Assembly (NCBI GenBank): GCA_002964805.2
Contig: PUDQ02000003.1
Span: 3,906,001 to 3,970,000 of the forward strand
Length of the DNA: 64,000 nucleotides
From: Trametes villosa
Lineage: Eukaryota > Basidiomycota > Agaricomycetes > Polyporales > Polyporaceae
Reading direction: 5' to 3'
Both the position numbers and the translations under genes were made by a program. The notes beneath the pieces are model-generated. The model did not search any database, had not been told where the DNA came from, and saw only the letters and a program-made list of their open reading frames with translations. Shown here piece by piece: positions 1 through 64,000 of this stretch (the stretch's first letter is position 1; every line of letters begins with the position of its first letter).

Positions 1-377
1 TTCCGGCCGCGTCGCCCATTTGAAAGTCAAAGTGGAATGGCTAGTGAAAGTGGAACTCCGAACCGCCGGAGCGCAGTTCCACTTCCACCATCTTGGCGAG
101 CTTCTACCACGTCCACCTGTACAAGGCCCACACTTTCACTTCCACATACTTTGGTATGTACTCTTTGGGGCCCAGTTGCGCTCGGAGCTGGCCGGTAGCA
201 ATGTTCTGAGTGGGTGTCGTTTGTCTCGGTGGGAGTCACTGCCGCTGTTTTGGTCGTCACTCGCCTCACAGTTTGTTATCGGTTATAGTCGTACCATTTC
301 TTTACGTCTTGATTGGGCAACGTGCCAGGACCTTTCGGTGTACATGGGATAACTGACTAACCTTGCGCGTCTTCCAG
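1..377. other. Upstream intron or rearranged 5' flank of the NTF2/RRM gene
   Basis: No coding exon is recognisable. The stretch ends in a good 3' splice site: a branch-like GACTAAC near 355-361 and an AG at 376-377, directly before the first recognisable NTF2 exon. A plausible donor GTATGT lies near 155, but the sequence before it does not encode the expected N-terminal half of an NTF2 domain. The first 150 bases are rich in GAAAGTGGAA-like words on both strands and hold a 10-bp inverted repeat (48-57 with 75-84). The missing N-terminal exons lie outside the window or were displaced by a repeat; I cannot tell which. Confidence 0.4.
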
Positions 378-1711
378 GAAATCCATAACAAGATTACCTC
401 CATCGGCTTCCAGGACTGCAAGGTGTTCATCCACTCGGTCGACGCCCAGTCCTCGGCGAATGGCGGCATCATCATCCAGGTCATTGGCGAGATGTCCAAC
501 AAGGGCGAGGCATGGCGGAAGTTCGTCCAGACGTTCTTCCTCGCCGAGCAGCCCAACGGCTACTTCGTCCTCAACGACATCTTCCGCTTCCTGAAGGAGG
601 AGTCCGTCGAGGAGGGTGACGAGCCGGAGGGCGAGGCCGTCCCCAAGCCCGCCCCGACCGAGCACGTCCCCGCATCCCCCGCCCCGCCCTCCCCTGCCCC
701 TCCTCCGCCTGCTGAGCCGGAGCCTGTCCCTACTCCCTCTCCCGCCCCTCCCGCCCCCGCAGCTGAAGAGCCCGCTCCCTCCCCCTCTCCCGCCCCCGAG
801 CCTCAGCCCCAAGTCAACGGCCACGCGCCAGAGACCAAGCGTGAGCCCACGCCCCCTCCCCGCGAGCCCTCTCCTGCGCCCGCTCCTGAGCCCCCCGCCA
901 CTGCCTCTCCTGCCCCCGTCTCCCCTCCCGCTCAGCAGCATCAACCGCTCGCCCCCGCCCCCGCTGCTCCCGCGCCTGCGCCCGCTCAGCAACCGCAGCC
1001 GCAGCAGCCGCCTCAGCAGGCTGCACCCACGCCCGCTGCGCCTGCACCGTCTGCGCCCAAGACCTGGGCTTCGCTCGCTGCTACTGGCGCGAAGAGCTGG
1101 GGCACCGCCGTCGCGAGCCAGTCGCGCGGCACTAGCGAGGCGCCCGCACCCAGCAGCGCGTCGCCTGCGCCGCTCAGTGGTCCTCAGTCGCCCGCTCCCC
1201 ACGTCACGACGCGCCCACTAGCACGGCAAGACGCGCACCCCGCACTCATTGCCGCGCAGAACGTCCAAACGCCGCAATGTTTCATCAAGGTATTTCCCTC
1301 TCAGTGCCTTCAATATGATCGTGTCACCGACGGTCTGATTTCCAGGGCGTCACCGAGAACATCACGGACGCGGCGCTCCGGACGACGCTGGCTGCGCGCT
1401 TCGGGCCGGTGAAGGAGCTCGAGATCGTGCGGAGTAAGGTGTGCGCGTTCCTCGAGTTCACGCAACTCGAGGCCGCGAAGCGTGCGATCGCGGCGTCGCT
1501 GCCGCTCGCGCAGGGCGGCGAGGGCGGGATCCGGATCGAGACGGACGGCGGCGCGGGCCAGGCGCGCGTATACGTCGAGACGCGCAAGGAGCGCGGTGAG
1601 CGTCCCGGCCCGCGCGGCGGGGCGCCGATCAACGGCGACCGCGGACGTGGTGGATTCAGGGGACGTGGTGGACCCGGGCGTGGGCGTGGGGCTGCCCCGC
1701 CGAAGCAGTGA
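378..1711 (+). CDS. G3BP/Nxt3-like NTF2-RRM-RGG RNA-binding protein, 3' part
   Basis: The gene encodes a cytoplasmic RNA-binding protein of the Ras-GAP SH3-binding protein type, a family known from stress-granule and deubiquitinase-partner roles. The first visible residues are the C-terminal half of an NTF2-like domain (EIHNKI, FQDCKV, QPNGYFVLNDIFRFLKEE). A proline/alanine-rich linker of about 230 residues follows. An RRM starts at CFIKGVTENIT, and the tail is RGG-rich (GRGGFRGRGGPGRGRG). An intron at 1290-1345 (56 nt, phase 0) joins the linker to the RRM. The visible part is about 425 residues and ends at TGA. The start codon and the N-terminal half of the NTF2 fold are missing, so the gene is partial. 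Many frames overlap the linker because of its biased composition; only this one is spliced into two known domains. Confidence 0.88.
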
Positions 1712-2067
1712 GCATCGATTGAGGTCGTAGTGGGTGGAGTGCGCGGGGCGGCGGGTGTGCGAGAAGCAAAAGTATCAAATCTCTGCTGAATGCGAAGTGG
1801 GGTCTTTCTTGTCGTTCGGAGCGCGCGGGGGGCAGGGGTAGGGCTGTAGGGGCAGGGTGGGGATGATGGTTGGGTGGGACGGGGTTGCTCTCAGAGTCTC
1901 ATTGCTGCGCATGTTGTGTTGCTGTTGTTCAAGCTGTTCTCTCCTCTGTCGCTCGCACGCTCGCTTCTGCGCACGCCTGTCCGCCGACGTGGATGGGTGT
2001 GCGGTTCGTGTGTATATACGCATACAGTAAGTTTTGGTGTGCATAGTATCTGGTTTGGGGTATATTG
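1712..2067. other. 3' flank and intergenic DNA, no gene seen
   Basis: This is GT-rich sequence after the RNA-binding protein gene, probably its 3' UTR and terminator region, running up to the target site of the transposon. I see no exon. Confidence 0.5.
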
Positions 2068-2073
2068 GTCGGT
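2068..2073. repeat. Left target-site duplication GTCGGT
   Basis: This six-base direct repeat lies immediately outside the left terminal inverted repeat and is matched by 14858-14863 immediately outside the right one. It supports a true transposition event rather than two independent inverted repeats. Confidence 0.7.
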
Positions 2074-2860
2074 CCACCTAACCGTCCCACGGTCCCGGCC
2101 TAACTAGCCGGGGGAATGCGTATCAGTGCTCCCACGTTGTTAGCCTTCTTCTGGCCATAGCCACTGCTCGTCCAGAAATCTCATTATTTCACGGCGCCTG
2201 TCCCCATCAAGATATCCGATCAGCCTGATCACCAACCGGGGCCCCGGCCCTTTCCGATTTCCCGACCATTCCCGTATTCCTCGGCAATCCGCCCCTCGCT
2301 GCCGCCCTTCCCCGCCCCTTCCGCCCTTGCGTCTCGTAACACGTGTTGCCCAGCCCGCCCCTCCCGCCCTCCGACGCGCGCTCCAGCTCCTCCGTCCCGC
2401 CCTCCGCTCGGCAAGCCGATCAGGCCTCGGCAGCTCTCCCGCCCGATCTGCCCATCACTCACCTGCCATATCTGGACCTCCTGATCTCCCTGGAGCATTC
2501 CCTTCCCTTTCGGGCTCGGCAAGCTCTTCCCTCCCGCCCGCCGCGCGCCTCCCGCCCGCCGCGCGCCTCTCTGCCTCTCCCGCCCACCACGCCCCCTCCC
2601 CCTCCCTGCGCGCCGCGCCCCCTCCCCCTCCTCCCTGCACGCCGCGTTCCCTCTCTTTCCCTGGGCGACGCTTACCGAATCCCTCCCGCCGCGTCTCTTC
2701 CGTCGCGCTGGAACCGCGCGCCGCGGTCCGCCCCCAGCGTCCTCGCGTCCGCACCGCGCACCGCGCGTCGCCGCCCTCCTCCTCCCCTCTTCGCGCCTGG
2801 CTCACCCATCGCCACCTCGCCCCTGCCCGCCATGGTCTCCTCGCGCCGCCTCCACCTTCC
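2074..2860 (+). repeat. Left terminal inverted repeat of the KDZ element
   Basis: This segment matches the reverse complement of roughly 14070-14857. The outer 270 bases are nearly identical (one base differs in the first 50). Farther in, the match weakens slightly but continues through a very pyrimidine-rich, C-rich stretch. Several long overlapping open frames here are composition artefacts, because the same bias is present in all frames and no domain appears. The inner limit is approximate, since the repeat runs into the satellite-like array. Confidence 0.8.
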
Positions 2861-3430
2861 CCTTCCCTCGCGCGGGCCGTCGCCCACCCTCTCTCCACTC
2901 CCCGCCTGGCACGCCCGCCCTTCCCTGCCCCCTGACGTCCTCGCGCCGTCTCCGCCGCCCCCTCCCCTCGCTCGCGCGGCCGCCCACCATCTCCACCCTC
3001 CGCGCCGGGCACGTCTGCCGCCTCCTCCCCCCTGGCGACCCAGGGCCCTCTCCTGTGCTCTCTCTCCCTCGTGCCTGGCTCGTCCCATTCCCTCTCGGGC
3101 CTAACTCGCTCCCCCCCTCCTCGCCCCTCTCATGCGCGGCGGCCCACCTCCTGCTATGTTTGCTCGCCGACTTCTCTTCAGCACCACGCGCCGCCGTCTC
3201 ACCGCGCTCAACACCCCTTCCGTCTGCTCGCCCCTGCACCGCGCCGCCATCCGCATTCCCGCGCCATCCCTGGCAGCTGTATACGAGGACCTGGGCCGCT
3301 GGCCGCCCCTTTGCACACTTTCCCGTGCGCCGTCTACGTGCCCTGGGCGAGCTTCGAGGTCTGATTCCACGCGTTAAGTCCCCTCCCATACAGCACCCTT
3401 GTAATACGCGCGCGACGCCCCGTGTACGGG
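2830..3430 (+). repeat. Subterminal 100-bp tandem repeats, left side
   Basis: Diverged units about 100 bases long recur. The words TCGCGCC at 2841 and 2941 are exactly 100 apart and each is followed by a similar CT-rich block, a GCGGCC/GGCC-CGCCCACC segment and a CTGGCACG or CGGGCACG segment. The array fades toward 3430. A longer version in inverted orientation occurs at 13290-14100. The units could be transposase-binding sites, but that is inference. Confidence 0.6.
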
Positions 3431-3919
3431 GCGACTAGATACTGACCATGGGTTAACTAGTTCTGTGCGCTGGCCCGCACGTTCACGCTGTCTCCTGTCG
3501 CGCGCGCGACCCTCTCGCGCTGCCTATCCGGTGCGTCAGCCTGACTAGGCGTTTCCGCGGCCACTCGTCGTTCTTGTGCGACACATCCCTCCCGTGTCCC
3601 CCCTTTGTAGTCACACACCCTCCCACGTCTCCAGCTTGTTCCCTCTGCCTTGTATCTGCTCCCTGCCGCCGTCCGGTGTGCTCTCATCGGCGGGTCATTG
3701 AGAGGGCTCCTGCTCACTCTGGGAAGCCCTAGCCGAGACCATGCCCACGGTGCACTTACCCGAATGAATAGTCTGTCGTAATTTGAATAGTGCACGTAAT
3801 TTCTGGGGCGAAGCCCGCTGTTAGAACACCGCTCGCTTAGCATTGATAGGGTGTAATCCGCATATATTCTTGTAGGGAATAGACGCTCTGTGTTGATTCC
3901 CCTTCCCCCGCTGTTACTG
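3431..3919. other. Non-coding DNA before the first cargo gene
   Basis: This stretch joins the subterminal repeats to the first cargo gene and presumably holds its promoter. A minus-strand open frame covers part of it (3457-4035) but shows no domain and overlaps the 5' end of the recognised gene. Confidence 0.45.
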
Positions 3920-5818
3920 ATGCCTTCTCCTTCCTCCGTCGTCCACGTCGTCCGCGTCTCCCGTGCCCAGGACGACGCCGGGGCCCAGTTGGATACCCTT
4001 CGTCTCAACGCCGCTGGCCTCGAGGCTCTCTGCAAGTTCCTCGGCGACGGCGACCTCTACATTCGGTACAAGCACCGTTTCGACGCCGCCGATGTCGCCT
4101 GGTTCGCCGCTGGCGCTCACCGCGACGCCGGTCATATCCTCCCCGCCAACACCTTCCATCCCTTGTGGGCCGTAGGCCGCCTCGTCCCCGGCGGCCTATC
4201 CCCATTCCAGTCCTGGAAGATCCGCAACGACGTCCGCCAGCGGGTGAAGGACTTGGTGTTCGATCATGTACGTGTCTTCTTCGTCCCTCGCAGAGTAACT
4301 TAACACCCCTTCTAGATCACTGTGCTGGACCGTCTGACAGGCGGGTCGACCTTCCTCGTCCACACTGACGGTACATTCAAGCCCTCGGAGACTCTGGAGC
4401 TGTCCAACCTCAAGATGGACGTCTACTTCCCGCCTCACCTGCTTGCAGAGCACCCGGAGCTCGAGTTCGACGTCGCGCAGATGGTCCAGCACTTCGCTGA
4501 ACACGTCGGCATGCTCACGGCCCAGCGGTGGCTCGACGCCTTCTACCACGCCGGATTCAGTCTCTCCGACCGCGAGAACAACCCGCCCACCGCGCAGCCG
4601 CATATTCGCCGCCCGCTTCGCCCCGAGGCCGCCCCCGGATCCACTCACTTCACCTACTATGGGCGCCCCGTCGGCGAGCTCGAAGCCATGCAGGCTGAGG
4701 CTCCTCCGTCGAGCCGCACGAACGACCGTGGCTGGCCCCCGCGCGCGTCCCAGCCTCAGGCGTCCACCAGCTCGACCTCGCAGGACACCCCCTCCGAGAT
4801 GCTTCCGTTTGAGGAAGTCGAGATGCTTCGTAGCGTCATCAACGACCTCGAGGCGGTTGTGCGCCAGAAGGACAAGGAGCTCGCGGCTCTCCGCCGCGCG
4901 CTCGCCGACTCCGATGGGCTGGGTGAGCATCTCCGTCGCTGACGGTCCTATTGGGTTTTTAACCGGCTTGCACCAACAGGCATTACGCCGACGCCCGTGC
5001 CAACCGTTGCCGGGTCTCGCGCGACGAGCCCCGCGACGTCTCGCGCGACGTCCCCTGCAGTGCCCCGCGTGTCGACACCCGCATCGTCCCGCACGTCTGC
5101 CTCGCGGACGCCGACGTCCTCTAGGTCCCGCTCGCACACGCTCGCACCGCCGCGCACTCCCTCTCCCCCCGTGGTGCACACACCTCTCCCCCTGATGCCG
5201 GGTGTGCTCACGCCGTCTGCCACGTCGTCGATTCGGATGCCGCGGACGCCGTCCCGCACGGCTGCGACACCTACCCCGTCCCCCTCTCATGCTCGCGGCA
5301 AGGGGAAGGAGCGCGCTGCTCCGATCACGCGGAGCGCGGCTCTCACCATCACCCCTGCGTCGCCTACGCGCGGGTCCCCTGCGCCCACGTCGCCTACTCT
5401 CGCGTCGCCTGCCGGTAGACAACGCCAAGGCACTAGTCGTGCCACGTCGCCGTCCCCCTCGTCGGTATCGTCGGCTTCGCTGTCGTCGATCCCCGAAAGC
5501 TCCACGGCTTCTCACAGCGGCTGGATTATGCCGGCTGCCCCGTGGGGTTACACGTCGACGATTGGGGCCCACATGATGGGCAGTGCGGCGTCCCCACGCC
5601 CGCTTACCCGTTTGCAAATCATCGGGCCCAGCACCGACCGTGTGCTCACTCTCCACGGTATCAACCGTTCCTTCCACCGCGAGCTCCGCCTGCTTGTGCA
5701 GACCACCGCTGAGGACGATTGGTTCTCAACACTCGCCATTGATCTCGAGGTTGACACAGATCTCGCTTTCGATATTGTTGCGGCTCTGCGGGAGGACATA
5801 CCGGCGGCTGGAAATTAG
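3920..5818 (+). CDS. KDZ-element cargo protein of unknown function (597 aa)
   Basis: I recognise no domain. Exons are 3920-4267, 4316-4922 and 4980-5818; both introns (48 and 57 nt) have canonical ends and keep frame. ATG 3920 is chosen because the open frame upstream has only non-ATG starts. The N-terminal 230 residues are globular, with segments such as DLYIRYKHRFDAADVAWF and LSPFQSWKIRNDVR. A short acidic/basic helix with heptad character follows (EEVEMLRSVINDLEAVVRQK), probably a coiled coil. Next come about 200 residues of Ser/Thr/Pro/Arg-rich disordered sequence containing KGKERAA, and a conserved-looking C-terminal patch ending DIVAALREDIPAAGN. Its place between the transposon ends suggests an accessory or regulatory protein of the element, but that is inference. 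Confidence 0.72.
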
Positions 5819-6067
5819 GTCTCGTTTGTTTATGTTTTGAATGTGCTATGTTGCTACTCCGCTCGCGTACTTGTCGTCTATCTGTTGTCATGCCCTCAAT
5901 TCAATTGCAATCTTCTCTCTGTTTTAGTGTGCGAATGTCCCTAACACGCTGTCTACATAAGGCTGAATGTTCATGTCAACACGCTTCCTTCGTCTTCTCT
6001 CCACGCAGCCACACACGCAGCCACACGCACGAAGCCTCGCCTCTGTCACCGGGTTCGATCACACGAC

Positions 6068-7542
6068 ATGTCTGTGCACGGCCCCACCATCGTAGCGAGG
6101 CCGGTGGCTCCGGGACCGCGGCGAAAACCCCCTCAGCTGACGCAGGAGAAGCGTCTCGAACTCGCCCAGAAGCGCAAGACAAACAAGGAAAGTGTCGAAG
6201 CGGCGATCAAGCAGTGGTTCGACGAGTGCACGACGTTCGCCGAAAGTCTGCATGACCGGTTTCCTGGCAAGAGCGCCGACACGTACCTCAATCAGATGTT
6301 CTCCGGAGCTCTCAGGATCCGCAAGGCACGTCAGCCGAACGTCTACAACGCGTGGCTCCATCATATGGCCCAGAAGAAGGGTGCGTGTACCTATCAACGT
6401 CATCATTCTCACCAGAACCCCAGCGGTCTCACGCGGCGCATGTGGATATCCAGAGGGCGTGGATGCAGTTGCGCTTGGCGAGGAGAACATCGAGGACTAC
6501 TACCGCCTCTCCGACGGCGAGAAGGAGAAGCTGGTGGCCGCACTGGCCGACGACAAGCTCTCCAACCAGTTCGGCCTACGTCTGGACAAGCGCAGCCGTA
6601 TTCAGGACATCAATAGCGTGTGCAAGCGTATCGAAGACCTGGTGCGTACACGGAGTACTTCTATCGTGATCAAGAAGCTGATGGATTCCTTCCGTTGCCG
6701 CCACAGCTCGCCGGGCTGCGGGCCCGCGCGGGCATCGAGGGGTTCTACTGCGTCGTACGGAACAATCCCGACTACGAGATGACGCCCCGCTGGTTCTTCA
6801 CCAACGACGAACTCGACGAGTACCTGCGCGCGACCGTCCGTAAGTTCGTCCCTGAGCGTATCGGTATCGTCGCCGAGGCGTTCGCGATCTCGGGCTCGGA
6901 CTTCTTCTGTGAGTATCTCGCGATGTGTATCCGAAAGCGGCTCGTATACTAACGTTCTCTAACGTTGCTCGCAGCTCAACTCAAGAACTCCAAGGAGAAG
7001 ATCGCGTGGTTGAAGGGTGAGATCCGGGAGTTGGTGCAGGAGGGCCTCAGTGAGTCAGAACATATCCTCTCTAGTGTTCTCGTCGTCACCTTTGATTAGC
7101 TGAGGCGACCGGGAATGCGGCGCTCAAGATGAGCTACGTCAACTTCACGCGCGACATCGAAATCCCCTACAAGGTCACCATGAACGGGTGGGCCGGGACG
7201 GACAAGGAGAACCCCCGCCCGTGGCTCAACCCGTCCCAGCTCCCCAACGACATGGAGCTGCTCAAGTCCCTCCGAACCGACCTCCAAACCGGCACCATCT
7301 GCTTCGCCTACCTCACGACCGCCCAGCACGAAGCGACCAAGACGGCCTACGAGGCCCTGATGGCCAACACCGACACCGCCCCGCCCCGCAAGAAGCGCAA
7401 GGACGCTGGTACGAAGCGTAAGAAGCCCGCACGCAACACTGAGGCGGACGAGGCGGACGAGGGCGGACCCGACGCGTCCAAGCGCCCTCGGCGCGAAGAT
7501 GGGAGTGAGCCCGACGGGGCTGCTCCGGCCGGCACTGCCTAG
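6068..7542 (+). CDS. KDZ-associated HMG-box-like nuclear protein (406 aa)
   Basis: Five exons (6068-6380, 6454-6641, 6707-6908, 6975-7049, 7100-7542) join in frame from ATG to TAG; introns are 50-73 nt. The N-terminal part is basic and helical. The segment NVYNAWLHHMAQKK followed by ENIEDYYRLSDGEKEKL resembles a diverged HMG-box-like module. The middle has GIEGFYCVVRNNPDYEM, followed by an aromatic segment and a short charged helix (KEKIAWLKGEIRELV). The last 70 residues are a lysine/arginine/acid-rich tail (PPRKKRKDAGTKRKKPAR), a clear nuclear-localisation type signal. Similar HMG-like proteins accompany KDZ transposases in basidiomycete genomes, so I infer a DNA-binding accessory factor. 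It lies 250 bp after the first cargo gene on the same strand. Confidence 0.75.
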
Positions 7543-8946
7543 GTGCTATGGCGAGCCCTCGCCGCCTGCGCCGCCCCCGCCCCCTTCGCTCTCTCTCCGT
7601 ACCGGGCGCTGTTCGCAGCGGACGGTGTGGCAGAAGTTGCGCGACGGAGGTTGGGGCACCGCGCGTGCCGAGGCTCAGCGCGCGTGCGACGTACGGTAGC
7701 CCGCGCGACGGCGCCGCGCAGGCGCGACGACGTCCTCTGCGACACGGTCAATTGTTTGTATATACACGCGCGCGAGTGCGCGTTTCGCTAGTTCTACATA
7801 GTACATACTCACCGGATCTGCGCGTCGGTACAGTACACACGCCTTGTACCGTGACGCTCCGATGGACATTGCGCCCGCCGCCCTCCGCTCCCTTGCTCAG
7901 CTTATCCTACATGCATTCATACTATCTTTACATATCAAGCTGTCCTTCCTGTGAACTGCTCTCCCGATACTACGTTCTCGCTTTGCTATTGATGCTGCTG
8001 CTATCCCGGCCCGTATTCTACTTGTATATAGTTCGTACCGCCCTTACCCCACATAGTACTACAGACCTGTCGAGTCGCCGTCTGGGCACGTCTCCTTGCG
8101 AATACTATCACTCATTAATCGACCTCTTCTATGAGTGAGTGTGAATTTCGCGGTCGAATGCGCCGCCGTCTGGTGCGTCAAGAAGATCGCTTGGGAGGAT
8201 ATCATGGCCCCCATGTCTCCTACGAGTGTACTCGCCTGCTATGACAGACGAAGTGTGTATACTTTATCTAAATACGTGTTCATAAGGCTACTGCAACCGT
8301 ATCCCGTCGATACGAGCTCTACATCGGGCTGCAGCACGCGCACATAGCGATTCCGACGCTGGGCGCTGCTGTGGCAGGACGTCGACAGTCGTTCGACTCA
8401 GCAGTGTTCGAGCCGAAGCCTGCTGTACTGCGCTGCGAATCTGCAACCTTGACCCTCAATCTACATAGCAAATTATTGTGTCTAACAAGTAGAGGTAACA
8501 GTCTATTACATTACCTGGCCTTGTCGGTCGGCGTGTACTGCCCACGACGTTGTGCATTGCTCGCGTGAGGCTGGTCCGGGCGAACACTGGTGCAATCGAA
8601 TGCTGCAGCCACACGCACTCAAATTCGTACTCGGACGCCGGTACAACTCGTGCAGGCTTATGATGTCGCGCGCGCGCTGTTTTCCTCGTAACGCACGTCG
8701 GTTGTAGCTGGTCGCCAGGAGGAATTCAGCGGGCATAATGCGAAAGCTCAGTCTTACGGGGAGCACGACGGAATCTGCATACTACAGTCTGTAGCTAGTG
8801 GCACAACGCGGGCGCCGGAAGAAACACTCAGTCGGTCGCGAGCGTGTGCCCACACTAGATTCCGGTATTACTATGACAGACAGAAGATATCATCCATAAC
8901 TTGTCGACGAGACTACTAGAGAATACAACAGGTACTTATGCGGTAT
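7543..8946. other. Non-coding centre of the KDZ element
   Basis: About 1.4 kb lies between two convergent genes. It is less GC-rich than the flanking exons, and short frames on both strands show no domains. It must contain the 3' UTRs and polyadenylation regions of the HMG-like gene and the transposase gene. Nothing else is recognisable. Confidence 0.5.
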
Positions 8947-11900
8947 CTACATACTGTCCTCACTGCTACCGAGTCGACCGAGTGCTTCAACAAACCGTCC
9001 CGAATCCCTGATACTATGCAAGCCGGGGATGGTGCCGCTCTCCTCGACGTCGTCGTCCTCGACGTCGTCATCCTCGACGTTGCCGCCTCCCACTGTCTCG
9101 CCGTCGCCAGAGTGAGCTGCCCAAGGTGGAAGGGGGACGCCCTCGACGAGCGCGTGGTTTCGTCCCTGACGCCGACCATACACAAGGCTTCCGGTGAAAC
9201 CGGGGAGCTGAGAGGCCTTGTGGAGCCACGCGACGACCTTCGCGTTCGTCGCGTTCGCGCGGCGCTGGCGCCGTCGGAGCTCTGCCGCGAGAGAAGGGTC
9301 AGAATCGGAGACTGCCATGATAGCACGGTGGAAGTCGACATGCTCGTCGAGCATGAACGTGAAGACTCGGCGAATTTCGATGTTGAGGCGGTCGATCTCT
9401 TCCCGGGCTCGCTTGACGTCGAAGTACACGCCCATGGCTTCGCGATGGGTGCGATTCGCCCACTTGAGCTGTCGGACATCGCGGCGCGCGTCGCGAAGAA
9501 GGTCGAACTCGCCCAACGAGACCATGTCCATGATCTCGTTCCAGGCTAGCTGCGGGCGCGGGGGCTTCAGCTCGCCCGCGCGGCGATTATACTCGGTGAG
9601 CGCCTTCCGTATGGCCTCGGCGCGGGTCTTCAGGGCCTTCCCGATCTTGTCGCGCATCTTGTACGCTGTCGCAAAACGTTAGTGTTGTTCGCATCGGTTA
9701 TGGGTTCTACATACCGACGCCGCTCATTCCGAGCTTGTCAAGCTCGAAAAGCCGCTGCACGACGAGCCGCTCGAGGTTGTCGAGCGCGGTGCGGTATTTG
9801 CGGCACGCGAGCTCCTGCTTCATCGCGCGATACTCCGGCGTACTCGGTAGCCAGCGGTTGTCGACGTCGAGCAGGTCTTCTAGGCGCCGGACTTCTTCTT
9901 CGGCTTGCTGTACGCGTACTTGCGCAGTACGGTAGTCCCGGCGGATCTTGCCGGTCTCCTTGCCGGTCAGGCCCTTCGTGGCTACGAGGAAGTCGAGCTG
10001 CTTGAAGAGCCCGACCGCCGCGCGGTCCTTGAGCCTACGCGGAGTTAGTAGAGCGTTTGAGAGCGGATATAGCACGTACGTCGCTTGGTCGAGCTTGTCG
10101 AGGGCTTCCATATACTCCAGCTTCTGAACGAGCTCCGGGGGTTCAGCCTTGAGGGACTGCAGGTACGCACGCTCCTCTACGAGGTAGCGCTCGTAGTCGG
10201 CGTCGGACGTCCCCAGCTCGCGCGCGTACACAGCCAACGCGCGCGTGCCCTCGTCGATAATTTGTAGCGCCTGGCGATAGTTGTTGTGCAGGAATTTCCC
10301 TGTACTGAGAGTTAGCGATGATAGCCCGGCGGATGTCCCTATATACGAACCGGACTCCTCGTGCTTCTGCGAACCCCAAAACCCGATCTGCTCCTCGATG
10401 GCTTGATGCCGGTGGAACTCGGTTGCAAGGCGCGTCCCGGACGCCAGACCGTTCATGAGCGAGAAGAACCGCTCGCACCCCTCGAAATCCTCCTTACCTA
10501 CACCTTCCGTGTACATCGGGTGCCAATCGAGTTGGCACGCGCGATTGTGGCTATGGCCGTGGAACGCGGGGACGATGTTCGAAACGCACTGGGCGGCGCG
10601 GGGTCCGATCGAACTGCGGGCCAGGGTCTTGTTGAACTCGCAGCCGATGTCGTACCCGAGCTTCACCTTGAGCTCGGCACCGTAGACTTCGATGATCTTG
10701 TTGACGATCGCGAGGGGATACTTCATGCTGTAAACTGAGTGTAAGCGTATACATCAAAGAGGGGCGTGGCTACTCACAGCTCGCCGCTGCGAATCATGTC
10801 GCATAGCACCAGAACTTGACCGTGACGACAAAGGCACGCGAAGATGCCAGTGTTGCTGAAAAGCGCGAACATCTTCTTACGAACCTCGGGCCCGGCGTTG
10901 CGCCAACGGTCCGCGCATACGGAGTTGGCGTCGATCGGCTCCTCCACGTTCTCAGCGTCCGCGGACTGCTCGCACCCGTCGCTATTAGATACATCCGCCT
11001 GCGTAGGGGGCAGCGAACGCGTGGATGTAGACGTGGATGCAGGCGCGGCCGCCGCGGCTATTGACGAGGGTGGCCCGACAGCGGCGGCGGTTGACGCGGT
11101 TGGCACGGACGATGACGGCGCAGACGAAAGGGGCGCGACGGGAAATTGTGGGGCCGGGACCGCGGCGGACGTAGTCGACGCAGGCGTGGCGCCGGAGGAC
11201 GAGGCGACGACGGGCGAGGCGACGGCGCGCGAGGCGCCGGATGACGAGGCGACGGCGCGCGAGGCGCCGGAGGATGAGGCGATGGGAGGGGAGGCGCCCG
11301 CGGACGTGGCGAACGATGCTGCAGAAGCATCCGCCTCTGCCTGGACGATACTGACACCGGCAGGGATTGGTAGCGAGGGAACTGTCGCAGCCTTAGATTT
11401 CGATTTCTGTGGCGGAATTAGCAACCTATCGGTAGACTGCACAAGAAGCGAGGTAGACTGACCCTCTGGGCGTCGCGTACTTCGTCCTTGAATCGGTCCA
11501 CTTCTCCCGCGGGGATGAACAGGTCCTTGCGCCACGTACGGCCGTCGGGGCGCGTCTCACCGCTACGATAGGCCTCGTCGACGAGCTTGAGGGACGAGTT
11601 CCCGTCCATGCACGCCAAGATGTCGTACTTCAGCGTAGGCTCGCCCTCCAGGCGATAGAGGCAGGGAGGGCATGCATTGCGCATGCGCCATTCGGGAGTA
11701 TCGTGTGCGAGGGCCCGGGCGACCCGCTGGTCGACTTCATGGAGGATGTCGAGGTAGACGTCGAAGGCGATGCTGACCTGCTCGGCGAGTACTGAGCGGT
11801 ACGGTATCTATCGGATTCAGCACATTAGCAGATGTCTAGGCACGGGGACGCCACTCACCAGCTGTAGGCCGCACAGGCCTTGACAGAACGCCTGGACACT

Positions 11901-12783
11901 GAAGCGAGGACAAACCCCGTGGAATTGGCGGTATGCCTCGAGTGCCTCAAAAGAGATAGCTGCGGTGGGGAGGAGCGGGGCAAACCCAAGGCACCCGTTG
12001 TATGCCAAGGTGACATTGGGCATCTCCGAGGGCGACGAGGGCGTGAACGTTCGGGTCTGGGTTGCTATTCACTGGTATCAGCGATCTGAATATCACTGAA
12101 CGGCCACATACTCACCGAACAGAGACGTAACGGACACTTCCCAGCTGGGGAGGGGCTCCGGCGTGTGCGGCTCGTTGTCAGTAGCCATTGTGACGTCGAC
12201 GTCGATAGGGTTTGAAGCGGGGGTGGAAGGGGGACTCAACCCAGCCTGCCAGTGCAAGAAGGCGGCTGTAAGGGCCTTAGTTTGCGTCGCCCACTCCGCA
12301 ACGCGGTCTTGTGTACGATTCTTGCGTGAACGGCCGTCATGGCGGGGCCTAAGCGTGCTGGAGTGTTAGTGCAATCGAAGAGCGGGGCTAGAGTCTACTT
12401 ACACACGCTGAGCGAACAAGTCCCGGCATAGATCGTCCTCGCCGCCGGCATGGCTAGCAAGGACACCCTCCTCCCCTGGTGGTACTGGGTAGAAGGGCGC
12501 GTTGAAGCCGTCCAGGTCCATCGTAGAGTCGAACGTGCCGTATTCTTCACGATCTTCATAGCTAAGGCCTATTCTTTGACGGTCAGCCTGTAGTGTTTAC
12601 TGATTGAAACGGAAACTCACCCGATACACGTTCAAGATACTTTCGGTAGGCATTCGCCTGCTGGGCTGCCCCGTCCTGGAGGCGTTGTGTCTTCTTTTGA
12701 GACGGGCGGCCGACACCGCGCCCGTACCGGATCTGAACTTTGCTCGAGACCGAGGACTGCTTCTTCTTGTTCTTGGAGTTCAT
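8947..12783 (-). CDS. KDZ-superfamily transposase (about 1147 aa)
   Basis: Nine exons can be joined in frame on the minus strand: 12621-12783, 12403-12568, 12116-12357, 11859-12064, 11481-11807, 10778-11436, 10354-10727, 9715-10302 and 8947-9665. Introns are 44-51 nt, with one of 45 and one of 51 having less typical donors. The start is ATG 12783. The N-terminus is basic (MNSKNKKK). A cysteine-rich stretch (AFCQGLCG, NACPPCLY) precedes YDILACMDGNSSLK, typical of KDZ transposases. A disordered Ser/Ala-rich insert comes next, then GYDIGCEF and the family signature FHGHSHNRACQLDWHP with EDFEGCERFFSLMN, where the acidic residues fit the DDE catalytic set. The C-terminal third is helical, with coiled coils and an acidic end (EDDDVEDDDVEE). 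No stop or frameshift was found, so it may be active. Confidence 0.88.
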
Positions 12784-13289
12784 GGTATCTCCCACCAAGG
12801 CGAGAAGAGGGGGAAGAAGGAGGCGAACCCGATAGAGGCCAGCTCGACGGAGATCGACGTGGCAGACAAGTGAGTAGACGCTGAGCGAAGGTTGACTTCA
12901 ACCGTGGGAGCTCGCTAACATGGAAACACTCAGGGCGCTCAGGACTACTAATGGTACTAAAATGTGGCTATGATCATCGCTTGATTGAGCTAGTAATACA
13001 TACAACCCCAGTACTGATCTGGGCTATAACATCAGCCTCTAGTGAACCGTGCTCGTAGGAGCGTGCTAATCCTATACAAGCTGAGACGTTTGCAACAGAG
13101 AATGAATAGATAAGTAAGCCCTGTTAGACAATAGCCGGTTAGCAGACGCCGCATGCAGGATCTGAATATGCAGCGGACGTACAGCGTGGGGCGCGTATAG
13201 AGACAACGACGGACAGCGCCAGCGCGGGAATGCGCGCGCGGCAAGTAAAAGAAAAGGGCGGGCGAGTGCACCGGCGGAGATGGGCGAGC
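12784..13289. other. 5' flank of the transposase gene
   Basis: This is intergenic DNA between the transposase start and the right subterminal repeats, presumably including its promoter. No other gene is seen. Confidence 0.45.
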
Positions 13290-14857
13290 TAGATGCGAGG
13301 AAGCGAGGCGGTGGCGCGTTGTGGAGGCACGAGGAAGAGAACGGCGGGGGAGGAGGCCCTAGCTAGGACGCAGCGCGTTCGAAAGGGGCGAGTAGGCCGC
13401 GGGCGAGGAGGGGGCGAGGAGGGGAAGGTGATCGGTGGCACGCGGCAGAGGCGTGAGGAAGGAGGAGCGCGGGGGCGGGGGCGCGGGGAAACGGCGAAAG
13501 GTGCAGTGAGCGGGGCGGGCGGGAGGGGACGGGCAACAGCGTGTAGTCTAGGTACAAGGGAAAGAGAACGGCAGGGAAGGCCTAAGGACGCGGGGCGAGG
13601 ACGCGGTGGGAGGGACAGACACGAGGAAGCGGCGGGCATGCCAGGCGCAGAGAGGGGAAGGAGTGGGCGGCGGCGGGCAACGGAGACGCGAGAGAGGGAG
13701 AGCGGCGGGGAGGATCCAGGGGCGATGGGCCGGGTAGGCGCGAGGAGACAACGAGCGAGCCAGGCGCGAGGACGTGGAGAAACCGACAGACGTGCGAGGT
13801 GGAGAGAGGGGTGGAGGTGGGCGGCAGCGCGCTGTGCAGCCACGAGGGAGAGAGCAGCGGAGGGGGCCCGAGGTTGTAGGGGGACGCGGTGAGAGGAGCG
13901 GAGCAGGCGGACATGCCAGGCGCGGAGAGGGGAGAGGGTGGGCGGCCGCGCGCGCGAGGGGAGGGGACGGCAGAGACGGCGCGAGGACGCCAGGGGGCAG
14001 GAGAAGGCGAGCGCGCCAGGCACGGAGAGGAGAGAGGGTGGGCGGCGGCGCGCGCAAGAGGAGAGGGAGGTGGAGATGGCGCGAGGAGACCATGGACGGG
14101 CAGGGGCGAGGTGGTGGTGGTGGGTGAGCCAGGCGCGAAGAGGGGAGGAGGAGGGCGGCGACGCGCGGTGCGCGGTGCGGACGCGAGGACGCTGGGGGCG
14201 GACCGCGGCGCGCGGCTCCAGTGCGACGGAAGAGACGCAGCTAGAAGGATCTGGGAGAGGCGTCGCCCAGCGAAAGAGAGGGAACGCGGCGTGCAGGGAG
14301 GAGGGGGAGGGGGCGCGGCGCGCAGGGAGGGGGAGGGGGCGTGGTGGGCGGGAGAGGCAGAGAGGCGCGCGGCGGGCGGGAGGCGCGCGGCGGGCGGGAG
14401 GGAAGAGCTTGCCGAGCCCGAAAGGGAAGGGGATGCTCCAGGGAGATCAGGAGGTCCAGATATGGCAGGTGAGTGATGGGCAGATCGGGCGGGAGAGCTG
14501 CCGAGGCCTGATCGGCTTGCCGAGCGGAGGGCGGGACGGAGGAGCTGGAGCGCGCGTCGGAGGGCGGGAGGGGCGGGCTGGGCAACACGTGTTACGAGAC
14601 GCAAGGGCGGAAGGGGCGGGGAAGGGCGGCAGCGAGGGGCGGATTGCCGAGGAATACGGGAATGGTCGGGAAATCGGAAAGGGCCGGGGCCCCGGTTGGT
14701 GATCAGGCTGATCGGATATCTTGATGGGGACAGGCGCCGTGAAATAATGAGATTTCTGGACGAGCAGTGGCTATGGCCAGAAGAAGGCTAACAACGTGGG
14801 AGCACTGATACGTATTCCCCCGGCTAGTTAGGCCGGGACCGTGGGACGGTTAGGTGG
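13290..14857 (-). repeat. Right terminal inverted repeat plus expanded subterminal array
   Basis: From 14857 inward, the reverse complement repeats the left end almost base for base for several hundred bases. From about 14100 to 13290 it holds a longer run of diverged units of about 100 bases built from the same words as 2830-3430 (TCGCGCC, CGCCCACCCTCTC, CGCCTGGCAYG on the complement). The array is longer here than at the left end. Long open frames of more than 200 codons on both strands have low complexity and are not genes. Confidence 0.78.
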
Positions 14858-14863
14858 GTCGGT
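14858..14863. repeat. Right target-site duplication GTCGGT
   Basis: This is identical to 2068-2073 and directly abuts the right terminal inverted repeat, whose last bases are GGTTAGGTGG. Confidence 0.7.
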
Positions 14864-16277
14864 CTGTGGGCTCGTGCTTGCGCTTTGTTGCCGCCCAGTC
14901 TTGTTCGCGGCCAACACACAAATGTTGGGTCGACTTCAATGCCGGTGAACTCTTCTGCACGCTGTTATCTACTATGCAATTGGTTCAAGCTCAAGTTAGT
15001 ATTTTCACGCACAAGTTGGTGCGTCTGTCGCGTGAGATTGGTGCCCAGCGGAGTCCCGCAAGAAAAAACACAACCAAACACGGCAAGAAAAGTTGAACGA
15101 ACCGCTCGATGCTTGTTGTACGATCGCGACCTTCGACGTCCGAGTCGTATCACCGTCCACGTCCACTATCACCGCGGAACATCCCCCTTGCTCGACCCTT
15201 AATCCATACTCCCTGGGGAGGCGACACATATAATCCCCTCCGTGCGTCACAACGCACCACGTCACCTCCGCAACCCGATGATTTTGTTCGGGCCTCGCAT
15301 CTGTCCGGACATGAATAGAACATTGTTCTCCAGGCGTAGCGCTGCGTACTCGGTCAGTGGCGCAAAGCTATCATTGGTGCGTAGCGCTGCCAGCTATGCG
15401 CCGTACGCGATGCGTTCCGTGCATTCCAGGCGTCAGATTCCTGAGTTCGTCCGATGGTAGCGGTTGGACGCAAGGCTCTCGGCGGTGTCTCGTGAGTGTC
15501 TATTGCTCCTTGCCCTATATTCTTATTATTCATCTGTGCGTCCTCTATGAAACTTCTAGGCATGGGCATGTACTTCTCTGGCGCCTCGGTTCACACAGTG
15601 GCGTGATAGTACCATGCGTTTGCGTGGATTTCGCGCGCTGTGTTCGCAAGATACCCAGTACGTCTTGGACACTACCACTCTCAGCCGAATAAGTGGAAGC
15701 CCCCCTTCCTCGTTTCCCCCGTTATGCATCAAGGGCCCCTCCTGCGCTGCACTTGTGAACGACGCAGGGGCAGTGGCACTTGCATCTAGGGTGCGGATGA
15801 CGTGCGCCTGTGCGACTTGGATGTTCCTTCCAGGCAACTCTATTCCCCTCTCCATGCGGCTGACCACTTCGTAGGAGTCTCCCGAGCGCTCTCCGGGAGC
15901 CTGGTCGCAGGCACGGAAGGTGTTCTGGCTCGTACGGTCATGGAAGCAAAGCCCGCGTTCATCAACGGCGATACAAGAACGTATGATCTGCGCCCGCTTC
16001 TTTCGGTTCGCCTCCCAAAATCCCTCTCCCCCTTGGCGCCTAGGGGAGTGGCCGCCGAGGACTCACGTAAAGCGCTCTCCCCTATCGTCGTTTTACTCGG
16101 AAATACTGGCAGAGTGACGAGATATGATGCTGCGGGGTGTCTTCCCTGCTGTCGGCAACGTCAAGACGAGCACTGGAAGGCTGGAATCGGCGCCACTGGC
16201 GAACCACATGCCCACCGCGTTCACCCAGACTCATTCACGTTGGCTGTTGGTTAGCGGTCGGCCAGCGGTGCGTGAGG
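14864..16277. other. Intergenic DNA, no gene seen
   Basis: About 1.4 kb of host DNA lies between the transposon and the decarboxylase gene. Open frames up to about 150 codons occur on both strands, but none has a domain, codon bias or splice pattern like the genes nearby. The distal part must contain the decarboxylase promoter. Confidence 0.45.
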
Positions 16278-16285
16278 TATAAAAA
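16278..16285 (+). promoter_or_regulatory. TATA-like box of the decarboxylase gene
   Basis: TATAAAAA lies about 230 bp before the ATG. A CT-rich tract (about 16360-16440) and a 5' UTR intron follow it. The intron runs from GTATGT at 16447 to the AG at 16504, ending five bases before ATG 16510. A TATA box, pyrimidine tract and leader intron together suggest a strongly transcribed gene. Confidence 0.6.
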
Positions 16286-16509
16286 CCTCTGTACGAGACT
16301 GCGAACCCCCACCACCGAGCCGACCATACATCTGGTACGGTTTACCTCCCCGGTCGCCCTCACTTTCCCGCTCACACACTCTTATTCTTCAGCTCCCCAT
16401 CCCCATATAAACGCATTCATCGTTGACGTTCGCTCTACAACCTAAGGTATGTTATCATCGTCGAAGAGCTTTGCGACAAGTCTGACCTGAACATGCTCTT
16501 CCAGCTATC

Positions 16510-17691
16510 ATGCCTTCCGACGTCGTGCAGAAGCTTCGCACCTACCTCGACAATGACCCCGAGTTCAAGAAGGAGTTCGAGGAGGCCTTCGAGAAGGCGA
16601 AGAGCTATGGCGTTCCCGAGTTGAAGGAGTGGGGCATCGAGACCCTCGCCGATTACCTCGACTACTACGAGTCGTTCCTCAAGTGGGTGCCGACCGAGAA
16701 CAAGGACGGCACCTTCGTCCTCTACCACATCTGCATCTTCTACTTCGTCCTCGACATGCTCCCCGTGGTCCGCCGCCAGAGCCCCATTCTCCCTAGCACC
16801 CACTCGCCGTACACCTGGCTCTCGGAGTGGATCATCGAGTACGCGAAGGAGATGGGCAAGTTCATGGACTCGCCCGAGTCGATCAGCGAGGAGGCCATCG
16901 ACACGTTCTACCAGGCCCCGAGCTACCACATGCAGGACTACGACCGCGTCCCGTGGAAGACCTTCAACGAGTTCTTCGCGCGCAAGATCAGGTGCGAGAC
17001 CCGCCCGATCGACGCGCCCGGGGACGACACCGTGATCGTCAGCCCAGCGGATGCGATGTTCGACGGCTGGTGGCACGTCGACGACTCTGCGAACTGCCAG
17101 TTCGAATCCAAGGGTATCCCGTGGAACATCGGGCAGCTGCTCGACGACCGCAGCGGCGCGAACCTCGGGCCCACCTTCGCGGGCGGCAAGTTCTGCCACT
17201 CCTTCCTCGGCCCGAACGACTACCACCGCCAGCACGCGCCCGTGTCCGGCACGGTCGTCGAGGCGCGCGTCATCGAGGGCCTCTGCTACCTCGAGGTCGA
17301 GGTCGTCCCGGACGCGAAGCGCGGCGGGCGCCCGCGCCTGAACATGCGCCGCAAGCTGCAGCCGCGCGCGGCGGAGCCGCGCGACAGCCTCGACGCGCCG
17401 GACAGCCCGGGCTACCAGTTCATCCAGGCGCGTGCGCTCGTGCTCATCGACAGCCCCGCGCTCGGCCTCGTGGCAGTCCTCCCAATTGGGATGGCGCAGG
17501 TGTCGTCGGTCGTGCTGAGCGTGCAGGCGGGCGACCCCGTGGTGAAGGGCCAGGAGATCTCGTACTTCCAGCTCGGCGGCTCGGACATCGTCATGGTGTT
17601 CCAGCCCGGCGCGAACGTGGAGTTTACTGCGGAGAAGGACGTGCACTATGCCTTCGGGAAGGAGCTCGCGGTGGCTTCACCGTCCAACTGA
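16510..17691 (+). CDS. Phosphatidylserine decarboxylase-family (PsiD-like) pyruvoyl decarboxylase
   Basis: This intronless coding region of 393 residues belongs to the self-processing, pyruvoyl-dependent decarboxylases. The N-terminal part (LDNDPEFKKEFEEAFEKAK and on to about residue 95) resembles the extra domain of the PsiD-type branch, whose fungal members decarboxylate tryptophan or other small substrates. The catalytic half shows TFNEFFARKIR, the family segment FLGPNDYHRQHAPVSGTV with its histidines, and near the C-terminus YFQLGGSDIVMVFQ. There the GGS motif matches the self-cleavage site that makes the pyruvoyl group (Ser 358). I see no membrane segment or clear targeting peptide, which favours a soluble enzyme over the mitochondrial phosphatidylserine enzyme. 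The substrate cannot be told from sequence. Confidence 0.85.
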   Translation: MPSDVVQKLRTYLDNDPEFKKEFEEAFEKAKSYGVPELKEWGIETLADYLDYYESFLKWVPTENKDGTFVLYHICIFYFVLDMLPVVRRQSPILPSTHSPYTWLSEWIIEYAKEMGKFMDSPESISEEAIDTFYQAPSYHMQDYDRVPWKTFNEFFARKIRCETRPIDAPGDDTVIVSPADAMFDGWWHVDDSANCQFESKGIPWNIGQLLDDRSGANLGPTFAGGKFCHSFLGPNDYHRQHAPVSGTVVEARVIEGLCYLEVEVVPDAKRGGRPRLNMRRKLQPRAAEPRDSLDAPDSPGYQFIQARALVLIDSPALGLVAVLPIGMAQVSSVVLSVQAGDPVVKGQEISYFQLGGSDIVMVFQPGANVEFTAEKDVHYAFGKELAVASPSN

Positions 17692-18042
17692 GAGGCATAT
17701 TCATAGTAGGTGGCTGCTCGTCCCCTCCGAAGGTGAATCCTTTTCAGCGCTGACGTTCTTGGTGTCTGACTAGGAACGAGATACGAGAGTGGTGAAGCCA
17801 CAGACAATTTCTTGGAGTATAACGGTATGCCGATAGCCTTTTTCCTTTCCCGTTTCAATGCTTCAGTGCGGTGTCTGTAGGGAATCGCGGTGTCCTAGAC
17901 TCGAGATGGTGTACGATACCAACATGAGTGTCAATCAATGTCTTGACCGAATATAAGGCCCCTGAACCGGAATTCTCAGAAACAGCAAGCACACCTAAAA
18001 CCACTGGTTATGCTGAGCGCGCATTCATGATAATAATACTAC
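17692..18042. terminator. 3' flank between convergent genes
   Basis: About 350 bases separate the decarboxylase stop from the stop of the convergent kinase gene. The stretch must hold both polyadenylation regions. AT-rich words occur near 18030 (TAATAATAC), but I cannot define a site. Confidence 0.35.
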
Positions 18043-18963
18043 TCACGGATCGTGCGGAAGCTCGTCCTGGCCGTGCACTACAGCAAGGAAATGTGTGATG
18101 CAGAACGCGCCCACCGCCTCCTTGTCCGCTTCATCCGTAATGGCCACACTGCGGATATACTCCCACCGCTCAGACGTCAGCGGCGCATCTTGGTACGCGC
18201 TCTTCCGTATCCCAGCAATGCTGTCGTCCCAAAAGTACGGATACCACCCCGCATGTTCCCAGTCGATGATCGACGTAATAGTGCCACACGCCTCGTCGAC
18301 CATAATATTCTCCGGGAGCAGGTCCCCATGAGAGAACACAGGCGGGCGCGCAAAGTCGACGTGGGGGAGCGCGTCTCGGATCTTCTCCTCGCGCCCGCCG
18401 TCCGCGTCGTCGCTCGCCTTCGCGAAGTACTCGAAGACGTCTCTCGTGCAGGTCGCGACGCAGGGGTTTCCTTGGCGGAACTGGTCCTCGGTGAACGGCC
18501 GGTGGAGGTAGTGGAAGTGGCCGCCGTGGAAGACGCCGTCGCCGCGGCCGAATATGCCGAGCCTTCCCCCGCCGTCTATCGAGCGTAGAACCGAGACGAT
18601 GTCCCGGAGCTGCGACGCCACTTTGTCGAGGAGGGGCGCGCTGAGGCGGGGGAGCGCGTCGACGAGGAGGGCTCCGGCGACTTTCTCCATAACGAGATAC
18701 CCGCAACGAACCTTGCCGTTGTAGGTGGTCTCCGAGAAGTACGCGTGTAGGAGGGGCACGGGGACGGTGGTGGTCTCGTGCACCATGCGCATCGCCAAGG
18801 CTTCGGACTTGAAGACGCGCCGTCCATACTTTACTATGACGTCGCCGTGCTCGACGACGGCCATGTTGAATTCGTTCTGGAGCTTGCGGCCTTGCTTGAT
18901 GGTGCCCTTGACGGAAGGTAGGTCCGGGAAGCGCGGGCTTGGTATATCCGATTTGTCGACCAT
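18043..18963 (-). CDS. APH-family (aminoglycoside/choline kinase-like) small-molecule kinase
   Basis: This 306-residue, intronless protein has a protein-kinase-like fold. Visible motifs are DVIVKYGRRVFKSEALAMRMV (ATP-binding lysine and following helix), GYLVMEKVAG (hinge region), the Brenner-type catalytic loop SHGDLLPENIMVD (HGD...N) and the metal-binding IIDWEHAGWYP, which replaces DFG. The ATG is at 18963. The stop lies inside GTGAGT, so a further short exon cannot be excluded. Such APH kinases are numerous in Agaricomycetes and their substrates are mostly unknown. It is convergent with the decarboxylase. Confidence 0.85.
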   Translation of the reverse strand: MVDKSDIPSPRFPDLPSVKGTIKQGRKLQNEFNMAVVEHGDVIVKYGRRVFKSEALAMRMVHETTTVPVPLLHAYFSETTYNGKVRCGYLVMEKVAGALLVDALPRLSAPLLDKVASQLRDIVSVLRSIDGGGRLGIFGRGDGVFHGGHFHYLHRPFTEDQFRQGNPCVATCTRDVFEYFAKASDDADGGREEKIRDALPHVDFARPPVFSHGDLLPENIMVDEACGTITSIIDWEHAGWYPYFWDDSIAGIRKSAYQDAPLTSERWEYIRSVAITDEADKEAVGAFCITHFLAVVHGQDELPHDP

Positions 18964-20325
18964 ATCTAGTTCGGGGGCATCTAGGGGGCCGGTAGTTCAA
19001 ACGGAGTGGTCAATATCGTCGTCTTCAGGGCTATTGCGACGGGCTGAAGACTCCTTACGTCTTCGATTTGGAGGATGAGGAGGCCACGTAGATCCGCAGA
19101 TGGACGTCGGGAGAAAATGCGACTCCCGTCGCCGTCGCCGCTGTCAAAGCGTCGTTATTGTCGTCACGGTCGAGTCTTTGTACGGTAGATTGTTTACGTT
19201 ACGTCAGCAGGACAACGTATGCCTTTCGGGAATGCAATCTGTATATGGCAGATGACTGGTGTGTTCTTGAGTCGACGTGCAACGAGGTCTGGGACGCCGC
19301 AGCGTGGGCGGCAGCACAGCATCGGAGATGTCTGTTAAGCTCGTACCTGTGCTTGTAGTAAGTACAAGGGATAGGATTCTGGGTGGCTGATAGTACCTTG
19401 AAGAAATTTAAAGCCTTGAAGAGATACTGACTCACCGCGTAGCCGTTGTGCAGCTCACAGCAAAGTGCAGCGCGCATCTCCCCAGCCATGATGGACGTGA
19501 GGCGGCACCTTGGATGATAATGAATGATCGTTTAGTATCAGAGACTTCGGAGACTGGGACTACACTGGCAGTACCTGGTGCGATTGCGCGGCTCTTTGTC
19601 TTGCCTCCCGAGAAGCGTACGACGATATCTCGTTTTGTTTGGTTGGTGGGTTCGGCCCCAGGTGCACTGACGTCAGATTGAAGCCTTAGGCCTTAGGCCT
19701 TAGGACTCGGATACGCCGCCAACGATTGGAAGAACGCTGCACTGAGTCGCAAAGCCGTAGCGTGTTACCGGCAGATTCCGGATTCTCAACGTCGCGCACG
19801 TGGTCGCGTGGTGCGCGCAAGCGCCCTCGACGCGACCGTGATTGCGATCCCTTGTTTCCCTTGTCCCTCCATGTAACGTATGCGATTCTTCCGTACGGAC
19901 GCATTTGACCCCTTGTACAACTCCCGTACTCGCCTCCACTTCTCTCTATCTCCTCGTCGGTGAGGATCCTAGCTAATTCACGTACGCTTGCAGCCGTGTT
20001 CTGCCTGGGAGGCGAGCAATGGCAAGGCTAGAACGCGCCGGGATTACCGTATTAAACCTTGTCGTGTCCTCGCGCGTGGGCGCGTGGGTGCTTGCGTCGC
20101 CATCCCTGGACAATGCGGATCCCAAGGGTTACCTCGAGGTGGCACGTAGCCCGAGAGAAGAGAAGAAGACGCCATCTCGAGTAGGGCTGCAGCTGATTGA
20201 GTTCACTGCCGTCACGCCGTATTATAAGTACTCGCACCGTGGCTCGATGGCGCCCTAGCCTCACACTCCCACCTCCCGCCTTTCTGTACAGCTCCTCAGT
20301 TTGACCCGCGTCCTCTTGCTTTACC
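18964..20325. other. Divergent promoter region with a CCTTAGG tandem repeat
   Basis: This 1.36-kb intergenic region lies between the divergently transcribed kinase and zinc-finger genes. At about 19684-19704, CCTTAGG is repeated three times in tandem. Near 20220-20230, ATTATAAGTA about 100 bp before the zinc-finger ATG could act as a TATA element. No coding exon is seen. Confidence 0.5.
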
Positions 20326-21422
20326 ATGTATACGACCCTCAGCGACGATTCCCAGTACGATCTCCTCCTCCCCTACGACGCCATCAGCCCTCGCATCGCC
20401 GACTCGGGGAGCCTTCTCGAGGAGCTGCTCGGAAACGAGATAGCCATGCCTCCTCCAGAGCATTTTGAGCAGCACGTCGAGAAACATTTCCCCGAATGTA
20501 GCTCGGATACGCATCTTGCCATGCCATCCATCTTTGCTGCTGCATTCGATCTCGACGCGATCGAGTGGGCCGCCGCCCTCTCCGCCCTCCCCTTCCCCCC
20601 ACCCGGATCGCCCTCGTCGTCCTCCGACGACTCGATCCCTACTCCTCTGTCGCCAAACTCCGACACGACGTTCGCCAGTGACTTCTCGCCGTCCCTCACC
20701 CGAGACTGGCTCCTAGACGACCCCTACGACGGAGGGCACAACGTGGGACCTGCTGCGGCCCCCGCACCGATGGCTATCGACGTCCTCGACGGGTTCCAGT
20801 TTTCATTCGAACATGAGCTACAGGTATACCCGTCCCTGAGCACGCCCGCGTCCCCGCTCTCCTACAACGGCTATGAGCAACAGCCGCTGCAGCACGACAC
20901 CCGTGCTGCTGCCGCCGAAGCCCATAGCATGGGACTGAGGATGGAGTCGGCGTCGCCACTTCCTCTCTCTCCATCGTTCGTCTTCCCCCCACAGCCTTCC
21001 CCGACGGTCTTGCCCTCTCCAAAGCGCGCTCCTAACAAGAGGGCGTTGAGCGTCGACTCGGACACCGACGCCCCCGTCCGGAAGAAGCAGGCCCGGCGCA
21101 GGCGCCGCGACGTGCGGCAGTTTGCGTGCCCGGTCCCCGGCTGTGACTTCGGTGAGCCCCCTCCCACCCTATCCCCTCCAAGCGCGACAACGTCTGAGGT
21201 TCGACCTCTGCGGCATCAGTTTCGGGCCGCAACTACAATCTCAAGACACACATCGCGACGCACGAGGGCAAGAAGACGTTCGCGTGCCCGCATCCCGGGT
21301 GCACGAGCGCGCTTGCCCGCCAGCACGACCTCGACCGCCACATCATCAGCAAGCACACGAACCGCGGCTCGCCGCGCAAGGCGGGCGCGAAGAAGGCGAA
21401 GGCGAAGGTGGCGCACAAGTAG
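20326..21422 (+). CDS. C2H2 zinc-finger transcription factor (342 aa)
   Basis: Two exons, 20326-21151 and 21220-21422, are joined in phase 1 over a 68-nt intron. The N-terminal 250 residues are acidic and Ser/Pro-rich, as in activation domains (LPFPPPGSPSSSSDDS). A basic cluster RKKQARRRRRD follows and probably serves as a nuclear signal. Two C2H2 fingers come next: FACPVPGCDFVSGRNYNLKT with HIATH, and FACPHPGCTSALARQHDLDR with HIISKH. The tail is Lys/Ala-rich. The intron splits the first finger between its cysteine and histidine halves. The unspliced reading frame stays open past the intron for a further 300 codons, but that frame loses both fingers and is not the product. Target genes are unknown. 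Confidence 0.88.
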
Positions 21423-23206
21423 CCATCCAAGGATGCGATACCCGGTGCGTGCCTCGCCCCTCCTCCATCCCCATCCCCTCCCCCTCCCTCATTCTCCATC
21501 TCCCTCCTACGAGTATACTGACGCGCCTGCGCGCAGGCACCCGGATTCGCACACAGCAGCCACATACTGTCTCTCGAGTCGCGCGCCCGCTCCGCGCGCG
21601 CAGCGTCATCCCGACGCGCTGCGCGCACGCCTTGGCGCGCGACTCTCGGCGAGGGCGGGTATGCGGCTGATGTGCGGGAGGACGCGCGCGCGTGCGTCGC
21701 CCGCCGGGGACGTCGCTCTGTCGCGCCTGCGCTCCTTTTATATGGGGGCGTGGGAGGCGGGGGCGGCGCCCTGCGGGGGACGTATGCGCGCTGGGAGGGG
21801 TTGGTTTTCTTGGTATGTATGTATGGTATGGTTTGGTATGGGTATGAGTAGGTTTGTGCGTTTTTTGGTTTTGTTATTTTGTTTTGACTGGTCTCTCTCG
21901 TTTTGCTGTGTGCTATGCGTACTTGGCTGCTGTACACGTCTTCTCTCACTCTATCCTCGCTCTCCCCTCTGCTTGAACCACTACCTCCTCACCCTTGCGT
22001 CGTTGTGTACTATATTGGGTCGCGCTCTCTACTGTGTACACGTTGTCTCCTGCATCGCGCTCTCACCCCATCCCGTCAAGCTCTATATCCCCTCTCTCAC
22101 CCCTGTAACTAGTACCTAGTCTTGTTCAACTGTATTCTGTCACCTCGCCGTCCGGCGTCTGCCCGTGTCGTGAATGTGTGCACTGTGTGGTATGCTGGGC
22201 GCCTGCGCGGACCCTCAGGCCTGGAATAATAGCTGGCTATATGCGCGTCGCACTGACGCAACCGAGGTCAGACACCGCGCTGCGCGCTATTGGTATCTAG
22301 TGTAAGTGCGACCTCGTCGACGCGACGCGTATGTTCGCGTCGCGGGCAGGCGGCGGGCAGCAGGCCCGGAAACTTGTCGCGCGATCTACTGAACGCTGAG
22401 CCCAGCACCGCCACAGGCGCACTTTTTTTGCTGTTTTCTCCTCCCATCGCGACGGTGTGTCGATCCCCCGCCCGCGTTTGAGAACCTCACCGGGGCCCAC
22501 GCTCGGAACTCTGTCGACCCTTGGACGCTGGTTAGGGACTAGTTTTCGGACTTTGGGAAAGCCTTGGAACCTAGTTCAAGTTTGGTAGCGCACTCGTGGT
22601 TCTCTCGTCACTGCTCACCTCCGAGTCGTGCCAGTACTTAGGCGCATACTGCCCGAGCCCACCTCGTTTCAAGTTCTCTGATGTTTCCGGCTTTCTGCTC
22701 AAACCCTGAATCCATCCAAAGCTGTTTCTGAACTCTGGGTGTGGACTCCCCGGATGTCGAGCCTCGACACCGTAGAGCTGCGTCTGCTTCCGCTGGCCCA
22801 CGTTCTGTCCGCCGCTCCACGATCGCCCCAGCCGCCTGCCGCGCATGTCTCTGGGTGCTATCTGGGGTCTACGAGTTGGTTGCGGGGCCAGACACTATGT
22901 CTGCGGCGCAGCCCCCACGTCCTGCGATCGAAGGCCTCTCTTGACACGAACGAAAGTCAGGCGACCGGGGACAGAGCCGTGGGAGAGGGAAGAAGATGCT
23001 GCGACGCGCGCTCGAGTTTCCCCTGGGGTGCTCGGGCTGCCATACACGGCTCAGAGAAGGCGTCGCCGCAGAGCTGCTTTTCATAGCGCTGGGTGGGATG
23101 TCCCGGCGGCACCGCCGTCGACCGTCCGGGCATGTTATAAGGACAGTCGCGGTGACTCCCCTCGTTCCTCAGGCTTGTTCTGCACCCCCACGGCGACAGG
23201 CCCACT
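21423..23206. other. Intergenic DNA, no gene seen
   Basis: About 1.8 kb lies between the zinc-finger gene and the next plus-strand gene. The first part has TG-rich runs (21790-21880) fitting a 3' UTR. Open frames on both strands are short or compositionally odd, with no domain. Confidence 0.45.
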
Positions 23207-24464
23207 ATGCACTCCAACTCAGATCTTCTCGAGCCTATGCCTGACGGCGACGAGGAGCGTGCTCGCTACCTCCTCCAACTTCAATATGCTTTCTTTGCTG
23301 TGCAATCCATTCTCGATCAGACCGTTCCTTGCGACGGCACCCCCCTGGCGGGGGCCACACCGCGCCCAGACGATCTTCAACAGACCGTTGGGGCCTTGGA
23401 TGGCGGATTGATCTCGCGACGGCCAGGTGCGCCCATCTTCGTTGACCGTGCGTTTGCCACAACTCACATAGCGCGCCCTGAGATAGATCAGGTCGATTAC
23501 GGCCCCATGCACGACGCGCAGGCCGCGCCGCCTGGGCCGCCCGTCCACGTCCCCTTCCTCTCGCCCCCAGGTCTGGGGTATCTCCCGTACAACCGTTGGC
23601 CACCCGACGTGGCCGCTGTATCACACTGCGTTCCGATGCAGGGCTTTGGCTATCCGGGATCGTCGGAGCCGGGCGTGCCGGCCGCGCCCAACCTCGCTGC
23701 ACCGCCGTACGCCGCCCCTCCCTTCATCGGCCCCACCTCTGGCCAGGTAGACTACGGCCCCATCCACGGCGCGCAGGTCGCGCCTTTCAATCCTGGTCTG
23801 TTCCCCAGCCCAGGCGCCCATTTACAAGGCCCTGCCGGTTCCGCCTTCTCGCACCCCGATTGGGGTGCTACCCCCTCCAACATCAACTGGCCGCTCGATG
23901 CGACCACTGCTCCCTACCCATTGACGATGCTGGGAGTCGGTGCCACAGGATGGACGCCTGCGCAGTGCAACCCCGCGCCGTTCACGTTCATGCAGGAAGG
24001 CTTCGAGAATGGCAGTCCCACGACGGCGCCCACTCGCTGTGTGCCGCCCTTTCCCTCCCTCCAAGTTGCCAATCCGGGTCTTCCCACCCACAACGTCGCG
24101 GGGTCGCCGGACGGCCTCGTTCTCTCGGCCTTTGCGGGTCTCGACGGCGGAGATCCCCTTAATTCCCCGATGGCGGCTCATGCTCGCGCATACACCGACA
24201 CCCCGAGCCCCGTATGGACAGCTGGGGACACCTCCGTGTCCTCTGCGTCCACCCCCACTAACGGTGTACTGTCGCCCGACCCCGAACCTCCCTCCCTTGA
24301 AACCCCGTCCTCTCCCCACGACCCCGGCGACCCCTCCCAGGCGCCTGTCTTCAAGATCGTTACTCATGGCAACCGCACGTACAAGACCAGTAAAGAGTAC
24401 GTCAAGAGCGGGAAATTAGTCACCGTGTACCATTGCAGTCACGACTTCCCGGACTGCCCCCAGC
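23207..24464 (+). CDS. Pro-rich protein with C-terminal zinc-binding-like motif, cut by a Gypsy element
   Basis: The open first exon encodes 419 residues from ATG 23207. Most is low-complexity Pro/Ala/Gly sequence. A short internal duplication, QVDYGPMHDAQAAP and QVDYGPIHGAQVAP, occurs about 85 residues apart. The last 40 residues look folded: VFKIVTHGNRTYKTSKEYV, then VTVYHCSHDFPDCPQ, with a Cys-x5-6-Cys half site reminiscent of FLYWCH or WRKY-GCM type fingers, which need further Cys/His residues downstream. The exon ends at 24464 with a donor GTATGT, and the LTR of a retrotransposon begins 9 nt later. I could not find the remaining exons after the element. The gene is either spliced across a 10.5-kb insert or broken. 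Confidence 0.6.
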
Positions 24465-24473
24465 GTATGTTCC

Positions 24474-24761
24474 TGTTAAACTCACGGGTGTCGGGCACTT
24501 CTGATGCCCGCAGTCTCCTAGTACTCTGGTCCGGGCTCTATTAGGGCTCGGCGTACTCGGGAGATGGTGGGGCAGTAGTAGAAGGCTGCCCTCACCAGAC
24601 GCGCGGGCTCCGAATACCCGCGCGTCGTACGCGTCTATCTATTACATGATATCTACGCGGTATCTTATCCTAGCGCAACTAGCGCTAGGTACCGTTCGCG
24701 ACATAGCGCAACTAGCGCTATGTCCTGCAATAACCCGTAACGACCGCGGAGGGTCGTTACA
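24474..24761 (-). repeat. 3' LTR of the Gypsy element
   Basis: This 288-bp copy is bounded by TG...CA ends. It contains several perfect palindromic hairpins, for example GACATAGCGC at 24700-24709 pairing with GCGCTATGTC at 24715-24724. It is about 97% identical to 34710-34997. Confidence 0.95.
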
Positions 24762-24775
24762 CTCTCCCCCTCTAG
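24762..24775 (-). promoter_or_regulatory. Polypurine tract for plus-strand priming
   Basis: Read on the minus strand, CTAGAGGGGGAGAG lies directly before the 3' LTR (TGTAACG...). This is the expected position and composition of the primer for plus-strand synthesis. The second copy has the same tract directly before 41184. Confidence 0.85.
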
Positions 24776-25232
24776 ACCCGTTGTACGGGTCTACAATAGA
24801 ATATTATAATAAAAGGAACGACTGCTGATATTCGCAGTCATAGCACTATATGATACAAAGAGTTGCGCATAGTGCGTGCACAACTCATATATACAATGAG
24901 TCAGTGAGCCAAGTAGGCTCACGGGGTGGTCACAGTAGTGCAGTGGGATATATACACGACTGCAGATAGTAGCAGTCATACCACTACACTACCATGGTAT
25001 GGTAGTGTTTTTGTTTTTGGGTTATGGATGCGCGCACCGTGGGGTGCGGCTATGTACATTAGTACCGCAGCTATGGCGGACAAACCGATCAATTTTTGAC
25101 GCAGATCGGTTGCGTTATGCCCGAGGAGACGATAATATCGTCTCCTACAGGGACTGCAAATACTTGCAGTCATACCGTCGTGGTATACGACGAGTGCATG
25201 ACGGTTGCACTCGAAGATTTGTTATTAGACAC
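24776..25232 (-). other. Hairpin-rich 3' untranslated region of the Gypsy element
   Basis: This is non-coding DNA between the extra ORF and the 3' LTR. It consists almost entirely of short inverted repeats. Examples are the arms of ACTGCTGATATTCGCAGT near 24827, TGAGCCAAGTAGGCTCA near 24903, CACTACCAT (24987-24995) with ATGGTAGTG (24999-25007), GAGACGATAATATCGTCTC near 25126 and GACTGCAAATACTTGCAGTC near 25151. The same region in the second copy (about 40712-41183) keeps most of them. Confidence 0.75.
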
Positions 25233-27782
25233 CTACGCGGTGTCGTCGTGGGGTGATGACGGGGTGAGAGGGGAGGACCCCTGCTCACCCGTCGCGTTCT
25301 CGCTCTCGTCGTGCCTGTCGCTAGTAGCGGCAGGCGGTTGGGAAGGCCCGGCGACGGGTGCCTCCCGCACGTCCTCCATCGCGCGAGCGGGGGAGTACGG
25401 CGGAGGTGGGACTCCGTCATCGGGATGGGTACCCGCCACTACGTGTGACGGGGTCGAGGCAATGCTCGATGGTTCGGCGACCGCAGTTATGGCGGTCGCG
25501 GCGGTGGTAGTGGAGGCGTCGGTCATGTCGACGTCGTCGGTGGTAACGGCAGGCGCCTCGGGCGCCTGCGGGGGTGCTGGTGCGGGTGCGGGTGCGGGTG
25601 CAGGTGCGGGCGCGTTGGGGGGCGGTAGTGGGCCGCCTGTGGCGACCGGTCCCAGATCCCGCGAACTGGGCACGACGCCGACGTCGAAGGTCGAGTTCGG
25701 CCCGCCATCCATTTGAGGAAGCAGCGACCGAAGGTCGCGCCCGTTCCGCTCGTTGCGGCACAGTCTCGCGAGCGGCAGGAACCGCTCCGCAGCCGTAGGG
25801 GTAAGGCCGCGCGCCGCAAACCAGCGCGCTAGATGGAACAACGTCGTGCTTGCGACGTCGTTGGGGTAGGGGCCCGGGTGGTAGCTAGTACCTACAGGGT
25901 ACTGCCCCTGCTCTACCACGTAACGGTAGAGCCCCGGCACTGAGAACAGCCAGTGGGCGAGGGTCACCCAGTGCCCTCGCGGTCCCAGTGGCGTGCCGCG
26001 CGGTAGCATCGCTCGAACGGCAACGTGGTATTCCACGCTGCGCGTCGTAGGAAGCCCATTTGGCTCCCGCTCCATCCACTGAGGGATATGGCGTTCATCG
26101 ACGCCATACCAAGCCTGCCACACAGCAGGCGGGTCACTAAAGCTCGGCTGGTTCGGGGCCGGCGCCGTGCGCTGTGCACGCAGCTTCAACTTAACCTCCC
26201 GCCACTCAGCGGGCGTCCGCTTGCGCGAGAGGGTCGACGACGGCGGCGGCAAGTGCGCCGTCGACGCGTGCTCGAGTCCAGGGGGAGTGTTTCCCCGGGA
26301 GTCGGCTCGTTGAACCGCCGCGATCAGCGGCGGCGGCGCCTCGCGGCGCCACGACGACTGTAGCTGGTTAAGACCAGCCACTCCGGTGTACTCCGAGCGG
26401 GAGTTCACCTGACCGATGAGGTCACGGATGCGGTGAGCTGCCTCACCCGTATCACGGCGAGCAGCCATGATGATGTTGTTGGCGTCCGCGACGGACACCG
26501 GCACGTAGTTGTACCAGTGCCCCGCGAGACGCGGGTCCGAATCGGTGGGGTGGGCCAACAGGTGGTACGGCCACCCGGGGACCCTCGCCACATCCGTCGC
26601 TGTTTGCGGCGGAGGTTGCGTGCCAAACGGCGCACCCTGACCCGGAGCATGTGCCGGGCCAGTGTTGCGACGAGCACGACGATATCGGTTTCGAGAGACG
26701 AGTCTCTCAATCCGCCTCTCGTCGATATCGTCGTCCTCGTCGCTCGTCGCGTTCTCCCAGTCCACCATAGGGTGGTCCCGGTCCGCGGATGTCGACGAGG
26801 TCGGCATCGCCGTCGAGTTCGACGGTCCTGCCACATTTGGCGTCGTCATCTGCGACGCTCCAGTCCTCGATGGTCCTGCCCCGCTGGGCAGCAACACGAT
26901 CGGCATCAAGCTGGGCCCAGCGGACAGCGCTGAACTCCTTGATGTCGACGCGAACGACCTATCGTTCGCAGTATCCCTCCTCCGAGGGCTGAGTTCCCTC
27001 GGGTCGCGTCGTCGTTCGTCGCGCGGAGGCGACGCTCTCCTGTGCCGAGCCCGACTGAGCTCAGCCTCCAACTGCGAGCGCACTTCATCGCGCTCGCGCT
27101 CGTACTCGTCGCGCTCCTGGCGAGCGGCCTCGCGCTCGCTCCGGTACCTGTCCCGGATCGACTTCGTCTCGTCGACGAGCTCCTTCATCTTCTGGAGCTT
27201 CGCCTCGAGCTCCGCGATCCGATCGCGGCTCCTCCCCTCCTCCACCCTCTGGTGCTCCTCGAAGTGCCGCCAGAACCGCTGCTGCAGTTCTGACTGGACG
27301 CGCGTCTGCGCGTCCCGGAACGTCGAGTCTGACGCCGCCGAGTTGTAGTGGCGGACAAAGTCCGCGCACACAGCGCAGTTGTCGCTGTGCGCGACCAACA
27401 AATGTTGGCCCGCTACGGGCGCCCAGGTCATGCTCGAGAAGGGCATGAGGGGGATGCCACCAGTCTGTGGCATCGGCGCGCTCGAACTGGGCGCGCTCTG
27501 GAATGCAGGACCCGCTTGATGCGGGAACTGGAAGCCGCCACCATACGGAAATCCGTAGGCGGGCATGCCCTGCGAGAAGGCATGCGGGAACTGCTGGGGG
27601 TGGGTTACCCCCGGCATGGACGAGAACGCGGGAGCTGCCGCTTGTTGCGGCAGCAGAAACTGCGAGGGTTGGGGGAAGGGGATGTTTTGTTGTTGAGGGG
27701 CCGCTGGTTGCGACCCCTGTTGCTCCGAGGCTTGCTGCCCGGAGCCGCTGGCTTGTGCGTTGTCTTGGGGGGCGTCGTTCAT
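25233..27782 (-). CDS. Extra ORF of the Gypsy element, unknown function (849 aa)
   Basis: An uninterrupted frame occupies the place after pol where some retroelements carry env or accessory genes. I recognise no domain and see no signal peptide, membrane segment or zinc knuckle of standard spacing. The N-terminal 150 residues are Gln/Pro-rich. A conserved-looking segment, QHLLVAHSDNCAVCADFVRH, carries a CxxC. A coiled coil of about 120 residues follows (AELEAKLQKMKELVDETKSI, then EAARQERDEYERERDEVRS). The middle is Ser/Arg-rich and disordered. A second globular region (about residues 430-690) includes VPGWPYHLLAHP, ADANNIIMAARRDTG and WVTLAHWLFSVPGLYRYVVE. The end is a PA-repeat and acidic tail. 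The coiled coil followed by a compact region could suggest a gag-like structural protein; that is inference. A second, decayed copy is at 38394-40710. Confidence 0.7.
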   Translation of the reverse strand: MNDAPQDNAQASGSGQQASEQQGSQPAAPQQQNIPFPQPSQFLLPQQAAAPAFSSMPGVTHPQQFPHAFSQGMPAYGFPYGGGFQFPHQAGPAFQSAPSSSAPMPQTGGIPLMPFSSMTWAPVAGQHLLVAHSDNCAVCADFVRHYNSAASDSTFRDAQTRVQSELQQRFWRHFEEHQRVEEGRSRDRIAELEAKLQKMKELVDETKSIRDRYRSEREAARQERDEYERERDEVRSQLEAELSRARHRRASPPRDERRRDPRELSPRRRDTANDRSFASTSRSSALSAGPSLMPIVLLPSGAGPSRTGASQMTTPNVAGPSNSTAMPTSSTSADRDHPMVDWENATSDEDDDIDERRIERLVSRNRYRRARRNTGPAHAPGQGAPFGTQPPPQTATDVARVPGWPYHLLAHPTDSDPRLAGHWYNYVPVSVADANNIIMAARRDTGEAAHRIRDLIGQVNSRSEYTGVAGLNQLQSSWRREAPPPLIAAVQRADSRGNTPPGLEHASTAHLPPPSSTLSRKRTPAEWREVKLKLRAQRTAPAPNQPSFSDPPAVWQAWYGVDERHIPQWMEREPNGLPTTRSVEYHVAVRAMLPRGTPLGPRGHWVTLAHWLFSVPGLYRYVVEQGQYPVGTSYHPGPYPNDVASTTLFHLARWFAARGLTPTAAERFLPLARLCRNERNGRDLRSLLPQMDGGPNSTFDVGVVPSSRDLGPVATGGPLPPPNAPAPAPAPAPAPAPPQAPEAPAVTTDDVDMTDASTTTAATAITAVAEPSSIASTPSHVVAGTHPDDGVPPPPYSPARAMEDVREAPVAGPSQPPAATSDRHDESENATGEQGSSPLTPSSPHDDTA

Positions 27783-28029
27783 GGCGCAGGCGTTGTTGTT
27801 GGTGGTGGTGGTGAGGTGGCAGAGGTCGGTTATGACCCTGCATTCGCGAGGTCGCCGTCTTAAAGCGCCGGCGGAGTCCGAACGCGTCGGTGGCTGCCTC
27901 GCGCACGCGAGCCTGCACGTGACGTACTACTTCACGGTCACGCGCTCTCTGCGCGTGCTCTGTCCTTCACCACGACTACTCACTCGGGTAGTCTTGACCA
28001 CGAAGCGCATGTTGCGCTTCGTACATCCG

Positions 28030-31000
28030 CTAGGTCTTGGCGGATGTTTTCTTGGGCAACGCGCGCCAAGAGGATACGCCCATTAGACGACAATATTCGT
28101 CTAATGCTACGAGCTCCTTGCAGTGCTCGTAAGGTTCCCAGGTGTGGTCCCCCATCGTCCACCGCACGTGGAACTGGCACTTGTTGCCATTCCATTCGTG
28201 GCCGATAATCTCTTCCACCAACCATTCGGTGGAGTCTTCATTGCCGAAGTCGTAATACGACTTCGCTTCACGATGCGGGAATACCGCATCGTCGTTTGGC
28301 TCATAGCGTCGTAATAGCGACACGTGGAACCGAGGGTGTATCCTTCGGTTCCGGAGTTCTTCTGGTAGCTCCAGTACGTAGTTTGACGTACTGGGTATGC
28401 TTTCAATTATAGCATACGGTCCGATGTATTTAGGCACGAGCTTTCGTGCTCGGCCCTTAGGTATCGACAAATTCTTTGTCGATAGGTATACCTTGTCCCC
28501 GACCTCAAAGTCGGGTTCGGCTTGCCTATGCTTATTCGCATAGTGTGTCTGGCGCACTCGCGCCTCGATGATGGCATCATGCGCCATCTCCAGGTTCGCC
28601 TTGGCTCTGAGTGCGAACTCTCGCACTCCTCGAAACGGAGTGTCCGTTCCGATTCCGTTCATAGAATGCGGGAGATACCCGTAGTTCAACTCGAACGGAG
28701 CGAACCCTATGGTAGAACTTACCGCAGAGTTGATAGCGAATTCCGCTATCGGTAGCTTCTCATACCAGTCCAACTGGTCAGGGGCTACCAGTGCACGAAG
28801 TATCTGCGACACTGAGCGTATACTACGCTCAGATAATCCATCCGTCTGTGGATGGAATGACGTGGACATAAGCAGCTTCGCCCCCATAAGGCGATGCAGT
28901 TCCTTCCAGAATTTGGAGGTGAACTTCGAGTCTCTATCAGAGACTATGGAGTACGGTAGCCCGTGTAGACGGACTACTTCCCTGAAGTAGACCAGCGCCA
29001 GTTCTGACGCTGTGTCGGTTGTCTTGATGGGTATGAGGTGTACCATCGAGGTCAACCGACAGACTACAATCCATATGTAGTCGTATCCGTGCGAGGGCGG
29101 AAACGGACCGAAGAAATCCATGGACATAGACGTCCATGGCACCGTAGGTATCGGTAGCGAGTGTAACAGCCCTATAGGGGGCTGTGTACTTATTTTCGTG
29201 GTGTGGCACACGCCGCACGAAATGCAGAACTTGTCTACATCCTTGCGTAACGCGGGCCACCAAAACCACTTGCGCACGTACTCTGACGTGCGCTGAGGTC
29301 CAAGGTGTCCAAGCGCGTTATGCGCTTGGTCTAACACGAGCTCTTGTAGAGCACGTTTTCGATACAGACCACGCGGTATGCATAGTACCTCGTCGCCTTC
29401 ACGGTTCTTGGTGTATATCACACCCTCGCGCATTACGAATGCGCGATGCTGAGTAGGCCGTTCCAGTATTTTCTGGAACGTCGGGTCATTAACATAACCT
29501 GACTTGACGGCTTTCAGAAAGCCGTCGTCTCCTTCTACCCAGACACGCAACGAGGGACCCGCAGATAGCGAGTCCGACAGCGTCACATTGTCGCTGTCCG
29601 TGGTTGCTGCAGTCACCAAGATAGGTGCGTGTGCAGCGTAACGAGCCGATTCTACGACTCGTTCCTCTGTTGGTTCCTGCACGCGTGTAGCGTGCGCGTT
29701 TTCTGTTTCTAGCTGCGCGAGTTTCCGCGCAGATCGACGCAACACTCGAGCTGCGCGTAGCTCGATGAGACGGGAGAAGGGGAGATCATCCCCTTCAGGA
29801 TCTAGCCGCAAGTCGGCATTAACATAGTCGAAATCTTCGGCTAGTTCCTCTATGTCGTCGTGTTCGAAGTAGCGGGACAAACAGTCCGCTACTTTGTTCA
29901 GTTTACCTGGAATATAGGTAATCGTCTTGTCGAACCTCGACAAGAATTCGTACCACCGTATCTGACGGTGGTTAGGACGCTTGAGTCCCTCAAGGAACTC
30001 GAGAGCTCTATGGTCAGTGACTATATTGAGCTTTCGTCCTATGAGCTTGTCCTCCCACTTGAACAAGCCTTCCATGATGGCGAGGGCTTCTTGCTCATAG
30101 GTGCGATACGCCCGTTGTGCGGACGTAAATTTCTTCGACAGGAACCCGGCTGGCCTGCAAGTTTGCCAGTCGGGTCCTTGCCCGTATAACGCTCCGAGTC
30201 CATACACGGACGCATCACAGATCAACCAAATGGGATCTGTGGAAGCCGGATCTATCGGCTTCAGTATGGGCACCTTACACGCGAGTGCTTTGATAGACTC
30301 AAAGCACTTGTCGTGCAGTGCGCGCCATACGAACGGACGGTCGTTATGGACCATGTCCGATAACGGCGATGTGTACGCCGTTACATCTGGCATAAAGTGT
30401 GCCAGATAGTTCACTAGTCCGAGGAACCGCTGCACCTCGTTATACGAGCGAGGTGTCCGCCAGTTCCGGATACGGCTCATCTTGTCCGTATCAGCGTGTA
30501 GTCCCTTGTCATCTATTCGGTGACCGAGGCAATCCAAGTCTTTGGAGTATAAGTCGCACTTGCTGCGGCTTAGGAAAAGCTTCGCCTCTCGAAGCTTTTC
30601 GAACACTATCCTTAAGTGTTCTTCGTGCTCCTCCTTGGAGTCCGAAAATACGAAAATGTCGTCCAAATACACATGGACGAACCTTCCGATACAGTCACGA
30701 AATATGGCTGTCATGAGACGTTGGAACGTGGACGGGGCATTGGTGTCGCCCTGTTGCATGACCTCGCTCACGAACGTCCCGTAAGGCGTCGCGAACGCGG
30801 TCTTCCACACGTCCTCCGCAACTATGCGGATCTGTTCGTAGGCGTCGGACAGATCAATCTTCGAGCGATACTTCGCTCGAGCAACGTCCATCCGGATCTG
30901 GTCTTGATCCGGAAACGGTGTCAGGTCGTGCACCGTGTTCTGGTTTCGTTGTCGCGCATCGAGTACGGTGCGCAGCTTGCCATTCTTCTTGGCAACGCAT

Positions 31001-31550
31001 AGCAGAGGCGCTGCTTGCGTGACCGTTACCGGTCGCCACCAGCCTGCCTTCACATAGCGATTGATTTTCGCTATGAGCTCTGGTTCACCACGTCCGCGCA
31101 ACGTGGGAGATGATAGCGATATTTCTTCGCTTCATCGATGAGCGGGATATGGTGATTGATCTCCCGGAACGGCGGGAGATGCTCCGGCGCAGGACGCATA
31201 ATGTCCTCGGTGGCCGCATACCAGCGGTCACGAAGAGCTTTCAGCTCCTCCTCTTCCTCGTCTATGACGAACCCAGCGTGGGTTCGTCGGATCTGTTCGT
31301 CTTCCCACTGCTCCTTGGCTATCTTGTCCAAGAGCTCATTGATGCCGTATGGGTCCTCGTACCCATACTTGTCCCTTCTAGGACCTCGCGACGAATGCAT
31401 CGTCGGAATGAATTTCTCGCCAATGTTTGGCGGCGAGCTATCTTTGGCTCGCCCTTGGTGTCGTTCAGGAATTCTAACGGTTTCTACACCGTTCCCTCCC
31501 CCTCCTGACGACCCTCCGGACTTGTCGTAACGAGAGTGGGGAGGTTCCAC
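28030..31550 (-). pseudogene. Gypsy pol: reverse transcriptase, RNase H, integrase, chromodomain; one frameshift
   Basis: A first frame, 31550 down to 31071, encodes an acidic linker and the start of the RT region (KYRYHLPRC). The second, 31101 down to 28030, encodes 1023 residues. It continues with YVKAGWWRP, SKIDLSDAYEQI (first catalytic Asp) and FVHVYLDDIFVFSD (the catalytic Asp pair of RT). RNase H shows LICDASVYGLGA, TYEQEALAI and TDHRALEF. Integrase shows the zinc site (HNALGHLG...CISCGVC) and the D,D,E triad in SMSMDFFGPF, IVSDRDSKF and FHPQTDGLSERS. A chromodomain-like end follows (CQFHVRWTMGDHTWEP). A one-base frameshift near 31085-31095 separates the two frames, because sequence between NQ and ELIAKI reads in different frames. 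Confidence 0.9.
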
Positions 31551-31574
31551 TCTTGTGGAACTCGCTACGTTGTC

Positions 31575-34500
31575 CTACTGCTTAGGTTTAGCAGTACCTT
31601 CGAATTGGAATCGAGGAACCCATTTCTTGGGTTCGGGTTTCGCAGTCGTCGAAACCTCAGGATCGAACAACGGCAAACTTTTGCCGTTGATTACTACCGT
31701 ACCTGCACGGAAGTCTAGGATTACTCCATGCTTCCTGCAGAAGGTAGTTCCCAACACGACATCGTACTTATCGATGTCTACTACGTCAAAGTATTGCGTA
31801 GTATTCACAGAGCCCACCTTGAGCTCTGCTTGCGCACCATAATTGATGCGCGTCTTGCTGCCCTTGGTTCCCAATTGCAGCCCTACAGGCTGCGCCAGAT
31901 CGATACGATCTGCGCGACTCAGATACGCCAACTCTGGCGTAATCGAATCGGTCGTGCAGCCCGAGTCGAATAAGGCCAGAGCTGTGACCTTATTGATTGT
32001 AATCTCAGCGCATAGTGTGCGCTGGGCCTGGAGCGTGCGCACAGGTTGCGCCGCGGGATCGTCTATACGACGTATCTTGTTGTCGTATAACCAGGCCTGC
32101 TTGTACCCTCGCGTGGGTGCAACCGCCATGGTGTGTAACCGAAGAGGCTCAGGTTCGGCCTCTTCTAGCGGTGCAATACGCATCGCGATGAAGTATTCAT
32201 CTGCATCTCCCTCTCCAGGAGATGCGTAATGATCCTCGTCAGGATCATACTGAGATCCTTCCAGACCATAGTCTGACAACGGATATTCTCCGTTATCGTC
32301 TGGGCTATCCGCAAGAGCCTCGGGTTCAGGCTCTTGATCCTCGGGACGAGTTGCCGTGTTGTCGTCGGCAACGTCTTGTTGTGTAGACGGCTCGTTGCCG
32401 TCGTCCGACGTGTCGTCGATGACACGCTGAGCGAACATCCGCTGTACTGTAGCGGATTTCTTCCCGTAGTTGGGACATTTCGCGTCGCTCGCGAAGTGGC
32501 CTATTTGACCACAGGAATAGCACTTAAGAGGTGCTTTCTGAGTCTTATCAATCCGCGCAGTTGACGCGGATTGCTGCACCGCGCCAGACTGACGCGGTAC
32601 CGAACCACCTCGCACGTCTGTCGAAGGGCGTTTAAAGCCAGTAGTAGCTTTATGTATCGTAATATTATTACTACGGGAAGCCGAAGCCGTTGGCTTCCTA
32701 AGTACATTACGCACTCCTCGTTGCGGGCGTGCCTCTACCGTCGGCTTAGCACCGGTGTTCGGTATAGTATGTGCTCGCGAAGGTTCGCGAGCTAACTTCC
32801 GAAGCCGCATAGCGCGCGACTTCTGCTCAATATCTTGAGCCACTTGGTACAATTGTGCCAAGTCGTGTTCTTGAGGAGACATACCGTTAACAACGGTAAG
32901 TAGGTACTCGATGTCTTCGGGTAACGCCTCAATGAACTTCCTACGCAATTGGAAGGGCGTAGGCTTCTCCCCACATCCTTTCGGATATGTACAGCAGCTT
33001 CTCATATAAAGCTGCAACCCCTCCGTCACTGGAGCGGTAAATTAGCGAAGCATACTGTTGCTCCGCAAGTAGGTTCAAATCCTTATGGATGAACCTACGA
33101 TAGAGTGCTATAACAGTCTCCTCGAATATCCAGTCGCGCTTATCGCGCGACGGAGACTGTATAGTGTTGTAGAACCACGTAGCGGCATCACCGCTAAGTG
33201 CAGTGCCCAATATTCGGACACGGTCACGGTCCATCCTAGGACCCGTGATCCTCAACGTGTTGAAGTACTCGAGGAGGCCTCGCAGCCATACCTCGAGTGC
33301 ATCGAGATCGTCTTTCCCCTCGTACGTCTTGGGTGGCGCAAGTTTCGCCACCTTCAAGTACGCAGGGGGATCACCCTCTGGAGGTGATCCGACCATCTCA
33401 TCTATCATCCGTACGAGACGGCTGATCGTTACACCATCACGAGGCCCTACTACAGGCCCCGTGTATGCCAGCGGTTCCGTAGTTTCCGCTGGCTGCATAG
33501 GAGGTAATCCTCCGTAATATGCAGACGCTCCCATTGAACGTCGAGGGTGTTTCCAGTCCCATAGTCCAGGCGGCCGTTCTTGACGGTACGCGGGTCCTTG
33601 GGACGCAGACATTGGCTCAGCGGGATAATCGCTGGGCGAGGATGGAATTGGCTGCGCGACATGCGCAGCCCTAGTCGAGCCTTGCGGATTATCGAATGCC
33701 ACGTTCCGAGTAGGAACGGCATTCTGTACATCGCCAGTTCGACGGTTTGATGAGGACGGCGGCAGTTGCGCCGTCGTGTGCGGTGGATCATACAGCCCCG
33801 CACGACTCAGTCGTTCAATCCGGCCAGCGACGATACGCTGGCGAGGATCCAATAGTGCATCCTCTACTTCGCGATCATCCGCGAAGTTCTCCATTTGCGG
33901 ATCAGCAGCTGAGCTGATATGTGTATCTATGGTTGCCCTTGTCATAGGCAACTCGTCGCTTTCATCCTCACCAGCCACGATAGGCTGATGAATGTGGTGC
34001 CCTGCATCGGCATCCTCACTTACCGCTATAGCGCGAGCGGTAAGGTCCTCCTCGTCTTCTTCGTCCATTAGGTCACCTAGGCCTAATTCCGCTAATGCGG
34101 ACTGCAGAGCGAGGTTCGTCTCGTTTTCTGCCTCGAGTATCTGCTTCTGCAGCAGACGGAATCGTTTCTTCGATTCCCGAACTACCATGCGCAACGGCGC
34201 AAGGTTCAGTGCCGGTGCCGCCGACACTGACGAGCTCGCAGCCAACTGCTGCGAGCGTCCCTCACGCAGATCCTGCCAGTCTTGCCCAATGTTGGCAAGA
34301 CTCCGACTGTTAAGCGAGCTCGCAGCGGAGCCCGATCGTCGTGACGGGCCTGCTTGGTCTGAAGCCGGTCGTCCAGCATGCACGCTGGCAGTCGCACGAC
34401 CCCTAGTAGGGTTCGTGGTATCGTCTAAGCCGCCGGATACCACTGATTGTGGTATCGAGGGTCCACCCTCGCCCTCTGTAGATCGAGGGAGTGACGTGGC

Positions 34501-34605
34501 GGGTTGACCCGCGCCGAACTCAGCGCGGGGGGGTTGGTTCGAGGTAGAAGTCGAGGCCCGCGGAGTTCGCGGGTCCGTGGGGTTGTTTGAGCTGTGGTGG
34601 CTCAT
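31575..34605 (-). pseudogene. Gypsy gag-protease with one frameshift
   Basis: The first frame starts at ATG 34605 and encodes 554 residues: a disordered Ser/Pro-rich N-terminus, a helix (ESKKRFRLLQKQILEAENE) and the conserved gag capsid region (KTYEGKDDLDALEVWLRGLL to LYEKLLYISERM). There the frame slips, near 32975-32990. The other frame resumes at PTPFQLRRKFIEALPEDI and includes a zinc knuckle (CYSCGQIGHFASDAKC, with a wider H-to-C spacing than usual) and a retropepsin-like protease with catalytic LALFDSGCTTDSIT and a YDVVLGTTF segment. Gag and protease are therefore one polyprotein broken by a single shift, either mutation or assembly error. Confidence 0.88.
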
Positions 34606-34709
34606 TCTTGCTGGATGCGGATGGGGGTTGCTAGGGGATTAGAGTTCGATGACGTGGTTGCACGTCGAGCCCCAAATCGGGCGATTCTAACACGGTAAGA
34701 GTAAAAAAG

Positions 34710-34997
34710 TGTTAAACTCACGGGTGTCGGGCACATCTGATGCCCGCAGTCTCCAAGTACTCTGGTCCGGGCTCTATTAGGGCTCGGCGTACTCGGGAGA
34801 TGGTGGGGCAGTTGTAGAAGGCTGCCCTCACCAGACGCGCGGGCTCCGAATACCCGCGCGTCGTACGCGTCTATCTACTACATGATATCTACGCGGTATC
34901 TTATCCTAGCGCAATTAGCGCTAGGTACTGATCGCGACATAGCGCAACTAGCGCTATGTCCTACAAGAACCCGTAACGACCGCGGAGGGTCGTTACA
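34710..34997 (-). repeat. 5' LTR of the Gypsy element
   Basis: This 288-bp repeat differs from the 3' LTR at about nine positions. On the minus strand, CTTTTTTACTCTTACCGTG follows it and should contain the primer-binding site, but I could not match it to a tRNA 3' end. Confidence 0.93.
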
Positions 34998-36887
34998 ACT
35001 GGCCTAGGACCCTGTCGTCCCCGTCTCGCTTTGGGATCCAGGGACGTTACGTATCTTTCGGGATAGATGACGGTGCGTAACTGGCCAATCGGACATCCGC
35101 CGGCCTATTGCTGAATGCACTGCGTAGCTTCGTGTGCTGCCGCTCCACGTGTGCGCATAAGCTTGTGATCGAGGGCGAGGACAGTAGGGGTTGTGTGGCC
35201 GCAACATCTAATGATGGTGAGTGTCAGAGGAACGATCCGGAGTACTCAGTCGCTCATCGTTTCTCGCTCGTCACTAGAGAGCACATCAGACCACATGCAG
35301 TTCAACCTCACACGCAGACGCGATCACGCATTCGAGTTTTGGACGCCGCCCGTGCTCTCTACCGCCCTCGCCGTCACGTTTCTGCCCAAGCAATGCGCAT
35401 CGACCGTGCCCGGCCGAGCATCGCTCATCGACCTCGGTGCCCGCCTTGCGAGACATCGCAACGGCCGCGCTCCTCCCACGGCGACAGTCAAAGTGACACC
35501 GCGGCTACACTATCCATTTTGGCGCTCGACAACGCCCGCACGTTCGTGCGGTGGGGCTTCCTTAGTCGATTGCGGATCGTATATCGTCCGGAGGAGTGCT
35601 CTCGTCAGATTCACGCTGAGACGAGCTCGCAAGTTAATCGTGCTCGTGGGACGCTACGCCTACAGGCAAGAACCCCTTGAGCTTTTGTTTTCAGCGTATG
35701 ACGCACTGATCTTTCATTCGCAACAGGTGCAGCGCAAGTTTGACGCGACCATGGGGCCGAGGTTATTCAAGCCTGGGATTCATGCACTGTCCATGGACAC
35801 ATATCCCGTCCTGCGTTTCCTCTGCAGCCGCAACAAGCCACTCTACGTCGGACCTCACATATCTCGGCGACATCTCCCGTCTTTCGGCTACTTGACGACC
35901 GTCGGTTTGACGGGTTGTGGTGTCGATTCGACCAAGGCGCTCCTCTACCTCGTTTGGTTTTGCCGTAGCTCATCGGGGCTGCGCATTGACTGCTCTTGTG
36001 TCAAGAGGCTGCCATCGGTGTTGACGGTGAAGGGGCGCGCCTGTCGACTACCTGCGCACACCTTTACGCATCCCAGCATTCATCGAAACTCGTGCTGGAC
36101 TGGTTCCGCGTGTGTTCACCCCGTGCTACAACGATTTCGAGCGAGTAATTGACTCGCATCTATCAGGTCACCCTATGTCTGTTCGGGAGCGCAGTGGCTG
36201 CCCCTACCGAGCCGACTGCGCCCGAGACCGCATATATGTAAGTATAACCACGCATTTTCCTCCGTGTCGCTCAATCCCTTCGACAGCTGCAGTTCTGTGG
36301 CTGCCGTCGCCCTTTGCATATGTCAGTTAGGAGCTGGTGATGTTCAGAAAGGTGCGCGCTTCCCGCATGTCACCCGAACATCCGACATCAGCACAGCGAC
36401 GACGCGCGTCCCCTGTTCAATTTCAGACCGCTAGTGCAACCTAGTGCGACTTCAGCACTCGGCTGGACGTTGCACACAATGCCGCCCTGGCTCCGAGACC
36501 GATCAAGGAGCCTTCGCAGAGTGCCCGGTATAACCACAGGCAAGCGGCAAAAGGGGCTATCCTCCACGGAGAAGCGGAGTCTGTGCAAGAGATCGTTGCG
36601 AACATACGGAAGGTACCGACGATCCTCAGTGCGAAGGACGCTGTTCGTCGACTCACAACAGATTGCGAGCGAGGCGAGCTCAAAGCCTCCTATCACGTAC
36701 ATCGACCTCCCTGACTGCTCTCATGTGGCTGGTAGCGGGATTCAAAGGATATTCGGTCGCACTCGCGGCCGCAGATCACTAGCCTAAGCACCCAGTAAGT
36801 TGCGTTGATCCACGCCAGCGCGAGGTTGTTTCAACTTGTCTGCACTTTCCCGGATAGGCGAATGTCGAGGCCGCACAACGCGTCCAT
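34998..36887. other. Intergenic or decayed DNA, no gene confirmed
   Basis: This stretch lies right of the 5' LTR. A 319-codon plus-strand frame (35193-36152, GTG start) has no recognisable domain or codon bias. The missing exons of the gene broken at 24464 could lie here but are not evident. Confidence 0.4.
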
Positions 36888-38326
36888 ATGGCCCCAGCCG
36901 TTTCGACGTCAGGTTGGAAGGAGCTCGCGCGTGTTCACCGACAACTTGTAGGCGCAGGCGTATGCTGCTGGGCATCGCTCGTCGCCTCCAGTGCGCTTGC
37001 GTCACACGTCATGCGCCCTGTCGTCTACGAATCGGCTCTGGGACGTTCCCGTGGAGACTTTGTGTCGCTGTTTACTCTGCTTGGTCGTCTCCCTTACCCT
37101 CACTCTACGTCTCGACCGTGCCTCCCGCCCTCGCCCGTATTCATGACATGCCGAGCGCTGCTGTACCGTCAATGTGCTGTCGCTCTCGTACACCCACCGC
37201 AATTTCTGCTAGCTGACGCCGGACCCGAGTTTGATTGCGAGCTGCCAATATGTGATATGCCGACGGGGTTGTGGATCAGCGTCCATTTCCAACGTCAGCC
37301 TAATGCAAACCGCTACAATTACCCAGGTGGGTTGTCTCTGGCCGCCTCGCATTATTCGCAAACGCTCACGTCGCGCGTTGCGCGTAGTACCCTGTCCTCA
37401 AGTCGGGGCCAGCTGACGCGGTAGCTACTTCGCGTCCGGTGTCAACGGCGCAGGCCTCGTGGGCGCATAGCTCTGGTGGGAGCTCAAAGGCCTCGGAATT
37501 CGCGTCGGCGTAGGCCTCTCTTCCGTACGTGTCCGCATTATTTGTGGGGCCACCCTACATCCGGTCATGAATCCGCGCAGATTCTCCCTCTCATCATCCC
37601 TCTCGCATCCTGTTTCGTCCTACTCGGGCCTGAACGCTTCGTAGGTCGAACATACTCCATGGCAGAGGGCGATGAGGAAGGCGCCGCGCTGACTGCAGAG
37701 TATGTTCCGCTGCCGTGCGGCGATGACAAAGAGGCCGTCCGAGACATCGAGCCCGAAACGACAGTGAAGATGCCCGTGGCACTATCCTTGGAAGACATGT
37801 GGCGACTCGCGAAGCCCATGCTGGCGAAGTACATGCTGCCGCTCTGTAAGTTTTATCTGTTCCTTGGATCGTTCCCCACTGAGCCTGCGCACGCATCCAG
37901 AGTGCGTATACCTGGTGAGTGCGGCACACGTGCTGGTTACTGTGAACATCTGCCTCAACAGCCTCGCTGTTTGAATACACTGTTGATCAGGTATGTCCAC
38001 GCCTCGCGCGCTCAGCGTTCATAGCGCTTATCCTCGACAGGGGATCTCCCCTACCCTCGTATACCCCGTCCCTACCCGGGAGACGCACTGGTTCATGAGC
38101 CTCCTCATCCACTCCATTCTGGACTACTACCCACTCTGGCAGGTTCGGCGTCCATACGTGGCCCTTCTCGCCTACAGGGTACACTGACACGCGCCTGCAG
38201 CTCGTCTGCCAGAGCACCGTTTTCCTCTCGCACTCCTCGATCTCGCTCGGGCTCCCGCCTCTCCCCGGACGGCTACTCTCGCTTCCCGCCGTCGTGCAAA
38301 GAGCCATCCTGTGCACGCTCGCTGAT
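36888..38326 (+). pseudogene. CLN3/battenin-like lysosomal membrane protein, decayed and truncated at the assembly gap
   Basis: The C-terminal half is clear: SYFASGVNGAGLVGA, then LWWELKGLGIRVGVGLSS (exon to 37524); ILPLIIPLASCFVLLGPERF through LSLEDMWRLAKPMLAKYMLPL (37581-37845); SLFEYTVDQ (37962-37990); GISPTLVYPVPTRE with HSILDYYPLWQ (38041-38142); and LVCQSTVFLSHSSISLGLPP up to the gap (38201-38326). These match the conserved late membrane segments of CLN3/Btn1, a vacuolar/lysosomal membrane protein. A TAG interrupts VGA/LWW at about 37464, and the frame before SYFASG meets a TGA. Upstream, SGWKELARVHRQLVGAG near 36910 loosely resembles the earlier RIRY-type region. The N-terminal third is not found. 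I read it as a pseudogene or poor sequence, with splice sites of the last five exons intact. Confidence 0.7.
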
Positions 38327-38349
38327 NNNNNNNNNNNNNNNNNNNNNNN
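38327..38349. other. Assembly gap of 23 undetermined bases
   Basis: A run of N separates a CLN3-like exon from retrotransposon sequence. Its true size is unknown. Most of a retrotransposon copy and the end of the CLN3-like gene may be missing here, or the join may be wrong. Confidence 0.99.
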
Positions 38350-38393
38350 TCGAGTGCATCAGCGGCCCGCCACACCCTGAGCAGACCCTTGGA

Positions 38394-40710
38394 ATGACCA
38401 ATTTGCCCGGCGGCAGCTTCCAATTCCCGCAACAAGCGGGTCCTTCGTTCCAGAGCGTGCCCAGTACGAGCACGCCGATGCCACAGACCGGTGGCATCCC
38501 TCCTATTCCCTTCTCGAGCATGACTTGGGCGCCCGTAGCAGGCCAACATCTGTTGGTCGCACACAGCGACAACTGTGCTGTGTGCGTGGACTTCGTCCGC
38601 CACTACAATGCAGCGGCATCAGACTCGACGTTCCGGGACGCGCAGACGCGCGTCCAGTCAGAACTGCAACAGCGGTTCTGGCGGCACTTCGAGGAGCACC
38701 AGAGGGTGGAGGAGGGGAGGAGCCGTGATCGGATCGCGGAGCTCCAGGCGAAGCTCCAGAAGATGAAGGAGCTCGTCGACGAGACGAAGTCGATCCGGGA
38801 CAGATACCGGAGCGAGCGCGAGGCCGCTCGCCAGGAGCGCGACGAGTACGAACGTGAGCGCGACGAAGTGCGCTCGCAGTTGGAGGCTGAGCTCAGTCGG
38901 GCTTGGCACAGGAGGGCATCGCCTTTGCGCGACAAACGACGAGGCGACCCGAGGGAACTCAGTCCTTGGAGGAGGGATAATGTGAACGATAGATCGTTCA
39001 CGTCGACATCAAGGAGCTCAGCGCCGTCCGCTGGGCCCAGCTTGATGCCGATCGTGTCGCTGCCCAGCAGGGCAGGACCATCGAGGACTGGAGTGTCGCA
39101 GATGACAACGCCAAACGTGGCAGGACCGTCAACATTGACGGTGATGCCGACCTCGTCGATATCTGCGGACCGGGACCACCCTATGGTGGACTGGGAGAAC
39201 GCCACAAGCGATGAGGACGACGATATCGACGAGAGGCGGATCGAGAGGGTCACCTCTTGAAACCGATATTGTCGTGCTCGTCGCGACACTGTCCCGGCAC
39301 ACACTCCGGGTCAGGGCGCGCCGTTTGGCACGCAACCTCCGCTGCAACCAGCGACGGATGTGGCGAGGGTCCCCGGGTGGCCGTACCACCTGTTGGCCCT
39401 CCCCACTGATTCGGACCCGCGTCTCGCGGGGCACTGGTACAACTACGTGCCAATGTCCGTTGCGGATGCCAACAACATCATCATGGCTGCTCGCCGTGAT
39501 ACGGGTGAGGCGGCTCACCACATCCGTGACCTTATCGGTCAGGTGAACTTCCGCTCGGAGTACACCGGAGTGGCTGGCCTCAACCAGCTACAGTCGTCGT
39601 GGTGTCGCGAGGCGCCACCGCCGCTGATTGCGGTGGCTCAACGAGCCGACTCCCGGGGAAACACTCCCCCTGGACTCAAGCACGTGTCGATGGCGCACTT
39701 GCCGCCGCCGTCGTCAACCCTCTCGTGCAAGCAGACACCCGCTGAGTGGCGGGAGGTCAAACTGAAGCTGCGTGCACAATGCACGGCGCCGGCCCCAAAC
39801 CAGCCGAGCTTCAGTGAACCGCCTGCTGTGTGGCAGGCCTGGTACGGCGTTGACGAACGCCATATCCCTCTGTGGATGGAGCGGGAGCCAAGTGGGCTTC
39901 CTACAACGCGCAGCGTGGAGTACCACGTTGCTGTTCGAGCGATGCTGCCGTGCAGCACGCCACTGGGCGCGCAAGGGCACTGGGTGACCCTCGCCCACTG
40001 GCTCTTCTCAGTGCCGGGGCTCTACCGCTATGTGGTAGAGCAGGGGCCGTACCCAATAGGTGCGAGCTACCACCCGGGGCCCTACCCCAACCACGTCGCC
40101 AGCATGACGTTGTTCCACCTGGCGCGCTGGTTCACGGCGCGCGGCCTGACACCGACGGCTGCTGAGCGGTTCTTACCGCTCGCGAGACTGTGCCGCAATG
40201 AGCGGAATGGTCGCGACCTCCGGTCGCTGTTCCCTCACATGGACGGCGGCCCAAACTCGACCGCCGACGTCGGCGTCGTGCCCAGTTCGCGGGATCTGGG
40301 ACCGGTTGCTACAGGTGGCCCACTACCACCACCCAACGCGCCCGCACCCGCACCCGCACCCGCACCCGCACCCCCCGCAGGCGCCCGAGGCGTCTGCCAC
40401 CATCTCCGACGACGTCAAGATGACCGACGCGTCCACCACCACCATCGCGACCGCCATAACTGCGGTCGCTGAGCCGTCAAGCATCGCCTCAACCCCGTCA
40501 CACATCGTGGCGGGTCCCTAACCCGACGATGGAGTGCCTCCTCCGCCGTACTCCCCCGCTCGTGCGATGGAGGACGTGCATGAGGAACCCATCGCCGGAC
40601 CATCACAACCACCTGCCGCTGCTAGCAACAGGCACGACAAGAGCGAGACTGCGACAGGTGAGCAGGGGTCCTCCCCTCTCACTCCGTCTTCACCCAACGC
40701 CGACACCTCA
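38394..40710 (+). pseudogene. Decayed copy of the Gypsy extra ORF
   Basis: The first frame (38394-39260) covers the CxxC segment (NCAVCVDFVRH), the coiled coil and the Ser-rich region. It then shifts near 39250, resumes at about 39360 (VARVPGWPYHLLALP onward), and shifts again near 40370 in the PA-repeat. A stop follows GPS/VAGP near 40520. Between these breaks the protein is very close to 25233-27782, with conservative changes in the coiled coil and the WVTLAHWLFSVPGLYRYVVE segment. Confidence 0.82.
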
Positions 40711-40711
40711 T

Positions 40712-41183
40712 AGGTGTCCAAACATGAGCTTCGAGTGCAACCATCATGCACTCGTCGTATACCACGATGGTATGACTGCAAATATTTGCAATCCCTGCAG
40801 GAGACAATATTATCGTCTCCTCAGGCATAACGCAACTGATCTGCGTCAAAAATTGATCGGTTCGTCTGCCATAGCTGCGGTACTAATGTACATAGCCGCA
40901 CCACACGGTGCGTGCACCCATACAACCAAAAACAAAAACATTACCATACTATGGTAGTGTAATGGTATGACTGCTACTATTCACAGTCGTGTATATACCC
41001 CACTGCACTACTATGACCACACTGTGAGCCTAGTTGGCTCACTAACTCATTGTATATATGAGTTGCGCACACACTATGTGCAACTCTTTGTATCATATAG
41101 TGCTATGACTGCGAATATCAGCAGTCGTTCCTTTTACTATATTATTCTATTATAGACCCGTACACGGGTCTAGAGGGGGAGAG
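40712..41183 (+). other. Hairpin-rich 3' region of the second Gypsy copy
   Basis: This is the counterpart of 24762-25232, with the same series of inverted repeats. One stem is CATTAC (40939-40944) with GTAATG (40959-40964), where the first copy has CACTAC with GTAGTG, so both arms changed together. The polypurine tract ends at 41183. Confidence 0.75.
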
Positions 41184-41471
41184 TGTAATGACCCTCTGCG
41201 GTCGTTACGGGTTCTTGTAGGACCTAGCGCTAGTTGCGCTAGGTCGCGGGCATTACCTAGCGCTAGTTGCGCTAGGATTAGATACCGCATAGATATCATG
41301 TATTAATTAGACGCGTACGACGCGTGGGTATTTGGAGCCCGCGCGTCTGGTGTGGGCAGCCGTCTACAACTGCCCCACCATCTCCCGAGTACGCCGAGCC
41401 CTAATAGAGCCCGTACCAGAGTACTAGGAGACTGCGGGCATCAGAAGTGCCCGACACCCGTGAGTTTAACA
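41184..41471 (+). repeat. 3' LTR of the second Gypsy copy
   Basis: This LTR is 288 bp, TGTAATGACC to GAGTTTAACA, the same length as the two LTRs of the first copy but more diverged. It contains GACCTAGCGC (41221-41230) pairing with GCGCTAGGTC (41236-41245). The first copy has GACATAGCGC/GCGCTATGTC at the same place. Confidence 0.93.
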
Positions 41472-41486
41472 CGATATGTCTCACCC

Positions 41487-44400
41487 ATGGTCGAGGACGC
41501 ACCCGACAAGGACTCCGACAATGTCTTCCAGACTGAGCCAAACTCCTTCGGTGTTTACTGGGAGTATACCGTTGCGCCCCAGCGAGATCCTGAGGCGGGC
41601 GTTTCTCTGGACTCCGTGTGCGATGCGCTGACACTCGAGAAGGCCGACCACCTCGCTGACAATCCCAAACTTCGGTACTCGAGTATCTACTGGCTCACGT
41701 AGAACACCGAAACTGGGGAAACCTCGAACACAGCAATCAGGCCGTTCGACAACAAAACCCAATTCCGCGTAGTTGACTGGCACCACAACGCCTCGCTTAC
41801 CAAGTCCCAAGGAGACCTCGACGATGCCATCGACGTCATGACCTCGGAGGGGCTCTCACCCAAGGACCTGGTAGGGTTCAGTGCGGTGATAGCTATGAAG
41901 AAGCTTGACGAATACCGGCATCCCAAGGGCGTGTTCTCTGCCGAGGACGGTTGGAAAGAGAGCTCGATAGAGATACCCCTGCCGGAGGCGAAGGAGAAGC
42001 ACACATCGGAAGGGATGGCACCCACTTCCGTGGTAGGTGGGATTCATCACCGCAGCATGACAGCCATCGTGCGTGGCGCCACGCAGGACACCCGCTTCGC
42101 CGAGCAGATGCATTGGTTTCCCTACACAATGCTGTGGAATCCGCCTCCCTCGTCCCGCTCCTGTCCGCATCAAGGCTTGCACTCACCCTCCCCATCGCCA
42201 TTCCATCCCATCCGAATCATCACCGACGCCTACAACTCCAACCGGATGCTCAGAGACTATGAGAGGCTCTGCGCACGGCCCCGGCACCCCAGAGATGGCC
42301 CCGAAGTGGGGTACGTCATTGCATCAATACTGCTATGGTCAGATGCCATGCACCTCACAAGTTTCAGCTCGGCTTTAATGTGGCCAATCTACCTCTACTT
42401 TGGTAACCTCTTGAAGTACATCCGCGGGATGCCCACGGAATTTGCCGCCCACCATCTCGCATATATTCCTTCGGTAAGTCGCCCTCTCTGACAAAGGGTC
42501 CCCATACTGACACATTATATGCAGCTTCCCGACCGGCTCAAGGACCACTACAAGGACGTGTACGGCTCGACACCGTCAGAAGATGTCCTCACATTCTGCA
42601 AGCGGGAGCTGATGCAGCGCATCTGGCTCCTGCTCCTGGACGAAGAATTCATGGATGCATATGAAAACGGCATACTGGTCACCTGCGGCGACGGTGTCGC
42701 GCGGAGGATATTCCCCCGCATCCAATCGTATTCGGCGGATTATCCTGAAAAGTAAGCCGCTCCATCACTGGTGGATCAGACTCTGATTGCAATGTGTGCC
42801 TGGTCCAGGATGCTCCTTACCGGGCTGAAGCCTCTCTCGAGCCACCCCTGCCCCCGCTGTCTTGTTCACCACAACGACCTGTGTGAGGTGGGCACCCCAG
42901 ACGACTACGCAGCACGACATGCAGCTAAACGTACCAATACCGCCGGCCTTCAGCATGACATATTGCGCGCCCGCAAGCTTGTCTTTCAGAAGGGTGCTGC
43001 ACTTGCGAGCAAGAAAGTCAAGAAGCACTTGGAATCACGCTCCCTCAACCCTATACGGGTATGCATTCCTGTACACAGTCCATCTGCATGCTCACCAGTC
43101 CTTTAGACAGCCTTTTTGACGTGCTTCGCGCGCTTCGGCGAGAATTTCTATGAGTTGTTTGTCCCCGACCTCATGCACAAGTTTGAGCTCGGCGTGTGGA
43201 AGGGGACCTTCATTCATCTCATGCGGCTTCCAGCAGCGCAGGGGGAGGACACCGTACAGGAATTCAATCGACAGTGAGTCTCTCGCAGCGTGCGCGCGCG
43301 ACATATATTAAGGCGTACATCAAGCATGTGCAACATGCCATCATTCGGGCTCAACAAGATCTGCAAGTTCTGGGGCGACGTCACAGCCTGCAAGCAGCTC
43401 GCAGCACGAGACTATGAAAATTTCCTCATCGTAAGCCCTGTCACCTGCTGCCGTCAAGCGACCCGACTTACACAGTGTTTTCAAGTGCATGATGCCTGCA
43501 TACGAGGGTCTCCTACCCCTCGGCGATGACAAGACCGCTCTCGACTTGCTCTTCGAGCTTGCCAACTGGCATGCACTGGCAAAGCTTCGTCTTCACACGG
43601 AGATCACCATCAACATCTTCCGCTCCACCACCACTCACATGACAGATGCAGTGCGCACCTTTGCGGACACAACATGCATGCACTACGAGACTTGCGAGCT
43701 TGAGAAGGAGGCCACGGCACGGGTTCGCCGTGAGGAAAAGAACGTCAACGGGCCACCTCCGAACCGGGAGTGCAAGATCACCCATTACAACGTCCCAAAC
43801 ACAGTCAAGTTCCATTGCCTTGCTGATTTCCCCGATTCCATCCTGAAGACTGGTACATCCGACAATGGGAATACCCAGGTGGTACGTTGACAAAACCTCG
43901 CACACATACTTCACCCGCAACTTACCATCTGCGATAGGGCAAGCTCGAGCATAGGCACGTCAAGAGGTTCTACGCGCAAACCAACAAGATTTGGTTTGCA
44001 CTTCAGATTGGGAAGCATCATTGTCGTGCAGCCTTGTTGTGTGCGCTCCATGAACTGGACGACTACAAGCCGCGGCGGCTACGCCTGCGCGAGGCAAAGA
44101 AGGCACGCTCGAAGTCGCGGATCGACACCGCCAGCTCGGCTGGCGAGGCTGGTGGACAGGACGCCAATGACCGCCCCGCCATCCCCCTTGCCCCAACACA
44201 TCCCCTCGACCACTATGCCATCTTGAACAGCCATCGTCTCCCCCTCGGGCTTCAAAATGGGCTCACCCAACACGACTCAGATCCTGCTGTCGAAGTGAGT
44301 GCTATGTCCTTATCCTTGTATAAATAATTCTTAACTCTTGCCACCACTAGAACTTCATTCCTGGGCTTAATGAGCACCTGCTCAGTCGGTTATTGGACCC

Positions 44401-46116
44401 GATGGAGCCTGACGGCCGCTACACGGAGCGGCAGCTGGACGGCATAGAGCTCGAGAACGACCGCCTCTACCGCCACAAGGTCTTGCGGGTGAACTACACC
44501 ACATACAATATGCACCGCGACCAGGACACGGTGAACCCCAGGACCCACGCCGACATCATGATGCTCACCCCCAATACCGACCCCCACCGGTTCCTGTATG
44601 CTCGCGTAATTGACATCTTCCACGCACGTGTGCGCTATACCGGCCCTGGCGCAACGTGATCGACGCAGAAATTCCAGCAGATGGACTTCCTCTGGGTTCG
44701 GTGGTTCGTAGTGTTCACCAAGGGTTGGCCAACCCGTCAAGGGTCAGGGGTAAGGGTATTGGGGGTAAGGGTAAGGGTTGGTCTGGGCTGACCCCTGACC
44801 CGCGGGGGGTCAGGGGGGGTCAATCATCAGGGTTTAAACATCTATTTTATGATCATATAACACTGTTATACTGAGGTTTCATAGTGACTAGCAACTTGTA
44901 GGGCTCAGATACCACTATATAACACTTCAAATCCCCCTAAAACACTCTCTTATGGCCCTTGAGTGTCCAAAACCCGGGGGTTACCCACTCAAGGGTATGA
45001 CCCTTGCCTGACCCGTGACCCGTGGCCAGGGGTCAAACCCGCAAGGGTAAGGGTAGGGGTCAGCTCAAAAAACCCGGGGATTGACCCCTGGTGAACACTA
45101 GTGGTTCAAGCTCAACGAGGACTACCGCGACAGATTTCAAGAGTGTCGTCTCCCACGCTTGCGGTTCACAGACGGCACGGACACCGACTATCCCGTGTTT
45201 GGCTTTGTTGACCCGAACAATGTTCTCCGCCCGGCCTTCATACTTCTAGCCTTCGACTACGGAACAACGGAAGAGCTCTTGCCGCCCTCAAGCTGGCAAG
45301 GCGGGCGTCCTACAACAACGAGGACTACGTGCTCTACTACGCATGCATGTAAGTAGGTTCAACTGTGTTGCATTCTGAGGCTAACGATATATCTACAGCT
45401 TCGCAGATCATGATATGTACATGCGATACCTCGGCAGGGGCATTGGCCACCGCAAGAATGGCGTCAACCTCAAGAGCTCGAGAGAGCACACCATGCGCTG
45501 GAAACCAGTGGGCAGGTATCCCATCGACTCAGAGTCCGTGTCATCGCCGTCACCGTCCATCAACTCCGACGACTCGGACTCGGACTGCAGTCCGCCCCCG
45601 TGCGCATATCCGGCATGCATGGATAGCACCCCTCAGGCCACCCCTCCGCGAGTGCTCCCACCAAGTCCACGCGGCCGGGTCTCTTCACCACGCGACACAA
45701 ACACCGGCGGGAATCAAAGACCGGCACCTTTGCCCTCCCAGCGCACGGCCGCTCCGCAGACCCAGAGTCGTACCAAGCACACCGCCGAGGACGAGAGCTC
45801 CGGCCTGGGCACGCTCGGTGAGCTCAAGCTTGATGAGGACGAGCTCCTCCACGAGGACGAGCTGCTTGACAAGGAAGACCTCAACGAGGACGACTACGCT
45901 GAGGAAAGCGAGTACGCGGTGGACGACAACGGGGCAGACGCCAATTTCGACTGCGGCAAGGAGGACGAGTGGGGAGGAGTGGAGCTGGAGGATGCGGTCG
46001 CCAAGGACGAGGATGAGAATGACGCCGAGCAAGCCACGGGCGAGGGGAACGGGGATGTGTGGGAGGATGAGTGGTATGACCCCGTGTTCGCAGCTGAGAG
46101 ATTTGCCCGTTTGTGA
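41487..46116 (+). pseudogene. Plavaka-family (CACTA-like) transposase, decayed and interrupted
   Basis: Successive segments match the basidiomycete Plavaka transposase: PFDNKTQFRVVDWHH, SDAMHLTSFSSALMWPIYLY with FGNL, LPDRLKDHYKDVYG, RIWLLLLDEEFMDAY, ILVTCGDGVARRIFPRI with YSADYPEK, CPRCLV, NFYELFVPDLMHKFELGVWK, LLFELANWHALAKLRLHTE, GKLEHRHVKRFYAQTNK and, at the end, FADHDMYMRYLGRGIGH with a long acidic tail to 46116. Introns of 45-75 nt separate them. In-frame stops occur after YWLT (41699-41701, TAG) and GPGAT (44657-44659, TGA). A frameshift lies near 45285, and a MITE interrupts the WVRWF/KLNEDY junction. The N-terminal zinc-finger part is missing, apparently cut off by the LTR at 41471. 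Not active. Confidence 0.88.
44710..45100. mobile_element. hAT-like MITE of 391 bp inside the Plavaka gene
   Basis: The termini are inverted: TAGTGTTCACCA at the left, and TGGTGAACACTA at the right. The flanks GTGGTTCG (44702-44709) and GTGGTTCA (45101-45108) form an 8-bp duplication with one mismatch. Removing the insert restores codons for WVRWF-KLNEDY. The subterminal sequence repeats GGGTAAGGGT and GGGTCAGGGG, while the middle is AT-rich. It has no coding capacity, so it would need a transposase in trans. The TIR, TSD length and size fit a non-autonomous hAT element. Confidence 0.82.
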
Positions 46117-46474
46117 ATTATATGTCCCTTTCGCACGATGCACTCGGGGCGTGCAGTTATGAGTTGGACGAGGGCCCGGGGCGCACGGTACTTGCCCCGG
46201 GGATATGTAGTATTGTCTCGCTGTGCAGTACACGACTGATACTAGGCAGTAGTCTACAGACGTCAATATCCCGCGCATAAGTCCCATAGCTTCCGCCTCC
46301 CGCGACGAAACCCTGCAATGCGCTCACATGGCCTGCAGGACCACCAGTGAAGATTTACAGTGGTCTCTCGCTAATGGCAGGATGACCGTAGCGGGCGGCG
46401 AGCGCCTGCACCGCTCTCCAGCCTTCGTCGCGCACTGCAGTGCGCTCCATCCGAATGCCCTCTTTGCTGATGTA
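46117..46474. other. Flank of the Plavaka gene, no gene seen
   Basis: This short non-coding stretch between the Plavaka stop and a Gypsy fragment probably includes its 3' UTR. No terminal inverted repeat of the Plavaka element could be identified. Confidence 0.4.
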
Positions 46475-46577
46475 TAAGGTGTACCATTGAGGTCAACTGA
46501 CAGACTACAATCCATATGTAGTCGTATCTGTGTGAAGGCGGAAACGGACCGAATAAATCCATGGACATAGACGTCCA
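46475..46577 (-). repeat. Fragment of a Gypsy integrase gene
   Basis: About 100 bases match 29034-29134 closely and encode, on the minus strand, SMSMDLFGPFPPSHRYDYIW and the following residues of the integrase core. No LTR or further element sequence adjoins it. Confidence 0.8.
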
Positions 46578-46599
46578 GTCCAGGTCCAACCTGACCCTG

Positions 46600-48750
46600 A
46601 CTCTAACCTCTAATTCCAAACCTCTTTCCTCCAAGGTCTGAACCCCAAAGTCTGACCATGGCCTGGTTCCCCCATCCACACGGTCATAACCAGGGGGAGC
46701 TCTGGACTTGGATGTACTAGAGGGAGGAAGCACTTTTTACAAATGGGAACAGGGCAATTATTGGTGGTTTTATAAGTGGGGAGTGGGATGTAAAGAATCA
46801 AGTCGTTTAGACCAGGGGACACTGTGTGGCTGATCTGAGATAAATATACTGATGTGATATGATGTACAGGTGGCTTTGGAGATTTTATATAAATACTGTT
46901 GTGATTATAAATAGAATATCACTGCTTTCCAACACCATTCAGTCAACTCGCCCCCCTGCTACAAAACGACACTCTAGCACAAAACGGAAATTCTCGACAT
47001 ACAACCAGTCAAATGGTACAGCAATGACTTCTGCTGTATTGTTGTATGTGGCAGATCCAGCGGATGGTAGTAAGGTGGGTGGCAGGTACTGTATGCTGCT
47101 AGGGACACTCTTTTCGAACGAGTAGAGTCTGTTTTCCCCATTGGTTGGCTATGATATAATTGTAAGACACTATACAACATTGATCTGGAGAATATGCTTA
47201 CATAAATTCCAAACTGGTAGCTGTCAAAGCAAATATGGATGTCCGCTCGCAAAATAATTGCATTGAAGGGTTCATCTGCCTTTCTTGCAGAGGAAAGATA
47301 TTGTTGAGCAGCTTCCTTGTTCCAACTGAGCACAAAATGTATGGCCTATCCAATAACTGTCAGGCTATCATTAACAGTTCAAACGAAACCACATACATTT
47401 GGTCCAGCAAAGCCCAAGGGAAAAATATGTGCACACTGCAAAGAAACAAAGTCCAGTGGACGATGGTTTCTAGATACAGCTGCAGCACCAGAGATCCTAC
47501 AATGATGATCACGTTGTCTGACACGCTCACGCACAGATTCACGCTAATTAACAGAACCATAATTAATAAGCTTCAGTGATGATATTTGTTTTCACAGAGC
47601 AGTCAACGCACCCTTTTGTAGTCTTCACCTGTTGGCTGCCACCTGTTTATAATCATCATAGGTGACATATCCACAGGTTTATACTCCATGATTTTTTTGC
47701 CATCCCGGGTTGTCTTGATGTTATATGCTATGGTCAAAGCAATATAGTGCCCAGGAAGACAAATAGACTCGTCCTCTGGGTTGACCACCAAAGGGGCCCA
47801 GGCTCCACGGACACCCCAATTCTTCATCATATCAGAGTTATGAGAGTGGGGTAGTATTGGTAAAGGGACCTCAATGTTGTGTTTTGCAAATTCCCGAGGT
47901 AAGCCTTTGTTTGGTTGGTTTTCATTATAAACCAGGGGGTTGTGCCAGTGTGCAAGGGTCCAAGAATACTGAAAGCCTATTAATATTATGTGAGCAATAC
48001 TCAGGAGGGATCCCATTTTTTCTCCTCAAACCTTGCTTCTTGGCTAAATTGTCCTTGGTGCTTTGGAAGGGACAAACTAGCTCCAACCATTCTACAACAT
48101 CTTTATATCTGATAGGAGATCCACGAGGCTGGACTCCTTCTGTGTTGCGATGAGTTGTAAAGAAGCCTACAAAAAGTTTGATTAAATTCAGATATTGCAT
48201 TTGAGCAGTAATGATATTGTAAAAAAAAAACTGACCACCCATGATATATCCTGTTTGACTACTTTGCTTATAGTAGTTGCTCCAGATATGGACATTCCTT
48301 TGGGTAAGATTGATATAGTCGGCATCAAGTGCATTGGAGCTGATTGCTGGTACTCGGACGGGGAGAAAGGATTTGTTCCGGACATCATCACTAGTATTGA
48401 GTGAGAGTCCCATGTTTGCCTTGGTGTACCTAGTAGGATCGGACATAGCTCAGAGGATGATGATGTAAAGCAGATGTTATGGGTGTGAGTGGTGATCTTC
48501 AAGTTGGTGCTCTTAGGAGAAAGTAGGGGATGCAAGACTGGCCAAACTCTCGGCATGCAGTGGTCTCTTATATACTGAGCAGATGCAGTGAGCAGTGTGT
48601 CAGGGTGGCAGGCAGTGCTCAGATCTGAGCAGGACATAATGTGGCATTAGCCATGAGTCTACAGGCTGGGCAGTGCACAGGGATGGACATATTTGGTGGA
48701 GCCTGAGTTGAGACATCCGAGTATTGCTGGGCAGTGATACCCCTCGGGGT
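46600..48750. other. AT-rich island of different base composition
   Basis: For about 2.1 kb the composition drops well below that of the surroundings, with long A and T runs and frames rich in Ile, Asn, Lys and Tyr. It lies next to a truncated retrotransposon fragment and contains an unrecognised spliced gene (next entry). I found no terminal repeats. It could be an unclassified mobile element or acquired DNA. Confidence 0.5.
47620..48446 (-). CDS. Unrecognised spliced gene in the AT-rich island
   Basis: On the minus strand, ATG 48446 opens MSDPTRYTKANMGLSLNTSD and reads through SQTGYIMGG to a donor GTCAGT. The acceptor TTGTAG before GCTTCTTTACAAC continues in frame with FFTTHRNTEG and EWLELVCPFQSTKDNLAKKQ. 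A second intron of about 55 nt (GTTTGA to TTAATAG) leads to FQYSWTLAHWHNPLVYNENQ and on to MSPMMIINRWQPTGEDYKR. A probable third donor (GTGCGT) follows near 47617, after which I cannot follow the gene with confidence. It has Tyr/Trp/His-rich patches and no recognised domain. The clean intron joins argue that it is a real gene or a recent relic. Confidence 0.5.
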
Positions 48751-49462
48751 AGTTGTGTACAGATTTAATCAGTCTCATCTCCTGTTACATTCCCGCTTAC
48801 AAACTCGGACTCTGCCGGCGAGTGATCAACATGCCATCGGAGCCACCAACACAAGCCAATGGGAGTGCTCCGAGTTCAAGTTGGCACTGGCATCGTGTTT
48901 GTACTCAGAGCACTGATTGATCATGACTCGGAGGCTCAGACTCTTGGGCTCAGCGCTGTTATTTCTGAATCATGTTGGCCCGCTCCATTCTGAAACTTTC
49001 TGCCATCATGTATGGGGGCACCGCCCGCCGCCGTAGCAGTCCCGAGTCCCTGCCAGAGGACATACTATGATCCACTGCACCCAGCGCTGAACTCGAAGTG
49101 TCTCACAGCGAGTGACCGCTCCGCCGAGATCCATACTAATCACTAGGATTTGATGGATTTGGAGCCCGAGCGCATACCGATCAAGATAATCTTGAAGAGC
49201 CCACTAGCAACAGCTCAGAAGCTTCCTGGCGGGACGACTCGCCGGAGGACTTGAATAAGCTCGTTGCTTGCGTCATTCTCTTGCCTTTCAGCCGTTCTGG
49301 GCAAGTCGGTTCAAGCTACGACACCGCCGATGCTGAGCATTTTGATGCCCAGCTGCGGGCAAACCCGCTTTGGATGTCGCCGCGCCAGCGGTCTTGCGTA
49401 TCAGATGCACTACTACCACGCGAAGGCGCCCGGTTCGCTGTTGGCAGCTACTGCTCTAGTAC
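48751..49462. other. Intergenic DNA before the HNH-like array
   Basis: No gene is recognised. The base composition returns to the level of the host regions. Confidence 0.4.
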
Positions 49463-49470
49463 TATATAAG
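49463..49470 (+). promoter_or_regulatory. TATA box of HNH-like copy A
   Basis: TATATAAG lies about 165 bp before ATG 49632. A TATA-like element (TATAAAG) is also found before copy E at about 58352, so the paralogues seem to share a core promoter type. Confidence 0.55.
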
Positions 49471-49631
49471 AGCTCGCCTTCTCGCCGCTCTGCATCCCCA
49501 ACCTCACAATCGTCCCAAGACAAAATCACACGTCTATCTCATTCTCACCGCACAAGGACTTACTGTCGACAGCAGCACTACTCAAGAGTTGATCAAGCCG
49601 CAATTCTCGTCCTACAGTACTCTACCGCAAG

Positions 49632-51119
49632 ATGTCTTTGGAGGAAGCTCATCGGTCCATGGTTGCCCAATCCCGCGACGCCGATGTTTTCATCTGGTGG
49701 GCCGGCGACGAATGCACCGAAATCATCGCTTGTCAGTGGGAACATTCATGCTATTCGGGTTCTCCGTGCCGCTACTTGTCAACTCACTAGTTACACCTGG
49801 GTGCTTCTACTGCAGGTTATAACAGTAAACTCTTTAACCCTCCCATCACCGTCGGGACGTGCATTCGCTGGCTTCATCAGTTTTTTCGCTGGCATGGTAG
49901 GTTGAAGATTATACCGGTCAAGCCGCAGTATATCAGGTGCCTCCAGTACAGCATTGAGCCGACTCGCTCTGAGCCGCCGACGAACCCAAACGAAGTGGAC
50001 CCAGGAATGCCACACGACACAGTAATATTGCCGGGCGACTATGGCTGCTACTACGTGGGTGCGTGGTCTGCATATAAACTCCCCAGAATGACTGCGGACG
50101 GTAACCACGAGACACTGGCACGGACAGATCCCACCAACCCCAGGCACACGCACCCGCTCATAGGGGTAATAGACTCGTACACTTACCTCACGTTGGAGGC
50201 TACATCTCTCCAATACGATCCAGACTACGTGAGATGGACTGCAGAGGATGTGAGTGCCCGTCTCTGTATGCACCCCGCCGAAATGCAGAACGAGTTCCTC
50301 ATGCGAGACACCACTCCTGCGATAGGAAGAAATCCTCGACGCCCGGCGCCACGAAATCCTTGCTCAAGATGGCGGGCGGTGTATCTTCACAGGGTCAACT
50401 CCGGACCCGAGTACTGCTTCAAACTTCGACGTTGTATGGCTAGTTCCCCCCGCAATGACGAATTGGCTGGTAAGTTGTTGCAACTACTGCGACGACTGCA
50501 CTGGTAAATATCTACTTACGTGCGATATACTTCCAGAGGAATTCGTTGAAACCCCGTGAACTTTACCAGGTTGATGACAATCTGGTCTCCATGCGCCGCG
50601 ACGTGAACGAGCTATGGCTCCACAATTTCTTCACAGTGGACATTGATGTAAGCATGCGGTTTTGTCTGCCATACGCACCTCACCCTCGTCTCTCGCTAAC
50701 ACGTCTACTTACTTCAGGACGACTTCCGGATTCGCATCTTCAATGAGATAGCTTCCGACTCCGGTTTACGCACCCATCTCGAAGAAGGGGAAGCTATGCC
50801 GGCGACAACCTTCCTCAACCAGCACTTCCACGACACGCTAGTGGCACGCTTTGCGCACGGAGACATCAACAGGGACTACAAAGCTCACGAGGTTGCCGAG
50901 TTCATATGGAAAGTCAAGTTGGACGAAGATGGTCTACTCGCCAATCCCGATGACCCATCATTCTTGACCCCCATTGGACAGCTAGTGCGTCGAGATATCG
51001 AGGCTCTTCCCCTGAAGGAGGCGTCTGCAGGAAGGGGCTATCGATATTATGGCAACGATCCTTTCTTCAAGAAGAGGGCATATGTAGGAGACGATGATTC
51101 CGGGGAGAACATCGATTAG
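49632..51119 (+). CDS. HNH_2-fold paralogue A, intact (396 aa)
   Basis: Exons are 49632-49731, 49816-50249, 50326-50469, 50537-50647 and 50718-51119, joined in frame from ATG to TAG. The N-terminal module reads ADVFIWW...EIIAC, with the last Cys codon split T|GT by the first intron. A second module ends in VILPGDYGCYYVG. The HNH_2-like part shows RCIFTGSTPDP, then VVWLVPPAMTNWL, then DDNLVSMRRDVNELWLHNFF with TVDIDDDFRIRIF. The usual HNH_2 pattern has His before the I-x-P turn and His in the D-[LV]-H segment. Here Trp and Asn stand there, while the Cys-x2-Thr-Gly and Asn are kept, so nuclease activity is doubtful. The C-terminal 110 residues end in an acidic tail. Function unknown. Confidence 0.78.
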
Positions 51120-53799
51120 AAGACCCTTGCAGGGAACGGTGGATTCAGTGTATGATTACAAGCACGGAGGAGCGATGTGTAGTAGAAGCTTATGCTGCTT
51201 AGGGGAGAGAGAACGCCGAGTCCCAGGATGTGAATGCAACATATTTTCGATTATAGGGGCACCGGTCGTTCGCAAGGTACACGGTTCGACCAAGAATCGT
51301 CGTGGGCGGATGAGCTGCGCGAGGACATCGTCACAAACGGGCATACCCAAAGGTCGCCCGCAGGCTCGCATGGTTCTCCTGGCATGTCGGCACGCATGTC
51401 TTAGCGATCTATGCGTCCATGGTGTTCGATGTACAGTGCCGTCCCGCTGAATTGCTTACGGCGGCCCATTGCGAGGATGCCCCGAGAGAACATCACATTG
51501 CGCGTCGAAGCCCTCTACGGAACATACAAAAATGTTGGAGGGCGGGGATTGTGTATGCAGCACTGCTACCAACAGACTGCGAGATATCGACCCCGCCACC
51601 CGCCACCCAGCTATCCGCGTGTACGCGCCGTCCGGCCCCAGCGTAATGCCCCAATAGTGCGGCTGTTCACAAGCCCAGAACCCCGCTACAGCGGGCGCAG
51701 TGCAGGACGCAGAAAGCCAGATGTTGAAGTACAGAGCCGGTACTTCGAGTGAAAGGATAGGCGGGATGGTCGTGTCCAGCGAGTTATAGGGGGACTGGGC
51801 ATGGCGAGCGTGTACTCGCAAGCGCACGCACCGTACGAGAACGGCGCATGCATCGAGCACCCTGGATAGGACAGTGAGGCAGGTTAGACCGGTGTGGAGG
51901 GATGGGGCAAGCGCACGGATGCGTCGAGCAACGGGCGTTGGTAGGGCAGGGGCGTCGAATACCACAGGGGGTGCATCGAGCACTCGCGAGCAGAGCCGAC
52001 CGCGTCGAGTATTCGGAGCACACGGGCTCATCGAGCGACGCGTGGGGGTAGGGAGCGCGCATGTGTTGGGCTGCGTGCGTGTTGTGCGGGGTAGGTGCGT
52101 CGGGCATGCGCGAGAACACTCACTACTTGTACGTGAACATGCAATGAAGCGTCTTGATGTGTGTTCGGAAAGCACGGGGTGCGCCGGTCTAGGGCTGAAC
52201 GGAACGCCACCGGCGATAGCGGTCGCTAGCTAGTGGCAGAGCTGCCCGGAGTGTGACGCGAGCTGGGCTACCTGAAGAGTCAGACACGAGAGGTAAGCCC
52301 GAGAGTGCACGGTAAGCGCGAGCTGCAAAACCATGTGCGCACCGAGGAACTCCCTGGATCTCCGAGCATGATGGCGTCCACATCGTTCGCGCTGGTAAGA
52401 CGTCTGCCCGATGCGTATGGGGTTAGCCTGAGCAATATCATTTCCCCCACGTAGCAAACCGAATACCTGTGAAAGGCGTAAGCTAGGGCACGGACCGTAG
52501 TAGTGAATGATCACTCGCGCGAGATGCGAAGAAACATGCTCACAAGCAAGATAGCGCCGAGAAGGCGTAGCCATGTAGGGAGAGAAAGCGACATGGAACG
52601 CACCTTCCATACCCATAGCCAAGGTAACGGACCTCTTCTTGCAACTGATAGATAGGGTGTTCGCCGTTGGTGCGGCTTTCCTGCATGGCGCCTGCGCGTG
52701 GACACGCTTTGTAAACGGCTTGAAGGCTCGAAGCGTCTGACTCGAGGCCGACAGGCACAACGAGACGAGGCAGATTGGAGGTATACACCATTGTTTTGAG
52801 GATATTTGAGGTGTTGAACGCCAGGCGTGATTCAACAGGCAGACGAATGGCACCTCTTGTCTGTACGCTGCTTGAGCAAGGCGATTCACATTGCAAGAAT
52901 TTGAGGGACGCACCAAATGGGATCGCTGGGATACACCGACTCCGTGTACTCCGGGGCTGACAGCCAAATCAGAGTGTAGTCAACATCGAGGTCGATAGGG
53001 CGCGAGGAGCCAGCCTAGCACGTCCGTGCGCGTCGCTACGTGGAACCTATCACCCGAAGCCCGGCCAGGAGCGTAGATCATGCAAGATCACAAGGGACAA
53101 GCGGAGAGCAGAGCACCAAGAATTCAAGAAACCGAGGGCGGTTGAACATATTGTCGCAACCTGCGTACGACCGAGTGGGACGAGCGCGAGCAGGCCTGAG
53201 CAGGCGCGAGCGCGACTGGCAAGCGGTCAGCGCTCAGGATCGGAAACTGCCGAAGCGCCGGGGCACCAAGTTGACCGACTGTTCCTCCAGGTTGTGGCGA
53301 CTACTACCTTGTTGCAAACAACCGTCAGTCGTTCAATCCAGGATCTGGCATGGAACCTCAGAGGCGACTCTGGTTAGGCCACGTTTGACACAATTCTAGG
53401 CATCAAATCGCGATTTGGCTCAGACAATCAGCCTGAAGCTGGGTGTCTTGAGAGGTCTCGGAGGCACGACGCATGCTGTGGCGAATCGTAGCTCACGAAC
53501 ATAATCTTTGTCCCTACCGACGTAAGTACACTATTGTTCTACCTCTTGAGCTCGAAGGTCACTTGGGTGACTGCGCTGCCTCAGGACGTATCTCAGACAC
53601 GCGTCTTCGGCTACCGTGCACTGCAAGAACTCTTCGCAGAATGCCCCCAAACCTCCCTACCCCGGGTCCTCTCTAAATCAACTCCATCCTCAAGCCGTCA
53701 CCCGCCTGCCATGATGCCCCATGATCTCTCAGGCCTAATGCCGAATTAGTCGCCCCCCACAGAGGCACGCCGTCATCTACGCCGCGGTCAACGCGGTGG
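51120..53799. other. Spacer after copy A, no gene seen
   Basis: About 2.7 kb shows only short or featureless frames on both strands. A 245-codon minus-strand frame (52230-52967) has no recognisable motif and no convincing splice pattern. Confidence 0.4.
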
Positions 53800-55389
53800 C
53801 GACCGTCGCCTCGACCGTAGCTGCGACCGAACTCATTGGCTCGCCAGAACGGCTATTGGCTGCGTACGTCGCTATTCATATCTTCTTGGCTTGGCCGTAG
53901 CTCTGACTCACCTTGTGTTTTCCGCGCCCTGCTGCATCGTTTGCTATACCCGCAGCGCTTTCAACCCACAACACCGCGTAAGGTCACAATCTATCTGGGC
54001 TTCCACCCGGACCAGGTACCTCCGAGGCCTGAGCCTTCGGCAGGGGTTATACCCTCAAAGGTATGTATAGCCTTTAACTCTCGGTCATCGGCGGCGTTGA
54101 CCTGTAACTCCATTCGCCGCAGGCCGAGTTCTTCAAGCATCGTGATTGTGCTATTCATCTCACGGCTCCGCACGATGTCAATTGCGGTCCGGTATGCTTG
54201 GCTCTGGTTCCGCTTGCCCGTCCTCTCGCATCGCCGCCATCACGCGATGGACCCCGCGATTATCCACCGTATGTACCATATCTCCCTGGAATAGCGTGAC
54301 CTGTCAGCGCTGATCGGAATGTTCCCCTCGTCACTTCGCACCGGTGCATTCGCAGAACATGCTGTGTCTCGGAGTCCCTTCAAAGCCTCCGTCCCTCCGA
54401 GCTCGAACCGGCATATCACGGAGAACGAATACGGAAACTCGTACACGCCGGTGGCGCTTGGAACCGTCCCATCTGAATCCAGCTTCTAGCAGGGCTACCG
54501 CCTGCTTCAATCCTATGCTGTGACAACCCGACCCTCAATAGCATTCGTCTCGTGTCAGTACGCTCGCTCTGAACAGCGCGCCGACCACTGGCTTGGTGCG
54601 TATAGGTGCTCTGTGGGCCGCGGTGCAGGCATTCATGCGGCTTGGTATGTCTAGCTCGCAGCACGGAACTTAGGTTACGGCCGCGGCGTCAAAGCTCTAG
54701 GCGTATTCCGTCGCTGCCCACTCTACCACATACACGGGGACTCGAAGATTCTTGACCTGCACAGGGAGGTGGGTATCACTCTGACATACCTCATCTTCTT
54801 TGGTACTTGACATAGTTGCATTTACCAGGAACCAATGTCCGCCGTGCCCTGAGAGAGCCTATCCGGCGCTACGGCTGCAAGTATCTATCCCCATCCTACG
54901 GGGATACGGGGTTTAACCCCAGAGGCGCGCTGAATCTACCCTTCGATGTTAGCACACAACTCAAGCCCTTGCCTCTCTCGTCTTTCCGGCTAACTCTCCG
55001 CAATCGACGACTTACGATGCCGACGGTAGGGCAGTCCGCAAACGAGCGCCCACAGGCGCAACCACTCCCCGGCGCTTGGCTGAGAATGCCATCGGCACCT
55101 GCGTCGATGTAAGTGCATTACACCGTTCAGTAGCGCTTCTGCCGGGATTCTAATTCACCCAACTCTTCTACGTCGCCGACTCCCAGACCGCCCTCTTCGA
55201 CAATGTCGCCTGGGCGCTGCTAGGCCAGCCCTCTAGGGCGACGCCGGCAGACTCGGCAGGCTTATACTGCTTGAACGCGAACGCGGCGCACGACTGACAC
55301 CTCCGCACGCGCTTTTACTCCACGTTCGCCCTGCAAGCCCTAGGGTGCGACCTCCTACTCGTGCGGTATCTCGACGTCGCCGTCATGAA
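53800..55389. other. Decayed DNA between copies, possible gene relics
   Basis: Short plus-strand peptides such as NAVATVASTVAATELIGSPE (about 53795) and TALFDNVAWALLGQPS (about 55185) look protein-like but are broken by stops every 40-60 codons. They may be remains of the N-terminal half of copy C or of another gene. I could not align them with the intact paralogues. Confidence 0.3.
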
Positions 55390-56180
55390 GTGCGATGACC
55401 GCAACTTCGCAGGAACCCGCGAGGAGGTCACTGTATCGCGCGACCTATACACTTTCACCGGGGCTGCCCGCTGTCCCGTCACAGCAAACGTAGATATCCC
55501 GGATCGTCCCGCCCCATCGATTGGACAATGTACGTCAATTTCATACTCGGTCGCGGGCATACCGCAATGACGGTGCATCATGACTGAACCAGCGCATACT
55601 CTCAACAGCACGCAGCTCTGGGGCCACACCGGCTGTGGAAAGCACGATACGACATCGAGGACCTCGCCTGGCGCTCCTGGGGCGACCTGCTGCCCGTACG
55701 CGCCAACGTCCCACGAGCCGTAGCTCGACAACGCGTTTAGCGTCGATGGTCATGCATGTCGTTCACAACTCCGAGGCTGAGGGGCGCCGGCTGACATCGA
55801 GTCCCCCACCAGAACGAATACCGCGTCTTCATCTTCCTCGGAGCGGCGGGCAACCCGCGTTTACCAGAACGGCTAGAAGAGGCCGAGGACAAGCAGCGCT
55901 GGGTTCCGTTCTTGCGCGAGCATCACCGCTATGCCGTCGTCGTACGGCTCACGGACGGCGACTTACCCACACGCGGTGAGCCCTTCAACGTGGTGAGAGA
56001 CATCGCGCAGAAATGTATACCGCCCCGGGACCGACACCACTTTGAACGACCGCGTATGGTAGTCTTGGTCCCGCATTGAGATCAAGGAGTGGATGACCTC
56101 GAAGGGGCGGTGGGATCCCTCGCGCGCCCTCCAGGATTGGGCTCCCTGCTGGGGCGACGGCGATGATGAGTACTCGTAGC
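55390..56180 (+). pseudogene. HNH_2-fold paralogue C, degraded
   Basis: Recognisable pieces appear in the right order but in different frames. EEVTVSRDLYTFTGAARC (about 55419-55472) corresponds to the Cys-x2-Thr-Gly segment of the other copies, with Cys changed to Tyr. LDNAFSVDGH lies near 55720. NEYRVFIF...LPERLEEAEDKQRWVPFLRE with HHRYAVVVRLTDGD (55812-55970) is followed by IKEWMTSKGRWD near 56080. Stops and shifts separate them. Confidence 0.65.
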
Positions 56181-56544
56181 GTTTCCGGGATCCCTGCATG
56201 CCGTGTATGACGAGTATGATCAGTATTTAAGACTGCGTCCGGAGTGTGCATAAGTCGAAGGTCGGCACTGCCGAGCACCCTGAGGAGCTCGAGTGAGTAG
56301 ATCGACACTGATTACCCACCAGCTGGAGGAATGAGTTGCCGCCGAATCTTGCCGGCGGAGCGGCCGTCTAGTCTTACCATTCAAGCGCTTCCCGCCGACA
56401 GCATTGTTACGTCCGTGGTTGTCTGACACCTGATCCCTACCTAAGCGCAGTAAAACCTCCTACACTCTGTCTCGACCTCCTCCAACCGCGCACCGGCACC
56501 TATTCAAACCTCCTAGCTCGTTATCCCGCCTTGCACTCGGTTCT

Positions 56545-57997
56545 ATGGGCGCCCAGGCCAGCAGCTCGAATAAGTTCAACACAGACATATCGCTTGCCCA
56601 CAAGTCGAGAAGGGCTGAATCCCGCCATGCCAATCTCTTCTTGTGGTCCAACTCATACGGTCCGGCGGAGATCATTGCCTGTACGTGCTCTAAGTATCGG
56701 TGAAGTCAGATCTGTCGTTCATTGATATGCTGCCCTAACACTACTGCTAGGTTTTGACGCGAACCGGATCAAAATCACATCGAAAACGTTGCTACGATGG
56801 CTTGATCTAGTTCGACAGGGGGATTCGGAGATGATAATTCAGAAGATCCAACCAGAGCGCACGGCTTTTCACACTTGGAAGGTCACGCGGCCCCTGCAGG
56901 ACCAACTTGAATCAGACGGTAAATTGTACCTATTGCCAGGAGACTACGGTCGCTTCGAAGGTACGCCGCGAGGGCGTTGCCCTTCTGAGACACAGCGAGA
57001 GCGGATTAGATGGCTGACCCGGAAAATGCGTACAGCGTCTCGCACAATGCAAGGGCCTGGCTACGAAGACCCCCTGCACCGTGGGGGCATGGATGCCATT
57101 CCACCTCCGCCTCTAGTAAACAGCACAATCAGGACGTTTCAGTTATATCAGCAGGAACAGGTGGTACTTGAAGGCATCACGCATACGGTTATTCCGGTCA
57201 GAAGCGACATTACACGCATACTTCCTTCACTTATTGAGCTAACAGGATGTCACAGTCCAACGAAATCCCACCTGATTTGCTTGACAACGTCACCGCGTCG
57301 CGCGATGAATGCATGTTCACTGGGAAAGCTCGCCAAGCTACAACCACGGTAGCGATCTCCTGGATGATCCCGCCGGATGTGAAGCATAATGTATGTATTC
57401 TCCAAACTGCAGGAGGGGGACTCGGAGAGCCGCCGCGCATGCTTACAGCATATCGCAGATACGCAGACCGACTATCAACGGAAGGCGCAACCGAGGCTTA
57501 GGATTTTACACCCTCCCCTGGTTATCCTCCGACAACCTGGCGCCGATACGAAGCGACGTGTACGAGCTGTGGCTAGAGAATGCGTTCAGCGTCGATGTTG
57601 ATGTACGTCGTGCACGGCTCCTATGCTGACGCACACTAACACGAACGCTCACTCCAATCAGGACGACTACCGCATCTACACTTTCGACAAGTCTGCCGAC
57701 ACCCTGGGCTTGCCAGAACGGCTCGACCCAGCGAAGATTCAGGCTCCGTAGATTCCGTTTCTCAGCGAACACCACCGCTACACACTCGCTATACGGGTCA
57801 TGGGCGGTGACATACATACGGATAGAGAAAAGCTCTGCGATCAACTGATCGCGATCGACGACGATTTCCAGTCGGAGCGCAGGAATTCGGTCATGCTCGA
57901 TGACAAATTGTGGGAGACTTGGCCTCGCAGCGAGTTCAAGGAGTGGATGGTCGCGAAGGGAGGGTGGCAGTTCTACGACAATACAGACTTGGTCTAA
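56545..57997 (+). pseudogene. HNH_2-fold paralogue D, recently inactivated
   Basis: Exons 56545-56680, 56751-57196 and 57256-57390 join in frame. They encode the N-terminal module (HANLFLWSNSYGPAEIIAC with the same split Cys codon), the middle module ending LLPGDYGRFEG, and the domain core ASRDECMFTGKA with VAISWMIPP. The next exon needs a one-base shift between the start after 57415 and LAPIRSDVYELWLENAFSVD. The last exon (from about 57661) has TAG where copy C has a Trp codon (RWVPF against AP-stop-IPF, about 57748). It otherwise stays open to TAA 57997. Confidence 0.78.
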
Positions 57998-58351
57998 ACA
58001 CATTGATTACCGCCGAGTACGAATGCTCGATATTCTGTCTGGCGTATACCAGCAGCGCGGCGATTTCTTGTAGTCAGTGCTGTGTGCTTTCGCGAACAAT
58101 CTCCCGTTGCGCGCTCTCGACAACACGCACAGAGCCCGAGTCCAGGCTTCAACACGTTTAGGCCACCGAGGTCACCGGTACGGCCGCCCGATCGCGTCTA
58201 CTACGCGCACGCGGACTATGTACGTCCGAAGTGCTGCGCCACCGCGCTGCCCGCCTCGCGCAATCACCACTGCGTACTGACAGCTCTCCAGAGTACCTTC
58301 CTCACTGCAATCGCTGAGCTGTCTAGAACAGGTGCGCCTAGCTCATGCTAG

Positions 58352-58358
58352 TATAAAG
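58352..58358 (+). promoter_or_regulatory. TATA-like box of HNH-like copy E
   Basis: TATAAAG lies about 140 bp before ATG 58496, a spacing similar to that of copy A. Confidence 0.5.
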
Positions 58359-58495
58359 CCTGGGCATGCAATCTCTCGGTGCCGGGCTCTACAACGATAC
58401 CAACCTTCCACGACGCTCGAGCACTACTAGTAGTTTGCCAGCCACGTACCCGCACATACATCCCTCGTTACAAGCCTACTAGACACGACCAGTCT

Positions 58496-59989
58496 ATGTC
58501 TATGCGCATCACACCTACCGACAGACCTCATCAAACTCCACTGGCTCAAGACCGTAAAGCCGATGTCTTCATTTGGAGCGAGTGGGAAGATAGTCGTGGT
58601 TACCACGTCGTTGCGTGTGAGTGTCATATACTTCCTTCTACTGGCAGCATCGTTGTTTCAACTAACTCTCCCTCGGGCCAATCACTGTTGGCAGGTTTCA
58701 ATCATGCCTCAGCTACCACACCTCGTATAACAGTTGGCGATTTGCTTCGCTACTTCGCATTGCTCGGTTTGTTTGAGGGCACTGTTGCGCTAACGCGTGT
58801 CAAGGAGGTGGAGTACGTCAAGTACCTCAAATACAATTGCAAGCTCTCTGCGGATGGGCCGTTGGACCGATCGGTCGCTCTGTCGCCGGGCGACTATGTT
58901 TTCCATTTCATTGGTATGCATACACGTTCCCCGAAGGGTCACAATGCAGATACTGATGTAGCCTGTGAGCAGATCCCGACATGGAACCTTGGGAGCGATC
59001 CCCTCTTGCATGTAACGGCCACGTCATGGGCTCTCTCCGAGATCATGAGGAGTGGTATTGGTCCGAGTCAAGCGACATCGACATGAAGTCCAGGGAGGTG
59101 AACATCCTTCTCTGGATCATCATATTAGACCTTACGATTCTAACATAACGGGATCACACAGGATTGGATCTCCGAGACGCTCAGAGAGGTGACTACGCAG
59201 CGATACGGCCAGAAGTGTATATTCACCGGGGCGACCGAACGTGCTTATGTGGGTGTCCACTGGATTTTTCCGCCGGTGCTGCAACATCTCGTAAGTACTC
59301 GCCCCTCTCGCTGCGCTCAAAATCTTGCGGTAGCTGAAAAAAAACTCCGCTAGGTGGCCGGTCTGGACGCTGAGAGGGACATAGAGATCAAGGACATCAA
59401 GCTACGGGGCCTGCATGAGAACCTAGTGCCCATGCACGTCGACGTGTACCGGCTCTGGCTGGATAACGCGTTCAGCGTCGATGTCGATGTGAGCCCACCG
59501 CATCATTCGATAGCCCCTCACGAGAATATCTGATGTGTATTTCCGTTGCAGAACGACTACCGAATCGTCATCTTCGACGACGCCGCTCGAACATTCCCCA
59601 ACCTCTCCAGCAAGCTGACGTTCCAGGACCTTGGCAGTGACAGCGCCTCCGACCCAGACTATATCCAGCGGCGCAACTGGTGCCTCCGCGAGCACTTCCG
59701 CTTCACGCTTGCCGTGCGCATCATCGGCGGAGACCTGGCGCAGCAACTCGACGTCACAGTTACCCAGTGCAACACTCTGTATAACCACACCCTCCCGGCT
59801 ATTCAGAGAAACAAGTACACCGGAAAGCTGAAGAAACCGAACTTTTATAAACACGCGAAGTGGAACACCGCTGAGGGCGCGCTAGTGCTGGAGTACATCA
59901 AGGTGCACGACCTTCGGGAAGGCGAGGGGCCCAACGATGATGCTAACACAGGAGAGCCGGGTGTGGAAGGCGGGAGTGAGGGTAAGTAA
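58496..59989 (+). CDS. HNH_2-fold paralogue E, intact (388 aa)
   Basis: Six exons, 58496-58616, 58695-58913, 58973-59097, 59162-59290, 59354-59488 and 59552-59989, keep frame throughout. The N-terminal module is KADVFIWSEWEDSRGYHVVAC with the Cys codon split by intron 1. The middle module has LTRVKEVEYVKYLKYN and ends SVALSPGDYVFHFIG. The HNH_2-like core is TQRYGQKCIFTGATERA, VGVHWIFPP, then ENLVPMHVDVYRLWLDNAFS with VDVDNDYRIVIFDD. The Cys-x2-Thr-Gly and the Asn are kept. Where HNH_2 has its second His there is Tyr (DVYRLW). A His precedes the Trp of HWIFP, so the first position is ambiguous. The C-terminal tail is acidic and Gly-rich. Exon 2 has the same length (219 nt) as in copy F. Confidence 0.8.
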
Positions 59990-62219
59990 GGCGACGTCCT
60001 GCGATAACACGATCCTTGTTCCTGTACTGGCCGTAGCAACGGTATATGTATGAATATCGAGCTCCAATCCTCTTCACTTCCTAAGATTGATCGACATCGC
60101 TCGCGACCCAGACGTCGACTAATCTTGGCCTGGCAACGGCAAAGAGAACACACAGCAGAGGGGGATGTGAGATCCCGGAATACAAGCATGAATAGCGAGC
60201 GCAGCCCTCTTGAACAGCATAGCCAGCGTGAAGGTCATCATCCCCTCGACGACCACTGATATCCGGACGAAGGGCTGGCCAAGATGGCTCCCGCCCGCAC
60301 ACGTTGGCATGATGACCCTCTCACTTATGCTTCGTCCTCGCCTGGAGATACAGTAGGAGCGACCGGCGTATCGAGAATAGCAAACCGTACCGTTATCGCC
60401 AGTTCCGAGACCAGAGAGAGGGGAGAGCGTCCGGCAAGCTGGGCGGCACCGTCTCCCCTTCGGTTTTGTGGTGCCCCGGCCTTCAAGCACAAAGAACGAT
60501 CGCTGTGCCGCCGCCGTGCTGTAATTCACACCACATCGTGTCCATGCTGTAAGCACTGTGGCGACTCAGAACAGGACCGAACATCGGCACGCCGGACACG
60601 CGCCCGTCCCACCCCGATGTACGCGGAGCGGGCGATCGGGCGCCGCGTTCCATAGCGAGTAAAAATCAGTAGTATTCGTGCCAGGTGAACGAGCAGAGCC
60701 TAACAGAGAAATGCATGAGGTGAATTTCCGGCGCGAAGCTGAGCTGAGATACGCACTTCGCGATGCCTGCGTCTGGATCTCTGGCGGAGACTGCTCGCGA
60801 CCTGGCGCAGACAGGCACGCCTGAACCGGGCTTGATGTAGGTCGAGCACGGTCTCCGGATGCGTAGAGGTCTGCGCATGTTGCGCGCGCCGTTGCGTCCG
60901 TGTCGCCCAAGCGGGATCGCTACTTGGGCGCCTACGCGTCGCCGCTACTTGTACCCGCAGACCATCCGTATCGACCGTGCTGAACGGCCTTTGACCGAAA
61001 TGCACTACTATGACGGATTTAAAGCCATGTCAGAGAGATCGCTGCACGTACCGGATGCATACCCGGGGCTCCCAGTGGTGTTTGCCGATGATCGCGACGG
61101 GTGTCCTTGCGTGCGTGCGACCGTGTGTTCGCGGAGTGGCAGGGTTTCCAGGCCTGGAACAATTGATGATGATAGGAGGGCGAATGAAGGCAGCGCAAGC
61201 ATATAAGGAGGGCATAGTGAAGGAAGAGAAAGCAGCACGAAGAAGGTCAGAGATGGGGGTCAGACGGGCGAAGATGCTCGGAACCGCTAGACGGACGGGG
61301 GAGCATACTCTGGGTTCGGGGCTGCAGTATCTTCGAGTGCATGATGAGCAAGAGCACGAACGTCGTCCACCGACGCCGGACGGCGCCCGACACGTGGTGG
61401 AGGCGCCCAGGGGACTCGAGGTCGAGGAGCTAAGCCTTGATAGTAGAACACGAATCCGGCGACAACATGCTCGGATTTGTCCCGTAGACCTGGCGTGTTC
61501 TGAAGTAGATCTGTGAATAGGCATGTGAACCTGAACGGCCCGAGCCAACATACCCTTGCCAGCATGAAAGTATTCCGGATGGAACGACGCGCGGGAAGCC
61601 AACTGAGTGAGAACGTAGACGTTCGCATTGCTTCAGCTCGAGCCACGTTGTTCCATAGCTAGCAGTCATAGAGAGACCTGGAGGCTGGGAGTAAGGGACG
61701 GGCCGCAAATAGGCCCACCCGTCGTGACTTCGGTTGGCCCAGAGTCTCATCCCGGACTAGTGTCGTAGAGGAGCTGTCAAAGCACCGAGGGAGTTACAAG
61801 CTCGAGATGTACCCGGGGGAAGTGCGTATCCAGATGTGCCCGGAATCTAAGAGATAATTCCGAGGAGACGAGCGCAGGAGACAACGGGTGGGCGCTAGAA
61901 AATGGCTGGCGTTGAAGACGAGATCCGGATCGGGCAATCCCCAGGCGCGCGCGCCATCGAGCGAGTGCTCAGCTCTTTGTCAACACCTTTGCAAACAACC
62001 CAGTCACGGTACTACTATAGCTACAGCGCAAACATCGCCCTCAGAGTCGAAAATCCTCAACCACCCGCTCCGCTGTTATGATATACTAAAACTTCTATGA
62101 GCAATCCGGCTCACTCCCTGGAGCCGACTTCCATCTCGTCCTGCAACCGAGTCGCACCAGCACGGTCTGATCTACCCCCCCTCATCGACACCCGCCAGGA
62201 AGATAATCAATCGCGAAAT
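59990..62219. other. Spacer between copies E and F, no gene seen
   Basis: About 2.2 kb holds frames up to 190 codons on both strands but no domain, and no piece aligns with the neighbouring paralogues. Confidence 0.4.
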
Positions 62220-63667
62220 ATGCCCTTCAACAAAGAACTGATGATTCACCGCTCTAAGCTCGCTCTATCCCGCCAAGCTGATACCTTCATTTGGTGGAGC
62301 GAGTCAAGAGGCGCCGATGAAGTGATCGCTTGTCAGTCCCCGCGGTTTCATTACCTCTACTTCCTTTGGCTCCTCTTGTTGGCATTGATTGATAGAATCG
62401 TAACAGGCTTCAACGCGGCTGCCTTCAAGCCTCCCCTGACCGCTGGCGTTTTGACGGGCTGGCTCGACCAGGTCGCTGAAAGTTGGAGTGGCGAAATCGT
62501 GCTGACCGGCATCGAACATGTGAAGTACACCAGGCTCCTCGAGTACAGTGTGAGCCAACTTGCCCCCAAACCGCTGGATCCCTCCACCGTACTAGTAGGG
62601 GGCGACTATCTATGTCGCTACACAGGTAAGGAGGCCAACGATATCTCACAATGCGATGCCTAACACACGGTATACTATGTGACAATCCTATGCCGACCCT
62701 TCATCTGAGCAGATGAAACGGAAAAACGCGGGCCCGCTGCTCAGATGCTCCTAGGCAATTTTGATGTTGTGAGGACATTGGCGGAGACGCTACCCGAGGG
62801 GATGACGTACCAAGATATGGAGTCACCAGATTCGCCAGTGCCAGTAGTAAGTATATTTATCGCATTCATGTTCGTTCGTGTCGCTGAAGAATTGCTACTA
62901 TCCAGAACGTGATCTCCCCCGAGTTCCGGAAGAATGCTATGGACAGATACAATGGCCGGTGTCTGTTCACCGGAGCCTACGGAGAAGGCGTAGATGCCCA
63001 CTGGATCTATCCCATATCGGAGAGTACTAGAGCACGTCGTATTTTCTATCGGTAGCCCGAATGAGAACGACTGAGACCATAAAACAGACGGCCGCCGAAT
63101 TCAACCTCTCTATGCCAAACAGGCGCTTGAGAAACTTCGAAAACCTCGCAAACTTGGCAGTGATGCGCGCCAACGTGCTTGAGCTGTGGGCCAAGAATGC
63201 GCTCAGCGTAGATGTCGAAGTCAGTGTGCCCCATACAAAGAGCATTCCCTCCGAGTCTCCGCTCATCTGCATCTGCCGTCCAGAACGGCTACCGAGTCGT
63301 CGTCTTTGACAGTGCCGCCGTCAGCACGGCCAATGTCACCGACCTGCGCGATACGCTCCACTTTGACTCGCAGGACGAGACATTCACGGAGCTCCGCGAC
63401 AGCTTCTTCCGCGAGCACCTTTACTACACCGTCGCCCTCCACATCGTCCGCGGCCACATCACCCGCGACCCAGACTTCAACGAACGCGAAGCCCACAAGC
63501 TCTACAAATGGGTCGAGTACGCCGAAGACGGTATCACTCCGAAGGACCTCGATGATCCGAAGTGGCAGACCCCGGTTGGTCAGGTGGTGAAAGAGTACAT
63601 CCGCATATGCGGGCCCTCGCCTCCCCGCGACCCTAGCAAAGAGTACTACAGCGACATGGAGGACTGA
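62220..63667 (+). CDS. HNH_2-fold paralogue F, nearly intact
   Basis: Exons 62220-62331, 62407-62625, 62713-62846 and 62906 onward join in frame. They encode QADTFIWWSESRGADEVIAC with the split Cys codon, LTGIEHVKYTRLLEYSVSQL, VLVGGDYLCRYT, and the core MDRYNGRCLFTGAYGEG with DAHWIYPISEST. Then a stop is reached unless an intron starts nearby, and I found no donor in the right phase. Downstream exons are clear: ANLAVMRANVLELWAKNALS with VDVE (to about 63221), and NGYRVVVFDSA to a stop at 63665-63667. Both pairing histidines appear replaced (Trp or shifted in HWIYP; Leu in NVLELW). The unresolved junction near 63005-63085 makes activity uncertain. Confidence 0.7.
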
Positions 63668-64000
63668 AGGGAGTCAAACGAGCTCTTGGACGTATCTTTC
63701 AGGCATGTTATGAGTAGTGATGTTCGCGTTTCAAAGTCTCTGTACGATAATACAAGTCGGCGTCTCTCCAGAGCATTTCAGACGAGGTACTGGGATGCGC
63801 GTCGAGATCGTCAATGATACCCGCAAGCTCGCGATCGCAACTACGAGTTGAGATACGCTAATCTCAAATTATATTCACTCACAGCAGTACCAGGCGAGGC
63901 ACGTATTTCTCCAGCAATTGGGCTTTCCCTTCCCGGACACGCCCTCGCCCGTCATTGAGCATGAGCCGTCCAAATACTCTGAGGCCTAGTGGGATGCACG
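63668..64000. other. 3' flank of copy F
   Basis: This is the non-coding end of the window. No feature was found. Confidence 0.5.

Follow-up and report, generated by a model that had tools for sequence, protein, structure and literature searches.

Short perfect hairpins throughout the LTRs and genes of a Gypsy retrotransposon in Trametes villosa, with a possible role in shielding its folded RNA

Results

The element at the locus

The window analysed here (64,000 nucleotides of Trametes villosa contig PUDQ02000003.1) contains an integrated Gypsy LTR retrotransposon at 24474-34997. Its LTRs begin with TG and end with CA, as for Ty3/Gypsy LTR retrotransposons, and in a direct comparison of the pair were 97% identical (9 differences, with six hairpins common to both). 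For this copy, no matching bases that could represent a target-site duplication were found directly outside the two LTRs, and a search of the LTR for an exact complement (8-12 nt) to the start of the internal region, as for self-priming, was negative. Among named proteins, the nearest come from polypores (75% identity in Trametes sanguinea), and no relatives were found among viral contigs. The features, from the 5' LTR to the 3' LTR and then a second fragment, are as follows:

34710..34997, minus strand: 5' LTR, 288 bp, its outer end itself a 9-bp hairpin
34606..34709, minus strand: 5' leader, no stem of at least 7 bp, pairing at the 0.2 percentile of equal-length windows
34556..34655, minus strand: weakly paired zone around the gag ATG
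32941..34605, minus strand: gag-like ORF, ATG start, 554 aa, gag by position only, no Pfam match
31575..33029, minus strand: ORF2, 484 aa, zinc knuckle (CCHC) and aspartyl-protease-like region (protease matches below the Pfam cut-off)
31071..31550, minus strand: ORF3, 159 aa, no Pfam match
28030..31101, minus strand: pol, with RT (RVT_1, 37-196), RNase H (288-390), integrase H2C2 (583-637), rve (657-750, below cut-off) and SH3_Tf2-1 (868-933), in this order
28462..28484: example hairpin, AT-rich perfect 10-bp stem, 3-nt loop
28000..28022: example hairpin, 10-bp perfect stem, 3-nt loop
27733..27832, minus strand: open zone around the extra-ORF ATG, inside the longest hairpin-free gap (27655-27938)
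25233..27782, minus strand: extra ORF, ATG start, 849 aa, no Pfam match
24474..24761, minus strand: 3' LTR, 288 bp, six perfect stems of at least 6 bp
38412..41471, plus strand: second fragment of the same family (extra ORF to LTR), inverted, 91% identical to the Gypsy element

Hairpin density and its origin in codon choice

Perfect stems with loops of 3-11 nt were counted over the whole window and assigned by their start to the 10.5 kb of the element, in which 198 of the 362 stems of at least 6 bp, 120 of the 175 of at least 7 bp and 70 of the 97 of at least 8 bp begin. The preliminary description had reported coding DNA saturated with short perfect hairpins, and the density proved higher than it claimed. 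All 13 hairpins that it listed are present (stems 7-10 bp), with two corrections: the one at 28245-28265 has a 10-bp stem but a loop of 1 nt rather than 3-11 nt, and the one given as 6-7 bp at 32230-32247 is really an 8-bp stem at 32229-32248.

Synonymous shuffles that preserved both protein and codon usage (200 per ORF, counting stems of at least 7 bp) removed the excess. We counted 42 stems in pol (shuffle mean 2.47, maximum 7), 15 in gag (1.12, maximum 4), 22 in ORF2 (1.47, maximum 4), 4 in ORF3 (0.43, maximum 3) and 18 in the extra ORF (3.30, maximum 9). Elsewhere in the genome, 28 of 30 other RT loci (the top scorers among 150 listed matches) had stem counts within the shuffle range; at least ten of these loci (L027, L030-L038) look like one family, and the independent controls number fewer than 30. 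That base composition, codon usage or repeats in the proteins create the excess artificially could be suspected from the lower GC of parts of the element relative to the sequence to its left, but dinucleotide and synonymous shuffles abolished the excess in every ORF tested and most other RT loci lack it; this explanation is refuted, and we accord it a negligible probability.

Pol offers 235 places at which synonymous choice could give an 8-bp stem (76.6 per kb), which is ordinary (63-87 per kb in 8 other RT elements), and 37 of the 235 are realised, as against 0-0.8% in those 8 elements. As the protein allows only an ordinary number of possible stems, the signal is carried by synonymous codons, and the hairpins of pol originate in codon choice.

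The hairpins are local, with loops under about 12 nt: enrichment was 71-96-fold at loops of 3-8 nt and fell to about 1 beyond 100 nt. For perfect 8-bp stems the enrichment was about 65-fold (99 vs 1.53), and for those carrying one internal mismatch it was no more than about sixfold (93 vs 15.5). Longer stems were AT-richer (rho -0.24, p=0.009, n=113; +0.04 in shuffles), as if stem energy were capped near -15 kcal/mol. A regular spacing was looked for along the element and not found; the spacing was more irregular than random (CV 1.18 vs 0.99). Among the four-base loops of stems of at least 6 bp (n=22) there was one GNRA and no UNCG; loops were A-rich in the sense strand (35% A, 24% T), with A as the first loop base in 49 and T in 18.

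Folding energy along the window

All 18 of the 300-nt windows starting inside the element gave z values of -3.4 to -10.5 on the sense strand, and neighbouring windows of the same length outside the LTRs about -1 to 0. The folding excess over order-shuffled controls averaged 30.6% on the sense strand (51 fragments, each 350 nt; lowest 10%, highest 57%) as opposed to -1.5 to 1.9% in three flanking stretches; by ORF it was 31.5% in gag, 36.9% in ORF2, 35.9% in pol and 18.1% in the extra ORF, and the inverted fragment, still hairpin-rich, retained 23.4% (8 fragments). The earlier statement that neighbouring genes lack the signal is borne out for folding energy in the sampled stretches, but not for the stems of the KDZ ORF, in which we found a mild excess (6 vs 1.4 in shuffles, maximum 3) without a folding excess. 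Outside the element, windows at 20401 and 21601 reached z values of -3.9 and -4.8 on the plus strand, and a few other non-element windows -2 to -3 on one strand.

Pairing is weak at the two ATG starts, being at the 0.7 percentile in the gag ATG zone (1.5 among GC-matched windows) and at the 0.1 percentile in that of the extra ORF, while arbitrary GTG/TTG frame starts lay at the 23rd and 41st percentile. Despite their weak pairing, the windows at the gag start and the leader are more stably folded than shuffles of their own sequence (z -2.3 and -1.4).

Variation among copies

We took the stems from the window copy and scored variants in up to 27 other copies, the window copy not being among them, and excluded sites with fewer than 12 letters, as in the other copy-based variant counts below. 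Third-position variants shared by at least two copies occurred at 8/289 stem sites (2.8%), 18/103 loop sites (17.5%) and 115/1049 sites elsewhere (11.0%; stem vs elsewhere, p=3e-6), so that stem bases vary little between copies. Single-copy third-position variants were more evenly spread (18/289, 9/103 and 99/1049, respectively; p=0.10). With the stem set of copy L044 the depletion was likewise seen (19/1002 stem, 24/380 loop, 150/3588 elsewhere). Outside CpG sites, stems were likewise poorer in single-copy variants (17/688 vs 135/2956), and therefore part of the depletion may not be due to selection in propagating copies. The window copy (with L041) shows fixed differences from the other copies at 5/1004 stem sites and 49/3589 sites outside; in all five stem cases it is the window copy that has the mismatch, and we accordingly read them as decay of this copy.

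A 72%-identical sister family in the same genome (L039 and L040) gave a comparable picture: at third positions the two differed at 11/140 stem, 12/59 loop and 158/834 other sites for stems of at least 6 bp (p=7e-4, stems against loops and elsewhere pooled), and at 6/80, 3/29 and 172/924 for stems of at least 7 bp (p=0.013). Predicted pairing probability made no difference to the speed of sites between L039 and L040 (60/503 vs 18/172, p=0.68), which counts against the shielding reading discussed below. The constraint on nucleic-acid structure that had been proposed to be imposed on the coding sequence is supported from two sides, as codon shuffles remove the signal and third-position stem bases are depleted of shared variants and of sister-family differences.

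The trait is not confined to one family, being present in the sister family too (folding excess 25.8% in L039 and 23.5% in L040), mostly at other positions: of 42 gap-free aligned stems of at least 7 bp in 27800-31101, 3 were fully kept in L039 and 0 in L040 (aligned stems touching a gap were excluded here and from the arm comparisons). A 68%-identical relative had no stem excess.

Selection or mutational rewriting

Structure need not be selected if near-palindromes are perfected by mutational rewriting (RT template switching, which the preliminary description had also suggested, or hairpin-guided correction). The carrier is reverse-transcribed, perfect stems are far more enriched than one-mismatch stems, 3-4 changes on one arm with none on the other occur in 1 of 42 element stems and 2 of 12 in L039, and re-pairing is seen for 2 of 49 single-copy stem variants. 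However, rewriting of one arm predicts an asymmetry well above chance, and the statistic sum(d5-d3)^2/sum(d5+d3) showed, for 42 stems compared with the 69%-identical relative L039, arms more even than at random places (0.37 vs 0.62, sd 0.14), which counts against it; reciprocal arm tests (12 and 9 stems) were at chance (0.72 vs 0.64 and 0.65 vs 0.63). Correction of either arm predicts compensated pairs, but none of the 13 shared stem variants was compensated. The ordinary stem-ability of the pol protein and the lack of excess at 28 of the 30 other RT loci also speak against rewriting. On the arm-asymmetry and compensated-pair tests we reject template switching as the main cause, and hold rewriting in general to be very improbable; the depletion of stem variants, the lack of compensation and the lack of one-arm bias favour selection.

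RNA or DNA as the folded molecule

Selection could act on a DNA form (single-stranded cDNA in reverse transcription, or cruciforms in the integrated copy), for which only Watson-Crick pairs count. Consistent with it, G-U pairs have hardly any advantage over A-C, although RNA tolerates them: mismatches at stem ends comprised 49 G-T and 61 A-C (a ratio as predicted from base composition), internal G-T/A-C mismatches were 35/24 in the element, 11/13 in the relative L070 and 4/3 in L040, and shared stem variants create 7 G-U and 6 A-C. The antisense strand folds nearly as strongly as the sense strand (25.9 vs 30.6%), and variation is similar at sites that pair exclusively in the sense fold and at those that do so exclusively in the antisense fold (6/41 and 6/47), a comparison that is in itself uninformative. 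Isolated hairpins are equally stable in both senses, 120-nt windows do not separate the strands (z -3.33 and -3.04, p=0.37), and in L040 sense does not exceed antisense folding (p=0.68). Against a DNA form, folding is stronger in sense than in antisense in 28 of 42 element windows (250-nt, p=0.025) and in 13 of 17 windows of L070 (250-nt, p=0.007), and the leader and both ATG starts show the lowest pairing, which suggests that RNA folding matters at least there. We consider selection on a DNA form improbable, and infer that the transcript would be the selected molecule and shielding its benefit.

Discussion

We reason that the hairpins running through the LTRs and the genes (in the genes by means of synonymous codons) may be maintained by selection acting on the element's RNA in its folded form, and would shield this RNA against RNA interference or decay, a reading to which we give slightly less than an even chance. 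At intervals of a few tens of bases the mRNA or genomic RNA would form a 6-11 bp hairpin, each too short to resemble long double-stranded RNA and weak enough for ribosomes, and the hairpins would jointly cut the amount of single-stranded RNA that small-RNA guides, antisense RNA and nucleases can reach. The identity of the paired bases would be of little weight, and the set of hairpins could hence turn over between sister families. The host genome has matches to the RdRP, Piwi and RNase III families. Given the uneven spread of the hairpins, such shielding would be patchy.

Selection at the RNA level could instead serve compaction or packaging, with stem-loops bound by Gag/nucleocapsid or compacting the genomic RNA for virus-like particles. 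Hairpins throughout the whole element (LTRs included) and the CCHC zinc knuckle in ORF2 would suit this function, to which the same third-position evidence of selection applies. The irregular spacing speaks mildly against a regular lattice, the loops appear unconstrained (18/103 third positions vary), and medium- and long-range stems, equally able to compact RNA, are not enriched beyond about 100 nt. We consider compaction or packaging rather unlikely, and less probable than shielding.

In broader terms, and with somewhat greater reserve than for the shielding itself, we propose that an LTR retrotransposon lineage may have turned its whole RNA genome into short perfect hairpins, selected stem by stem at synonymous sites and re-evolved as other sets in sister families, as a structural defence against RNA silencing. 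If true, a transposon could be selected for RNA shape over upwards of 100 separate short stems while encoding no unusual protein; mobile elements could then have synonymous sites that are far from neutral, misleading the dating of copies by silent divergence. The element would also offer, in a fungus with RNA-interference genes, a natural setting in which to study the use of global RNA folding outside vertebrate RNA viruses. Genome copies would be usable as a population sample, in which variants shared by propagating lineages avoid stems and single-copy changes do so much less.

A full-text literature search gave, among the matches listed and judged by title or start of abstract, no report of hairpin-saturated retrotransposon coding sequence. 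With other Ty3/Gypsy elements carrying a Tf2-1-like SH3 domain, the element has in common the LTRs, zinc knuckle, protease-like region, RT, RNase H, integrase and SH3_Tf2-1; it differs from them in the extra 849-aa ORF and in the hairpin load, which 28 of the 30 other RT loci in this genome lack. The yeast Ty1 and Ty3 are likewise LTR retrotransposons with structured genomic RNA, in which SHAPE revealed dispersed well-folded regions, much of the Ty3 core lying near the RT-coding part (PMC11381356, in excerpt). The folded core of Ty3, however, makes up about a fifth of the RNA, and the excerpt describes neither saturation with perfect hairpins nor selection on synonymous stem bases (PMC11381356).

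The closest known kind is the genome-scale ordered RNA structure (GORS) of RNA viruses, characterized, in the excerpted text of PMC7642675, by a folding excess of coding sequences over shuffles, many consecutive stem-loops and positions poorly conserved between relatives. The Gypsy element is alike in its excess over order-shuffled controls and in paired positions that are poorly kept between relatives with similar overall folding. Its mean of 30.6% (350-nt fragments) exceeds the values given there for HCV (7.5-10.7%) and SARS-CoV-2 (about 15%), as well as the highest recorded in that paper (23.4%; PMC7642675). The element departs from GORS carriers in being a fungal LTR retrotransposon in integrated form, not a positive-strand RNA virus with a persistent lifestyle, and its stems are short, perfect and strictly local. 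By analogy, we would therefore regard the element as one that probably works like GORS, rather than as a catalogued member.

Hairpin saturation of the Gypsy element

The short perfect hairpins that the preliminary description had reported throughout the Gypsy LTR retrotransposon (window positions 24474-34997) proved to be real: 120 of the window's 175 perfect stems of >=7 bp and 70 of its 97 stems of >=8 bp (loops of 3-11 nt) lie inside the element, which is composed of:

LTR pair, 288 bp each, 97% identical, bounding the element on the minus strand
32941-34605, minus strand, gag-like ORF
31575-33029, minus strand, ORF with a zinc knuckle and a protease-like region (ORF2)
31071-31550, minus strand, short ORF (ORF3)
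28030-31101, minus strand, pol (RT, RNase H, integrase and Tf2-1-like SH3 domain)
25233-27782, minus strand, extra ORF of 849 aa downstream of pol, without Pfam match

The proposed check against codon-preserving shuffles bore this out, as the stem excess disappeared in all five ORFs under both dinucleotide and synonymous-codon shuffling (200 each). In 350-nt fragments the folding excess (percentage of folding energy over shuffled controls) reached 30.6% on the sense and 25.9% on the antisense strand, with three flanking stretches at -1.5, -0.9 and 1.9% and ten other RT loci of the genome between 0.2 and 9.8%; over synonymous shuffles pol reached 35.9%, gag 31.5%, ORF2 36.9% and the extra ORF 18.1%. 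Enrichment of stems >=8 bp was 71- to 96-fold at loops of 3-8 nt, 32-fold at 9-11 nt, about fourfold at 12-25 nt, 2.5-fold at 26-50 nt and near one beyond 100 nt, which marks the hairpins as strictly local. The enrichment was about 65-fold for perfect 8-bp stems and about sixfold for stems with one internal mismatch. AT content rises with stem length in the element (Spearman -0.24, p=0.009, n=113; +0.04 in shuffles), as if hairpin stability were capped, and the spacing is irregular beyond random (CV 1.18 vs 0.99).

Sites where synonymous codons could give an 8-bp stem are ordinary in number in pol (76.6 per kb; 63-87 per kb in eight other RT elements), yet 37 of 235 are realised, so that the hairpin load of pol is borne by silent choices. 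The realised share was 0-0.8% in the eight other RT elements and 0-2.2% in five ORFs elsewhere in the window, and 16/212 in L039, a locus of the sister family; gag (9/245), ORF2 (10/149) and the extra ORF (10/311) realised less than pol.

That the neighbours lack the signal holds, as regards folding excess, for the three flanking stretches and the KDZ transposase region (9045-10677), but not for stems in the latter: it has nine of >=7 bp, six of them in the ORF vs 1.4 by synonymous shuffles (maximum 3). An ORF of 597 aa (20326-22119, without Pfam match) contains two windows of strong local folding, at z -3.9 and -4.8 for the coding strand, with a 10-bp stem at 21596-21626 in the strongly folded part. 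The window's second hairpin-rich block (38412-41471) also belongs to this Gypsy family, as a fragment of 91% identity.

Copies, relatives and other RT loci

The genome (46.7 Mb in 140 contigs) contains, among the matches listed, at least about 20 long copies of the family at 96-98% identity, plus fragments, together with a sister family (~72%; 69% identity to the element over aligned pol) and a 68% relative. Among named proteins, the closest pol relatives come from polypore fungi (species names as supplied by the source database), with 75% identity in Trametes sanguinea and up to 60% in T. versicolor. The RT open frame spans 1033 aa in the window copy (28030-31101) vs 1181 aa in many others. 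A contig-end copy (G000:C140:775958-780059) differs from the window copy at only 8 of 4686 bases, against ~2-3.5% for the 27 further copies in the comparison; it may reflect recent transposition, a duplication or an assembly duplicate. C to T and G to A make up 194 of the 290 single-copy changes counted in copies L043-L069, a dominance resembling that from cytosine deamination after insertion.

The excess is not confined to the element's own family. Stems >=7 bp fell inside the range of 40 shuffles at 28 of 30 other RT loci (the best-scoring RT matches, at least ten of which look like one family), but the sister family also folds strongly (25.8% in L039, 23.5% in L040, 25.0% in L070); 3 of the element's 42 gap-free aligned stems are intact in L039 and none of 42 in L040. 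The 68% relative has one stem (1.07 expected) and a folding excess of 7.7%. The two exceptions, L011 and L021, showed an about fourfold stem excess, mainly toward one locus end. The L011 open frame carries 7 stems vs 2.2 in shuffles (maximum 5), and its stem-bearing end (L011:200-538; G000:C14:788306-788644) is a 338-bp repeat present in many copies, often as inverted pairs ~2.5 kb apart, which resembles a DNA transposon's terminal inverted repeat; a search of this region for DNA similarity to the Gypsy element found none. Five stems of 8-10 bp are packed into ~150 nt inside this repeat. Part of the stem-bearing end of L021 resembles the LTR of the Gypsy element's family. Against synonymous shuffles, most of loci L009-L023 had a mild folding excess (2 to 10%); little or none was seen in the LINE-like-looking L024, L028 and L029 (-1 to 2%) or in the family comprising L027 and L030-L038 (-4 to 2%).

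Selection on stem bases

Stems were defined in the window copy and followed across 27 further copies, a set without that copy itself and the nearly identical L041. Third-position variants common to at least two copies affected 8/289 sites in stems, 18/103 in loops and 115/1049 elsewhere (p=3e-6, stems vs elsewhere), and those in one copy 18/289, 9/103 and 99/1049 (p=0.10). We read the single-copy variants as mostly later decay; at non-CpG sites of all codon positions they are also rarer in stems (17/688 vs 135/2956), hence the contrast between shared and single-copy variants is imperfect. When sites are grouped by their predicted pairing in the window copy, shared variants become commoner as pairing weakens (31 of 655 strongly, 45 of 422 intermediately and 65 of 364 weakly paired sites). 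The stem pattern was repeated between L039 and L040, whose third positions differ at 11/140 stem, 12/59 loop and 158/834 other sites (p=7e-4, stems vs the two pooled); split by pairing probability, these differences were alike (60/503 strongly vs 18/172 weakly paired, p=0.68). The suggested constraint on nucleic-acid structure in coding DNA is thereby supported.

Template switching that perfects palindromes, a mutational origin put forward earlier, predicts the rewriting of one arm. Single stems with >=3 changes in one arm only do occur (1/42 in the element, 2/12 in L039), but the element-L039 differences are shared between the arms more evenly than at randomly chosen positions (0.37 vs 0.62, sd 0.14), which speaks against it, and reciprocal arm-asymmetry tests between element and sister family were at chance. 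Compensated changes were absent among the 13 shared stem variants and a re-paired state occurred in 2 of 49 single-copy ones, which argues against mismatch correction toward either arm.

RNA or DNA as target

We consider RNA the probable target of selection. Sense folding beats antisense in 28 of 42 windows of the element (p=0.025) and 13 of 17 of L070 (p=0.007), a difference absent in L040 and, by z-score, in 120-nt windows of the element (p=0.37). Pairing reaches minima at the leader (0.2 percentile), the gag ATG (0.7) and the extra-ORF ATG (0.1), and is not lowest at arbitrary GTG and TTG frame starts of the element; even so, folding in the leader and gag-start windows is a little stronger than in shuffles of the same sequence. 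The open zone at the extra-ORF ATG suggests translation from its own start. Together with strand bias and weak pairing, the energy cap, which would fit a translated RNA, points to RNA. Pointing away from it, G-U is barely favoured over A-C in stem mismatches, sites paired in the fold of one strand only vary alike whether sense or antisense, and hairpins taken in isolation are no more stable on one strand than on the other. A DNA form as target appears unlikely; mutation and causes not considered share what probability remains.

Function and known systems

As function of such RNA structure we favour shielding, by which the hairpins would keep small-RNA guides or antisense RNA off the element RNA, or protect it against decay, because the host genome has matches to RdRP, Piwi and RNase III families and escape of structured genomes from small-RNA control has been suggested, on evidence called not entirely consistent (PMC3950689); packaging is the nearest rival. 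By titles and abstract openings, the matches listed in the open-access literature included no earlier report of a hairpin-saturated retrotransposon.

The pattern works like the genome-scale ordered RNA structure (GORS) of RNA viruses, for which PMC7642675 gives folding values of 7.5-10.7% (HCV), around 15% (SARS-CoV-2) and, as the highest recorded, 23.4%. Since its carrier is an LTR retrotransposon, the element is not a member of GORS as defined, and its sense-strand value stands above the maximum of that paper, the numbers being approximate as shuffle and fragment settings are close, not identical.
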